DNA of 40,009 nt from Rhodospirillales bacterium (GTDB taxonomy: Bacteria; Pseudomonadota; Alphaproteobacteria; ATCC43930; CGMCC-115725), in contig JAQGID010000212.1 of the NCBI GenBank assembly GCA_028291405.1, positions 1-40,009 of the forward strand, read 5' to 3'. Positions 1 to 40,009 of the stretch are shown here, piece after piece. The notes below the pieces were generated by a model that did not search any database, was not told where the DNA came from, and worked only from the letters and a program-made list of their open reading frames with translations. Position 1 is the stretch's first letter, and every line of letters begins with the position of its first letter. The position numbers and the translations under genes were made by a program.

Positions 1-1055
1 CCGACCATCGCATGGACGATCCGCGCCTCGCGGATGAATCGGCGCTGCGCCTCGAATATGCTCGCGTCATCGTTGTCGAAGCCGAGGATCATGCCGCTCC
101 AGACCTCCATGCCGGCATTCTGGATGCGGTGGACCTTCTCGACCATCGTGCCGCCCGAGCGGACGTTCTGAAATTTCTTGGTCTCGCGCAGCGCGGCGTC
201 GTTCGGCGTCTCGATACCGACGAACAGCCCATCGATGTTGACGTCGACCATGAGCTGCATGAGCTCGGCATCGTCGGCAAGATCGATGGACGCCTCGGTG
301 AAGAACCGCATCGCAAAACCCTTGGCCCGTTGCCAGGCGGCGAGATCGTTCAACACCGCCTTGATCGCCTTCTTATTGCCGATCAGATTGTCGTCGACGA
401 TGAAGACGTCGCGCTTGCCGTGGGCCAGCAAGGCATCGAGCTCGGCAATGACTTGTGCGCTCGTCTTGATCCGCGGCCGCCGTCCGAACACGACGATGAT
501 GTCGCAGAACTCGCAAGCGAAGGGGCAGCCGCGCGAGATCTGCACGCTGCCGAAGGCGTATTTGCTCATCGCCAAGAGGTCGAACCGGGGAGCGGGTACC
601 GTCGACATGTCGGTTCTCTCGGCCTGCTCATAGCGCCGGCCATGCTGTCCGGAAGCCCATTCCGCGAGAAAGCGAGGCCAGGTATCCTCGGCCTCGCCGA
701 CGAAAACGACATCGGCGAGCGCGCCGAAATAGTCCTCCTGCACGCTGATCCACGGGCCGCCGACGACGGTCAGCACGCCGCGTTCCTTGAGCGCCGAAAG
801 GATCGCCGTCATGCGCGTCCGCTGAACGATCATGCCGGTGACGCCGACGATGTCGGCGCGGGCGCAGCGGTCGAAGTCGATCGGCTCGATATTCTCGTCG
901 ATGATCGTGACGCGGTGGCTCGCGGGGGTCAGCGCCGCAAGGAGCGGCAGGCACGCGACCGACAGGACGGCCTTGGCGCCGAGCACCGGCAAGGCGTGCT
1001 CCAGCCCCCAATACGAAGGATCGAAGCGCGGGTTGATGAGAACGATATCCGCCAT
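1..1055 (-). CDS. B12-binding domain radical SAM protein (partial, runs off the left edge)
   Basis: The frame is open for 351 codons from the ATG at 1055 to the window edge, so the C-terminus is missing. Residues about 1-135 look like a cobalamin-binding fold (start MADIVLINPRFD, then an alternating strand/helix pattern with VVGGPWIS). The radical SAM cluster motif is C177-x3-C181-x2-C184 (GCPFACEFCDI), followed by VVFGRRPRIKT, a sequence typical of the B12-radical SAM proteins that carry a DUF4070 tail. That family includes the hopanoid C-2 methylase HpnP as well as many unassigned enzymes. It presumably acts in the cytosol on a hydrophobic or unactivated carbon. No strong ribosome binding site precedes the start. 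It lies 139 bases behind the GMC gene on the same strand, so it may be a separate unit. Family confident; substrate unknown. Confidence 0.85.
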   Translation of the reverse strand, partial: MADIVLINPRFDPSYWGLEHALPVLGAKAVLSVACLPLLAALTPASHRVTIIDENIEPIDFDRCARADIVGVTGMIVQRTRMTAILSALKERGVLTVVGGPWISVQEDYFGALADVVFVGEAEDTWPRFLAEWASGQHGRRYEQAERTDMSTVPAPRFDLLAMSKYAFGSVQISRGCPFACEFCDIIVVFGRRPRIKTSAQVIAELDALLAHGKRDVFIVDDNLIGNKKAIKAVLNDLAAWQRAKGFAMRFFTEASIDLADDAELMQLMVDVNIDGLFVGIETPNDAALRETKKFQNVRSGGTMVEKVHRIQNAGMEVWSGMILGFDNDDASIFEAQRRFIREARIVHAMV

Positions 1056-1194
1056 GGGATCACTCGCTCTGACTGATGCGCTCGCACGCCTTTTGTCCTG
1101 CCGCCGCTCATCGTCATACGCCGGCGGCCCGGGTGTCAATCGACGCCGAGTCGCTCAATTGGCAACTCGGCGAGGCGAGGCAGTGCTTGCGGTC

Positions 1195-2832
1195 TCACGT
1201 GCCGCGGGCGCGGCGATCCTCCCTGATCATGTCGGACGCCTTCTCAGCGATCATGATGGTCGGCGAGTTGGTGTTCCCCGAAGTGATCGTCGGCATGATC
1301 GAGGCGTCGGCGATGCGCAGCCCGGCGATGCCGTGGACGCGCAGGCGCTCGTCGACGACGGAGTTCCCGTCCTGTCCCATCGCGCAGGTGCCGACGGGGT
1401 GGAAGATCGTCGTGCCGCAATCGCCGGCGGCGCGCACCATCTCCTCGTCGGTATGATGGCTCGAACCCGGCACGAACTCCTCCGGCGCAAAGCGGGCCAG
1501 CGCCGGGGCGGCGCAGATGCGGCGCGTCAGCCGCATCGCCGCAACCGCGACGCGCTGATCCTCGGGCGTCGCGAGATAGTTGGGATCGATGATCGGCGCG
1601 GTCGCGGGGTCGGGGCTTCTGATGCGGATCGAGCCGCGGCTCTCGGGACGCAGATTGCATACCGCGGCGGTGAAGGCGGGGAATTTATGGGGCGGCTCGC
1701 CGAACCGGTCGAGGCTGAGCGGCTGCACGTGATACTGCAGATTGGGCGTGGCGCGCGACGGGTCGCTGCGGGTGAAGGCGCCGAGCTGGCTCGGCGCCAT
1801 GGTCAACGGGCCGCGCTTCATCAGGAAATACTCGAGCCCCATGCCGACGCGTCCGAACAGGCTGTTCGCCCGCTCATTCAAGGTACGGGTGTTCCTAATA
1901 CGATAGGCCATGCGGATCTGCAGATGGTCTTGCAGGTTTTCGCCGACGCCGGCGAGGTCATGCGCGACGGCGATGCCATGCGACCGCAGCAGTGCGCCGG
2001 GGCCGATGCCTGATACCTGCAGCAGCTGCGGCGAGCCGACCGAGCCGGTGGCGAGGATCACCTCGCAATTGGCATCGGCGCGTGCCGGGAGGTTGCGGCG
2101 GGTGAACTCGATCCCGGTGACCCGCCGCTCGGCAACGCAGAGACGGCTTGCCTGCGCGCCTGTGAGAACCGTCAGATTCGGGCGCTTCAGAGCCGGCCGC
2201 AGGAACGCTTTGGCGCTGCTCCAGCGCACGCCGCGCCGCTGGTTGACCTGGAAATAGCCGCAACCCTCGTTGTCGCCGCGGTTGAAATCCTCGGTCTTGG
2301 GAATGCCGGTTTCGGCCGCCGCCTCGCGGAAGGCGTCGAGGATCTCCCACGAGAGCCGCATTTCCTCGACATGCCACTCGCCGCCCGCGCCGTGCTCGGC
2401 GTCGGCGCCGCGCACCTGGTTCTGCGAGCGCTTGAAATAGGGCAGTACCGACTCCCACGACCAGCCGGGATTGCCGAGCTGGCGCCAGTGGTCGTAGTCC
2501 TGCGCCTGGCCGCGCATGTAGATCATGCCGTTGATCGACGAGCTGCCACCGAGCACGCGGCCGCGCGGATAGTTGAGGGCGCGACCGTTGAGGCCCGGCT
2601 GCGGCTCCGTGCGGAAGCACCAGTCGGTGCGCGGATTGTTCTGCGTGTAGAGATAGCCGATCGGGATGTGGATCCAGATGTAATTGTCTCGCCCTCCCGC
2701 CTCGAGCAGGAGAACGGAGACGGTGGGATCCGCGCTCAGCCGGTTGGCGAGGACGCAGCCGGCGCTGCCGGCGCCGACGACGATATAGTCGAAGCTGCCG
2801 ATGCTCGCCGGCGAATTCGTGGTCGAAATCAT
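1195..2832 (-). CDS. GMC family FAD-dependent oxidoreductase (choline/alcohol dehydrogenase type)
   Basis: 545 residues, the usual length for bacterial GMC oxidoreductases. The N-terminus has the ADP-binding Rossmann motif (DYIVVGAGSAGCVLANRLS, residues about 15-33) ending in LLLEAGG, then the GMC signature region PRGRVLGGSSSINGMIYMRG. The C-terminal substrate part has HPVGTCAMG with the catalytic His at about 478 and the second conserved site SGNTNSPT (Asn 520/522). No signal peptide is seen. Members oxidise alcohols using FAD; the substrate here cannot be read from sequence. It starts 21 bases after the livF stop on the same strand, so it is probably the last gene of the transport operon and may act on the imported compound. 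Annotation as choline dehydrogenase would be over-specific. Confidence 0.92.
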   Translation of the reverse strand: MISTTNSPASIGSFDYIVVGAGSAGCVLANRLSADPTVSVLLLEAGGRDNYIWIHIPIGYLYTQNNPRTDWCFRTEPQPGLNGRALNYPRGRVLGGSSSINGMIYMRGQAQDYDHWRQLGNPGWSWESVLPYFKRSQNQVRGADAEHGAGGEWHVEEMRLSWEILDAFREAAAETGIPKTEDFNRGDNEGCGYFQVNQRRGVRWSSAKAFLRPALKRPNLTVLTGAQASRLCVAERRVTGIEFTRRNLPARADANCEVILATGSVGSPQLLQVSGIGPGALLRSHGIAVAHDLAGVGENLQDHLQIRMAYRIRNTRTLNERANSLFGRVGMGLEYFLMKRGPLTMAPSQLGAFTRSDPSRATPNLQYHVQPLSLDRFGEPPHKFPAFTAAVCNLRPESRGSIRIRSPDPATAPIIDPNYLATPEDQRVAVAAMRLTRRICAAPALARFAPEEFVPGSSHHTDEEMVRAAGDCGTTIFHPVGTCAMGQDGNSVVDERLRVHGIAGLRIADASIMPTITSGNTNSPTIMIAEKASDMIREDRRARGT

Positions 2833-2853
2833 TGCGCGATTATAGCGGCTCGG

Positions 2854-3576
2854 TCAGTGCGCGGCGCCAAGATATGCGGCGCGCACGGCTGGATCGTTCT
2901 TGAGCGTCACGGCGGGACCCTCGCGCGCGATGCGGCCGTTCTCCAGCACGTAGCCGTAATCGGCGACGTCGAGCGCTGCGGCGGCGAATTGCTCGACGAG
3001 GAGGGTCGTCATGCGGGCCGCCTTCAGGCGCTCGATCGTGCGGAACACGTCTTCGACAAGCCGCGGCGCCAGCCCCATCGAGGGTTCGTCGAGCAGCAGC
3101 ACCTCGGGCTCGAGCATCAGCGCACGCGCCATCGCCAGCATCTGCTGCTCGCCACCGGAGAGAGTGCCCGCGAGCTGATCGCGCCGCTCGCCGAGACGTG
3201 GGAAGAGCGTGAACATCTTGTCGATGTCGCCCTTGACGTCGCCGCGCTTGCGGCCGCCGCTGAGGCGGGGAAACGCTCCGAGGAGCAGGTTGTCGACAAC
3301 CGGGAGCGATGGGAAGACACGCCGTCCTTCCGGCGAATGGGCGATGCCGTGGCGCGTGATCTCGTGCGAAGCGAGACCACCGATGGCTTTCCCGCCGAGG
3401 CTGATCCGCCCGGATTGCGGCGCGATCATTCCCGAGATTGCCCGCAGCGTCGTCGTCTTGCCGGCGCCGTTCGAGCCGATCAGGGTCACGAGCTGTCCCT
3501 CCGGCACTTTGAGCGAGATGCCATGCAGCACCTCCACCTTGCCGTAGCCGGCGACCAGATCCTGGACGTCGAGCAT
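2854..3576 (-). CDS. livF: Branched-chain amino acid-type ABC transporter ATPase LivF
   Basis: 240 residues from the ATG at 3576, which has a GGAGG five bases upstream. A GTG at 3591 overlapping the livG stop would add five residues and cannot be excluded. The protein is a single nucleotide-binding domain: Walker A GSNGAGKT (about 34-41), signature LSGGEQQ (139-145), Walker B LLLDEP (160-165), followed by the LivF-typical SMGLAPRLVEDVF. LivF pairs with LivG under the membrane channel LivH-LivM and hydrolyses ATP to import branched-chain or other amino acids, or related carboxylates. Here the partner LivG is the C-terminal half of the upstream fusion protein. Assignment to the family is firm; the transported substrate is not known. 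Confidence 0.95.
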   Translation of the reverse strand: MLDVQDLVAGYGKVEVLHGISLKVPEGQLVTLIGSNGAGKTTTLRAISGMIAPQSGRISLGGKAIGGLASHEITRHGIAHSPEGRRVFPSLPVVDNLLLGAFPRLSGGRKRGDVKGDIDKMFTLFPRLGERRDQLAGTLSGGEQQMLAMARALMLEPEVLLLDEPSMGLAPRLVEDVFRTIERLKAARMTTLLVEQFAAAALDVADYGYVLENGRIAREGPAVTLKNDPAVRAAYLGAAH

Positions 3577-3587
3577 CGCGGCCTCCG

Positions 3588-5621
3588 TCACGCGACCTTG
3601 GCGGCGGCGCCGCCGAGATAGGCCTCGATGACTCGCTCGTTCGCCTGGACCTCGGCGGGGCGTCCCTCGGCGATCTTCTGGCCGAAGTCCAGCACCGTCA
3701 CGATGTCGGAAATGGCCATGACGACGTCCATGTGGTGCTCGATGAGAATGACCGTGATGCCGTTATCGCGGATTTTGCGGATGATCGACACCAGCTCCTT
3801 GATGTCCGGTGCGGTGAGGCCGGCGGCCGGCTCGTCGAGCAGCAACAGCTTCGGGTCGAGCGCCAGGGCGCGACCAATCTCGAGCAGGCGTTGCTTGCCG
3901 TATGGCAGGTTGCGGGCCTCCTCGTTGGCGAGACCGCCGAGACCGACGAAATCGAGAATGCTCGCGGCCCGCAGCCGCGTCCGCGCCTCTTCGCGCCCGT
4001 AGCGCGGCGTGCGCAACACGATGTCGAGCGCATTGCTGCCATAGGTATGGTGCAGCCCGACCATGACGTTCTCGATGACCGTGAGTTCGACGAACAGCTG
4101 CACGTTCTGGAAGGTGCGGGCGATGCCGCGACCGGCGATCTCGGATGGTGTGAGGCCGACGATGCCGCTGCCGGCAAAGACGATGTCGCCCGCTGTCGGG
4201 CGATAGATGCCGGTCAGCACGTTCATCATCGTGCTCTTACCCGAGCCGTTGGGGCCGATGAGACCGTGAATGGTCCCGGGCTTTACCGCGAGATCGACGC
4301 CGTCGAGGGCGCGCAATCCGCCGAATTGCATCGTCGCGCCGCGCACGTCGAGCAGCGTCTCGCCCTCGCTGCCGGTCGCCGGCGTCGCCGACCAGACATG
4401 CGATTCGTCGCCGCGCGCCGCGATGACGGCGTGGAAGCGGACCCAGTCGGGACGCATGCGCGCGACCGCGCGGCGGAAAAAACCGAAGATCCCGTCGGGC
4501 AGGTAGTAGACGACGAAGAGAATCATCATGCCGAAGACGGTGAGGCGAAAATCGGTGATCCGCTGTAGCACCATGGCAAAGACGAAGAAAGCGACGCAGA
4601 GCACGACGGGAACGGCGATCCGCAAGCGCTGTCCGGGCTGCAGCTCCTCGGATGGGCGGAACAGGGCGACGCCGCCGGCAACGATGCCGACCGCGGCGAT
4701 GATCCCGGCGATGACGCGGAAGAGGAAGATATCGGCCAGGAGGTTGGGCAGGAAGACGACGATGATTGCGCCGATGATCGGACCGGTGCGCGACTTGCGG
4801 CCGCCGATGGTGACGGCGAGGAGAAAGGTGATCGACAGCTCGAAGCCGAAGTTGTTCGGCGCGATGTATTGCTCGGAGTAGGCGAAGAGCCCGCCGGCGA
4901 GTCCGGCAAGCCCGGCGCTGACCGCGAAGGCGTAGACCTTGTGGCGGTAGACGCTGACGCCCATGCAGTCGCAGGCGATCGGACTGTCGCGCAGGGCCTG
5001 GAAGGCGCGGCCGACATGCGAGCCGAGCAGCCGGTTTACCGCCGCAATGACGAGCACGAGCACGATGAAGGCGACATAGAAGAACTCGACATCGCGCATC
5101 CTGGCGCGATTCATGTCGAGGAACGGCAAGGTATCGGCAAAGCCGCGCAGATCGATGAACAGCGGCTTCACGAAGGAGACGCCGAGGGGACCGTTGGTCA
5201 GCCAGGTCATCTCGTTGACCAGAATCTGCACGATCGTGCCGAAGGCCAGCGTCACCATTGCGAGATAGGGGCCGGTAACCCGCAGCGCCGGCAGGGCGAG
5301 GATGAGGCCGAAGAGTGCCGCGACGACGATCCCGAGCGGAAGCGCGGCGAAGAACCCCGCATCGCAGACCGGCTGCCAGAGAAAATGGCTGTCGCACTGA
5401 AACTTCAGGACGCCGGCGGTATAGGCGCCGACGCCGAACAGCGCGGCATGACCGATCGAGACCTCGCCGGTATAGCCGAACACGATATCGAGGCCGAGCA
5501 GCAGGACCGAGTAGATGGCGATGACGACGAGCAGGTGGAGGTAATAGGGGCTGGTGAAGACGAAGGGGAAGACGGCGATGGCGGCGATGCCCAAGAGCGG
5601 GAGAGCGGATCGTCCTTGCAT
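3588..5621 (-). CDS. livM/livG: Fused ABC permease-ATPase, LivM-LivG
   Basis: 677 residues in one frame. Residues about 1-410 are a LivM-type permease: many hydrophobic segments, with the cytoplasmic coupling-loop motif ALRDSPIACDCMGVSVYRHK that contacts the ATPase. A hydrophilic linker (about 395-420) leads into a LivG-type nucleotide-binding domain with Walker A GPNGSGKST (456-464), signature NLPYGKQRLLEIGRAL (from about 571), Walker B LLLLDEP (592-598) and switch His in IEHHMD (629). The signature reads LPYGK rather than LSGGQ, as is common in LivG. Start chosen at the ATG at 5621, six bases from the livH stop; the upstream extension of the frame is a shadow of livH. LivM-LivG fusions occur in proteobacteria. 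The fusion fixes 1:1 stoichiometry of these subunits. Confidence 0.95.
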   Translation of the reverse strand: MQGRSALPLLGIAAIAVFPFVFTSPYYLHLLVVIAIYSVLLLGLDIVFGYTGEVSIGHAALFGVGAYTAGVLKFQCDSHFLWQPVCDAGFFAALPLGIVVAALFGLILALPALRVTGPYLAMVTLAFGTIVQILVNEMTWLTNGPLGVSFVKPLFIDLRGFADTLPFLDMNRARMRDVEFFYVAFIVLVLVIAAVNRLLGSHVGRAFQALRDSPIACDCMGVSVYRHKVYAFAVSAGLAGLAGGLFAYSEQYIAPNNFGFELSITFLLAVTIGGRKSRTGPIIGAIIVVFLPNLLADIFLFRVIAGIIAAVGIVAGGVALFRPSEELQPGQRLRIAVPVVLCVAFFVFAMVLQRITDFRLTVFGMMILFVVYYLPDGIFGFFRRAVARMRPDWVRFHAVIAARGDESHVWSATPATGSEGETLLDVRGATMQFGGLRALDGVDLAVKPGTIHGLIGPNGSGKSTMMNVLTGIYRPTAGDIVFAGSGIVGLTPSEIAGRGIARTFQNVQLFVELTVIENVMVGLHHTYGSNALDIVLRTPRYGREEARTRLRAASILDFVGLGGLANEEARNLPYGKQRLLEIGRALALDPKLLLLDEPAAGLTAPDIKELVSIIRKIRDNGITVILIEHHMDVVMAISDIVTVLDFGQKIAEGRPAEVQANERVIEAYLGGAAAKVA

Positions 5622-5626
5622 CGCGC

Positions 5627-6499
5627 TCAGACCTTCTTGATCGCGGCTTTGCCGAACAGACCGGCGGGTTTGAAGGTAAGCACGAGCAGCAGGAGAACGA
5701 GGCCCGGCACGTCCTTGTAGCCCGTCGAGATATAATATCCGGTGGTCGTCTCGGCGATCCCGAGGATGAGCCCGCCGACCACCGCGCCCAGCCCGCTCGA
5801 CAACCCGCCGATGATCGCGACGGCGAAGGCCTTGAGACCGAGCACCGATCCCATCGTCGCGCCGGTCAAGGTGACGGGTGCGACGAGTACGCCGGCGAAC
5901 GCCGCCGTCATCGACGAGAGCGCGTAGGAGAAGGTGATGACGAGGCCGGTATTGATGCCCATGAGCCCGGCCGCGTCGCGATCGTTCGACGTCGCGACCA
6001 CGGCCTTGCCGAAGATCGAGCGGCGATTGAAGATCTCGATCGCCAGCATCAACCCGAGCGCGCCAAAGACGACGAGCACCTCCATCGGCAGCACGTTGAC
6101 GCCGGCGACGCTGATCGGCGCCTCCGGAAGCGGCGAGGGAAAGCGGAGGTCGTCGCGGCCCCAGATGTTCTCGGCGAGATTCTTGAAGATGATGCCGAGG
6201 GCGATCGTCGCCATGATCCAGCCGGAATCGGTCTTCGTCTTGATTGCCTGACGAACGGCAAGCCATTCGACAGCGGCGCCCTGCATCAGCCCGAAGATGA
6301 GGACGAGCGGCAGCATGAACCAAAATCCGATGTGGCCGGCCAGCGTCAGCCCGACCAGCGCGCCGAGCATCAGCGCCTCGCCCTGTCCGAAATTCAACGT
6401 CTTCGAGGTGGCAAAGGTGAGCTGGTAGCCGAAGGCAATGACCCCGTAGATCATGCCGACGGCGATGCCGCTGACGAGAAGCTGGGCGAGAACCTGCAT
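5627..6499 (-). CDS. livH: Branched-chain amino acid-type ABC permease LivH
   Basis: 290 residues, normal for LivH. The start MQVLAQLLVSGIAVGMIYGV and the motif TLNFGQGEALMLGAL are characteristic of the LivH family (BPD_transp_2 fold). The conserved cytoplasmic stretch ATSNDRDAAGLMGINTGLVI is the ATPase-contacting loop. About eight membrane segments can be read. It forms the inner-membrane channel together with the LivM half of the downstream fusion, whose ATG follows the livH stop by five bases, so translation is probably coupled. It is separated from the binding-protein gene by 147 bases with two stem-loops. Confidence 0.95.
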   Translation of the reverse strand: MQVLAQLLVSGIAVGMIYGVIAFGYQLTFATSKTLNFGQGEALMLGALVGLTLAGHIGFWFMLPLVLIFGLMQGAAVEWLAVRQAIKTKTDSGWIMATIALGIIFKNLAENIWGRDDLRFPSPLPEAPISVAGVNVLPMEVLVVFGALGLMLAIEIFNRRSIFGKAVVATSNDRDAAGLMGINTGLVITFSYALSSMTAAFAGVLVAPVTLTGATMGSVLGLKAFAVAIIGGLSSGLGAVVGGLILGIAETTTGYYISTGYKDVPGLVLLLLVLTFKPAGLFGKAAIKKV

Positions 6500-6524
6500 G
6501 GGCGCGTTCCGTATCCACGAAAAT

Positions 6525-6548
6525 CCCTCTCCCGCTGCCGGGAGAGGG
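6525..6548. repeat. Perfect 10-bp inverted repeat with 4-base loop
   Basis: The sequence CCCTCTCCCG, loop CTGC, then CGGGAGAGGG forms a perfect hairpin between the binding-protein gene and livH, just upstream of the livH ribosome binding region. Hairpins of this CCCTCTCCC/GGGAGAGGG type are frequent intergenic palindromes in alphaproteobacterial genomes. There is no T-run, so a simple terminator is unlikely; it may protect or pause the mRNA. Confidence 0.6.
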
Positions 6549-6597
6549 TGTGCCGCCGGTATGTGGCGGGTAGGCGATGGTATCGATGGATCGTTTG

Positions 6598-6632
6598 CCC
6601 GCGCCCTACCCGAATTCCGGGCAAGGCGCGGG
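6598..6632 (-). promoter_or_regulatory. Nested stem-loop after the binding-protein gene
   Basis: An outer 8-bp stem (CCCGCGCC at 6598-6605 with GGCGCGGG at 6625-6632) encloses an inner CCCG/CGGG stem (6609-6612 with 6618-6621). It sits 14 bases beyond the stop codon of the binding-protein gene. No T-tract follows on the minus strand, so it is more likely an mRNA-stabilising or partially attenuating structure. Such structures often let the binding protein be made in excess over the membrane subunits. Confidence 0.5.
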
Positions 6633-6646
6633 TTTGTGTTCGGTGC

Positions 6647-7837
6647 TCAGTTCTTCATCTTGACGCGGACGGCCTTCTCGCCGGCGATGTCCTCTTCGTG
6701 CGCGATCGTCACCCGGCCGTTCTTCACGATGCCGAACACGGGGATGTTGCGGGTGAACGCCTCATGGTCGTCCTTGGTGTAGGGGTGGTCGTAGACGGTG
6801 ACGACGCCCTCGACCTTCGTGTTGAGATTCTCGAGCGCCTCGCGAATCTTCTTGCCGTCGGTCGAGTTGGCCTGCTTGATCGCGGCGGCGAGCAGATAGA
6901 CCGAATCGTAGCCTTGCGCGGCGGAGACCGGCGAGGGCATGCGCTCGATGTTATAGGCCTTCTGGTAGGACTCGATGAACGCCTTGCGCTTCGGCGTGTC
7001 GGGCAGCTGGATGAAGGTCTGCGGCATCATCGCGCCTTCGCCGTTCGGTCCGGCGTTGTCGATGAAGCTCGACATCGACAGGGTCCAGCTGCCGATCAGC
7101 GGCACCTTCCACCCGAGCTTGGCCTGGCCGTTGGCGATCTGCGCGAGCTCGGGGCCGATGCCGTAGGTCAGGATGACGTCGGCGCCGGCTTCCTTGGCGC
7201 GCAGCAGCTGCGCCGTCATGTCGGTGTCCTTGATATTGAACTTTTCGACCGCGACCGGCTTCACGCCCTTGCCGCCGAGCGCCTTCTCGAGGTCCTCGCG
7301 GCCGAGCTGACCGTAATTCGTCGAATCGGCCATGATCGCCGGCTTCTTGAAGCCGCGTCGGGTGATCGCCTCCTCGACGATCATCGCGCTCTGGATCGTG
7401 TCGTTCGCCGCGGTGCGGAAGATGTAGTTCGGCGCCGGGAACTGCTGCTCGATCGCGGTCCCGGTCGCGACGTTGTTGATAACAGGGATCTCGGCATCCT
7501 GGTAGAAGCGCTGTGAAGCCAGCGCGACGCCGGTGTTGATGTAGCCGAGCGTGGCAGCGACCTGTTCTTTGTTGATCAGCTCCTGCGCGATCTGGACGCC
7601 GAGCGTGTTGTCGGCCTGGTCATCGCGCTCGACCAACTCAAGCTGCTTGCCGAGGACGCCGCCTGTCTTGTTGATCTCGCCCACGGCCAGCTTGACCCCG
7701 TCGCGCATGCTGACGCCCATCGACGACGAGCCGCCGGTGAAGGGGCCGGACAGCCCGACCTTGATCGTATCGGCGGCTACAGCCGGCGATGCGGCGGCGA
7801 GCGCGAAGGCAATTAAAAGTGTCCCTGATGACTTCAT
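6647..7837 (-). CDS. livK: Periplasmic substrate-binding protein of the Liv-type ABC transporter
   Basis: 396 residues from the ATG at 7837, preceded by AAGGAG at good spacing; an in-frame ATG at 7855 would place the ribosome binding site inside the gene and break the signal peptide. The N-terminus is a Sec signal peptide (MKSSGTLLIAFALAAASPAVAA) with likely cleavage before DTIKVG. The mature protein starts IKVGLSGPFTGGSSSMG and continues as a Peripla_BP_6 (type I) binding protein with two Rossmann-like lobes. It captures the ligand in the periplasm and delivers it to LivH/LivM. Family members bind leucine/valine, aromatic acids, urea or amides, so the ligand is open. It leads the livH-livMG-livF unit on the same strand. 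Confidence 0.92.
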   Translation of the reverse strand: MKSSGTLLIAFALAAASPAVAADTIKVGLSGPFTGGSSSMGVSMRDGVKLAVGEINKTGGVLGKQLELVERDDQADNTLGVQIAQELINKEQVAATLGYINTGVALASQRFYQDAEIPVINNVATGTAIEQQFPAPNYIFRTAANDTIQSAMIVEEAITRRGFKKPAIMADSTNYGQLGREDLEKALGGKGVKPVAVEKFNIKDTDMTAQLLRAKEAGADVILTYGIGPELAQIANGQAKLGWKVPLIGSWTLSMSSFIDNAGPNGEGAMMPQTFIQLPDTPKRKAFIESYQKAYNIERMPSPVSAAQGYDSVYLLAAAIKQANSTDGKKIREALENLNTKVEGVVTVYDHPYTKDDHEAFTRNIPVFGIVKNGRVTIAHEEDIAGEKAVRVKMKN

Positions 7838-8053
7838 GGTACGTCTCCTTCCCAAAAGAATTATTAAGCAACAATTCCCCGGATTGCCAGCCCCGGGGTC
7901 GAAATCGCGATCGAACCCTGTCTCGCGTCAAGAAAACGGCGACGGGGGTCTGATTATCCGCGATATTAATGCCGTGTTCGAGTGGGGCTTGTCCAGGTAG
8001 TCCAAAGAGGGGGCTTCGCACTCAACCCTCGGTTACCACCGTTTCGGCGTTTC

Positions 8054-8608
8054 TCAGCGGCGCTCAGGCAGCATGCGCAGCAAGATGCGATCGCGCAGCA
8101 TGAAATGGTGGTAAAGCGCCGCCACTACGTGCAGACCGACGATAACCAGCAGGATGATGGCGAAGTTCGAGTGGACGTCGCCAAGCGCCATGCCGAGGCC
8201 TGAGTGAGCCGCCACGATCCGGGGCAGGTGGATGACGCCGAACAGGCTGACGTCCCAGTCGCGCGCATTGGCGTTCGCCCAGCCCATCACCGGCAGCGCG
8301 ATCAGGATCGCATAGAGCAGGAAATGCAGCGCCTGTGCCGCGCGATGCTGCCACGGCGGCACGTTATCGCTAAGCAGCGGGACGGGGTGGGTCAGGCGCC
8401 ACGCCAGGCGGATGATGACGACCAGGAGGATCAGCGTGCCGAAGGAGAGGTGCAGGCCGATCAGCCCCTCCGGCTTTGCGCCGCGGCCGAAGTCCGGCAT
8501 CGTCCAGGCAATCGCGAACTGCACGACGAGCAGCGCGACGATAAGCCAGTGCAGGGATTTCGCGACGGCACCATAGCCGGGTTGTTGCGCATTCCTGTCG
8601 TACAGCAT
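8054..8608 (-). CDS. Cytochrome b561 (CybB family)
   Basis: 184 residues, close to E. coli CybB (176). The start has AAGGAAC four bases upstream. Four membrane helices are visible. Candidate haem ligands are the His of KSLHWL in helix 1, GLHLSFG in helix 2, and the His of GDVHSN and VGLHVVAALYHH near the C-terminus. Members are inner-membrane dihaem b-type cytochromes that pass electrons to or from the quinone pool; some oxidise superoxide. It is transcribed divergently from mmsA and is 216 bases upstream of the binding-protein gene. Physiological partner not evident. Confidence 0.93.
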   Translation of the reverse strand: MLYDRNAQQPGYGAVAKSLHWLIVALLVVQFAIAWTMPDFGRGAKPEGLIGLHLSFGTLILLVVIIRLAWRLTHPVPLLSDNVPPWQHRAAQALHFLLYAILIALPVMGWANANARDWDVSLFGVIHLPRIVAAHSGLGMALGDVHSNFAIILLVIVGLHVVAALYHHFMLRDRILLRMLPERR

Positions 8609-8965
8609 CTATGTTCCTTCTGATAATGCTCATCCGATGCGGCGCGGCATTCCATCGTCCGACGCCCGCGGAATCTCGCATTGATCTGCACAAAGCCGCC
8701 AGTTGTGAAAGATACCGACAGCTGCACCATTTGCGAGGCACCCGACGGCGATGTAAAGAGGCGGTGTTGCGGCGGCAGGTCGATGCGGCGATGCGGACAA
8801 GCGGATCGGAATCCGGGATATTCCAGGATCCCGACACCAACTTGTTCTACGTCACGGACGGCAACGGCAGCGGGGCTGACGGTTCGCCGCTATACCGGGC
8901 CGATTTCGAAGAACGCGCCGCTTCCCGGCGCGCGATAGGAAGCGATGGGGCACAGAGGAGCTGCG
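8609..8965. other. 357-base divergent intergenic region
   Basis: This stretch separates the divergent cytochrome b561 and mmsA genes and must hold both promoters. I see no convincing gene in any frame. The only structure noted is a 6-bp inverted repeat CGGGAT-N8-ATCCCG at 8814-8833. A GAGGAG ribosome binding site for mmsA lies just before 8966. Confidence 0.5.
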
Positions 8966-10456
8966 ATGGACACGATTACCCACTACATCGGCGGAGCAAA
9001 AGTTTCGCCGGGCGCCCGGCTTGGCGACGTCTTCAACCCAGCGACCGGCGAGGTCGCGCATCGCGTGGCGCTCGGCGGCAGCGCCGAGATCAACGCCGCG
9101 GTGCGCGCCGCGGCCGCCGCCTTCCCATCCTGGTCGGCGACGCCGCCGCTGACCCGCGCCCGCGTGATGTTCAAGTTCCGGGACCTGCTCGAGTGCCGCG
9201 CCGGCGATCTCGCCGCGCTGATCACCGCCGAGCACGGCAAGGTGCTGAGCGACGCCCTGGGTGAGGTGACGCGCGGTCTCGAGGTCGTCGAGTTCGCCTG
9301 CGGCATCCCGCATCTCCTCAAGGGCGAGTTCACCGAGCAGGTCGGGCGCGGCATCGATTCCTATGCCTTCCGCCAGCCGCTCGGCGTCTGCGCCGGCATC
9401 ACGCCGTTCAATTTCCCGGCAATGGTGCCGATGTGGATGTTCCCCGTTGCGATCGCCTGCGGCAATACCTTCGTGCTCAAGCCGTCGGAGCGCGATCCCT
9501 CGGCGAGCATGCTGATCGCCGAGCTCTTCGCCGAGGCCGGCCTGCCCGCCGGCGTCTTCAACGTCGCGCACGGCGACAAGGCGGCGGTCGATGCGCTGCT
9601 CGAGCATCCCCAGGTCGCGGCGATCAGCTTCGTCGGCTCGACGCCGATCGCCCAATACATCTACGCGACGGCGGCCGCACACGGAAAGCGCGTGCAGGCG
9701 CTGGGCGGCGCCAAGAACCATCTCATCGTGATGCCCGACGCCGATCTCGCACAGGCGACCGATGCGCTGATGGGTGCCGGCTACGGCTCGGCCGGCGAGC
9801 GCTGCATGGCGATCTCGGTCGCCGTCGCGGTCGGCAACGTCGGCGACAAGCTGGTCGAGGCGCTGGCGCCGCGCGTCCGCGGCCTCAAGGTCGGCCCGGG
9901 CAACGATCCCGAGTCCGAGATGGGACCGCTGGTGACGCGCCAGCATCGCGACAAGGTCGCCTCATACGTCGATCTCGGCATCGCCGAGGGCGCCAAGCTC
10001 ATCGTCGATGGCCGCGGCCTCAAGCTGCAGGGCTACGAGCAGGGTTTCTTCCTGGGCGGCTGCCTCTTCGACCATGTGACGCCGACGATGCGAATTTATC
10101 AGGAGGAGATCTTCGGCCCGGTGCTGGCGGTCGTCCGCGCCCCGGATTTCGAGACCGCGCTCACCCTCGTCAACGACCACGAGTTCGGCAATGGCACGGC
10201 GATCTTCACCCGCGACGGCGATGCCGCCCGCGAGTTCGTCAGCCGCGCCCAGATCGGCATGATCGGCGTCAACATCCCGATTCCCGTGCCGATGGCCTAT
10301 CATAGCTTCGGCGGCTGGAAGCGCTCGCTGTTCGGCGACATGGCGGTGCATGGGATGGAGGGGGTGCGGTTCTACACCCATCCGAAGACGGTCACCGCGC
10401 GCTGGCCGACCGGCATCCGCTCCGGTGCGGAGTTCGTGATGCCGACGATGAAGTGA
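8966..10456 (+). CDS. mmsA: CoA-acylating methylmalonate-semialdehyde dehydrogenase
   Basis: 496 residues from the ATG at 8966, which has GAGGAG upstream; an upstream in-frame ATG at 8945 is less likely. Domain: aldehyde dehydrogenase, with NAD-binding region [20 protein letters not shown], the motif [17 protein letters not shown] specific to the MmsA/IolA branch, and the nucleophile Cys280 in GERCMAIS. The C-terminal [19 protein letters not shown] is also typical. It converts methylmalonate or malonate semialdehyde plus CoA and NAD to propionyl- or acetyl-CoA, in valine or myo-inositol breakdown. The cytosolic enzyme stands near a Liv-type importer, which fits valine use, although the genes are not in one operon. 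No mmsB or iol genes are in the window. Confidence 0.95.
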
Positions 10457-10475
10457 GGCGGCGCCCGCCGGCTCC

Positions 10476-10550
10476 CTATTCCGACGTAACGAAATAGGTG
10501 CGGACCGACCCCGGTCCCTTGAGCTCGATCGCGCCGGGTTCCTCCTTGCG
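10476..10550 (-). pseudogene. Remnant of an adenylate/guanylate cyclase C-terminus
   Basis: On the minus strand, 24 codons ending in TAG at 10476 read RKEEPGAIELKGPGSVRT followed by YFVTSE. This resembles the extreme C-terminus of bacterial class III cyclases, where a strand such as (E)VELKGKGxMRTYFL ends the catalytic domain. Upstream codons stay open for a short way but show no recognisable cyclase sequence, and the core domain is absent. It lies 20 bases beyond mmsA and at the left border of the cation module, as if a cyclase gene had been truncated there. The match is short, so chance resemblance is possible. Confidence 0.4.
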
Positions 10551-10725
10551 GCGGGAGCGAGCCGCGCAGGCTCGCAAACTTGGACATGATTGAGTTTCAT
10601 CATGGCCCCGTGTCGACAACCACGCCTTAAATGGTGATGAAGGTAATCGGGGTTCCGCTCACGACGGCTGTTCATAGTCTCGACGAGGCCGTCCGGATCA
10701 GCGGCAGAGGCGCGCGATTCAGCCG

Positions 10726-10755
10726 TTTACGGAGGATCGATTTACGGAGGATCGA
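10726..10755 (+). repeat. Perfect 15-bp tandem duplication containing the ribosome binding site
   Basis: TTTACGGAGGATCGA occurs twice back to back (10726-10740 and 10741-10755). Each copy has a GGAGG Shine-Dalgarno core; the last base of the second copy is the A of the ATG of the CadD-like gene. The second copy gives correct spacing, the first acts at a distance of about 20 bases. Confidence 0.9.
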
Positions 10756-11342
10756 TGTCCGGTGTTCTGGTCCTGCTGGTGGTGACCAGCGTCGCTTTCG
10801 CTGTGACGAATGTGGACGGCCTGCTCGTGCTGCTCGCCTTCTTTTCCGACCGGCGGTACGCGACTGTCCAGGTGGTGGTTGGACAATATCTGGGAATGTC
10901 CGTCCTGATCGTCGCTGCGGTGATCGGTTCGCTTCTGTCCCTCGTCATTCCGCCTCCCCGTCTCGGACTGATCGGATTCCTTCCTCTCGCGGCGGGCGCA
11001 TGGCAGGCGTTTGTGGCGCGGGGCGCCGCCGGCACGATCGGCACCGATGAAAGCAGATATTTGAAACCGATCTCGGTTGCGCTCGTTACGGTATCAAATG
11101 GAGGCGACAATCTTGGCACTTATGTGCCGCTGTTTTCCGCGATGACCAGCGGCCAGCTGCAGATCACCATCGCTGTATTTTCGCTGTTGACGGGGCTGTG
11201 GTGTGCCGTCGCCTATTGGTTCGTTCATCACTCGAGGCTCGCTCTGCCGATCCGGCGGCATGGCGGCCAGGCGCGTCCGTGGGTGCTGATGGCGCTGGGC
11301 GTCTTCATCCTGATTCGGACCAACGCGATTGCTGAACTTTAG
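10755..11342 (+). CDS. CadD-like cadmium/cation resistance transporter
   Basis: 195 residues with about five or six membrane helices. The start SGVLVLLVVTSVAFAVTNVDGLLVLLAFFS and the later VSNGGDNLGTYVPLF are the hallmark regions of the CadD family (LysE superfamily), which exports cadmium or related cations. In typical members the first motif reads TN(I/V)DD; here the second acidic residue is Gly (TNVDG), which may alter selectivity. The ribosome binding site is tandemly duplicated. It is followed after 59 bases by a DUF5132-like gene on the same strand and is the first gene of the cation module. Substrate not proven by sequence. Confidence 0.82.
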   Translation: MSGVLVLLVVTSVAFAVTNVDGLLVLLAFFSDRRYATVQVVVGQYLGMSVLIVAAVIGSLLSLVIPPPRLGLIGFLPLAAGAWQAFVARGAAGTIGTDESRYLKPISVALVTVSNGGDNLGTYVPLFSAMTSGQLQITIAVFSLLTGLWCAVAYWFVHHSRLALPIRRHGGQARPWVLMALGVFILIRTNAIAEL

Positions 11343-11401
11343 GTCTGTCGTGAGCAGTCAGCAGCGACACCGTCCGATCCCAGCTGATAAAGGAGGGAAG
11401 A

Positions 11402-11743
11402 ATGGCGATCCTGGAGGACATGCTCGGTGGCGAGATGCTAGCCGAGGCCGGAATCGGCGCCGGCATCCTGATGCTCGCGCCGGCCTTGCTGGTCCGAGTG
11501 ACGCGACCGGCGGCCAAGGCGCTGATCAAGAGCGCCATCATCGTCTATCGCGGCGCCGCGGATGTCATCAACGAAGCCTCCGCAGCGCGCGCCGATGAGC
11601 CGCTCCCGCAAGAGGCGACCTCACGCGTCCCGGCACAGAAAGCTACGGCGGGAAACAAGCCCAGGATCCCGTCGGCTAGGCGAGGTGCAGTCGACCGCGC
11701 GGCGGCGCGCAAGCCACCCCGGCGTGCGAAGAAGAACCCCTAA
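11402..11743 (+). CDS. DUF5132-like small membrane protein 1 (basic tail)
   Basis: 113 residues, with AAAGGAGGGAAG just before the ATG. Residues 1-60 carry a glycine-rich hydrophobic segment (GIGAGILMLAPALLVRV) and the LAP-x7-RPAAKALIKSAIIVY pattern shared with two neighbours in this window. The C-terminal half is low complexity and strongly basic (SARRGAVDRAAARKPPRRAK), which may bind nucleic acid or acidic lipid. I recognise the core as DUF5132, a family without known function. Its stop overlaps the stop of the convergent HMA_2-like gene by four bases. Likely works with the neighbouring P-type ATPase; this is inference from clustering. Confidence 0.72.
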   Translation: MAILEDMLGGEMLAEAGIGAGILMLAPALLVRVTRPAAKALIKSAIIVYRGAADVINEASAARADEPLPQEATSRVPAQKATAGNKPRIPSARRGAVDRAAARKPPRRAKKNP

Positions 11744-12231
11744 TCCGACACGCGCTCTGCGATGGCGTTGCCATCGCAGCTGCGTCGCAGAAGCTCGCTT
11801 GCATACCAGCTCATCGACACCGCGATCGCCGGCTGCCGTCGATAGAGAAGCTGACCGGCCGCCATTGCGAGCAGGCCCAAGGATGCCAGCGTGCCGAGGT
11901 CAAGCTCGCCGGCGGTGACACGTTTGATGTTGCGGTCGATCGCCGCCATCTCCAGGCACAGCCGCTGCGCGACCGGCGGCGCGTGCAGGGCCAGTTCCAA
12001 AAGGTTGCCGATATCGGCGCCAAGCGCCTGCATGACGAGATCCGCGATCTCGCCCTCGTGCTGCACGAGAATACTTCCGGTGACTGGGTTCGTTGCCACA
12101 TGGCTTACCCCGTCGAGACGTTCCAGCCGGCGTTTGATATCGTCAAAAAAGTCGGAGTCTCCCCGCCGTTCCGGAACCTTGATCCGCACCCGGCCGGGAA
12201 GGCTATGCACCACGTAAGCTTTCGCTTTCAT
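11740..12231 (-). CDS. Stand-alone HMA_2-like protein with arginine-rich PGRVRIK motif
   Basis: 163 residues from the ATG at 12231; the longer frame upstream is a shadow of the preceding gene. Residues 1-80 resemble heavy-metal-associated domain 2: VVHSLPGRVRIKVPERRGD, then a helix, then LDGVSHVATNPVTGSILVQHEG, that is a ferredoxin-like beta-alpha-beta pattern. There is no CxxC, so ordinary HMA-type copper or zinc binding is unlikely. Residues about 110-130 form a hydrophobic stretch (GTLASLGLLAMAAGQLLY). The same RGRxRxxI...RG pattern opens the P-type ATPase nearby. The gene follows a DUF5132-like gene by 10 bases on the same strand, so the two are probably co-translated. Function unknown; probably a membrane-attached partner of the ATPase. 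Confidence 0.72.
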   Translation of the reverse strand: MKAKAYVVHSLPGRVRIKVPERRGDSDFFDDIKRRLERLDGVSHVATNPVTGSILVQHEGEIADLVMQALGADIGNLLELALHAPPVAQRLCLEMAAIDRNIKRVTAGELDLGTLASLGLLAMAAGQLLYRRQPAIAVSMSWYASELLRRSCDGNAIAERVSD

Positions 12232-12241
12232 GGCAAAGTCA

Positions 12242-12565
12242 TCAGTGCACGGCGGTCCGCCGTCGCGGGGCGGCGACTGCCGACTCGGACTCTGACGACG
12301 GCGGCTCATGCTCCGCCTCGGTCGGCGGCTTGGCCGCTGCCTCCGCTTGAAGCTCGGCGGTGACGTCCTCGATGGTCTCGCGCATCTCGGCTGCTGTCTC
12401 GCGTGCGCGCTGGTAGATCGCCAATCCGGCTTTAATCGCGGTCTTGGTCGCCGGCCGCGCGAAGCGTGCGAGCGCCGGCGTGACGATCGGAGCCAAGAAT
12501 ACGCCGGCTGCCCCGCCCACAAGCATCGCCGCGAATGTGCCCTTCCATTTTGTCTCTTCCGCCAT
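12242..12565 (-). CDS. DUF5132-like small membrane protein 2 (acidic tail)
   Basis: 107 residues from the ATG at 12565, which has GGAGC eight bases upstream; an earlier in-frame start at 12631 lacks support. Core: hydrophobic FAAMLVGGAAGVFLAPIVTPAL with a GxxxG-type packing motif, followed by ARFARPATKTAIKAGLAIYQ, matching the other two copies. An amphipathic helix (ETAAEMRETIEDVTAELQAE) and an acidic, Pro/Ser-rich tail follow. One membrane pass or a membrane-inserted hairpin is likely. It is divergent from the third copy and heads a two-gene unit with the HMA_2-like gene. Confidence 0.72.
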   Translation of the reverse strand: MAEETKWKGTFAAMLVGGAAGVFLAPIVTPALARFARPATKTAIKAGLAIYQRARETAAEMRETIEDVTAELQAEAAAKPPTEAEHEPPSSESESAVAAPRRRTAVH

Positions 12566-12777
12566 GGCCTGCTCCAGGTCACATCGCAGTACGGGATTCA
12601 TTAGAACACTGCTGATGCCCGATAGGTCCATGCCCCTTTTGGTGCGGAGCGCGCTTTCCCAACGCGCGCATGCTCTACCGCGGCGCTCGGTTCGAACCGT
12701 GGGGCATCGCTAGTGTTACAGTTTTTTAACAGCCGCAAGAACGAGGCTTCCGCAATGGCGATCTAGAGGAATTCACG
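12566..12777. promoter_or_regulatory. Divergent promoter region of the cation module
   Basis: These 212 bases separate the minus-strand DUF5132/HMA_2 pair from the plus-strand DUF5132/ATPase pair and must contain both promoters. A short AT-rich patch (12714-12731) contains TGTTA-N8-TAACA, a weak dyad. CGAAC-N16-TGTT at 12693-12717 is a poor fit to the alphaproteobacterial EcfG stress promoter. No promoter can be assigned firmly. Confidence 0.35.
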
Positions 12778-13083
12778 ATGGCTATTTTAGAGAATGCGCT
12801 TGAAGGACTTGCTGAAGGCGGTGTCGCGACGGGGCTAGCGGTCGGCGTCGGTGTGCTTCTGCTCGCGCCTGGCATCCTCCCCGCGGTTGGCCGTGCGTTG
12901 CGTCCGGTCGCGGTCGGCGCGATCAAGACCGGTATGCAGGTGTACGAGCAAGTCGCCTCCACGGTGCGTGAAACGGCTGAGGATCTCGTTGCTGAGGCAC
13001 GAGCCGAGCTCGATGCGGAGCATGGTGGCGCGGAAGCCGAGCCGAGACGCCGCCGGACGCGGCTCGCGGAGCCGGCGACCTGA
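12778..13083 (+). CDS. DUF5132-like small membrane protein 3
   Basis: 101 residues; AGAGGAA lies nine bases before the ATG. The core has a glycine-rich hydrophobic helix (GGVATGLAVGVGVLLLAPGI, with several GxxxG spacings) followed by LPAVGRALRPVAVGAIKTG and an amphipathic helix (VRETAEDLVAEARAELDAE), then a short Arg-rich tail. It starts MAILE like copy 1 and shares the LAP...RP...IK...Y spine with both other copies. It precedes the P-type ATPase by 58 bases on the same strand, so co-expression is likely. Glycine-zipper helices of this kind can oligomerise in membranes; that role is inference. Confidence 0.74.
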   Translation: MAILENALEGLAEGGVATGLAVGVGVLLLAPGILPAVGRALRPVAVGAIKTGMQVYEQVASTVRETAEDLVAEARAELDAEHGGAEAEPRRRRTRLAEPAT

Positions 13084-13141
13084 GGCGCGGCGGGTCCGCG
13101 TCGTCTGAGGCTTCGTACCGCCGCGAGCGCTGTTCGACGTC

Positions 13142-16108
13142 GTGAGCATGCCCGCTGTGCAAGCGAGCCCAATCGCGCCGGTGCATACAGCCGTGAGAGG
13201 TCGAGCTCGTCTTCATATTGGCCGCCTCCGCGGTAACGAGGTTCTCAGCCGCGCCCTCGAGCATGCGCTGTCCGGCGCGGCGATCGAAAGCGCGTCGGCG
13301 AGCAGCCTAACCGGAAATTTGCTCGTGCGGTTCGGCAAGGACGTCTCCCTCGCCGAGGTCACTGCACGCATCGAGCAGATCTTAGCGGACCTCGTCCGTG
13401 ACCCGCAGGATTCCGCGTACCCCGCCGAGGCCGCCTCGTATGGTTGGCACGGCGCGTTCCCGAAGGATGTCCTGCGGGAGCTGCGAACCACGCGCTCGGG
13501 GCTCGAGGAGGCTGTTGCGGATCGGCGGCTCAAGCAATATGGCAGCAACGTGCTGCCCGCGCTGGCGTCGGCATCGCGGCTGGGGATGCTGATCGAGCAG
13601 TTTCAGAGTCTGCCCGTAATCCTGCTGGCCGGCGCGGCGGCGCTTTCGGTCGCCACGGGCGGCTTAGCCGACGCGGTGGTGATCCTCAGCGTCGTCGGTC
13701 TCAACGCCGCCATCGGATTTGCCACGGAAAGCCGGACCAGCCGTATCATCGGCGCGCTTTCGTTGCCGCTCCAGGCCAGCGTTCCGGTTCATCGCGATGG
13801 AGCGACGCGACCCGTCCCCACCGAAGCCGTCGTGCCGGGCGACATCATGGTATTGCAGCCGGGCATCATCATCGGCGCAGATGGGCGCGTGATCGCCGCG
13901 GATGGCTTGACGGCGGATGAATCCATGCTGACGGGCGAAAGCCTGCCGGTGCCTAAAAGCGAGACTCCCGTCGCGCTCGACCGTCCCCTCGCTGAGCGTA
14001 CCAGCATGGTTTATCGCAGCAGCGCGGTGGTCGGCGGCAGTGGCCTTGCCGTGGCGGTAGCAACCGGTCCGCGCACCGAGGTGGGCCATATCCAGGCGCT
14101 GGTCGGCGCGACGGGCACGCCGGAGACCCCGATGCAGCGGCAGCTCGACGTACTTGGCGGTCAGCTCGTCCTGCTCTCCTGCGGGATCTGCGGCGTCGTC
14201 TTTCTCATCGGCTTGCTGCGTGGGCATGCTTTTCTGCAGATTCTCAAATCCTCGATCGCCCTTGCCGTGGCCGCCATCCCGGAAGGACTTCCCACTGTTG
14301 GCACGACCGCGCTCGCGCTCGGCATCGAGGAGATGCGGCGGCGACAGGTCCTGGTGCGGCGCTTGCACGCGGTCGAAACCCTCGCGGCGGTCGACGTGAT
14401 CGCCTTCGACAAGACGGGTACGCTGACGGAAAATCGTATGTCGGCGACGGCCGTCGCCTGCGGAGGAGAGCATTTCGCCGTCGCCGACGGCATGCTCCGC
14501 GATGACGGCCGGCCGTTGTTGGCGGCAGCCCCGGGATCGACATTGGCGCGGCTCGTCCAGGTCGCCGTTCTCTGCAATGAGGCGACCTTGCACCTGGCGC
14601 CGGAGGGCGTCCGAATCACCGGTAGTCCCACCGAGGCGGCGCTGCTGCGCCTGGCGCTCGATCTCGGAACCGACGTCGTCGAACTCCGCCGGCGCTTTCC
14701 CGTGCAGGCGATCGAGTACCGGGCAGAGGCGCGTCAGTACATGGTGAGCGTTCACCCGGCGTCCCGCGGCAGATTGCTGATGAGCAAGGGCAATCCCGAG
14801 CAGGTGCTGGCCCGCTGTACATGGCAATCGCGCGGTCGGCGCCGGATGCCGCTCAATGCGACGGCACGGGCCGCCATTCTCGGCGACAACCGAAAGATGG
14901 CGGCCGACGGGTTGCGCGTCCTTGGTCTTGCCTATGCCGAGCCGACCGCCCCCCGGCGCGTGGACGGCCCGGCGACCGAGCGGCTGGACGGGGAGGGTCT
15001 CGTCTGGCTCGGGCTCGTCGGTCTGTCCGATCCCGCGCGACGCGGCGCCGGGGATCTGCTCGCCCGCTTCGATCGCGCGGGCATCCGCGTCATCATGATC
15101 ACCGGCGACCAGGCGCCGACCGCGCGGGCGGTGGCGGAGAGCGTGAAGCTCGGCAACGGCGCACCGCTCGGCGTGCTCGAGGCAAGCGAGCTTCATGGCA
15201 AGGACGACGCCGCGGTGGACGAGATCCTGCGCCATACGCGCATTTTCGCGCGTGCCACGCCCGCCGATAAGCTGCGGATCGTCCAGGCGCTTCAGCGTTC
15301 GGGCAAGATCGTCGCGGTGACCGGCGACGGCATCAACGACAGCCCGGCATTGCGCGCCGCCAATCTCGGCATCGTCATGGGACTGAGCGGCACAGACGCC
15401 GCGCGCGAGGTCGCCGATGTCGTGCTGGCGAGCGACGATCTCATGACGTTGACCACGGCGCTGGCACATGGGCGGACCACCTACGGCAACATTCGCAAGT
15501 CGATCCACTTTCTGCTCGCGACGAACCTCAGCGAGATCCTTGTCGTGCTCATGACGACGACGCTGGGCTTCGGCGCAACGCTGACGCCGATGCAGCTCCT
15601 GTGGATCAACCTTCTATCGGACGTGCTGCCCGCGCTCGGCCTTGCCCTCGAACCGGCGGAGAGCGGCGTCCTCGAACAGAAGCCCCGTGCCCCCGACGAA
15701 CCGATGCTGAGCCGGCAGGACATGGCGGTGCTCGCCCGCGAAGGCACGATGATTGCCGCGGGCGCGCTTGGTGCCTATGGCTTGGGCATGGCGCGTCAAG
15801 GCGAGGCCGCACGCGCCGGCACTATGTCTTTCACCAGCCTCGTCGGCGGGCAGCTCCTTCATGCGCTGACCTCGCGCTCTGCACATGCCGGATTGTTCGG
15901 AGCCGAGCCTTTGCCGGCGAACCGGCCGCTTGCGGCCGCGCTGCTCGGCTCCGCAGGACTTCAAGTGGCCTTGCTGGTCGTTCCCGCGCTGCGCCGGTTC
16001 ATGGGGCTCGCGCCGCTCGATGCCGGCGATGCGCTGATCAGCCTCGCCGGTGCGGTCCTGCCCTATATCGCGAACGAGGCCGCGAAGACGGCGCTGCCGC
16101 GGCGCTGA
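13142..16108 (+). CDS. Cation-transporting P-type ATPase with HMA_2-like N-terminus
   Basis: 988 residues from GTG 13142; ATG 13148 is an equally possible start, and neither has a strong ribosome binding site. Residues 14-85 are HMA_2-like (RGRARLHIGRLRGN) without CxxC. Then come a cation-ATPase N-terminal region (about 105-150), actuator motif TGES (264-267), M4 PEGLP (380-384), phosphorylation motif DKTGTLT (Asp423), and hinge motifs ITGD and TGDGINDSPAL. M5 has N795-L-S-E798 and M6 has N823-L-L-S826-D827. Compared with SERCA (Glu309, Asn768, Glu771, Asn796, Thr799, Asp800) these reproduce the high-affinity Ca/Mn site, with Ser for Thr. It is thus P2-like, not a CPx heavy-metal pump. It lies in the inner membrane and pumps a cation by ATP; Ca or Mn is my inference. 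Probable mate of the adjacent DUF5132 gene. Confidence 0.9.
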   Translation: MSMPAVQASPIAPVHTAVRGRARLHIGRLRGNEVLSRALEHALSGAAIESASASSLTGNLLVRFGKDVSLAEVTARIEQILADLVRDPQDSAYPAEAASYGWHGAFPKDVLRELRTTRSGLEEAVADRRLKQYGSNVLPALASASRLGMLIEQFQSLPVILLAGAAALSVATGGLADAVVILSVVGLNAAIGFATESRTSRIIGALSLPLQASVPVHRDGATRPVPTEAVVPGDIMVLQPGIIIGADGRVIAADGLTADESMLTGESLPVPKSETPVALDRPLAERTSMVYRSSAVVGGSGLAVAVATGPRTEVGHIQALVGATGTPETPMQRQLDVLGGQLVLLSCGICGVVFLIGLLRGHAFLQILKSSIALAVAAIPEGLPTVGTTALALGIEEMRRRQVLVRRLHAVETLAAVDVIAFDKTGTLTENRMSATAVACGGEHFAVADGMLRDDGRPLLAAAPGSTLARLVQVAVLCNEATLHLAPEGVRITGSPTEAALLRLALDLGTDVVELRRRFPVQAIEYRAEARQYMVSVHPASRGRLLMSKGNPEQVLARCTWQSRGRRRMPLNATARAAILGDNRKMAADGLRVLGLAYAEPTAPRRVDGPATERLDGEGLVWLGLVGLSDPARRGAGDLLARFDRAGIRVIMITGDQAPTARAVAESVKLGNGAPLGVLEASELHGKDDAAVDEILRHTRIFARATPADKLRIVQALQRSGKIVAVTGDGINDSPALRAANLGIVMGLSGTDAAREVADVVLASDDLMTLTTALAHGRTTYGNIRKSIHFLLATNLSEILVVLMTTTLGFGATLTPMQLLWINLLSDVLPALGLALEPAESGVLEQKPRAPDEPMLSRQDMAVLAREGTMIAAGALGAYGLGMARQGEAARAGTMSFTSLVGGQLLHALTSRSAHAGLFGAEPLPANRPLAAALLGSAGLQVALLVVPALRRFMGLAPLDAGDALISLAGAVLPYIANEAAKTALPRR

Positions 16109-16227
16109 ATGCTTGATCCGAGCCTTGTCGTCGGGCGGCAATATGCGGGAGACGGAGAACTACGCGGGCGGCGCCGAGGGATCGCACATACAACGCGTCG
16201 CTGACGGCCGCGTAGGATCGGCTTGCG

Positions 16228-16977
16228 CTACGCCGTTTCGCCGGGGAGGGGATTGCCTTTCGGCAGATCGAACATTCCCGGCGTAAAGCGGGCGAGGAAT
16301 TCGAGGGCCGCCTCGCCGCTCACGATATCGGCATATTTCGCATTCATGTCGCAGAGGCTGGCGGCATGGCTCGTCTGCAGCCGGTCGAAGCAGGCGTCGG
16401 CGACCACCGCGACGCGATAGTTGTTGCTGAAGGCGTCGAGCACGGTGGCGCGGACGCAGCCGCTGGTCGTCGTGCCGGTGACGACGACGCTGTCACAGCC
16501 GAGCAGCACGAGATAGCTCGCGAGATCCGTGCCGAAGAAGCCGCTCGGTTTGCGCTTCGCAATGACGACGTCGCGCGGTCCCGGCGCGATCTGCGGCATG
16601 ATCTGGTTGCCGTCGAGATTCGTCGGTCTGGCCTTGCCGGCGCTGGCGTTGGGGCTCGTCTTCCACTGCCAGCTGCCGGTGTCCCAGCGGTCGTGGCGCT
16701 CGATCCCGGTCGTGTATATGACCGGGATCTCGCGCTCGCGCGCCGTCGCGATGAGTCTCTGCAAGAGCGGCAGCGCGTCCCAGGCGTCCTCGCCGCAGGA
16801 CGTGCGCCAGCGCTTGATCGATTCGAGGATCGGCTCGCGGCGGTCGCCGCAGAAGGCGTAGTTGACGTCGATGACCAGCAACGCCGGCCGCTTGCCGAAG
16901 CCGCCTGGCGCGCCATAGCCGAGGGCCGCCATCACCTGCTTGTCGCGTTCGGTCATATAGCCGTCCCAGATCGCCAT
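16228..16977 (-). CDS. Isochorismatase-family cysteine hydrolase (N-carbamoylsarcosine amidase/maleamate amidohydrolase type)
   Basis: 249 residues from the ATG at 16977, which has GGGAG upstream; an in-frame ATG at 16995 adds six residues and buries this site. Catalytic triad of the fold: Asp37 (LLVIDVNYAF), Lys141 (IAKRKPSGFFGT) and Cys174 (TGTTTSGCVRAT, preceded by the cis-peptide region). Length and the N-terminal YGAPGGFGKRPALLVIDV suit the amidase branch (N-carbamoylsarcosine amidase, maleamate amidase NicF) rather than isochorismatase itself. Cytosolic. It diverges from the PaoABC-type genes 147 bases away, suggesting a role in the same catabolic setting, perhaps nitrogen-ring breakdown. 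Convergent with the P-type ATPase. Confidence 0.85.
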   Translation of the reverse strand: MAIWDGYMTERDKQVMAALGYGAPGGFGKRPALLVIDVNYAFCGDRREPILESIKRWRTSCGEDAWDALPLLQRLIATAREREIPVIYTTGIERHDRWDTGSWQWKTSPNASAGKARPTNLDGNQIMPQIAPGPRDVVIAKRKPSGFFGTDLASYLVLLGCDSVVVTGTTTSGCVRATVLDAFSNNYRVAVVADACFDRLQTSHAASLCDMNAKYADIVSGEAALEFLARFTPGMFDLPKGNPLPGETA

Positions 16978-17124
16978 CGCCGTCTCCCGTTGCATTGCGT
17001 GGATCGATCATAGCGCACCGCGAGGGCCATGCCAGGCCGGTGACGATCGCCCTCTTGCGGTGTTTGGAAAAGCGGGACATCGCGCGCCCGGGGTTGCTGG
17101 CGCCCGGACAGGAAGGGATCTCGA

Positions 17125-17733
17125 ATGTCAGACTGGGACGTGAGCCGCCGCGGATTTCTCCAGACGACGGCATTGACGAGCGGAGGCTTCGCCTTCGCGC
17201 AATTCGTCGATCGTCACGGCGCCCTCGCTGCCGAACCCGAGGCGGCGCCATCGGAATCGGCGCCCGCCAGGCAACGGGTGACGTTGCAGGTGAACCGCAC
17301 GTCGCATGAGCTGACCCTGGATCCGCGAACGACCCTCCTGGACGCGCTGCGCGAGCACATCGGCCTGACGGGCGCGAAGAAGGGCTGCGACATGGGAGCG
17401 TGCGGTGCCTGCACCGTCCACCTCGACGGCAAGCGTGTCGTCTCCTGCCTGACGCTGGCCGCCAGCGCGGAGGGGCGGCGCATCACGACGATCGAGGGCC
17501 TCGCCGAGGGCGACGAGTTGCATCCGATGCAAGCCGCCTTCGTCGAGCACGACGGCTTCCAATGCGGCTATTGCACGCCGGGCCAGATCATGTCGGCGGT
17601 CGCCTTGGTCGGCGAGGGTCGTGCCGCCTCCGACGACAGTATCCGCGAATTCATGAGCGGCAATCTCTGCCGCTGCGGCGCCTATCCGAACATCGTCGCT
17701 GCGATCAAGAGCGTTGCCGGCGGGAGGGCCTAG
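17125..17733 (+). CDS. paoA: Periplasmic aldehyde oxidoreductase, [2Fe-2S] subunit (PaoA-like)
   Basis: 202 residues. The N-terminus has a twin-arginine signal (VSRRGFLQTTALTSGG), so the folded complex is exported to the periplasm, as for E. coli PaoA. A plant-type [2Fe-2S] cluster is bound by the CDMGACGACTVHLDGKRVVSC region and a second, helical-domain cluster by CGYCTPGQ and CRCGAY; all eight cysteines are present. GGAAGGGA precedes the ATG. The stop is followed two bases later by the FAD subunit gene, so the three genes form one operon. Function: relay of electrons from Mo cofactor to FAD. Confidence 0.9.
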   Translation: MSDWDVSRRGFLQTTALTSGGFAFAQFVDRHGALAAEPEAAPSESAPARQRVTLQVNRTSHELTLDPRTTLLDALREHIGLTGAKKGCDMGACGACTVHLDGKRVVSCLTLAASAEGRRITTIEGLAEGDELHPMQAAFVEHDGFQCGYCTPGQIMSAVALVGEGRAASDDSIREFMSGNLCRCGAYPNIVAAIKSVAGGRA

Positions 17734-17735
17734 CG

Positions 17736-18713
17736 ATGTATCCCTTCACCTATGTCCGGGGCGACGACCGGCAAGCCGCCGTCGCCCTTGCAGCCGAGCC
17801 GGGCACCGAGTTCCTCGCCGGCGGCACCGACATGCTGCAGCTCCTCAAGGACGAAGTCCGCCGGCCGCGGCGCCTGGTCGAGATCACGTCGCTCTCCGGC
17901 ATGTCCGAGATCTCGAGCGGGCCGCAAGGACTGCGTCTCGGCGCCCTCGCGCGCATGGCGGATGTCGCCGATCACCCGGCGGTGCGCGACGAATACCCGG
18001 TGATCTCGCAGGCCCTGCTGGCGAGCGCCTCGCCGCAGGTGCGCAACATGGCGACGATCGGCGGCAACCTCCTGCAGCGGACGCGCTGCGCCTATTTCCG
18101 TGACACTGCGATGCCGTGCAACCGCCGGGAGCCGGGCAGCGGCTGCTCGGCGATCGATGGCGAGAACCGGCTCCACGCGGTCCTCGGCGGCAGCGACCAC
18201 TGCATTGCGACGCATGCCTCGGATCTCGCGGTCGCTCTCGTCGCCTGTGACGCGGTTGTCGTCGTCACGGGTCCGTCGGGCGAGCAGCGCATCAAGCTTG
18301 AGGACCTCCATCTCCTGCCCGGCGAGACGCCGGAGAAGGAGACGGTGCTGCAGCCGGGCGATCTCATCACCGCCGTCGAGGTGCCGCCACTCGCCTTCGC
18401 GCGGCGCTCGCTCTACCGCAAGGTACGCGACCGCGCTTCGTTCGAATTCGCGCTCGCCGCCGCGGCGGTCGCTCTCGACATAGACGGCGGGACGATCCGT
18501 CAGGCCCGGGTCGCGCTCGGCGGCGTCGGCACCAAGCCGTGGCGCTCGCACGAGGCCGAGAAGGCGCTGACCGGCGCAAAGCTCGAGACCGCCTCGTTCG
18601 AGAAGGCCGCGGCCGCCGCGCTCGCCGCGGCACGACCGCTGCACCAGAACGGCTTCAAGATCATCCTGGCGCAGCGGACCCTGATCCGCGCGCTCCTCAC
18701 GGTAGGGGCCTGA
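17736..18713 (+). CDS. paoB: Periplasmic aldehyde oxidoreductase, FAD subunit (PaoB-like)
   Basis: 325 residues from the ATG at 17736. FAD-binding motifs are EFLAGGTDMLQLLKDE (about 28-43) and ATIGGNLLQRTRC (about 107-119). The insert RCAYFRD, PCNRREPGSGCSAI and SDHCIATH supplies four cysteines in the positions that bind the extra [4Fe-4S] cluster of E. coli PaoB. This insert separates PaoB-type proteins from plain CoxM/XdhB subunits. It has no signal peptide and is presumably exported with PaoA as a complex. It starts two bases after paoA and ends three bases before paoC. Confidence 0.9.
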   Translation: MYPFTYVRGDDRQAAVALAAEPGTEFLAGGTDMLQLLKDEVRRPRRLVEITSLSGMSEISSGPQGLRLGALARMADVADHPAVRDEYPVISQALLASASPQVRNMATIGGNLLQRTRCAYFRDTAMPCNRREPGSGCSAIDGENRLHAVLGGSDHCIATHASDLAVALVACDAVVVVTGPSGEQRIKLEDLHLLPGETPEKETVLQPGDLITAVEVPPLAFARRSLYRKVRDRASFEFALAAAAVALDIDGGTIRQARVALGGVGTKPWRSHEAEKALTGAKLETASFEKAAAAALAAARPLHQNGFKIILAQRTLIRALLTVGA

Positions 18714-18716
18714 GCC

Positions 18717-20921
18717 ATGACGACGACCATTGGAGCACCGCTCAACCGCATCGACGCGCGTCTCAAGGTCACCGGCGCGGCGCGCTACTCTGCCGAGATG
18801 CCGGTAAAGAACGTCGCCCATGCCGTCCTGATCCAGAGCACCATCGCCAACGGGCGCATCGCCGACATCGACACCGCCGCCGCCGAGCAATCGCCCGGCG
18901 TGCTGCTCGTCATGACGCATCGCAACGCGCCGAAGCTCGGCGGCAAACAGAAATCGGTCCAGCAGCCGGGCGAGGATTATCCGCTGCTGCAGGACGATGC
19001 GATCCACTACAACGGTCAGCACATCGGCGTCCTCGTCGCCGAGACCTTCGAGGCGGCGACCCATGCGGCGCGGCTCGTGACCGTCCGCTATGACGAGGAT
19101 AAATCCGTGGTCCGTCTCGGCCAGGTGCTCGACAAGCTCGCCGTGCCGCAGCATTTCCGTGGCGGCGCCCGTCTGCCGGATTCGAGCCGCGGTAATCCCG
19201 ACCAGGAGTTCGTCGCCGCGCCGGTCAAGATCGACCAGACCTACCAGACGCCGATCGAGCATCACAATCCGCTGGAGCCGCATGCGGTAATTGCCGTCTG
19301 GACCGGCGACGAGCTCGTGGTCTTCCATTCGTCGCAAAGCGTCGCCGGCTCGCACAAGACGATCGCCGGCCATCTCGGGATTTCCGACGACAAGGTCCGA
19401 ACAGTCTCGCATTTCATCGGCGGCGGCTTCGGCAGCAAGGGATCGACCTGGCCGCATGTGACGATCGCCGCGATGGCCGCGCGGATCGTCAACCGGCCGG
19501 TCAAGCTCGTCCTGACCCGGCGGCAGATGTATACGTCGAACGGGTTCCGGCCGCAGACCCGGCAGCACCTCCGCCTCGGCGCCGATCGCGACGGCCGCTT
19601 GATCGCGCTGCGTCACGATAGCCTGAGCCATACTGCGAGCTTCGGCGAATGGGTCGAGCCCTGCGGCCTCTCGACCGAGATCATGTATTCCTGCCCGAAC
19701 CTCGGCGTCAGCCACCGCGTTGCGCCGACGGACACCGGGATTCCGACGTTCATGCGGGCGCCCGGCGAGGCCAGCGGCATGTTCGCGCTGGAATCGGCGA
19801 TGGACGAGCTTGCCGAAGCGCTCGCCATCGATCCGCTCGAACTGCGGCTGCGCAACTACGCCGAGCAGGACGAGCATGAAAAGTTGCCGTGGTCGAGCAA
19901 ATCGCTCAAGCAATGCTATGAACGAGGCGCCGCCGCCTTCGGCTGGAACAAGCGCGAGCGGCAGCCCGGATCCATGCGCAACGGCGATCTGTTCGTCGGC
20001 TGGGGCATGGCGAGCGCGACCTATCCGATGAACCGCTCCAAGGCTAGTGCGACGGTCCGCCTGCAGGCCGACGGGCGTGCGATCGTGCAATGCGCGACGC
20101 AGGACATCGGTACCGGCACCTACACGATCATCGCCCAGGTCGCGGCCGATGCAATCGGCCTCCCGGTCGAGCGCGTCACCGTCCAGATCGGCGATTCCAA
20201 TTTCCCGGAGGCTCCGGTCTCAGGCGGCTCGCAAACCGCCGCAAGCGTGACGCCGGCGGTGGACGCGGCGTCACGCGACATCCGCAAGCAGCTTGTCGAT
20301 CTCGCCACCACGGGCAGCTTCAAGGGCCTCCGCAGTGAGGATCTGGACGTCGTCGACGGCGCCGTCGTGGTGAAGAGCGACCCGTCGCGCCGGGCCGAGA
20401 TTGGTACGCTTCTCGCGGGGCGCGACGCGTTGACCGCGACGAAAGGAGCGGAGCCCGGCGACGAGAAGAAGCAATTCTCGATGCATTCCTTCGGCGCGCA
20501 TTTCGTCGAAGTCCATGTCGATCCCGAGCTCGGCGAGGTGCGGGTCGCACGCTACGTCGGCGCATTTGCCGCCGGCCGCGTCCTCAACGCGAAAACGGCG
20601 CGCAGCCAGATAATCGGCGGCATCGTCTACGGGCTGGGCATGGCGCTGACCGAGGAGACCGATCTCGATCACCGCAGCGGCCGCGTCCTCAACGGCAATA
20701 TCGCCGAATACCTCGTGCCGGTGCATGCAGACGTGCCGGATATCGAGGTCATCCTGATCGAGGAGCAGGACCCGCACGTCAATCCACTCGGCGTCAAGGG
20801 CATGGGCGAGCTGCCGATGGTCGGCGTCGCCGGGGCGGTCGCCAACGCGGTCTTCCATGCCACCGGCAAGCGCATCCGCTACCTGCCGATCCGGCCGGAC
20901 AAGCTCCTGCGGACTGCCTGA
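18717..20921 (+). CDS. paoC: Periplasmic aldehyde oxidoreductase, molybdopterin subunit (PaoC-like)
   Basis: 734 residues, matching E. coli PaoC (732). The xanthine-dehydrogenase-type Mo subunit starts with LNRIDARLKVTGAARYSAEM. Cofactor-binding segments include GGGFGSKG and the Gly-rich SGGSQTAASVTPA. The active-site base Glu lies in GVKGMGELPMVGVAGAVANA near the C-terminus. Members of this branch bind molybdopterin cytosine dinucleotide and oxidise aromatic and other aldehydes to acids in the periplasm. The required XdhC/PaoD-type maturation chaperone is not in the window. The gene is convergent with the next Mo-hydroxylase. Confidence 0.91.
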   Translation: MTTTIGAPLNRIDARLKVTGAARYSAEMPVKNVAHAVLIQSTIANGRIADIDTAAAEQSPGVLLVMTHRNAPKLGGKQKSVQQPGEDYPLLQDDAIHYNGQHIGVLVAETFEAATHAARLVTVRYDEDKSVVRLGQVLDKLAVPQHFRGGARLPDSSRGNPDQEFVAAPVKIDQTYQTPIEHHNPLEPHAVIAVWTGDELVVFHSSQSVAGSHKTIAGHLGISDDKVRTVSHFIGGGFGSKGSTWPHVTIAAMAARIVNRPVKLVLTRRQMYTSNGFRPQTRQHLRLGADRDGRLIALRHDSLSHTASFGEWVEPCGLSTEIMYSCPNLGVSHRVAPTDTGIPTFMRAPGEASGMFALESAMDELAEALAIDPLELRLRNYAEQDEHEKLPWSSKSLKQCYERGAAAFGWNKRERQPGSMRNGDLFVGWGMASATYPMNRSKASATVRLQADGRAIVQCATQDIGTGTYTIIAQVAADAIGLPVERVTVQIGDSNFPEAPVSGGSQTAASVTPAVDAASRDIRKQLVDLATTGSFKGLRSEDLDVVDGAVVVKSDPSRRAEIGTLLAGRDALTATKGAEPGDEKKQFSMHSFGAHFVEVHVDPELGEVRVARYVGAFAAGRVLNAKTARSQIIGGIVYGLGMALTEETDLDHRSGRVLNGNIAEYLVPVHADVPDIEVILIEEQDPHVNPLGVKGMGELPMVGVAGAVANAVFHATGKRIRYLPIRPDKLLRTA

Positions 20922-20993
20922 TCGGCTCACTTACCGTCGTGCCGGGCTTCACGACTTCAGATACCTAGGTGCCCAAATTAACCAAGCGCCCCC

Positions 20994-23276
20994 TCAGGCC
21001 CTGCCGGTCAGCGCCGCCTTCATTCGATCGGGCGTGAACGGTGCCTGCCGCAGCCGGACGCCGGTCGCGTCGAAGATCGCGTTGGCGATCGCCGCCGCCA
21101 CCGGCCGGGTCGACGGCTCGCCCGCACCGGTCGGGGCGATCTCCGGATGGTCGAGCAAGACGATGTCGATCTTCTCCGGCGCGTCGGTGATGTCGAGGAT
21201 CGGGTAAGTCTCCCAATCGACGCTGGTGACCGATTGGCGGTCGAAGCGGACTTCCTCGAGCAGGCTTCGGCTGGTGCCCTGGACGATGTTCCCCTCGATC
21301 GTGTTGCGAAGCAGCCCGGGGTTGATGATGCACCCACAATCGTGAGCGACTGCGAAGCGCTTGGCCCGCACCTTGCCGCTGCGGCGATCGACCTCGACCT
21401 CGGCGACGACGGCGACGATGGTGAGGGCCCGCTTGGAATAGGCGATGCCGCGGCCCGTGACGACATCGGCGTCGGCGTTGCCGGCGCTGCCCGAGACGCG
21501 GCTTTCCCAGCCGAATTTGTCCGCTGCCGCCTTGACCGCCGCGGCATCGCGGCCGGTGAGGTGGCGCAGGCGGAACTCGACGGCGTCGGCATTGGCGGCA
21601 TGGGCGAGCTCGTCGATGAAGGACTCGCTGGCGAAATGGATCTGCGGGCCAACGGGATCACGCAGATGCGAGGTTCGCAGCGGCGAGGCGCGGTCGAGCA
21701 GCGGCGCGATCGTCTCCCAAGCCATGAGCCGGTTCGGGATCTGGTAGGATTCGTCGGGAACCGCGAAGGCCTCGATCGGCTTCAGCGGGACGCCCCACTG
21801 CTGGCCCGCGATGCTGTACGCGATGTCGGATTCGTTGCTATCGATCTCGAGCCGCGAGAAGCCCTTGCTCTCGAATTTATAGGCGACAATCTTGCCGTCG
21901 CCGTCGAGCCCGGCGGTGGCGCGATGGATTGATGCCGGACCCTTGGGGTCCCAGGCGATGCCCTCGGGTCGCATCCCCTGGAGCCGCACTGGCCGGCCGA
22001 TCTGCTGCGCCAGGAACGCCGCCTCGATCACGGTGTCGCCGGCGTCGTTGCGGCCGTAGGAGCCGGGACCGATGCGCCAGATCGCCTGGACGTTCTCGAC
22101 CGGCAGGCCGAGCAGGGCGGCGACGCCGTCGCGCGCATAATGCGGCTTCTGCGTGCCGGTCCACACGGTCGCCGTGCCATCCTTGATCTGGACGACGGCG
22201 CAGCCCGAGCCCATGCTGGCATGCGACTGGAACGGCCATTCGTACTCGGCGCTGACGGTCTGCGCCGCGCCGGCGATCGCCGCCTCGAAACCCGGGGTCT
22301 CCTTCTCGACGGTGCGCTTGCGCACCGCCGCGTCGCGGATGTGGTCGTAGAGCTTCTCCTGCTCAGGGAAGGCGGCCGGCGATTGAGACCACGTGACCTT
22401 GAGGTCGCGCGCCGCGCGGATCGCGTCCCATTCCTTGTCGGCGACGACGGCGAGGAATCCGTCCTTGTGGACGATCCGAACGCCCTTGATGCCGGCCACC
22501 GAGCTCTCGTCGATGGCCGTCGGCTCGGCGCCGGCCGCCGGCGGCCGAATCACCCGCGCATGCACCATGCCGGGAACGCGCACGTCGGTCACGTAGGTTG
22601 GCTGGGCGAAGACCTTGGCGGCGACGTCGCGGCGACGCGGCGAGGTGCCGACGACCTTGTAATCGGCCGGCTTCTTCGCTTGCGCCGTGGTCTCGACGTT
22701 GAGATCGTTGCCGATCTTGCCATTCCATTTCATCGCGACGTTGAAGAACTTGCCGCCGATGAGCTGGCCGTAGGAGACCGTCTTGCCGGGGGCGCCGGCG
22801 ACGGAGACGACGCCGTTGCTGACGGTGAGCTTCTCGATCGGCGCCTTCAGCTTCTGCGCCGCGAGGCCGAGCAGGAACTGCCGTGCCTCGCAGGCGGCGT
22901 TGCGCATCGGCTTGCCACCCCAGGTGATGCCGAAGCTGCCGCTCGCGCCGCCCTGGTTGATGACGCGGGTGGTGTCGTCCATCACCACGGTGACCCGGTC
23001 GGCGGGGAGGTCGAGTTCCTCGGCGACGATCTGGGCGATGCCGACGTCGGTGCCCTGACCGCCGTCGATCTTGCCGAAGAAGACGGTGGCCGAGCCGTCG
23101 CGGTGGATCGCAAGGTAGGAGTCGAGCTGAGTCGGATCGAGCGGCTTCGGTCCCGCGACCGCGGTCGCCGCCGCGGCCAGATGGGCGGGCACGGCGAAGC
23201 TGACGACGAGGACGCCGGTGCCCTTGAGGATGCCGCGGCGGCTGAGGTCTTGGCGCAGAATGTCGGTGCTGGTCAT
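20994..23276 (-). CDS. Molybdopterin-binding subunit of a two-subunit Mo-hydroxylase (IorB-like)
   Basis: 760 residues from the ATG at 23276, preceded by GGGAGG; the longer upstream frame overlaps the small subunit gene and is not real. The N-terminus carries a Tat signal (LSRRGILKGTGVLVVSFAVP), so it is periplasmic or membrane-facing. Conserved segments: DGGQGTDVGIAQIVAEELDLP, GGASGSFGITWGG, and the catalytic Glu in GAGEPSTRPVAAAIANAIFD. It lacks a FAD partner, as in isoquinoline 1-oxidoreductase or nicotinate dehydrogenase, which pass electrons to a cytochrome c or the membrane. Paired with the [2Fe-2S] gene 11 bases upstream. Substrate unknown; an aldehyde or N-heterocycle are candidates. 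Confidence 0.9.
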   Translation of the reverse strand: MTSTDILRQDLSRRGILKGTGVLVVSFAVPAHLAAAATAVAGPKPLDPTQLDSYLAIHRDGSATVFFGKIDGGQGTDVGIAQIVAEELDLPADRVTVVMDDTTRVINQGGASGSFGITWGGKPMRNAACEARQFLLGLAAQKLKAPIEKLTVSNGVVSVAGAPGKTVSYGQLIGGKFFNVAMKWNGKIGNDLNVETTAQAKKPADYKVVGTSPRRRDVAAKVFAQPTYVTDVRVPGMVHARVIRPPAAGAEPTAIDESSVAGIKGVRIVHKDGFLAVVADKEWDAIRAARDLKVTWSQSPAAFPEQEKLYDHIRDAAVRKRTVEKETPGFEAAIAGAAQTVSAEYEWPFQSHASMGSGCAVVQIKDGTATVWTGTQKPHYARDGVAALLGLPVENVQAIWRIGPGSYGRNDAGDTVIEAAFLAQQIGRPVRLQGMRPEGIAWDPKGPASIHRATAGLDGDGKIVAYKFESKGFSRLEIDSNESDIAYSIAGQQWGVPLKPIEAFAVPDESYQIPNRLMAWETIAPLLDRASPLRTSHLRDPVGPQIHFASESFIDELAHAANADAVEFRLRHLTGRDAAAVKAAADKFGWESRVSGSAGNADADVVTGRGIAYSKRALTIVAVVAEVEVDRRSGKVRAKRFAVAHDCGCIINPGLLRNTIEGNIVQGTSRSLLEEVRFDRQSVTSVDWETYPILDITDAPEKIDIVLLDHPEIAPTGAGEPSTRPVAAAIANAIFDATGVRLRQAPFTPDRMKAALTGRA

Positions 23277-23287
23277 CGCTGCCTCCC

Positions 23288-23752
23288 TCACGCCATCGCC
23301 GCGGCGCGCTTGACCGCGCGTAGGATCGCCATGTGGGTGCCGCAACGGCACTTGAGGCCGGAAAGCCCTTCGCGGATCTGCGCGTCGGTCGGGTGCGGGT
23401 TGCTCTTGAGCAGCGCCGCCGCCGTCATCATCCAGCCGTTGATGCAATAGCCGCACTGCGGCACCTGCTCCTCGACATACGCCGCCTGCAGCGGATGCGG
23501 GTGCTTCTCGCTGCCGAGCCCCGCCAGGGTTGTCACCTTGGCACCCTTGGCCGCCGCGACCGGCGTCACGCACGAGCGCGTCGCCTCGCCGTTCAGGTGC
23601 ACGGTGCAGGCGCCGCATTGCGCGAGCCCGCAGCCGAAATGCGGGTTGTCGAGACCGAGGTCGCCACGCAGCGCATAGAGCAGCGGCATCTCGGGATCGG
23701 CATCGACGACGGCTTCCCGGCCATTGAGTTGAAAGGAAATGCGTTCCGTCAT
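23288..23752 (-). CDS. [2Fe-2S] subunit of a two-subunit Mo-hydroxylase (IorA-like)
   Basis: 154 residues with GGGAGG upstream of the ATG. First cluster in FGCGLAQCGACTVHLNGEATRSC, second in QCGYCINGWMM and KCRCGTHM. The usual Gln of CxxGQ is replaced by Trp-Asn (CINGWMM), common in this IorA-like branch. No signal peptide, so it is presumably carried across the membrane with the Tat-tagged large subunit. First gene of a two-gene operon; divergent from a similar pair across a 371-base region. Confidence 0.9.
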   Translation of the reverse strand: MTERISFQLNGREAVVDADPEMPLLYALRGDLGLDNPHFGCGLAQCGACTVHLNGEATRSCVTPVAAAKGAKVTTLAGLGSEKHPHPLQAAYVEEQVPQCGYCINGWMMTAAALLKSNPHPTDAQIREGLSGLKCRCGTHMAILRAVKRAAAMA

Positions 23753-24123
23753 GCGACAATCCTCCCTTTGCTGGACGCGGATCCGGACAGTTTATTGCTT
23801 GTTGTAGTTCGTCCCCGCGTCTCTCCCCAAGCTAGCCGAACCGCCGGTTGGCGCGCAACGTCATCGAGCTAGGGAGATTGACAGGGTCGTCAACTAATTT
23901 TAAGGATTTAGATCATAAGTAGGACGGGGTCGAGCAGACTCTGCGTGAAGGGAGAACTGGCGCCTACATCCGTTGCCTCCACTCTCTGATTCGAAGCCCT
24001 GAGGCGCGGCGCGGCGTCCGATGGCGAGCACGGGCGGTAGGCACAAGCACGGATTGACCGAAGAACGCACGCCTCGACGAACGTCGTCGCGGCACGACCG
24101 AATTTGCGCAAGGAGGTAGCAGG
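23753..24123. promoter_or_regulatory. 371-base divergent region between two Mo-hydroxylase operons
   Basis: It must contain two promoters facing away. An AT-rich block (about 23890-23925) sits in its middle. Next to it is the inverted repeat TTGAC-N6-GTCAA at 23878-23893, a plausible operator shared by both operons. The right end carries AAGGAGGT, an almost perfect ribosome binding site for the plus-strand gene. No gene is seen inside. Confidence 0.5.
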
Positions 24124-24642
24124 ATGACCGGGTTTACCATCAACGGCCGCAAGGTCGACGTCGCCGCGGAGCCGGATACCCCGCTCCTTTGGGTCATCCG
24201 CGAGCACCTCAAGCTCACGGGCACGAAATTCGGCTGCGGCATCGCGCAATGCGGCGCCTGCACCGTCCACATCGACGGCGAGGCGACGCGCTCGTGCATC
24301 ACCAAGATCTCCACGGTCGCCGGCAAGCAGGTGACGACGATCGAAGGTCTGTCGCCGAACTCGAGCCATCCGCTGCAGAAGGCTTGGGTCGCCGAGCAGG
24401 TGCCGCAGTGCGGCTACTGCCAGTCCGGCCAGATCATGACGGCGGCGACGCTCCTCAAGAAGAGCGCGCATCCCAGCCGCGAGGAGATCGTCAAACACAT
24501 GGACGGCAACATCTGCCGCTGCGGCACCTATCCTGGGATCATCCGGGCGATTCAGCGCGCCGGCAAAGAGACGCCGGCGCAAACCGCGGCCGTGACGCCG
24601 GTTTCGGCAACGGTCGAAGCCTCGAAGGGAGGCGCGAAATGA
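24124..24642 (+). CDS. [2Fe-2S] subunit of a second two-subunit Mo-hydroxylase (IorA-like)
   Basis: 172 residues. First cluster region FGCGIAQCGACTVHIDGEATRSC and second cluster region QCGYCQSGQIM and CRCGTYPG supply all eight cysteines. A tail of about 20 residues rich in Ala/Thr/Val (TPAQTAAVTPVSATVEAS) extends beyond the usual IorA end. No signal peptide. Its TGA overlaps the ATG of the large-subunit gene (ATGA), so the two are translationally coupled. It is similar to the divergent small subunit, pointing to an old duplication. Confidence 0.91.
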   Translation: MTGFTINGRKVDVAAEPDTPLLWVIREHLKLTGTKFGCGIAQCGACTVHIDGEATRSCITKISTVAGKQVTTIEGLSPNSSHPLQKAWVAEQVPQCGYCQSGQIMTAATLLKKSAHPSREEIVKHMDGNICRCGTYPGIIRAIQRAGKETPAQTAAVTPVSATVEASKGGAK

Positions 24643-26846
24643 CCGCAGAAATCGGCACAACCAGCCGCGCGCTTTCGCGCCGCAGCTTCCTCGTCACCAC
24701 CGGCGCCGTCAGCATCGCGGTCTCGTTCGGCAGCGTGCTGACCGACGCCTTCGCTGCCGGGAAATCGGCTGCCACCTTCACGCCCGGTGCGTGGGTCACG
24801 ATCGGGACCGACGGCGTCATCACGATCATGTCGCCTGCGTCCGAGATGGGCCAGGGCGTCATGACGACGGTGCCCCTGCTCATCGCCGAGGACATGGACG
24901 CCGACTGGAAGAAGGTCCGGGTCGTTCAGTCGCCCAACAATGCGAAGGTCTTCGGCAATTCCATGTTCGGCGGCTCGATGACGACGGCGGGCAGCCGCAC
25001 CGTCATGGCCTATTACGAGAAGGTCCGTCTCGTCGGCGCGCAGACCCGCAAGGTCCTCCTGGCGAATGCCGCGTCGGCCTGGAAAGTGCCGGTCTCCGAG
25101 CTCACGACCGAGCCGAGCCTCGTCGTCCATAAGGCGTCGGGCCGCAAGATCTCCTACGGCGATCTCGCGAAGAAGGCGACGGTGCCGGACCCGCTGCCCG
25201 AGGTCACCAAGGCAGATCTCAAGCCGGCGGCGCAGTTCCGCTACATCGGCAAGGACGTGCCGCGCTACGAGGTCGCGTCGAAGGTCAACGGCACGGCGCA
25301 ATACGGCATCGACACACAGCAGCCGAACATGCTCTACGGCGCCGTCTTGCGGCCACCGGTCCAGGGCGAAACACCGGAGCAGATCGACGATTCCGCGGCG
25401 AAGGCGATCAAGGGTATCGTCCAGATCGTCAAGCTGCCCTATGGCGTCGGCATCATCGGCGAGACCGTCGAGGGCACCAAGAAGGCCAAGGCGGCCCTCA
25501 AGGTCACCTGGACCAACACCGCGAAGGCGCGCAACTACACCAGCGACGCGGTCTATGAGGAATACCGCGGCCAGGGCGCCGACCTGAGCACTGAATCCGT
25601 CACCATGATCGGCGTCGGGGATGCCGCCGCGGCGATCACCGGGGCGGTCAAGATCCTCAAGGCCGACTATCGCTCCGACCACGTTGCGCATACCTGCATG
25701 GAGCCGATGAACGCGACTGCGGTCATCAACGGCGACGCCGTCGAGGTCTGGGCCTCGAACCAGTCGCCGACGACCGTGCAGATGCTGAGCGCCAGGGCGG
25801 CCGGCGTGCCGCCCGAGAAGGTGACCGTCAACACTACCCTGCTCGGCGGCGGCTTCGGCCGGCGCGGCGAGGCGGAGTATGCGGTCGACGCGGTGCTGCT
25901 CGCCAAGGCGGTGCCGGGCAAGCCGGTCAAGGTTATCTGGAGCCGTGAGGACGACGTCCAGTACGACACGTTCCGGCCGCTCTCCGCGCAGCACCTCGAG
26001 ATCGGGCTGGATGCCGCCAACAACATCGTCGGCTGGCGCCAGCGCATCGTCGCGGAATCGCTGTTCGCGCGCAGCGCTCCGCCGGTGTTCAAGGCGATCG
26101 GCGGCAAGGATGTCGTCTCGGCCGGCGGCGGCGAGCTGAAATACGCGGTTCCCGCAGTGGCGGTCGAATATATCCGCGCCGACCGCGGCATCGCCGTCGG
26201 CGCTTGGCGCGGCATTGCGCCGGGCTATGTCATCTTCGCCTCCGAGACGATGATCGATGAGGTCGCGACCCTCAAGGGCGTCGACCCCGTCGCCTTCCGT
26301 CTCGACCTGCTCAAGGCCGAGCCGCGCGCGGCGAAGGTCGTCGAGACAGCAGCGAAGATGGCCGATTGGGGTAAGAAGCGGACGGACGGGCATGCCCTCG
26401 GCATCGCCTATTCCGACGCGCTCAACAGCCACACCGCGATCGTCGTCGAGGTGTCGCTGAACAAGCAGAGCGGCGAGATCAAGGTTCACCACATGTGGTG
26501 TGCCGTCGATTGCGGCGTCGCGATCCAGCCCAAGAACATCGTCGCCCAGATCGAGAGCTCGATCGGCTTCGGCCTCGGCGCCGCGCTGTGGGAGCAGATC
26601 AACATCGAGAAGGGCGAGGTGCAGGAGAGCAACTTCGGCGAGTACCGCGTGATGCGAATGTCCGACATGCCGATGATCGACACCAAGGTCATCTCGACGG
26701 ACAGCCCGGTCGGCGGCATCGGCGAGGCGTCGGTCGCACCCGTCGCGCCGGCGATCGCCAACGCGGTTGCGACACTCACCGACGGCAAGCGGTTGCGTCA
26801 GCTGCCGATGCTGCCGGAGCGCGTCAAGGCGGTGCTGAGCACCTGA
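24639..26846 (+). CDS. Molybdopterin-binding subunit of a second two-subunit Mo-hydroxylase (IorB-like)
   Basis: 735 residues. Start set by the ATGA overlap with the small subunit. The N-terminus has a twin-arginine-like signal (ALSRRSFLVTTGAVSIAVSF). Conserved parts: SEMGQGVMTTVPLLIAEDMD, GNSMFGGSMTTAGSR, LLGGGFGRRGE, and the catalytic Glu in VGGIGEASVAPVAPAIANAV. The closest described type is isoquinoline 1-oxidoreductase beta subunit; many members oxidise aldehydes instead. Electrons would leave through a cytochrome or quinone partner not found here. A Rho-independent terminator follows 27 bases after the stop. Confidence 0.91.
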   Translation: MTAEIGTTSRALSRRSFLVTTGAVSIAVSFGSVLTDAFAAGKSAATFTPGAWVTIGTDGVITIMSPASEMGQGVMTTVPLLIAEDMDADWKKVRVVQSPNNAKVFGNSMFGGSMTTAGSRTVMAYYEKVRLVGAQTRKVLLANAASAWKVPVSELTTEPSLVVHKASGRKISYGDLAKKATVPDPLPEVTKADLKPAAQFRYIGKDVPRYEVASKVNGTAQYGIDTQQPNMLYGAVLRPPVQGETPEQIDDSAAKAIKGIVQIVKLPYGVGIIGETVEGTKKAKAALKVTWTNTAKARNYTSDAVYEEYRGQGADLSTESVTMIGVGDAAAAITGAVKILKADYRSDHVAHTCMEPMNATAVINGDAVEVWASNQSPTTVQMLSARAAGVPPEKVTVNTTLLGGGFGRRGEAEYAVDAVLLAKAVPGKPVKVIWSREDDVQYDTFRPLSAQHLEIGLDAANNIVGWRQRIVAESLFARSAPPVFKAIGGKDVVSAGGGELKYAVPAVAVEYIRADRGIAVGAWRGIAPGYVIFASETMIDEVATLKGVDPVAFRLDLLKAEPRAAKVVETAAKMADWGKKRTDGHALGIAYSDALNSHTAIVVEVSLNKQSGEIKVHHMWCAVDCGVAIQPKNIVAQIESSIGFGLGAALWEQINIEKGEVQESNFGEYRVMRMSDMPMIDTKVISTDSPVGGIGEASVAPVAPAIANAVATLTDGKRLRQLPMLPERVKAVLST

Positions 26847-26873
26847 CGGGCCTTCCTACGGGTCTTTGATAGA

Positions 26874-26906
26874 GGGGCTCTCCCGCACAGGAGAGCCCCT
26901 TTTTTT
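26874..26906 (+). terminator. Rho-independent terminator
   Basis: A perfect 10-bp stem GGGGCTCTCC / GGAGAGCCCC with a 6-base loop is followed directly by seven T. It ends the plus-strand Mo-hydroxylase operon. It lies at the end of the convergent MFS gene too, and may weakly serve both strands. Confidence 0.93.
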
Positions 26907-28158
26907 ATTCGTTATCAGATGGATACGGCGACGCGCTCACCTTTGCCGGCAAGCGCGACAGGCTCAAGCTGATCAGCAGCGCGAGAATTGTCGTGGTGCC
27001 GACGGCGGCCACGATCCCCGGCCAGGCGTCCCAGGCCCAGACGAAGCCCCCGAGCGAGCCGAGGATGCTCGATCCCATGTAGTAGCTGAAGAGGTAAAGC
27101 GACGAGGCCTGCGCCTTGGCCGCGAGGGCGCGCTGGCTGACCCAACTGCTGGCGATCGAATGCGCCCCGAAGAATCCGAAGGTCAGCACCAGCACGCCGA
27201 AGATGATCACCCAGAGATCATCGAGCGCGGTCAGCAGCACGCCGATCAGCATGACGACGAGCGAGGCCCAGAGGACCCGGCCGCGGCCGATACGGTCCGA
27301 GAGCTGCCCGGCCAGCGACGATCCGACCATGCCGACGAGATAGGCCAGGAAGATCGCGCCCACCGCCGACTGGCTGAGGCCGTAGGGCGGCGCCGTCAAG
27401 CGGAACGACAGGTAGTTGTAGATCGTGACGAAGGCTCCAGCGATGAGGAACCCCATCAGATTGATCCAGCGGAGCCCGGGATCGGCGATATGCGTCCCGA
27501 GCGACCGGGCGAGGCTGAAGACATGGAGGCGCTGCCTGCGGAAATGCCGCGACGGCGGCAGCGAGCGCCATAGCATGACGCCGCCGAGCAGCCCGACGGC
27601 GCCGATCGCGATCGGCCCCCAGCGCCACGAGGTGAGATCGGCGATGCCGGCAGAGGCGACGCGGCCGAACAAGCCGCCGAAGGCATTGCCGGCGACCAGG
27701 AAGCCGATGGCGCGGCCGAGCGAGCGCGGATCCATCTCCTCGCCGAGATAGGCGATCGCGACCGCCGGCAGGCCGCTCAGGGCAACACCCTCGAGGGCGC
27801 GTGCAACAAGCAGCGTCGGGAAATCCGGCGCGAGCCCGGCGGCGACCGACAGGATTGAGGCGGCGATCAGCGAGATCACCATGACCATCTTGCGGCCGGA
27901 GGCCTCCGACAGGGAACTCGCGACGATCAGCATCGGCGCGAGGAAGCCCGTCGACAGCGACACGGCGAGGCTGCTGGCCGCCGCCGAGACCCGGAACTCC
28001 GATGCCAGCAGCGGCAGCACCGGCTGGGCGGTGTAGAGCAGCGCATAAGTCATGGCGCCGCCGACGACGAGCGCGATATTCGCCCACCGGAACTCGGCGG
28101 TGCCGCGACGCAGATAGTGGCGGTCCCCCGCCAGATCCGCGGTATCGAGGGTCGGCAT
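26905..28158 (-). CDS. MFS transporter (YnfM-like)
   Basis: 417 residues with about 12 hydrophobic helices. The first helix pair reads ALVVGGAMTYALLYTAQPVLPLLASEF, typical of the arabinose-efflux/YnfM type. The loop 2-3 motif is degenerate (SSLSEASGRKMVMV), and a second copy LAGQLSDRIGRGRVL lies in loop 8-9. Inner membrane, proton-driven, probably exporting a small molecule. The ATG overlaps the stop of the upstream GlcG/HbpS-like gene by one base (TAATG), so translation is coupled and the two products may act together. Substrate unknown. Confidence 0.9.
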   Translation of the reverse strand: MPTLDTADLAGDRHYLRRGTAEFRWANIALVVGGAMTYALLYTAQPVLPLLASEFRVSAAASSLAVSLSTGFLAPMLIVASSLSEASGRKMVMVISLIAASILSVAAGLAPDFPTLLVARALEGVALSGLPAVAIAYLGEEMDPRSLGRAIGFLVAGNAFGGLFGRVASAGIADLTSWRWGPIAIGAVGLLGGVMLWRSLPPSRHFRRQRLHVFSLARSLGTHIADPGLRWINLMGFLIAGAFVTIYNYLSFRLTAPPYGLSQSAVGAIFLAYLVGMVGSSLAGQLSDRIGRGRVLWASLVVMLIGVLLTALDDLWVIIFGVLVLTFGFFGAHSIASSWVSQRALAAKAQASSLYLFSYYMGSSILGSLGGFVWAWDAWPGIVAAVGTTTILALLISLSLSRLPAKVSASPYPSDNE

Positions 28159-28604
28159 TACGGCGTCTTCGGTGCTCCGGTATCGGCGACGAGCCCGGCG
28201 GCCTCGACCCCGGCGACGGCGCAGATCTCGTCATTGTCGGCGGTATCGCCGCTGATCCCGACCGCGCCAAGCAGCTCGCCGCCTTGCGTGCGGATCAGCA
28301 CGCCGCCAATTCCCGGCACCATGCGGCCGGCCGAAGCGTCGACCAGCGCGCCGATGAATTGCGGCTGCGCCGCGGCGCGTCGCGCCAGCTCGCGTCCGCC
28401 GAAGCCCATGCCGAGCGCGCCCCAGGCCTTGCCTGTAGCGATCTCGGGCCGCAGCAGGCTCGAATCGTCGTCGCGCTTGAGCGCGACCAGCGTGCCGCCG
28501 AGATCGAGCACGGCGACGGTCAGCGGCTGGAATTTCAGCTCGCGGCCTTTGGCGAGCGCTTGATCGATGATCGTCGATGCCTGGGCGAGGGTCAGCTTAC
28601 TCAT
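28158..28604 (-). CDS. GlcG/HbpS family protein (DUF336)
   Basis: 148 residues, normal for the family. Start MSKLTLAQASTIIDQALAKGRE and the segments VAVLDLGGTLVALKRDD, GIGGVLIRTQGGELLGAVGISG and SGDTADNDEICAVAG are the family pattern. HbpS of Streptomyces binds haem; GlcG and relatives occur in carboxylic acid and diol operons, and some bind cobalamin. No signal peptide. Translationally coupled with the MFS gene that follows. Role cannot be fixed from sequence. Confidence 0.88.
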   Translation of the reverse strand: MSKLTLAQASTIIDQALAKGRELKFQPLTVAVLDLGGTLVALKRDDDSSLLRPEIATGKAWGALGMGFGGRELARRAAAQPQFIGALVDASAGRMVPGIGGVLIRTQGGELLGAVGISGDTADNDEICAVAGVEAAGLVADTGAPKTP

Positions 28605-28749
28605 GATGCGTGTCCATTCTGCAGTTTGCGACAGAATAGGCCGGCGCATGCGGTGATTGCCACCGCTCGATGACGAGCCACGCAGGCAACCACCCGAGCC
28701 TCGGCCGCGTTGAAGGACTGCCGGCGGCGCGCGGCGGGAGACGGGAGCA

Positions 28750-29061
28750 ATGCTGAAGCCTTTGGAAATCACGATCTCGCATACGCTCGGCCGGGTTGGC
28801 GCTAGGCGCCGCGTCGAGGAGAGCCTCGCCAAGATCCGCGGCCAGCTTGCCGGAATCGCCAGCTCGGTCGAGCAGGAATGGGACGGCGACCGGTTGAGGT
28901 TCCGAATCGCCGCGCTGGGTCAGACGATCACCGGCGAGATCGAGGTCCTCGAGGACATGCTGCGCATCGTTGTCGCCCTGCCAAGCGTCCTCGGCCTGCT
29001 CGGCGGCGAGATCGCCGAGCGCGTCCGGCATCAGGCGACGCTCTTGCTGATGAAGTCATGA
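28750..29061 (+). CDS. Polyhydroxyalkanoic acid system (PHA granule region) protein
   Basis: 103 residues, with GGGAG five bases before the ATG. Features fit the PHA_gran_rgn family: start KPLEITISHTLGRVGARRRVEESL, mid LGQTITGEIEVLEDMLRIVVALP, and C-terminal Leu-rich helix. Family members are encoded near polyhydroxyalkanoate genes and are thought to attach to storage granules. No other PHA gene is in the window. The stop overlaps the ATG of the following 57-residue gene (ATGA). Confidence 0.85.
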   Translation: MLKPLEITISHTLGRVGARRRVEESLAKIRGQLAGIASSVEQEWDGDRLRFRIAALGQTITGEIEVLEDMLRIVVALPSVLGLLGGEIAERVRHQATLLLMKS

Positions 29062-29231
29062 GCAACGATCGAAAGCCGGCAGCGCCGAAGAAGCGGCTCC
29101 CGAAGTCTCTGGCCGAGGAAGTCGCCGAGGCGCTCGGGTCGCTATCGCGGCCATCGCCTGCCGTCGACGAGCTCGCCGACCGCGAGAGCGGCAGCCCGGG
29201 ACCGATTGCGGCGGACGATGAGAAGCCGTAG
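29058..29231 (+). CDS. Small hypothetical protein, 57 residues
   Basis: It starts at an ATG that overlaps the stop of the PHA-type gene (ATGA), which supports translation. Composition: a basic N-terminus (MSNDRKPAAPKKRLPKSLAEE) followed by an acidic, Pro/Ser-rich tail (ESGSPGPIAADDEKP). No membrane segment and no known domain. It probably works with the upstream protein, but function cannot be proposed. Confidence 0.6.
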   Translation: MSNDRKPAAPKKRLPKSLAEEVAEALGSLSRPSPAVDELADRESGSPGPIAADDEKP

Positions 29232-29260
29232 CCTCGCTATGGATGGGCGAGAGGAGTGCG

Positions 29261-29470
29261 ATGGACGAGATCAGGCCGCTTACCGCCAGTGACCTCGAGC
29301 GGATCCTCAAGGTCTATCTGAAGCTGGTCCAGGAGTTGCCGGCGGATACGCCGGCCGGCCATCTCGATGCCCAGGGCCAGCTCCACTTCGCCCCCGACAT
29401 TGGCGCGAAATTGCGGGCCTCCCGCATGGCGCTCGGTGAGATGCAGAGAATTCAGAAATCGTCCGGTTGA
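29261..29470 (+). CDS. Small hypothetical protein, 69 residues
   Basis: The ATG at 29261 has GAGGAG seven bases upstream, which favours it over the in-frame start at 29243. The protein (MDEIRPLTASDLERILKVYL...) is predicted helical and soluble. I do not recognise a family. It is the third gene of a small plus-strand group after the PHA-type gene, 29 bases behind the 57-residue gene. Confidence 0.6.
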   Translation: MDEIRPLTASDLERILKVYLKLVQELPADTPAGHLDAQGQLHFAPDIGAKLRASRMALGEMQRIQKSSG

Positions 29471-29505
29471 GAATTCTGAGGCGCCGAAGCCCGGACGCCG
29501 AAATT

Positions 29506-29673
29506 CTAGACCAGCGCTGTGACGATGTAGTAACCGGCGATGAGAACCACGGCCCAGAGCGCCGCGGCACTGCCGCCGATCAACGCCGTCCGGATGCGCA
29601 ATGGCAGCTTGTCGCCACGATGCTCGACCGGGAATCGAAGAGCTCTCGGCGAAGCAGCGTGAACAAAGGACAT
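29506..29673 (-). CDS. Small single-pass membrane protein, 55 residues
   Basis: On the minus strand, ATG 29673 is preceded by GGGAG at suitable spacing and opens 55 codons. The N-terminal half is basic and soluble (RALRFPVEHRGDKLPLRIR). The C-terminal half is a hydrophobic segment (ALIGGSAAALWAVVLIAGYY) and would cross the membrane once with the N-terminus inside. It is too short for ordinary gene calling. Convergent with the 69-residue gene and divergent from ridA. Function unknown. Confidence 0.65.
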   Translation of the reverse strand: MSFVHAASPRALRFPVEHRGDKLPLRIRTALIGGSAAALWAVVLIAGYYIVTALV

Positions 29674-29710
29674 CGACGGTCTCCCATGTGTCTTTCGTGC
29701 GGTCGTGACA

Positions 29711-29735
29711 GTTACATATCGTTACGCCCGGTTAC
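29711..29735. repeat. Three GTTAC direct repeats at exact 10-bp spacing
   Basis: GTTAC begins at 29711, 29721 and 29731, so one copy falls on each helical turn. They lie between the 55-residue membrane protein (minus) and ridA (plus), over a possible weak minus-strand promoter (TTGACG at 29735-29740, TATGTA at 29713-29718 read on the minus strand). The arrangement suits a cooperatively binding response regulator. Confidence 0.55.
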
Positions 29736-29739
29736 GTCA

Positions 29740-29888
29740 AGAGGCTGATTGTGAAAAAAGTTAGGCGATAGCAACCTATGGTTCAATGAACGTTTAAGTA
29801 TGCTCATAACAATTGATATAGAACGTGGTGGTTGCTTTATTACCGTTTAGATTTCCTTTTATACACTAATGAGCGTAGAAGGAAGACG
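29740..29888 (+). promoter_or_regulatory. AT-rich upstream region of ridA
   Basis: About 110 bases here are clearly richer in A+T than the surroundings (for example 29747-29765 and 29846-29872). A possible -10 element TATACA sits at 29860-29865, and GAAGGAAG gives the ribosome binding site of ridA. The -35 element is unclear. Confidence 0.4.
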
Positions 29889-30272
29889 ATGAAGATCCAC
29901 AATCCGTCAGGTGTGGCCGCCCCGACCGGCCCCTATAGCCACGCGATCGAGACAACGGGAGCGGCGCGCTGGCTTCATATTTCCGGCCAGGTCGGCCGCG
30001 CTCCGGACGGCTCCATGGCGGACGACATCGCGGGTCAGAGCGAGCAGGTCTGGCGCAATCTCGTCGCGGTTCTCGCCGGCGCCGGAATGACGACGCGCAA
30101 TCTCGTCAAGGTGACGGCCTATTTGACGCGGCCGGAGCACACCGCCGCCTATGGCGCCGTGCGTTCGCGGTTCCTCGGCGACGCGCGGCCGGCCTCGACG
30201 CTGCTGGTGATCCAGGCGCTGGCGCAGTCGGATTTCCTCGTCGAGGTGGAGGCGATCGCCGCGGCAGACTAG
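29889..30272 (+). CDS. RidA family enamine/imine deaminase
   Basis: 127 residues from the ATG at 29889, with GAAGGAAG upstream; the longer frame from 29832 lies in AT-rich promoter DNA. It has the family signature: GPYSHAIE near the N-terminus, LHISGQVG, the carboxylate-binding Arg100 (GDARPAST) and Glu121 (VEVEAIA). Trimeric cytosolic RidA proteins hydrolyse reactive enamines/imines made by PLP enzymes. The class V aminotransferase downstream (113 bases, same strand) fits as a source of such intermediates. Confidence 0.9.
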   Translation: MKIHNPSGVAAPTGPYSHAIETTGAARWLHISGQVGRAPDGSMADDIAGQSEQVWRNLVAVLAGAGMTTRNLVKVTAYLTRPEHTAAYGAVRSRFLGDARPASTLLVIQALAQSDFLVEVEAIAAAD

Positions 30273-30385
30273 CCCGCCGGCTACTCCCGCCCAGCTTCCG
30301 CCGCATTTGGCCGCCGCAGCTCTATTGTTCCGATAAGCCGGGAGTGGTAGGCGTTTGCGTTCACCCTCCGTTGCGTTGGACGATC

Positions 30386-31588
30386 ATGCCGTACCAGAAT
30401 CCGCCGAACGTCAGCCTTCTCGAGACCATCCTGCCCGACGAGCCCCTGCTGATGATGGGCGCCGGCCCGGTGCCGATCCCGGCGAAGGTCGCGGCCGCCA
30501 ACTCGATCGTCATCAATCACCTGGGCGACGTCATGGCCAAGGTGATCGAGCAGGTCAAGGCCATGGCGCGCTACGTCTTCCAGACGGATTCGCAATATGT
30601 GATGGGCGTCGCCGGGCCGGGCTCGGCGGCAATGGAGATGGCGACCTGCAATCTCGTCTGGCCGGGCCGTCGCGTCCTCAGCGTCGTCAATGGCTATTTC
30701 AGCAAGCGTCTGGTCGAGATGGCGCAGCGCGTCGGCGGCGAGGTGACGCTGCTCGAGGTGCCGGACGGCCATACCGCCGATCCCGCGGCTGTCGAGGCGG
30801 CGCTGAAGCGCGGCCATTTCGACGTCATGACGATCGTCCAGGGCGAGACCTCGAACACCGTCTGGAACCGCCACCTCCCCGAGATCTGCCGCATCGCCAA
30901 ATCCTACGGCTGCCTGATCATCGTCGACGCGGTCTGCACCCTCAGCACGATGCCGCTGCAGATGGACGGCTGGGGCGTCGACGTCGTCATCACCGGCGGC
31001 CAGAAGGGCCTGTCCTCGATCCCCGGCGTCTCGCTGATCGGTTTCTCCGAAACCGCGTGGAAGCAGCTCATGGCGCGCAACGCGCCAATGTACCATTGGG
31101 TCCTCGACGCGCGTCTTGCCGAGCAGTTCTGGAACAAGAAGGCCTATCACTATACGGCGCCGGTCTCCGGCGTGCTGGCGCTGCACGAGGCGTTGCGGCT
31201 AGTCTGCGACGAGACCCTGCCGGAGCGCTTCCACCGCCATGAGCAGTGCTCGCTGGCGCTGCAGAACGGCGTCGAGGCGATGGGGCTCAAGCTCTTCGTT
31301 CCGGTCGAGGCCCGCCTCAACTCGGTGCTGGGAATTTTGCTGCCGGAAGGGCTCAACGGCGACGCCGTTCGCCGCCACATGTCGCAGATCCACCGCGTCG
31401 AAATCTCGGGCGCCTTCGGCCTCAACATCATCCGCATCGGCCAAATGGGCGAGCAAAGCCGCGCCCATCATCTGTTCCGCACGCTGCATGCCCTCGGCTC
31501 CAGCATGCAGGCCCTCGGGGCCAAGCTTGACCTTCCGGCCGGCGTCGCCGAGCTCGAGCGAACCCTGACGGCGCCCTTGGCGCACTGA
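30386..31588 (+). CDS. Class V aminotransferase (alanine-glyoxylate / pyridoxamine-pyruvate type)
   Basis: 400 residues from the ATG at 30386; an upstream GTG at 30344 is not supported and the ribosome binding site is weak. PLP-binding Lys207 in VVITGGQKGLSS, the Asp181 that contacts the pyridine nitrogen in IIVDAVCTLS, and the start motif MGAGPVPIPAKV identify the serine/alanine-glyoxylate aminotransferase branch. Related proteins in alphaproteobacteria include pyridoxamine-pyruvate transaminase. Soluble and cytosolic. Probable role: amino transfer to glyoxylate or pyruvate; substrate uncertain. Convergent with the DsbA-family gene. Confidence 0.88.
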   Translation: MPYQNPPNVSLLETILPDEPLLMMGAGPVPIPAKVAAANSIVINHLGDVMAKVIEQVKAMARYVFQTDSQYVMGVAGPGSAAMEMATCNLVWPGRRVLSVVNGYFSKRLVEMAQRVGGEVTLLEVPDGHTADPAAVEAALKRGHFDVMTIVQGETSNTVWNRHLPEICRIAKSYGCLIIVDAVCTLSTMPLQMDGWGVDVVITGGQKGLSSIPGVSLIGFSETAWKQLMARNAPMYHWVLDARLAEQFWNKKAYHYTAPVSGVLALHEALRLVCDETLPERFHRHEQCSLALQNGVEAMGLKLFVPVEARLNSVLGILLPEGLNGDAVRRHMSQIHRVEISGAFGLNIIRIGQMGEQSRAHHLFRTLHALGSSMQALGAKLDLPAGVAELERTLTAPLAH

Positions 31589-31590
31589 GA

Positions 31591-31604
31591 GCGCCCCCGG
31601 GCGC
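31591..31604. terminator. Possible GC hairpin between convergent genes
   Basis: GCGCCC-CC-GGGCGC forms a tight hairpin just after the aminotransferase stop. No T-run follows, so it is at best a weak or Rho-aided end signal. Confidence 0.3.
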
Positions 31605-31623
31605 CTTCAGGGTGCGTCGGGCG

Positions 31624-32184
31624 TTATGCCCCGGTTCTCGCCTCCGCTGCCTGCTCTACCGCCGCCAACAGCTGCGGCAGCGCCCAGCTACCGTCGTGAC
31701 GCACGCCGTTGATGTAGAACGTCGGCGTGCCGTGGACGCCGCTCCGAACCCCGCTGACGAAATCCTCGAGAACCCGATTGGCATAAACGTGATCGGCCAG
31801 TTCGCGGGTGAAGCGTTCGGTGTCCACTTCCAGCGCTTCGGCGTAGGCCAGCAGGTCACGCGCCTTGAGGTGCTGCTGGTTCTCGTAGAGGACGTCGTGC
31901 ATTTCCCAGAACTTGCCTTGCGCACCGGCGGCCTCCGCTGCTTCGGCGGCGAGCTCGGCATGGGGGTGGATGTTGGTCAGCGGGAAGTTCCGGAACACGA
32001 ACCGCACCTCATCCCCGGTGCGCGACAGGAGCTCGTTGACGACGAGATGCGCCGCGCCGCAATAGGGACACTCGTAATCGCCGTACTCCAGGAGGGTGAT
32101 GGGAGCGTTCACCGGCCCGCGGATGTGATCGCGCGACGTCGAAACCGGCAGGGCGAGCACGCTTCTCCAAGTGGTGGTATCCAT
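31624..32184 (-). CDS. DsbA-family thioredoxin-fold protein
   Basis: 186 residues from the ATG at 32184, with AAGGAG upstream. The thioredoxin-fold active site C39-P-Y-C42 (YGDYECPYCGAAH) and the cis-Pro loop GVHGTPTFYING are intact. No signal peptide is visible, so it may be cytosolic, unlike classical DsbA; such Thioredoxin_4 proteins are often reductase- or oxidase-like with unknown partners. The helical insert lies at about 60-140. Divergent from a small membrane protein, convergent with the aminotransferase. Confidence 0.88.
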   Translation of the reverse strand: MDTTTWRSVLALPVSTSRDHIRGPVNAPITLLEYGDYECPYCGAAHLVVNELLSRTGDEVRFVFRNFPLTNIHPHAELAAEAAEAAGAQGKFWEMHDVLYENQQHLKARDLLAYAEALEVDTERFTRELADHVYANRVLEDFVSGVRSGVHGTPTFYINGVRHDGSWALPQLLAAVEQAAEARTGA

Positions 32185-32410
32185 AAGTTGGCGCTCCTTC
32201 GTCTCTAGGCCGAACCGCGTGGGCTTGAGGATATTCGGGCGCCGATCCGTGTCGTTGATGGGTGTCAAGTTCGGCAAGAGGGTGCGCTGCGACCGGCCTG
32301 CCTGCGCTTCGTGGCGGGCAAGAGATTGGCCGCCGCGCTCGGTATGGTTAACGTCATCTTTACGCCTATGCAGTATCATCGAAGCTCCAGTGGCTCATGG
32401 AGGCTCGTCG

Positions 32411-32641
32411 ATGGCTCCCAAGAAGACGATGCAAAAGCTGCGCGCTCTTTTCGGCCTCGCGGCGGCGGAAGCCTTCCTGATCGCGGCGATTCTCAATAGT
32501 GGGACCGGCGAATTCCTGCGGCTCTTCTGCGACGTCGCCGGAATCGGCATCGCTTGCTATCTCGTGGCGTTGACCCTGGCATCACGCGGCGAACGGCCGG
32601 CCGACCGGCAAGAGGCTGCGCCGCTGCCGCTCGGCGGCTGA
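32411..32641 (+). CDS. Small two-helix membrane protein, 76 residues
   Basis: The ATG at 32411 has GGAGG about nine bases upstream. The protein has a basic start (MAPKKTMQKLRALFG), two hydrophobic stretches (LAAAEAFLIAAIL and VAGIGIACYLVALTL), and a polar tail. No family recognised. Its stop is 10 bases from the stop of the convergent peptidase gene. Confidence 0.6.
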   Translation: MAPKKTMQKLRALFGLAAAEAFLIAAILNSGTGEFLRLFCDVAGIGIACYLVALTLASRGERPADRQEAAPLPLGG

Positions 32642-32651
32642 TCGTTCCTGG

Positions 32652-34067
32652 TCAGCGCTGCGCCGTCGCCAGCGCCCGGAAATCCACGTCGGTCTCGGCC
32701 GCCAGATAGGCCATCGCCGTCCACGCCGCGATGTTCTGCGCCAGCTCCTGCGGTTCGATCTTGTCGAAGGTGTCGTCGGCGGTGTGATGGATGTCGAAGT
32801 AATCGAGCCCGTTCTGGCGCATCGAGATGACGGGGACGCCGGCGGTCTGCAGGCCGCGGACGTCGTCGCCGGCGAAGAGCGCCGGATCGCGGCCGAGGTA
32901 GATGCCGAGCGGGACGAGCGTCTCGCTGAGCGTCCGGGTGAACTCGCTTTTGGCGCTGCCGGCCGGCGCGGCCAGCATGTAAATCTTTCGCGCTCCGAAA
33001 TCGGTCTCGCCGGCGAGTGCGATCTTTGCGGCATCGTCGGCATGTGCCTTGGCATAGGCGGCGCCGCTGTAGTCCATCTCCTCGGCGCCGAACAGCACGA
33101 CGCGCAGCGTCCGCTTGGGATGATGCGGCAGCGCGGCGATCAGCCTGCCGGCGGCGCTGACGATCGCGACGCCCGCCCCGTCGTCGATCGCGCCGGTGCC
33201 GAGATCCCAGGAATCGAGATGGGCGCCGATCAGCACGATCTCGTCCGGGCGCTCGCTACCCTTGACCTCGCCGACGACATTGACTGAGCTCGCGTTCTCG
33301 TTCGATGTCGGGGTCAGGACAAGACGCAGTTTGACGGGGCCGAGCGCGGTCAGCCGCTCGAGCTGGTCGGCGTCCGGATTGGCGAGCGCCGCGGCCGGGA
33401 CACGGGGCGCGTCGTCCGCATAATTCATCGCGCCGGCATGGGGGAGGCGATGATTGTCGGTGCCGAGCGAGCGCAGCAGATAGGCGACGGCGCCGCGCTT
33501 CGCCGCCTCAGAGGCGCCGGCGCGGCGGATCGGATTGGCGGCGCCGTAGCCGCCGCCGTCGGCGGCGCGCACCATGCGCTGCGTGACGACCGCGATCTTG
33601 CCGGTGAGCGATTGCGGCGGCGCGGCGAGGAGGTCGGCCCAGGTGCGGAACAGCGCGACCTCGGCCTCGATGCCGCTCGCCGGCGTCGCGACCGAGCCGC
33701 CGAGCGCCGTCAGCACCAGGTGCTGCGGTGCCGGCGCGACGATCTCGCCGGTCTCGACGCCGCGTATCCAGGCGGTCATCGGAAACGCTTCGGCGTGAAC
33801 ATTCTCGAACCCTGCGCCGCTCAGCTCGCGCTGCGCCATCGTGGCGGCACGCGTGAGCGCCTCGGTGCCGGCGAGGCGCGGGCCGATCTCGCTGGTCAGT
33901 CGTTCAAGAAAACGATAGCCCCAATCATCGGCCGCCGCCGCGTCGCGCAATTTTCCGGCGACGGCGGCGGGCGTCTCCTGAGCGGCGGCAGGGGCGGCGC
34001 CGCACGTGAGGGCCAAGAGGGCGAGAAGCGAGGTGGCGCCGCCCCGCGCAAGGCGTTTCTGTACCAT
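32652..34067 (-). CDS. M28-family zinc metallopeptidase, exported
   Basis: 471 residues from the ATG at 34067, preceded by GGGAG; the in-frame ATG at 34121 would disrupt the signal peptide. A Sec signal (SLLALLALTCGAAPAAAQ) gives a periplasmic protein; the Cys is not in a proper lipobox. A PA domain spans about 130-230. Metal ligands: His283 and Asp285 (GAHLDSWD), Asp295/296 (AIDDGAG), general-base Glu329/330 (GAEEMD), Asp356 (ETDFGA) and His428 (DIHHTADD). This pattern is that of two-zinc aminopeptidases and carboxypeptidase Q-like enzymes that cleave dipeptides or small peptides. Confidence 0.9.
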   Translation of the reverse strand: MVQKRLARGGATSLLALLALTCGAAPAAAQETPAAVAGKLRDAAAADDWGYRFLERLTSEIGPRLAGTEALTRAATMAQRELSGAGFENVHAEAFPMTAWIRGVETGEIVAPAPQHLVLTALGGSVATPASGIEAEVALFRTWADLLAAPPQSLTGKIAVVTQRMVRAADGGGYGAANPIRRAGASEAAKRGAVAYLLRSLGTDNHRLPHAGAMNYADDAPRVPAAALANPDADQLERLTALGPVKLRLVLTPTSNENASSVNVVGEVKGSERPDEIVLIGAHLDSWDLGTGAIDDGAGVAIVSAAGRLIAALPHHPKRTLRVVLFGAEEMDYSGAAYAKAHADDAAKIALAGETDFGARKIYMLAAPAGSAKSEFTRTLSETLVPLGIYLGRDPALFAGDDVRGLQTAGVPVISMRQNGLDYFDIHHTADDTFDKIEPQELAQNIAAWTAMAYLAAETDVDFRALATAQR

Positions 34068-34169
34068 AAAGAACTCCCGCGGGACCGCCGTATTGCGGGG
34101 CCCGTCGGGAAGCATAGACAAAACGGCGACCCGTTCCCAGGCCGCCGCTGTTCTCGAAGCGCCGTGCCC

Positions 34170-34433
34170 TCAGAGCGCCGTGCTGCGGGTCCCGCGGATT
34201 GCGTGGACAATCACGAGCAGCACGACCGCCCCGACGATGGCGACCAGCATGCTATAGAGATTGAACCCGGTGACGCCGGTCCCACCGAATGCCGCCATGA
34301 GCCAGCCGCCGATCACCGCGCCGACGATGCCGATGACGATGTCTAGCACGACGCCTTCGCCGTGCCGATTGACGATCTTGCTGGCGATAAAGCCGGCGAT
34401 GAGCCCCAGTACGATCCAACCGATGATTGACAT
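34170..34433 (-). CDS. GlsB/YeaQ/YmgE family stress-response membrane protein
   Basis: 87 residues from the ATG at 34433, with GGAGC upstream. The whole protein is a three-helix transglycosylase-associated-type membrane protein: GWIVLGLIAGFIASKIV, VVLDIVIGIVGAVIGGWL, LVAIVGAVVLLVIVHAIRG. Such proteins are induced by acid, salt or envelope stress; their molecular role is unknown. The 5' region contains no clear EcfG-type promoter. Confidence 0.9.
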   Translation of the reverse strand: MSIIGWIVLGLIAGFIASKIVNRHGEGVVLDIVIGIVGAVIGGWLMAAFGGTGVTGFNLYSMLVAIVGAVVLLVIVHAIRGTRSTAL

Positions 34434-34525
34434 GTTATTGCTCCAGCCTGATTCCCGTCCCATCTGCCAACACTTGGAAAGAGAACTCGTGCCCGGCGGC
34501 GCGGGATTAATGGGCCGCTAAGATT

Positions 34526-34580
34526 CTTGGCCCAGTCTTGCTTGGTCCAGTCGTGTTTGGCCGAGGCTCGGTTGGCCGGG
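34526..34580 (+). repeat. Degenerate 15-bp tandem repeat, about 3.7 copies
   Basis: CTTGGCCCAGTCTTG is followed by CTTGGTCCAGTCGTG, TTTGGCCGAGGCTCG and GTTGGCCGGG. Copies 1 and 2 differ at two positions; copies 3 and 4 keep TTGGCC. It lies between the GlsB-like gene (minus) and a small plus-strand gene. Confidence 0.7.
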
Positions 34581-34602
34581 TCCGGCGGCAGAGGAGTTGT
34601 TG

Positions 34603-34743
34603 ATGCCCTACGTTACCGAATTCAGTCTCTGTGCCGCCGCCTTCATTGCGAGCTTCACCTTCGGCGACGTGCTGCTCAAGCGCCCGTCGGAAAAGGCGAT
34701 TCGCGTCGCGCGATCGCTCGCTGAGCGGCTCCGCCGCCCCTAG
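34603..34743 (+). CDS. Small hypothetical protein, 46 residues
   Basis: ATG 34603 is preceded by GAGGAG at good spacing. The product MPYVTEFSLCAAAFIASF followed by TFGDVLLKRPSEKAI and an Arg-rich end has one short hydrophobic segment and a basic amphipathic tail, as in membrane-attached small proteins. Its stop overlaps the stop of the convergent VOC gene by four bases. No family recognised, and a chance frame remains possible. Confidence 0.5.
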   Translation: MPYVTEFSLCAAAFIASFTFGDVLLKRPSEKAIRVARSLAERLRRP

Positions 34744-35270
34744 GACGATCGCGCCGGCGTCGCCGGCAGCTGCCAGGACTGATAGCGGAGCGTTTCGACG
34801 TCGACCGTCGTGCCGTGGCCGCGCGGCGGGCCCTTCGGGAGATCGGCGGCGCTCGGGAAGCCGCCCTCGCAGAACAGCTCGATCATGTTGCCCGATGGGT
34901 CGCGGAAGAACAGCAGCGTCTCGACGCCGTTGCGCGTCCAGAATCCCGAGCTAGGGATGCCGCAGCGCGTCAGCCAAGCCTTCATCGCCAGCATCGCCTC
35001 CGGGCCGGCGAAGAAGGCGAAGTGTGGGTATTCGGTACCGGGTTCCAGGAAGGTGCAGCCCTCGTTGCCGATGCCGACGTCGATGCCGCAGATCGTGATC
35101 GCGGCGAAGGTCGGCGTGTCGACGCGGATCTTGCCGCCCATCACCCCGACGTAGAAGCGCTTGCCCTCGGCGAGATCGCGGCAAGGGACGCTGACATGCG
35201 AGAACGACAGGAACTCCGGCGGGCCGGCGATCGTCGTGGTGGCTTGCGGTTTGCTCAGGACGTCGTTCAT
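34740..35270 (-). CDS. VOC superfamily (glyoxalase/dioxygenase-like) protein
   Basis: 176 residues, with GGAGGAG before the ATG. One VOC module: beta-alpha-beta-beta-beta starting FLSFSHVSVPCRDLAEGKRFYVGVMG and ending LLFFRDPSGNMIELFCEGGF. Likely metal ligands are His26 (SHVSV), His83 (EYPHFAFF) and Glu in NMIELF. The family includes glyoxalase I, fosfomycin resistance enzymes and ring-cleaving dioxygenases. The protein is soluble; substrate not known. It forms no tight operon with its neighbours. Confidence 0.85.
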   Translation of the reverse strand: MNDVLSKPQATTTIAGPPEFLSFSHVSVPCRDLAEGKRFYVGVMGGKIRVDTPTFAAITICGIDVGIGNEGCTFLEPGTEYPHFAFFAGPEAMLAMKAWLTRCGIPSSGFWTRNGVETLLFFRDPSGNMIELFCEGGFPSAADLPKGPPRGHGTTVDVETLRYQSWQLPATPARSS

Positions 35271-35310
35271 CGCTTGTCGTCTCCTCCCATCGGTCCGGCT
35301 TGTCGTTTCG

Positions 35311-36147
35311 CTAGCCTGTCCCCGGCGCCGGGTACTTGTCCATAGAGGCGTCAGAACCGGCCGCGGCGCGGACGGTCATGCCGGTGAGGGTCGTCTGGCC
35401 GAAGAATGTCGCGAAGGAGACGTCCGCCGCGTCGCGTCCAATGCCGATGCGCACCAGCTGGTCGAGGTTCGCCATGCGCGTCGGGTCGAAGAGGTACCAG
35501 CGCGGCCCGTTCGCCCCGCCGAGATAGGCCTCGAAGACGGCATGAAAATCGGCCGGCACCAAGCCGGGCGTATAGCAGCTGACGAAGCGGGCGGGGATGC
35601 CGAGCGCGCGGCTTAGCGCAATGCCGAGATGCGCGAAGTCGCGGCAGACGCCGACGCGCTCGACGATTGTGTCGCAGGCCGAGGTCTGGCTGTCGGTATT
35701 GCCGCGCAGATATTCGACATTGTCCCAGATCCAGTTGCAGATCCCGGTGACGCGGTTGTGGCCGGGTGCCAGCCCGCCGAATTGCTGGTCGGCGAACCGC
35801 GCGAGCCGATCCGACTGGCAATATCGGCTCGGGCTGAGATAGGTCAGGACCTCGGGCGGCACCAGCCCGGCCGGGATCTCGGCGACGTTCTCGATGCCGT
35901 CGGTGAAGTCCGCGGTCTCGACGTCGGCGTCGTAGTCGATCCGCAGGTTTCCAGCCGGCGCCTGGATCCGCAGGCATCGGTTGCCGGGCTCTGTCGTGAC
36001 GAAGCGCTCGGCGGGATCGCCCGGCAGCCCCGAGAGCGTCTCGTTGCGGACGATCTGCTCCGGCGTCATCGCCGCCTCGATGTTGAAGATGAAGACCGTG
36101 GGCTCGATCACCTGATATTCGAGCGTGCAGCCGACCGAGAGGTTCAT
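35311..36147 (-). CDS. Transglutaminase-like cysteine protease family protein
   Basis: 278 residues from the ATG at 36147, with AAGGACGG upstream. N-terminal beta-sandwich (about 1-110), then a transglutaminase core with Cys168 (RVGVCRDFAHLGIALSRALG), His202 (ADFHAVFEAYLG) and Asp221 (WYLFDPTRMA), so the catalytic triad is complete. No signal peptide. Members occur with circularly permuted ATP-grasp and alpha-E proteins in peptide-tagging-like loci, but none of these partners is next to it. Function unknown; probably peptidase or amidase. Confidence 0.9.
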   Translation of the reverse strand: MNLSVGCTLEYQVIEPTVFIFNIEAAMTPEQIVRNETLSGLPGDPAERFVTTEPGNRCLRIQAPAGNLRIDYDADVETADFTDGIENVAEIPAGLVPPEVLTYLSPSRYCQSDRLARFADQQFGGLAPGHNRVTGICNWIWDNVEYLRGNTDSQTSACDTIVERVGVCRDFAHLGIALSRALGIPARFVSCYTPGLVPADFHAVFEAYLGGANGPRWYLFDPTRMANLDQLVRIGIGRDAADVSFATFFGQTTLTGMTVRAAAGSDASMDKYPAPGTG

Positions 36148-36244
36148 CGATCCGTCCTTGCGCATTATGGGGAGCCGGCATCGGCAGCCAGCCGATGATC
36201 AACGGCGCGGCAGGGATTTCATCCGCTTCGCGACGCGCCGAATT

Positions 36245-39010
36245 TCATCCGCTGTTGCGCAGCCCCGCGGCGATGCCGTTGATCGTCAGATGCAGACCCT
36301 CGACGATCCGCTCGTCGGTGGCGCCGGCACGATGGTGCTTCAGCAGCTCGATCTGGATGTGGTTCAACGGATCGATATAGGGAAAGCGGTTGCGGATCGA
36401 GCGGGCGAGCAGGGGATTGTGCTCGAGCAGCGCGCGCTGACCGGTGATCGCCAGCAGCGCGTCGATCGACTGCCGCCATTCGGCCCGCAGCCGCGGGAAG
36501 ATCGCCTGGCGCAGCGCCTTGTCGCCGACCAGCTCGGCATAGCGCGAGGCGATCGCGATGTCGCTCTTCGCCAGCACCATGTCCATGTTCGACAAGAGGG
36601 TCTGGAACAGCGACCACTCGCGGTTCATCTGCTGCAGCAGCTGCATGCCGTCCGGATGCTTCGCCAGGAACGATTTGACCGCGCTGCCGAACCCATACCA
36701 GCCGGGCAGCATCAGCCGGCTCTGCGACCAGCCGAAGACCCAGGGGATGGCACGCAGATCCTCGATCTTCATCGAATCGATGCGCGAGGAGGGGCGGCTG
36801 CCGATGTTGAGGTTCTTGATCTCGCTGATGACCGTGGATTCCCAGAAATAGCGCTCGAACCCCGGCGTCTCGTAGACGAGGCCGCGATAGGCCGCGTAGG
36901 CGTCGGCCGAGAGCTCGTCCATCGCCGCCAGGAAATCGTCGCGCGTCGCAGCCCCGCGGGGCTGCAGCATTCTCGCCTCGAGCGTCGCCGCGGCGAGGAT
37001 CTCGAGGTTGCGCCGTGCCAGCTCGGGGTTGGAGTATTTCGCAGCGATCACCTCGCCCTGCTCGGTGACGCGGATGCCGGCCTGCACGGCGCCGCCGGGC
37101 TGCGCCAGGATCGCCTGATAGCTGGGCCCGCCGCCGCGACCGACGGAGCCGCCGCGGCCGTGGAACAGGCGCAGCCCGATGCCGTGGCGGCGGAACACCT
37201 CGACCAGCCCGATCTCGGCCTTGTAGAGTTCCCAGCCCGAGGTGACGAAGCCGCCGTCCTTGTTGCTGTCGGAATAGCCCAGCATGACCTCGTGCATCCG
37301 GCCGCGGCTCTCGAGGAAGCGGCGGTAGTCGGGGAGGGCGAGCAGCGCATCCATGATTCGCGCGCCGGCGCGCAAATCGTCGATCGTCTCGAACAGCGGC
37401 ACGATATCGAGCTGCAGTTTGCCGCTCTCCGGCAGCAGGAGCCCTGCCTCCTTGAGCAGCACGGCGACCTCGAGCACGTCGGAGACACCGTCGGCCTTGG
37501 AGATGACGTAGTTCGGGATGGCGCCGCTGCCGTATTGCTGGTGCGCCGCCGCCGCCTCGCGGAGGATCGCCAGCTCGCCGCTGGTCTTCTCGGAATATTG
37601 GTGGAACGGCGAAACCAGCGGCCGGGCCGTGCACAGCTCCTCCAGCAGGAGCGCTACCCGTCCGGCCTCGTCGCGGCCGAGATAATCGGTACCGGGCTTC
37701 ACCGTCTCCAGCAGCTCGGCGATCGTCACCTCGTGAACGTCGGCGTTCTGCCTGAGGTCGAGCCCGGCGGCATGGAAGGCGAAGACGTCCACCGCCCGCC
37801 GCAGGCTGCGCAGCCGGCCGCGCGCCAGCGGCTCGGAGCCATGGTTGCATAGCGAGCGGTGCAGCGTATCGAGGTCGTGGCGCAGCTCGGCGGCGCGCGT
37901 ATAGGCCGGCGCCGCGCCGACCGCGTGGCGGACGATCTCCCCCTGGCCGAAGGCCGCCGCGGTCGCCGCGACGCGGGCGTAGAGGCCGGTGATGGCGCGG
38001 CGGTAGGGTTCGTCGTCGCGGCGCGGCGAGCGGTCCGGTGAGCTTCCGGCGAGATCGAGCAGCGCCGCCGAGCCCTCGACCTGCCGCGAATCCAGTGACA
38101 GCTCGCCGCCCAGCAGGTGCAGCTCGCCGAGGTAGAACATCAGGACACGGCGGCTCTGCATATGCAGAGCCTGGCGCAGCACGGCGGCGGTGACGAAGGG
38201 ATTGCCGTCGCGATCGCCGCCGATCCAGCTGCCCATGCGGAGGAACGACGGCACCTCGACGTCGCGGCATTCGGGATAGAATGCGGCGAGCTGATCCTCG
38301 AGTTCGCTGTAGAAGCCGGGCAGCTCCTGCAGCAGGCTCTGCTCGTAGTAGGAGAGGCCGTTGGCGACCTCGTCGATCACGGCGAGGCGCGAGCGCCGCA
38401 AGAGGCTGGTCTGCCACAGCGTCAGCACGGCGAGACGCAGGGCTTCCTCGTTTGCCGCCAGCTCGCGCGGCGTCAGCTGCACGCGGTCGCGCTCGCCGAG
38501 GAGCCGCGCGACGTCTGCCTCGCGATCGAGCGTGCTGCGCCGCCTGACCTCGGTCGGATGCGCGGTCAGCACCGGGCTCACGACGGCTTGTCCGAAGAAC
38601 GCCAGCAGCTCCGCGCCGCCGATCCCGGCATCGCGCGCCCGGGCCAGCGCATAGGGCAGCGTGCCCTCGCGCGGCGCCGATTCGGCGAGCTCATGCGCCC
38701 GCGTCCGCCGCAGATGATGCTGGTCCTCGGCGATATTGGCGAGGTGCGAGAAATAGCTGAAGGCGCGGATGATCTGGATCGTCTCGTCGCTGTCGACGCT
38801 GCCGAGCGTCGCGACCAGCTCGTTCTCCGCGTCGCGATCCTCGTCGCGCAGGAACCGCACCGAGGTCTGGCGGATGCGCTCGACAATGTCGAAGACCTTG
38901 TCGCCCTTCTGGTGCCTGACGGTGTCGCCGAGGATCCGGCCCAGCAACCGGATGTCGTCGCGCAGCGGCAGGTCCTTGTCGGGAACATCAGAGGCGGCGA
39001 CGTTCGACAT
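36245..39010 (-). CDS. ppc: Phosphoenolpyruvate carboxylase
   Basis: 921 residues from the ATG at 39010, with GGAGGAA upstream; an in-frame ATG at 39040 is less likely. Key motifs: VLTAHPTEV with catalytic His151 (His138 in E. coli), [17 protein letters not shown], the glycine-rich loop [14 protein letters not shown] at about residue 615, and a C-terminal RNSG (RNTG in most bacteria). The cytosolic enzyme converts PEP and bicarbonate to oxaloacetate, refilling the TCA cycle. Normal length, no disruption. It stands alone, divergent from the ArsR-type gene. Confidence 0.97.
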
Positions 39011-39120
39011 GGCTTTCCTCCGGGAATGCATCGATGGCATCGCTGATTGCGATGCAAATTATGCGCCAAAAAGTAACGATCGGCCGCTCCGTTATGGCCC
39101 AGTCATCGCTTGACTTTGAA

Positions 39121-39155
39121 TCAACAGAATGGTTGATTATCAACCGTTATGTTGA
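39121..39155 (+). promoter_or_regulatory. Two TCAAC-N6-GTTGA palindromes before the ArsR-type gene (probable operator)
   Basis: TCAACAGAATGGTTGA (39121-39136) and TCAACCGTTATGTTGA (39140-39155) are two copies of the same dyad with starts 19 bases apart. The second abuts the ATG at 39156. A possible -35 TTGACT lies at 39110-39115, so bound regulator would cover the promoter. This suits autorepression by the ArsR-family protein. Confidence 0.65.
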
Positions 39156-39605
39156 ATGAAAGTCGCCACCAGCATGGCCAACCCGTCGCATCTCCGTGTC
39201 GTCGAGCAGGCGCGATCGACCGATGACGAGCAGCAGGCGCTGAGCCTCGTCTTCGCTACGCTCTCGGATCCGGTGCGGCGGGAGATCCTCGACCGCCTGG
39301 ACGGGCAGGATCTGCTGGTCTCCGAGGTCGCGGCGCATTTCGAGATCTCGCTGCAGGCGATCTCGCGCCACATCCAGGTCCTGGTCCGCGCCGGGCTGGT
39401 CACGCAGGAGCGCACGGGCCGCATCAGCCGCTGCCGGTTCGACGCGGCGCCGATCTACGGCGCGGCGCTTTGGCTCAATCGCTACAGCAAATATTGGCAG
39501 GCGCAATTCGATCTCCTTGCGAGCACGCTGCAGGAGATCGAGCGTGAGAAATCCGCCGCCCCGCGCGGCCGGAGGAAGAAGGCGAAACCGAAAGTGGAGA
39601 AATGA
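39156..39605 (+). CDS. ArsR-family winged-helix transcriptional regulator
   Basis: 149 residues from ATG 39156; ATG 39174 is an alternative, and neither has a strong ribosome binding site. The winged helix spans about 30-100: SLVFATLSDPVRREILDRLDG, then the recognition helix region VSEVAAHFEISLQAISRHIQVL, then a wing with LVTQERTGRISRCRF. No cysteine-based metal site is present, so it belongs to the metal-independent ArsR group often paired with SRPBCC or DUF899 proteins. The C-terminal tail is Lys/Arg-rich. It overlaps its probable operator and is followed one base later by the DUF899 gene, forming an operon. Confidence 0.9.
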   Translation: MKVATSMANPSHLRVVEQARSTDDEQQALSLVFATLSDPVRREILDRLDGQDLLVSEVAAHFEISLQAISRHIQVLVRAGLVTQERTGRISRCRFDAAPIYGAALWLNRYSKYWQAQFDLLASTLQEIEREKSAAPRGRRKKAKPKVEK

Positions 39606-39606
39606 C

Positions 39607-40009
39607 GTGGCCGATCATCCGATCGTATCCTCGGAAGCGTGGCTCGCCGCGCGCCGGCAGCTTCTCGCCAAGGAAAAGGAATTCACCCGGCTGCGCGACG
39701 ACTTGAGTCGATCGCGCCGCGACCTGCCGTGGGAGCGCGTCACCAAGCGCTATGAATTCGACGGTCCCGACGGCAGGCAGACGCTGGCGCAGCTGTTCGA
39801 CGGCCGCAATCAGCTCGTCGTCTATCATTTCATGTTCGCCCCGGAGTGGGATGCCGGCTGCAAGAGCTGCTCGTTCTGGGCCGATAATTTCAACGGCATC
39901 GTGCCGCATCTCAACCAGCGCGACGTGACCTTCGTCGCGATCTCGCGCGCACCGGTTCCCAAGCTCCAGGCCTTCGCGAAGCGCCTCGGTTGGACCTTCA
40001 AATGGCTGT
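39607..40009 (+). CDS. DUF899 thioredoxin-like family protein (partial, runs off the right edge)
   Basis: It starts with GTG 39607, one base after the regulator's stop, with GGAGAAATGAC upstream; 134 codons lie in the window. Start VADHPIVSSEAWLAARRQLLAKEKEFTRLRD and the segment VVYHFMFAPEWDAGCKSCSFWADNFNG are diagnostic of DUF899. Family members have a thioredoxin-like fold with a CxxC (here CKSC) and no established biochemical function. It is almost certainly controlled by the upstream ArsR-type regulator. Confidence 0.92.
   Translation, partial: MADHPIVSSEAWLAARRQLLAKEKEFTRLRDDLSRSRRDLPWERVTKRYEFDGPDGRQTLAQLFDGRNQLVVYHFMFAPEWDAGCKSCSFWADNFNGIVPHLNQRDVTFVAISRAPVPKLQAFAKRLGWTFKWL

Follow-up and report, generated by a model that had tools for sequence, protein, structure and literature searches.

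Can a bacterial cation pump of the P2A type be one part of a larger membrane machine? Such pumps are usually viewed as single polypeptides, and the question is raised by a compact locus in the window (the whole 40,009-nucleotide stretch of Rhodospirillales DNA that was analysed), where a P-type ATPase gene keeps company with genes for an HMA_2 protein and three small membrane proteins (D1, D2 and D3). That this pump family recurs with small membrane proteins in distant bacteria suggests a previously unstudied multi-part machine for ion export or storage. A widespread P2A family served by dedicated scaffold and adaptor genes that P1B-6-like pumps also use would join the separate ferrosome and PacL effluxosome fields, and would make it testable whether bacterial calcium/manganese transport is organised in platforms or organelles.

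The genes of the locus

The six genes that a sequence-only reading had proposed as a cation module are all present by Pfam and ORF check (Table 1), but they lie in three blocks rather than in the two divergent sets it described: CadD-like gene then D1, HMA_2 gene and D2 on the opposite strand, and D3 then the ATPase gene. D1, preceded by a Shine-Dalgarno-like AGGAGG, and the HMA_2 gene are convergent with overlapping stop codons. D2 sits immediately 5' of the HMA_2 gene (10-nt gap), for which the ATG at 12231 is preferred over the start of a 280-aa frame; D2 and D3 are divergent, 146 nt apart, and D3 is immediately 5' of the ATPase gene. The HMA_2, D2 and D3 genes are not chance frames, since they have same-genus homologues with dN/dS of 0.32, 0.30 and 0.21, respectively; in this comparison, the best match of D1 is a paralogue and CadD has no same-genus homologue.

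Table 1. Features of the locus, with positions in the window
Feature	Position	Strand	Evidence
CadD-like transporter (Cad family, 195 aa)	10755..11342	+	PF03596 E=2.4e-16
D1, DUF5132-type small membrane protein (113 aa)	11402..11743	+	phmmer to L013/L008; TM-like segment 12-35
HMA_2 protein (163 aa)	11740..12231	-	PF19991 E=1.5e-15; AlphaFold2 pLDDT 87
D2, DUF5132 small membrane protein (129 aa)	12242..12631	-	PF17195 E=1.5e-9; TM-like 31-56
D3, DUF5132 small membrane protein (101 aa)	12778..13083	+	PF17195 E=5.8e-7; TM-like 10-42
P2A-type cation ATPase, PMR1/SPCA-like (988 aa)	13142..16108	+	Pfam, NCBIfam, nearest PDB chains
HMA_2-like N-terminal domain of ATPase, GRxR motif	13172..13342	+	PF19991, 21 bits, under cut-off

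Among the small membrane proteins, D2 and D3, not D1, score above the curated PF17195 cut-off. D1, which has no match in Pfam and ends in a basic tail, resembles DUF5132-type proteins of other loci in a non-iterated phmmer comparison (2.9e-8 and 1.4e-7 for L013, 1.3e-5 for L008). All three carry GxxxG within their TM-like segment, a motif present anywhere in 38 of 43 DUF5132-type ORFs, and a metal-binding DxH/HxH motif in the last 30 residues is found in 0/43. D3 is modelled mostly as a single 68-residue helix (pLDDT 81.6, pTM 0.43). No paper naming DUF5132 was found in the literature searched, and the family would gain here its first functional context.

The HMA_2 protein comprises a ferredoxin-like domain with Arg14-x-Arg16, followed by a helical half that is probably membrane-bound; the window protein passes no simple TM threshold, which counts against the platform reading set out below. 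R14 and R16 are unchanged in 37/37 rows of the alignment and CxxC occurs in 0/37, and these invariant arginines without cysteine pairs make binding of anionic lipid head groups or of an acidic partner more likely than binding of metal. With PF19991 above cut-off, basic residues and no CxxC, the protein has the hallmarks of the HMA_2/CoBaHMA type. Gaschignard in 2024 and Benzerara in 2022 are said to have tied CoBaHMA domains and calcyanin to glycine zippers and transport ATPases, and these domains reportedly share with the window protein an HMA-like fold in which conserved basic residues replace cysteines. The fold alone proves little, since in a Foldseek search (best E=4.2e-3) HMA-like chains rank amid numerous other folds of ferredoxin-like type, the top ranks being taken by chains of archaeal and eukaryotic RNA polymerase subunits.

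The ATPase has Cation_ATPase_N/C and E1-E2 domains (Pfam) and PEGLP in M4, its best NCBIfam model is PMR1-type Ca, and its nearest PDB chains are SPCA1 and Listeria LMCA1 (E about 5e-124 to 1e-123, spanning residue 110-120 to about 955-967). Judged by its sequence, the pump is thus P2A, not P1B-6, which bears out and narrows the P2-like assignment made earlier. Across the family, the residues aligned with SERCA E309, N768, E771, N796 and D800, which we take to be the canonical Ca2+ site, are all but invariant (82/82, 84/84, 84/84, 84/84 and 83/84 sequences, respectively); in eight ordinary P2A controls, four of these sites are kept in 8/8 and the M6 Asp in 5/8. An M8 Gln/His motif was dropped as a sign of new ion specificity, the same controls having Q in 5/8 and H in 3/8. 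In core and ion-site residues the pump is akin to SPCA/PMR1 and LMCA1, from which it differs by its conserved accessory genes and by an HMA_2-like N-terminal domain, a weak match (E=0.0024, below cut-off) that the earlier reading lacked.

A pump family with recurring accessory genes

The module is conserved in other genomes, so the first outcome that would have refuted the earlier reading, a lack of such conservation, is not borne out. In 80 loci gathered solely by the ATPase C-terminus, the pump carries an N-terminal HMA_2 domain in 73 (the frames of the other seven are all <=903 aa), a DUF5132 neighbour is found in 43 and an HMA_2 neighbour in 44. Both occur in 40 loci, 12 of them as a fusion that contains only the membrane half of HMA_2. 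Where DUF5132 is present, HMA_2 comes immediately after it in 22 of the 43 loci and is fused in the 12; 47 of 50 DUF5132 ORFs lie <=3.5 kb from the pump, and L143 has the tandem order D-D-D-HMA-ATPase. Other arrangements are fusion-ATPase-MetK, in a heterocystous Nostoc/Anabaena, and D-D-ATPase-HMA, in a Mesorhizobium. In eight control P2A loci, taken from 30 plasmid matches listed, neither DUF5132 nor HMA_2 is found (0/8; E<0.01, 6-kb flanks). In a tree of core sequences (first 100 residues of full-length rows removed, four ATPases <840 aa left out), the family forms one clade with a support of 100, covers at least five phyla and is separate from the eight ordinary bacterial P2A pumps compared. 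Among 240 genomes of the class, the three with DUF5132 above cut-off all fall among the nine with HMA_2 (E<=0.01; hypergeometric p about 4e-5). Both accessories are absent from the DNA examined of 33/80 loci (22 with >=2.5 kb on each side), which shows that they are not obligatory neighbours and counts against the platform.

Membership of the CadD-like gene, part of the module as previously drawn, was dropped: a CadD homologue is found in none of the DNA examined of 83 other ATPase loci and in none of nine further loci (L141-L149). On this gene-neighbourhood evidence, it is probably a mere neighbour outside the conserved module.

Platform or compartment

The best supported proposal, to which we give roughly even chances, is an inner-membrane platform of several components, built around the P2A pump, that would export Ca2+/Mn2+ much as PacL effluxosomes work. 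The ATPase would expel a divalent cation from the cytoplasm, Ca2+ and Mn2+ being the likeliest candidates. Each DUF5132 protein would be a scaffold with a single helix whose membrane segment is rich in glycine (D2 and D3 adding a long Glu/Ala-rich helix on the cytoplasmic side), and may stabilise the pump or gather it into clusters, the role that PacL has for P1B pumps. The HMA_2 protein would be an adaptor that pairs with DUF5132 through its membrane half, while the ATPase bears a copy of the adaptor domain itself.

In the Mycobacterium tuberculosis effluxosomes made of PacL (DUF1490) and Ctp, the small membrane protein PacL1, which has Glu/Ala repeats and a membrane motif of GXXG type (G17xxG20; PMC13043812), clusters with and stabilises a P-ATPase; DUF6110 PacL-like proteins pair with P1B-6 ATPases (PMC9374683, PMC13043812). 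The shared features are one-helix small membrane proteins with a glycine motif, GxxxG in D1, D2 and D3, and a Glu/Ala-rich cytoplasmic part, whose genes adjoin that of a P-type ATPase, with several paralogues per genome. The window differs by having DUF5132 rather than DUF1490 or DUF6110, no C-terminal metal-binding motif in these proteins, a P2A instead of a P1B partner, and additional HMA_2 proteins. Homology between DUF5132 and DUF1490 is not established, as D2 alone of 37 members gives a sub-threshold match (E=0.061, 13.8 bits vs a cut-off of 28.4).

How do other explanations fare? An ordinary lone P2A ATPase adjoined by chance by unrelated small membrane genes would fit the 33 loci without accessories, but is very improbable given the 40 loci with both against 0/8 controls with either, and given that the fusion, the L143 tandem and D-then-HMA in 22 further loci are improbable by chance. 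SPCA-type P2A pumps also carry Mn2+, and the same platform could serve a transition metal (Mn2+, Fe2+ or Cd2+), i.e. metal detoxification rather than calcium handling; the adjoining CadD-like gene and a gene read as CorA-like (putative) in eight loci speak for this rather unlikely version, against which stand the residues aligned with the Ca2+ site, kept almost family-wide, and the lack of CadD at any other locus examined.

A ferrosome-like compartment is distinctly unlikely. In this reading, a vesicle or a patch of membrane would be moulded by the glycine-zipper and HMA_2 proteins and filled by the P2A pump with Ca2+ or Mn2+, so as to store or detoxify the ion. The resemblance to fez clusters, originally an analogy, has substance since a DUF5132-HMA_2 pair adjoins a P1B-6-like pump at L146, within the window's own family; DUF5132 and HMA_2 genes also adjoin such a pump at L058 (Hydrococcus), both pumps have an N-terminal HMA_2 match, and these are the only two P1B-6-like cases among the DUF5132 loci examined. 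It falls short at the window pump, which is P2A whereas FezB is P1B-6. Ferrosomes require FezA, which is a membrane protein, and the transporter FezB (PMC12574912); a membrane protein together with a P-type ATPase is also seen in the window. FezC is DUF4405-related (PMC10979944). Against a compartment, no marker of one is known for the window genes, and PacL-type proteins serve a similar role without one; as an account of the small membrane proteins, PacL-type efflux platforms are no worse than ferrosomes (PMC9374683, PMC13043812). From papers on intracellular carbonates, in which P-type Ca2+ transporters are proposed for Achromatium and none are identified in carbonate-forming magnetotactic genomes, no link to the window ATPase family could be drawn (PMC11773610, PMC12836880).

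MetK and other recurring neighbours

The commonest partner of the pump elsewhere is a MetK homologue, downstream of the ATPase in 68/84 loci and absent from the window. The platform model leaves it unexplained, which counts against that model. Eight of the 68 paralogues were removed by length, and eight canonical MetKs were recovered from 17 loci. Literature searches that paired MetK with a P-type ATPase, or HMA with glycine zippers, returned nothing relevant. A repetitive Gly/Ala helical protein is encoded in 15 related loci (14 of them upstream, on the ATPase strand), not in the window, and would suit a compartment. A bolder scheme, which we hold to be fairly unlikely, is a cation-handling membrane machine or compartment of interchangeable parts in at least five phyla. 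Its accessory kit, DUF5132 and HMA_2 joined in some cases by a coat protein of Gly/Ala repeats, would be set on a P1B-6-like (iron, ferrosome type) or a P2A (Ca2+/Mn2+) pump, and in most P2A loci examined, the window excepted, it would be coupled to a MetK paralogue whose methionine pocket is altered. The response-regulator and ABC-ATPase clusters were too mixed in composition for use, and a pst-like (phosphate-transport, by eye) neighbourhood is seen in some Nitrospirota loci, not in general. Encoded next to the pump in most of the relatives examined, the MetK paralogue offers a directly testable link.

The module and its pump

The six genes that the sequence-only reading had placed in 10755-16108 are borne out by several lines of evidence. 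Pfam assigns a CadD-like transporter, an HMA_2 protein, two DUF5132 small membrane proteins over cut-off (D2, D3) and a P-type ATPase, while D1 has no Pfam match yet is matched by DUF5132-type proteins of other loci. HMA_2, D2 and D3 are real genes, since they have same-genus homologues at dN/dS of 0.32, 0.30 and 0.21 (at L141, from the sole other same-genus genome searched, whose contig stops short of where the ATPase would appear). D1 is preceded by AGGAGG, starts with MAILE like D3 and converges on the HMA_2 gene with overlapping stop codons; 10 nt separate the latter from D2.

The ATPase is a P2A pump, with a PMR1-type top NCBIfam model (531 bits, against a cut-off of 798 bits for that model) and SPCA1 and LMCA1 as closest solved structures. 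This similarity begins at residue 110-120, and the preceding N-terminus gives a weak, below-cut-off HMA_2 match. Among the 84 collected members of the ATPase's family, positions that we align with SERCA Ca2+-site residues are nearly all conserved, and Ca2+ or Mn2+ is therefore the likely ion, judging by sequence. In eight ordinary P2A controls, four of these five positions are kept in 8/8 and the M6 Asp in 5/8.

Conservation of the gene set

The module is conserved, the set recurring in class genomes, relatives and a wider sample. DUF5132 passes the cut-off in 3/240 class genomes (the window's own, G131 and G028), all three with an adjoining HMA_2 and a family ATPase nearby. The module is also rare, since only 2/398 phylum genomes, the window's included, have DUF5132 over cut-off and 11/398 have HMA_2 matches at E<=0.001. 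DUF5132 is present in seven of 61 relatives, with HMA_2 adjacent in 7/7 (window counted by hand). Gene order (D, DUF5132-type gene) is D-D-D-HMA_2-ATPase in a single direction at L143, which is the window set without CadD; D-D-HMA_2-ATPase at L142, where the contig end cuts the locus; and ATPase, a MetK-like frame (identified from its GHPDK motif alone) and D-HMA_2 at L145. The contigs of L144 and L141 are too short to show full gene order.

The wider sample was drawn from one genome per species (~85,000 species) with the ATPase C-terminus only as query, so locus choice was independent of neighbours, which were detected with HMA_2 and DUF5132 profiles built and iterated in this analysis. Among the best 80 of at least 549 confirmed matches, DUF5132 is a neighbour in 43, HMA_2 in 44, both in 40 (12 of them fusions with the HMA_2 membrane half only) and neither in 33; loci with at least 2.5 kb on each side give 31/56 and 22/56 for both and neither. 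An N-terminal HMA_2 is present at E<=0.01 in 73 of these 80 ATPases; the frames of the remaining seven are no longer than 903 aa. The 6-kb flanks of the controls hold neither DUF5132 (0/8) nor HMA_2 (0/8) at E<0.01, and at family loci 47/50 DUF5132 ORFs are no more than 3.5 kb away from the pump. A tree was built from 80 family members (of 84; four short ones omitted) and the controls, 88 ATPases in all, with full-length rows stripped of their first 100 residues; the quick method used carries a long-branch warning. In it, the family separates from the controls with support 100. Named members belong to Pseudomonadota, Cyanobacteriota, Nitrospirota, Thermodesulfobacteriota and Methylomirabilota.

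A shared accessory kit: proposed platform or possible compartment

DUF5132 and HMA_2 are a unit. HMA_2 directly follows DUF5132 in 22 of the 43 DUF5132 loci of the family sample, the two are fused in 12 whose titles are all cyanobacterial, and they are non-adjacent in nine under the script's gap rule. Three fusions scanned by Pfam have DUF5132 over cut-off, then a weak, below-cut-off match to HMA_2 profile positions 88-152 of 154. Since only the C-terminal part is matched, the membrane half of HMA_2 goes with DUF5132; the ferredoxin-like half is also found on the pump. The fusion gene lies just 5' of the ATPase in most of the 12 loci (L033, L036, L037, L046, L050, L063, L072, L079, L081, L089, L093, L094).

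In the window HMA_2 protein, modelled at pLDDT 87, strands lie at 6-11, 14-18, 42-48 and 53-58 and helices at 26-37 and 62-71. More helices follow, the long ones being 87-105, 112-129 and 134-153; many ferredoxin-like domains, including HMA domains, match its fold. Arg14 and Arg16 are invariant (37/37 rows), and CxxC occurs in 0/37. Within the first 110 residues of the 77 ATPases of at least 960 aa, GRxR or ARxR is found in 75 and CxxC in one. D3 is modelled as mostly a single long helix.

We read the module as a pump platform, in which DUF5132 would be a PacL-like scaffold and HMA_2 might act as an adaptor to anionic lipid or a partner. PacL1, which combines a TM domain with Glu/Ala repeats and a tail that binds metal, clusters with CtpC and stabilises it (PMC9374683, PMC13043812). 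DUF5132 proteins likewise have a TM domain and Glu/Ala repeats (except D1, with a basic tail instead) but, unlike PacL1, no metal-binding tail. Profile searches do not place DUF5132 proteins in DUF1490, and DUF5132 goes unnamed in the largely open-access literature searched. The main rival is a storage compartment, suggested by the likeness to ferrosome (fez) clusters that the sequence-only reading had seen. That likeness stands in part: accessory genes do lie beside P1B-6-like pumps, but the window pump is P2A, and a compartment for the window genes is a conjecture. At L146, which belongs to the window's own family, D and HMA_2 accompany an ATPase of 730 aa that itself carries an N-terminal HMA_2; we read the M4 and terminal motifs of this ATPase as P1B-6-like rather than P2A. 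A similar P1B-6-like ATPase, of 748 aa, is found at L058, 2.1 kb away from the P2A pump of that locus, and beyond this second ATPase come DUF5132 and HMA_2 genes. L010 and L011 pair HMA_2 proteins with P1B-6-like pumps. One accessory kit is thus common to two pump classes.

MetK and other neighbours

The commonest neighbour of the ATPase is a divergent MetK (S-adenosylmethionine synthetase) homologue, not DUF5132. It lies directly 3' on the same strand (median gap 9 bp) in 68/84 loci (66 of the 80 sampled, L008 and L009). Two members were scanned by Pfam and three by NCBIfam (3/3 pass the metK equivalog model), and each of 12 MetK-bearing genomes tested has at least one further metK. Sixty of the 68 paralogues (eight dropped by length) share 65 columns, including GHPD, TGRK and SGK, with eight canonical copies (from 17 loci requested). 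At least 93% have His in place of the Asp that we align with E. coli D238, and 49/60 have Arg for a Glu near E55. These are likely methionine-pocket positions, and from the alignment a changed amino-acid substrate is plausible. The window's pump has no MetK gene beside it; its genome has two metK-like genes (38-39% identity) on other contigs.

A Gly/Ala-rich repetitive helical protein (226-269 aa), resembling a membrane-coating protein, occurs at 15 loci, in 14 with its gene upstream on the ATPase's strand; neither of two members scanned has a Pfam match over cut-off. Other neighbours are listed below.

Coordinates of neighbour genes and of the pump's N-terminal match
Feature	Position	Remark
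HMA_2 match in ATPase	window 13172-13342	
MetK paralogue	L045:10639-11838	example locus
MetK paralogue	L009:11523-12710	example locus
metK-like genes, window's genome	G000:C113:11408-12547; G000:C286:14350-15489	neither near module
Gly/Ala-rich protein	L018:6852-7532; L024:6797-7489; L008:13004-13813	12 more loci
pst-like (phosphate) ABC-transporter genes	L018:1087-3628; L024:1258-3799	near module, some Nitrospirota; read by eye
DUF445-type membrane protein	L070:11306-12598	3' of ATPase; also 7 other alphaproteobacterial loci; one member scanned
Zn_peptidase_2	L088:2675-3553	7 loci, largely gammaproteobacterial; one member scanned
EcsC	L086:4715-5569	9 loci, largely gammaproteobacterial; one member scanned
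PHA_gran_rgn	L057:14729-15028	6 loci; one member scanned
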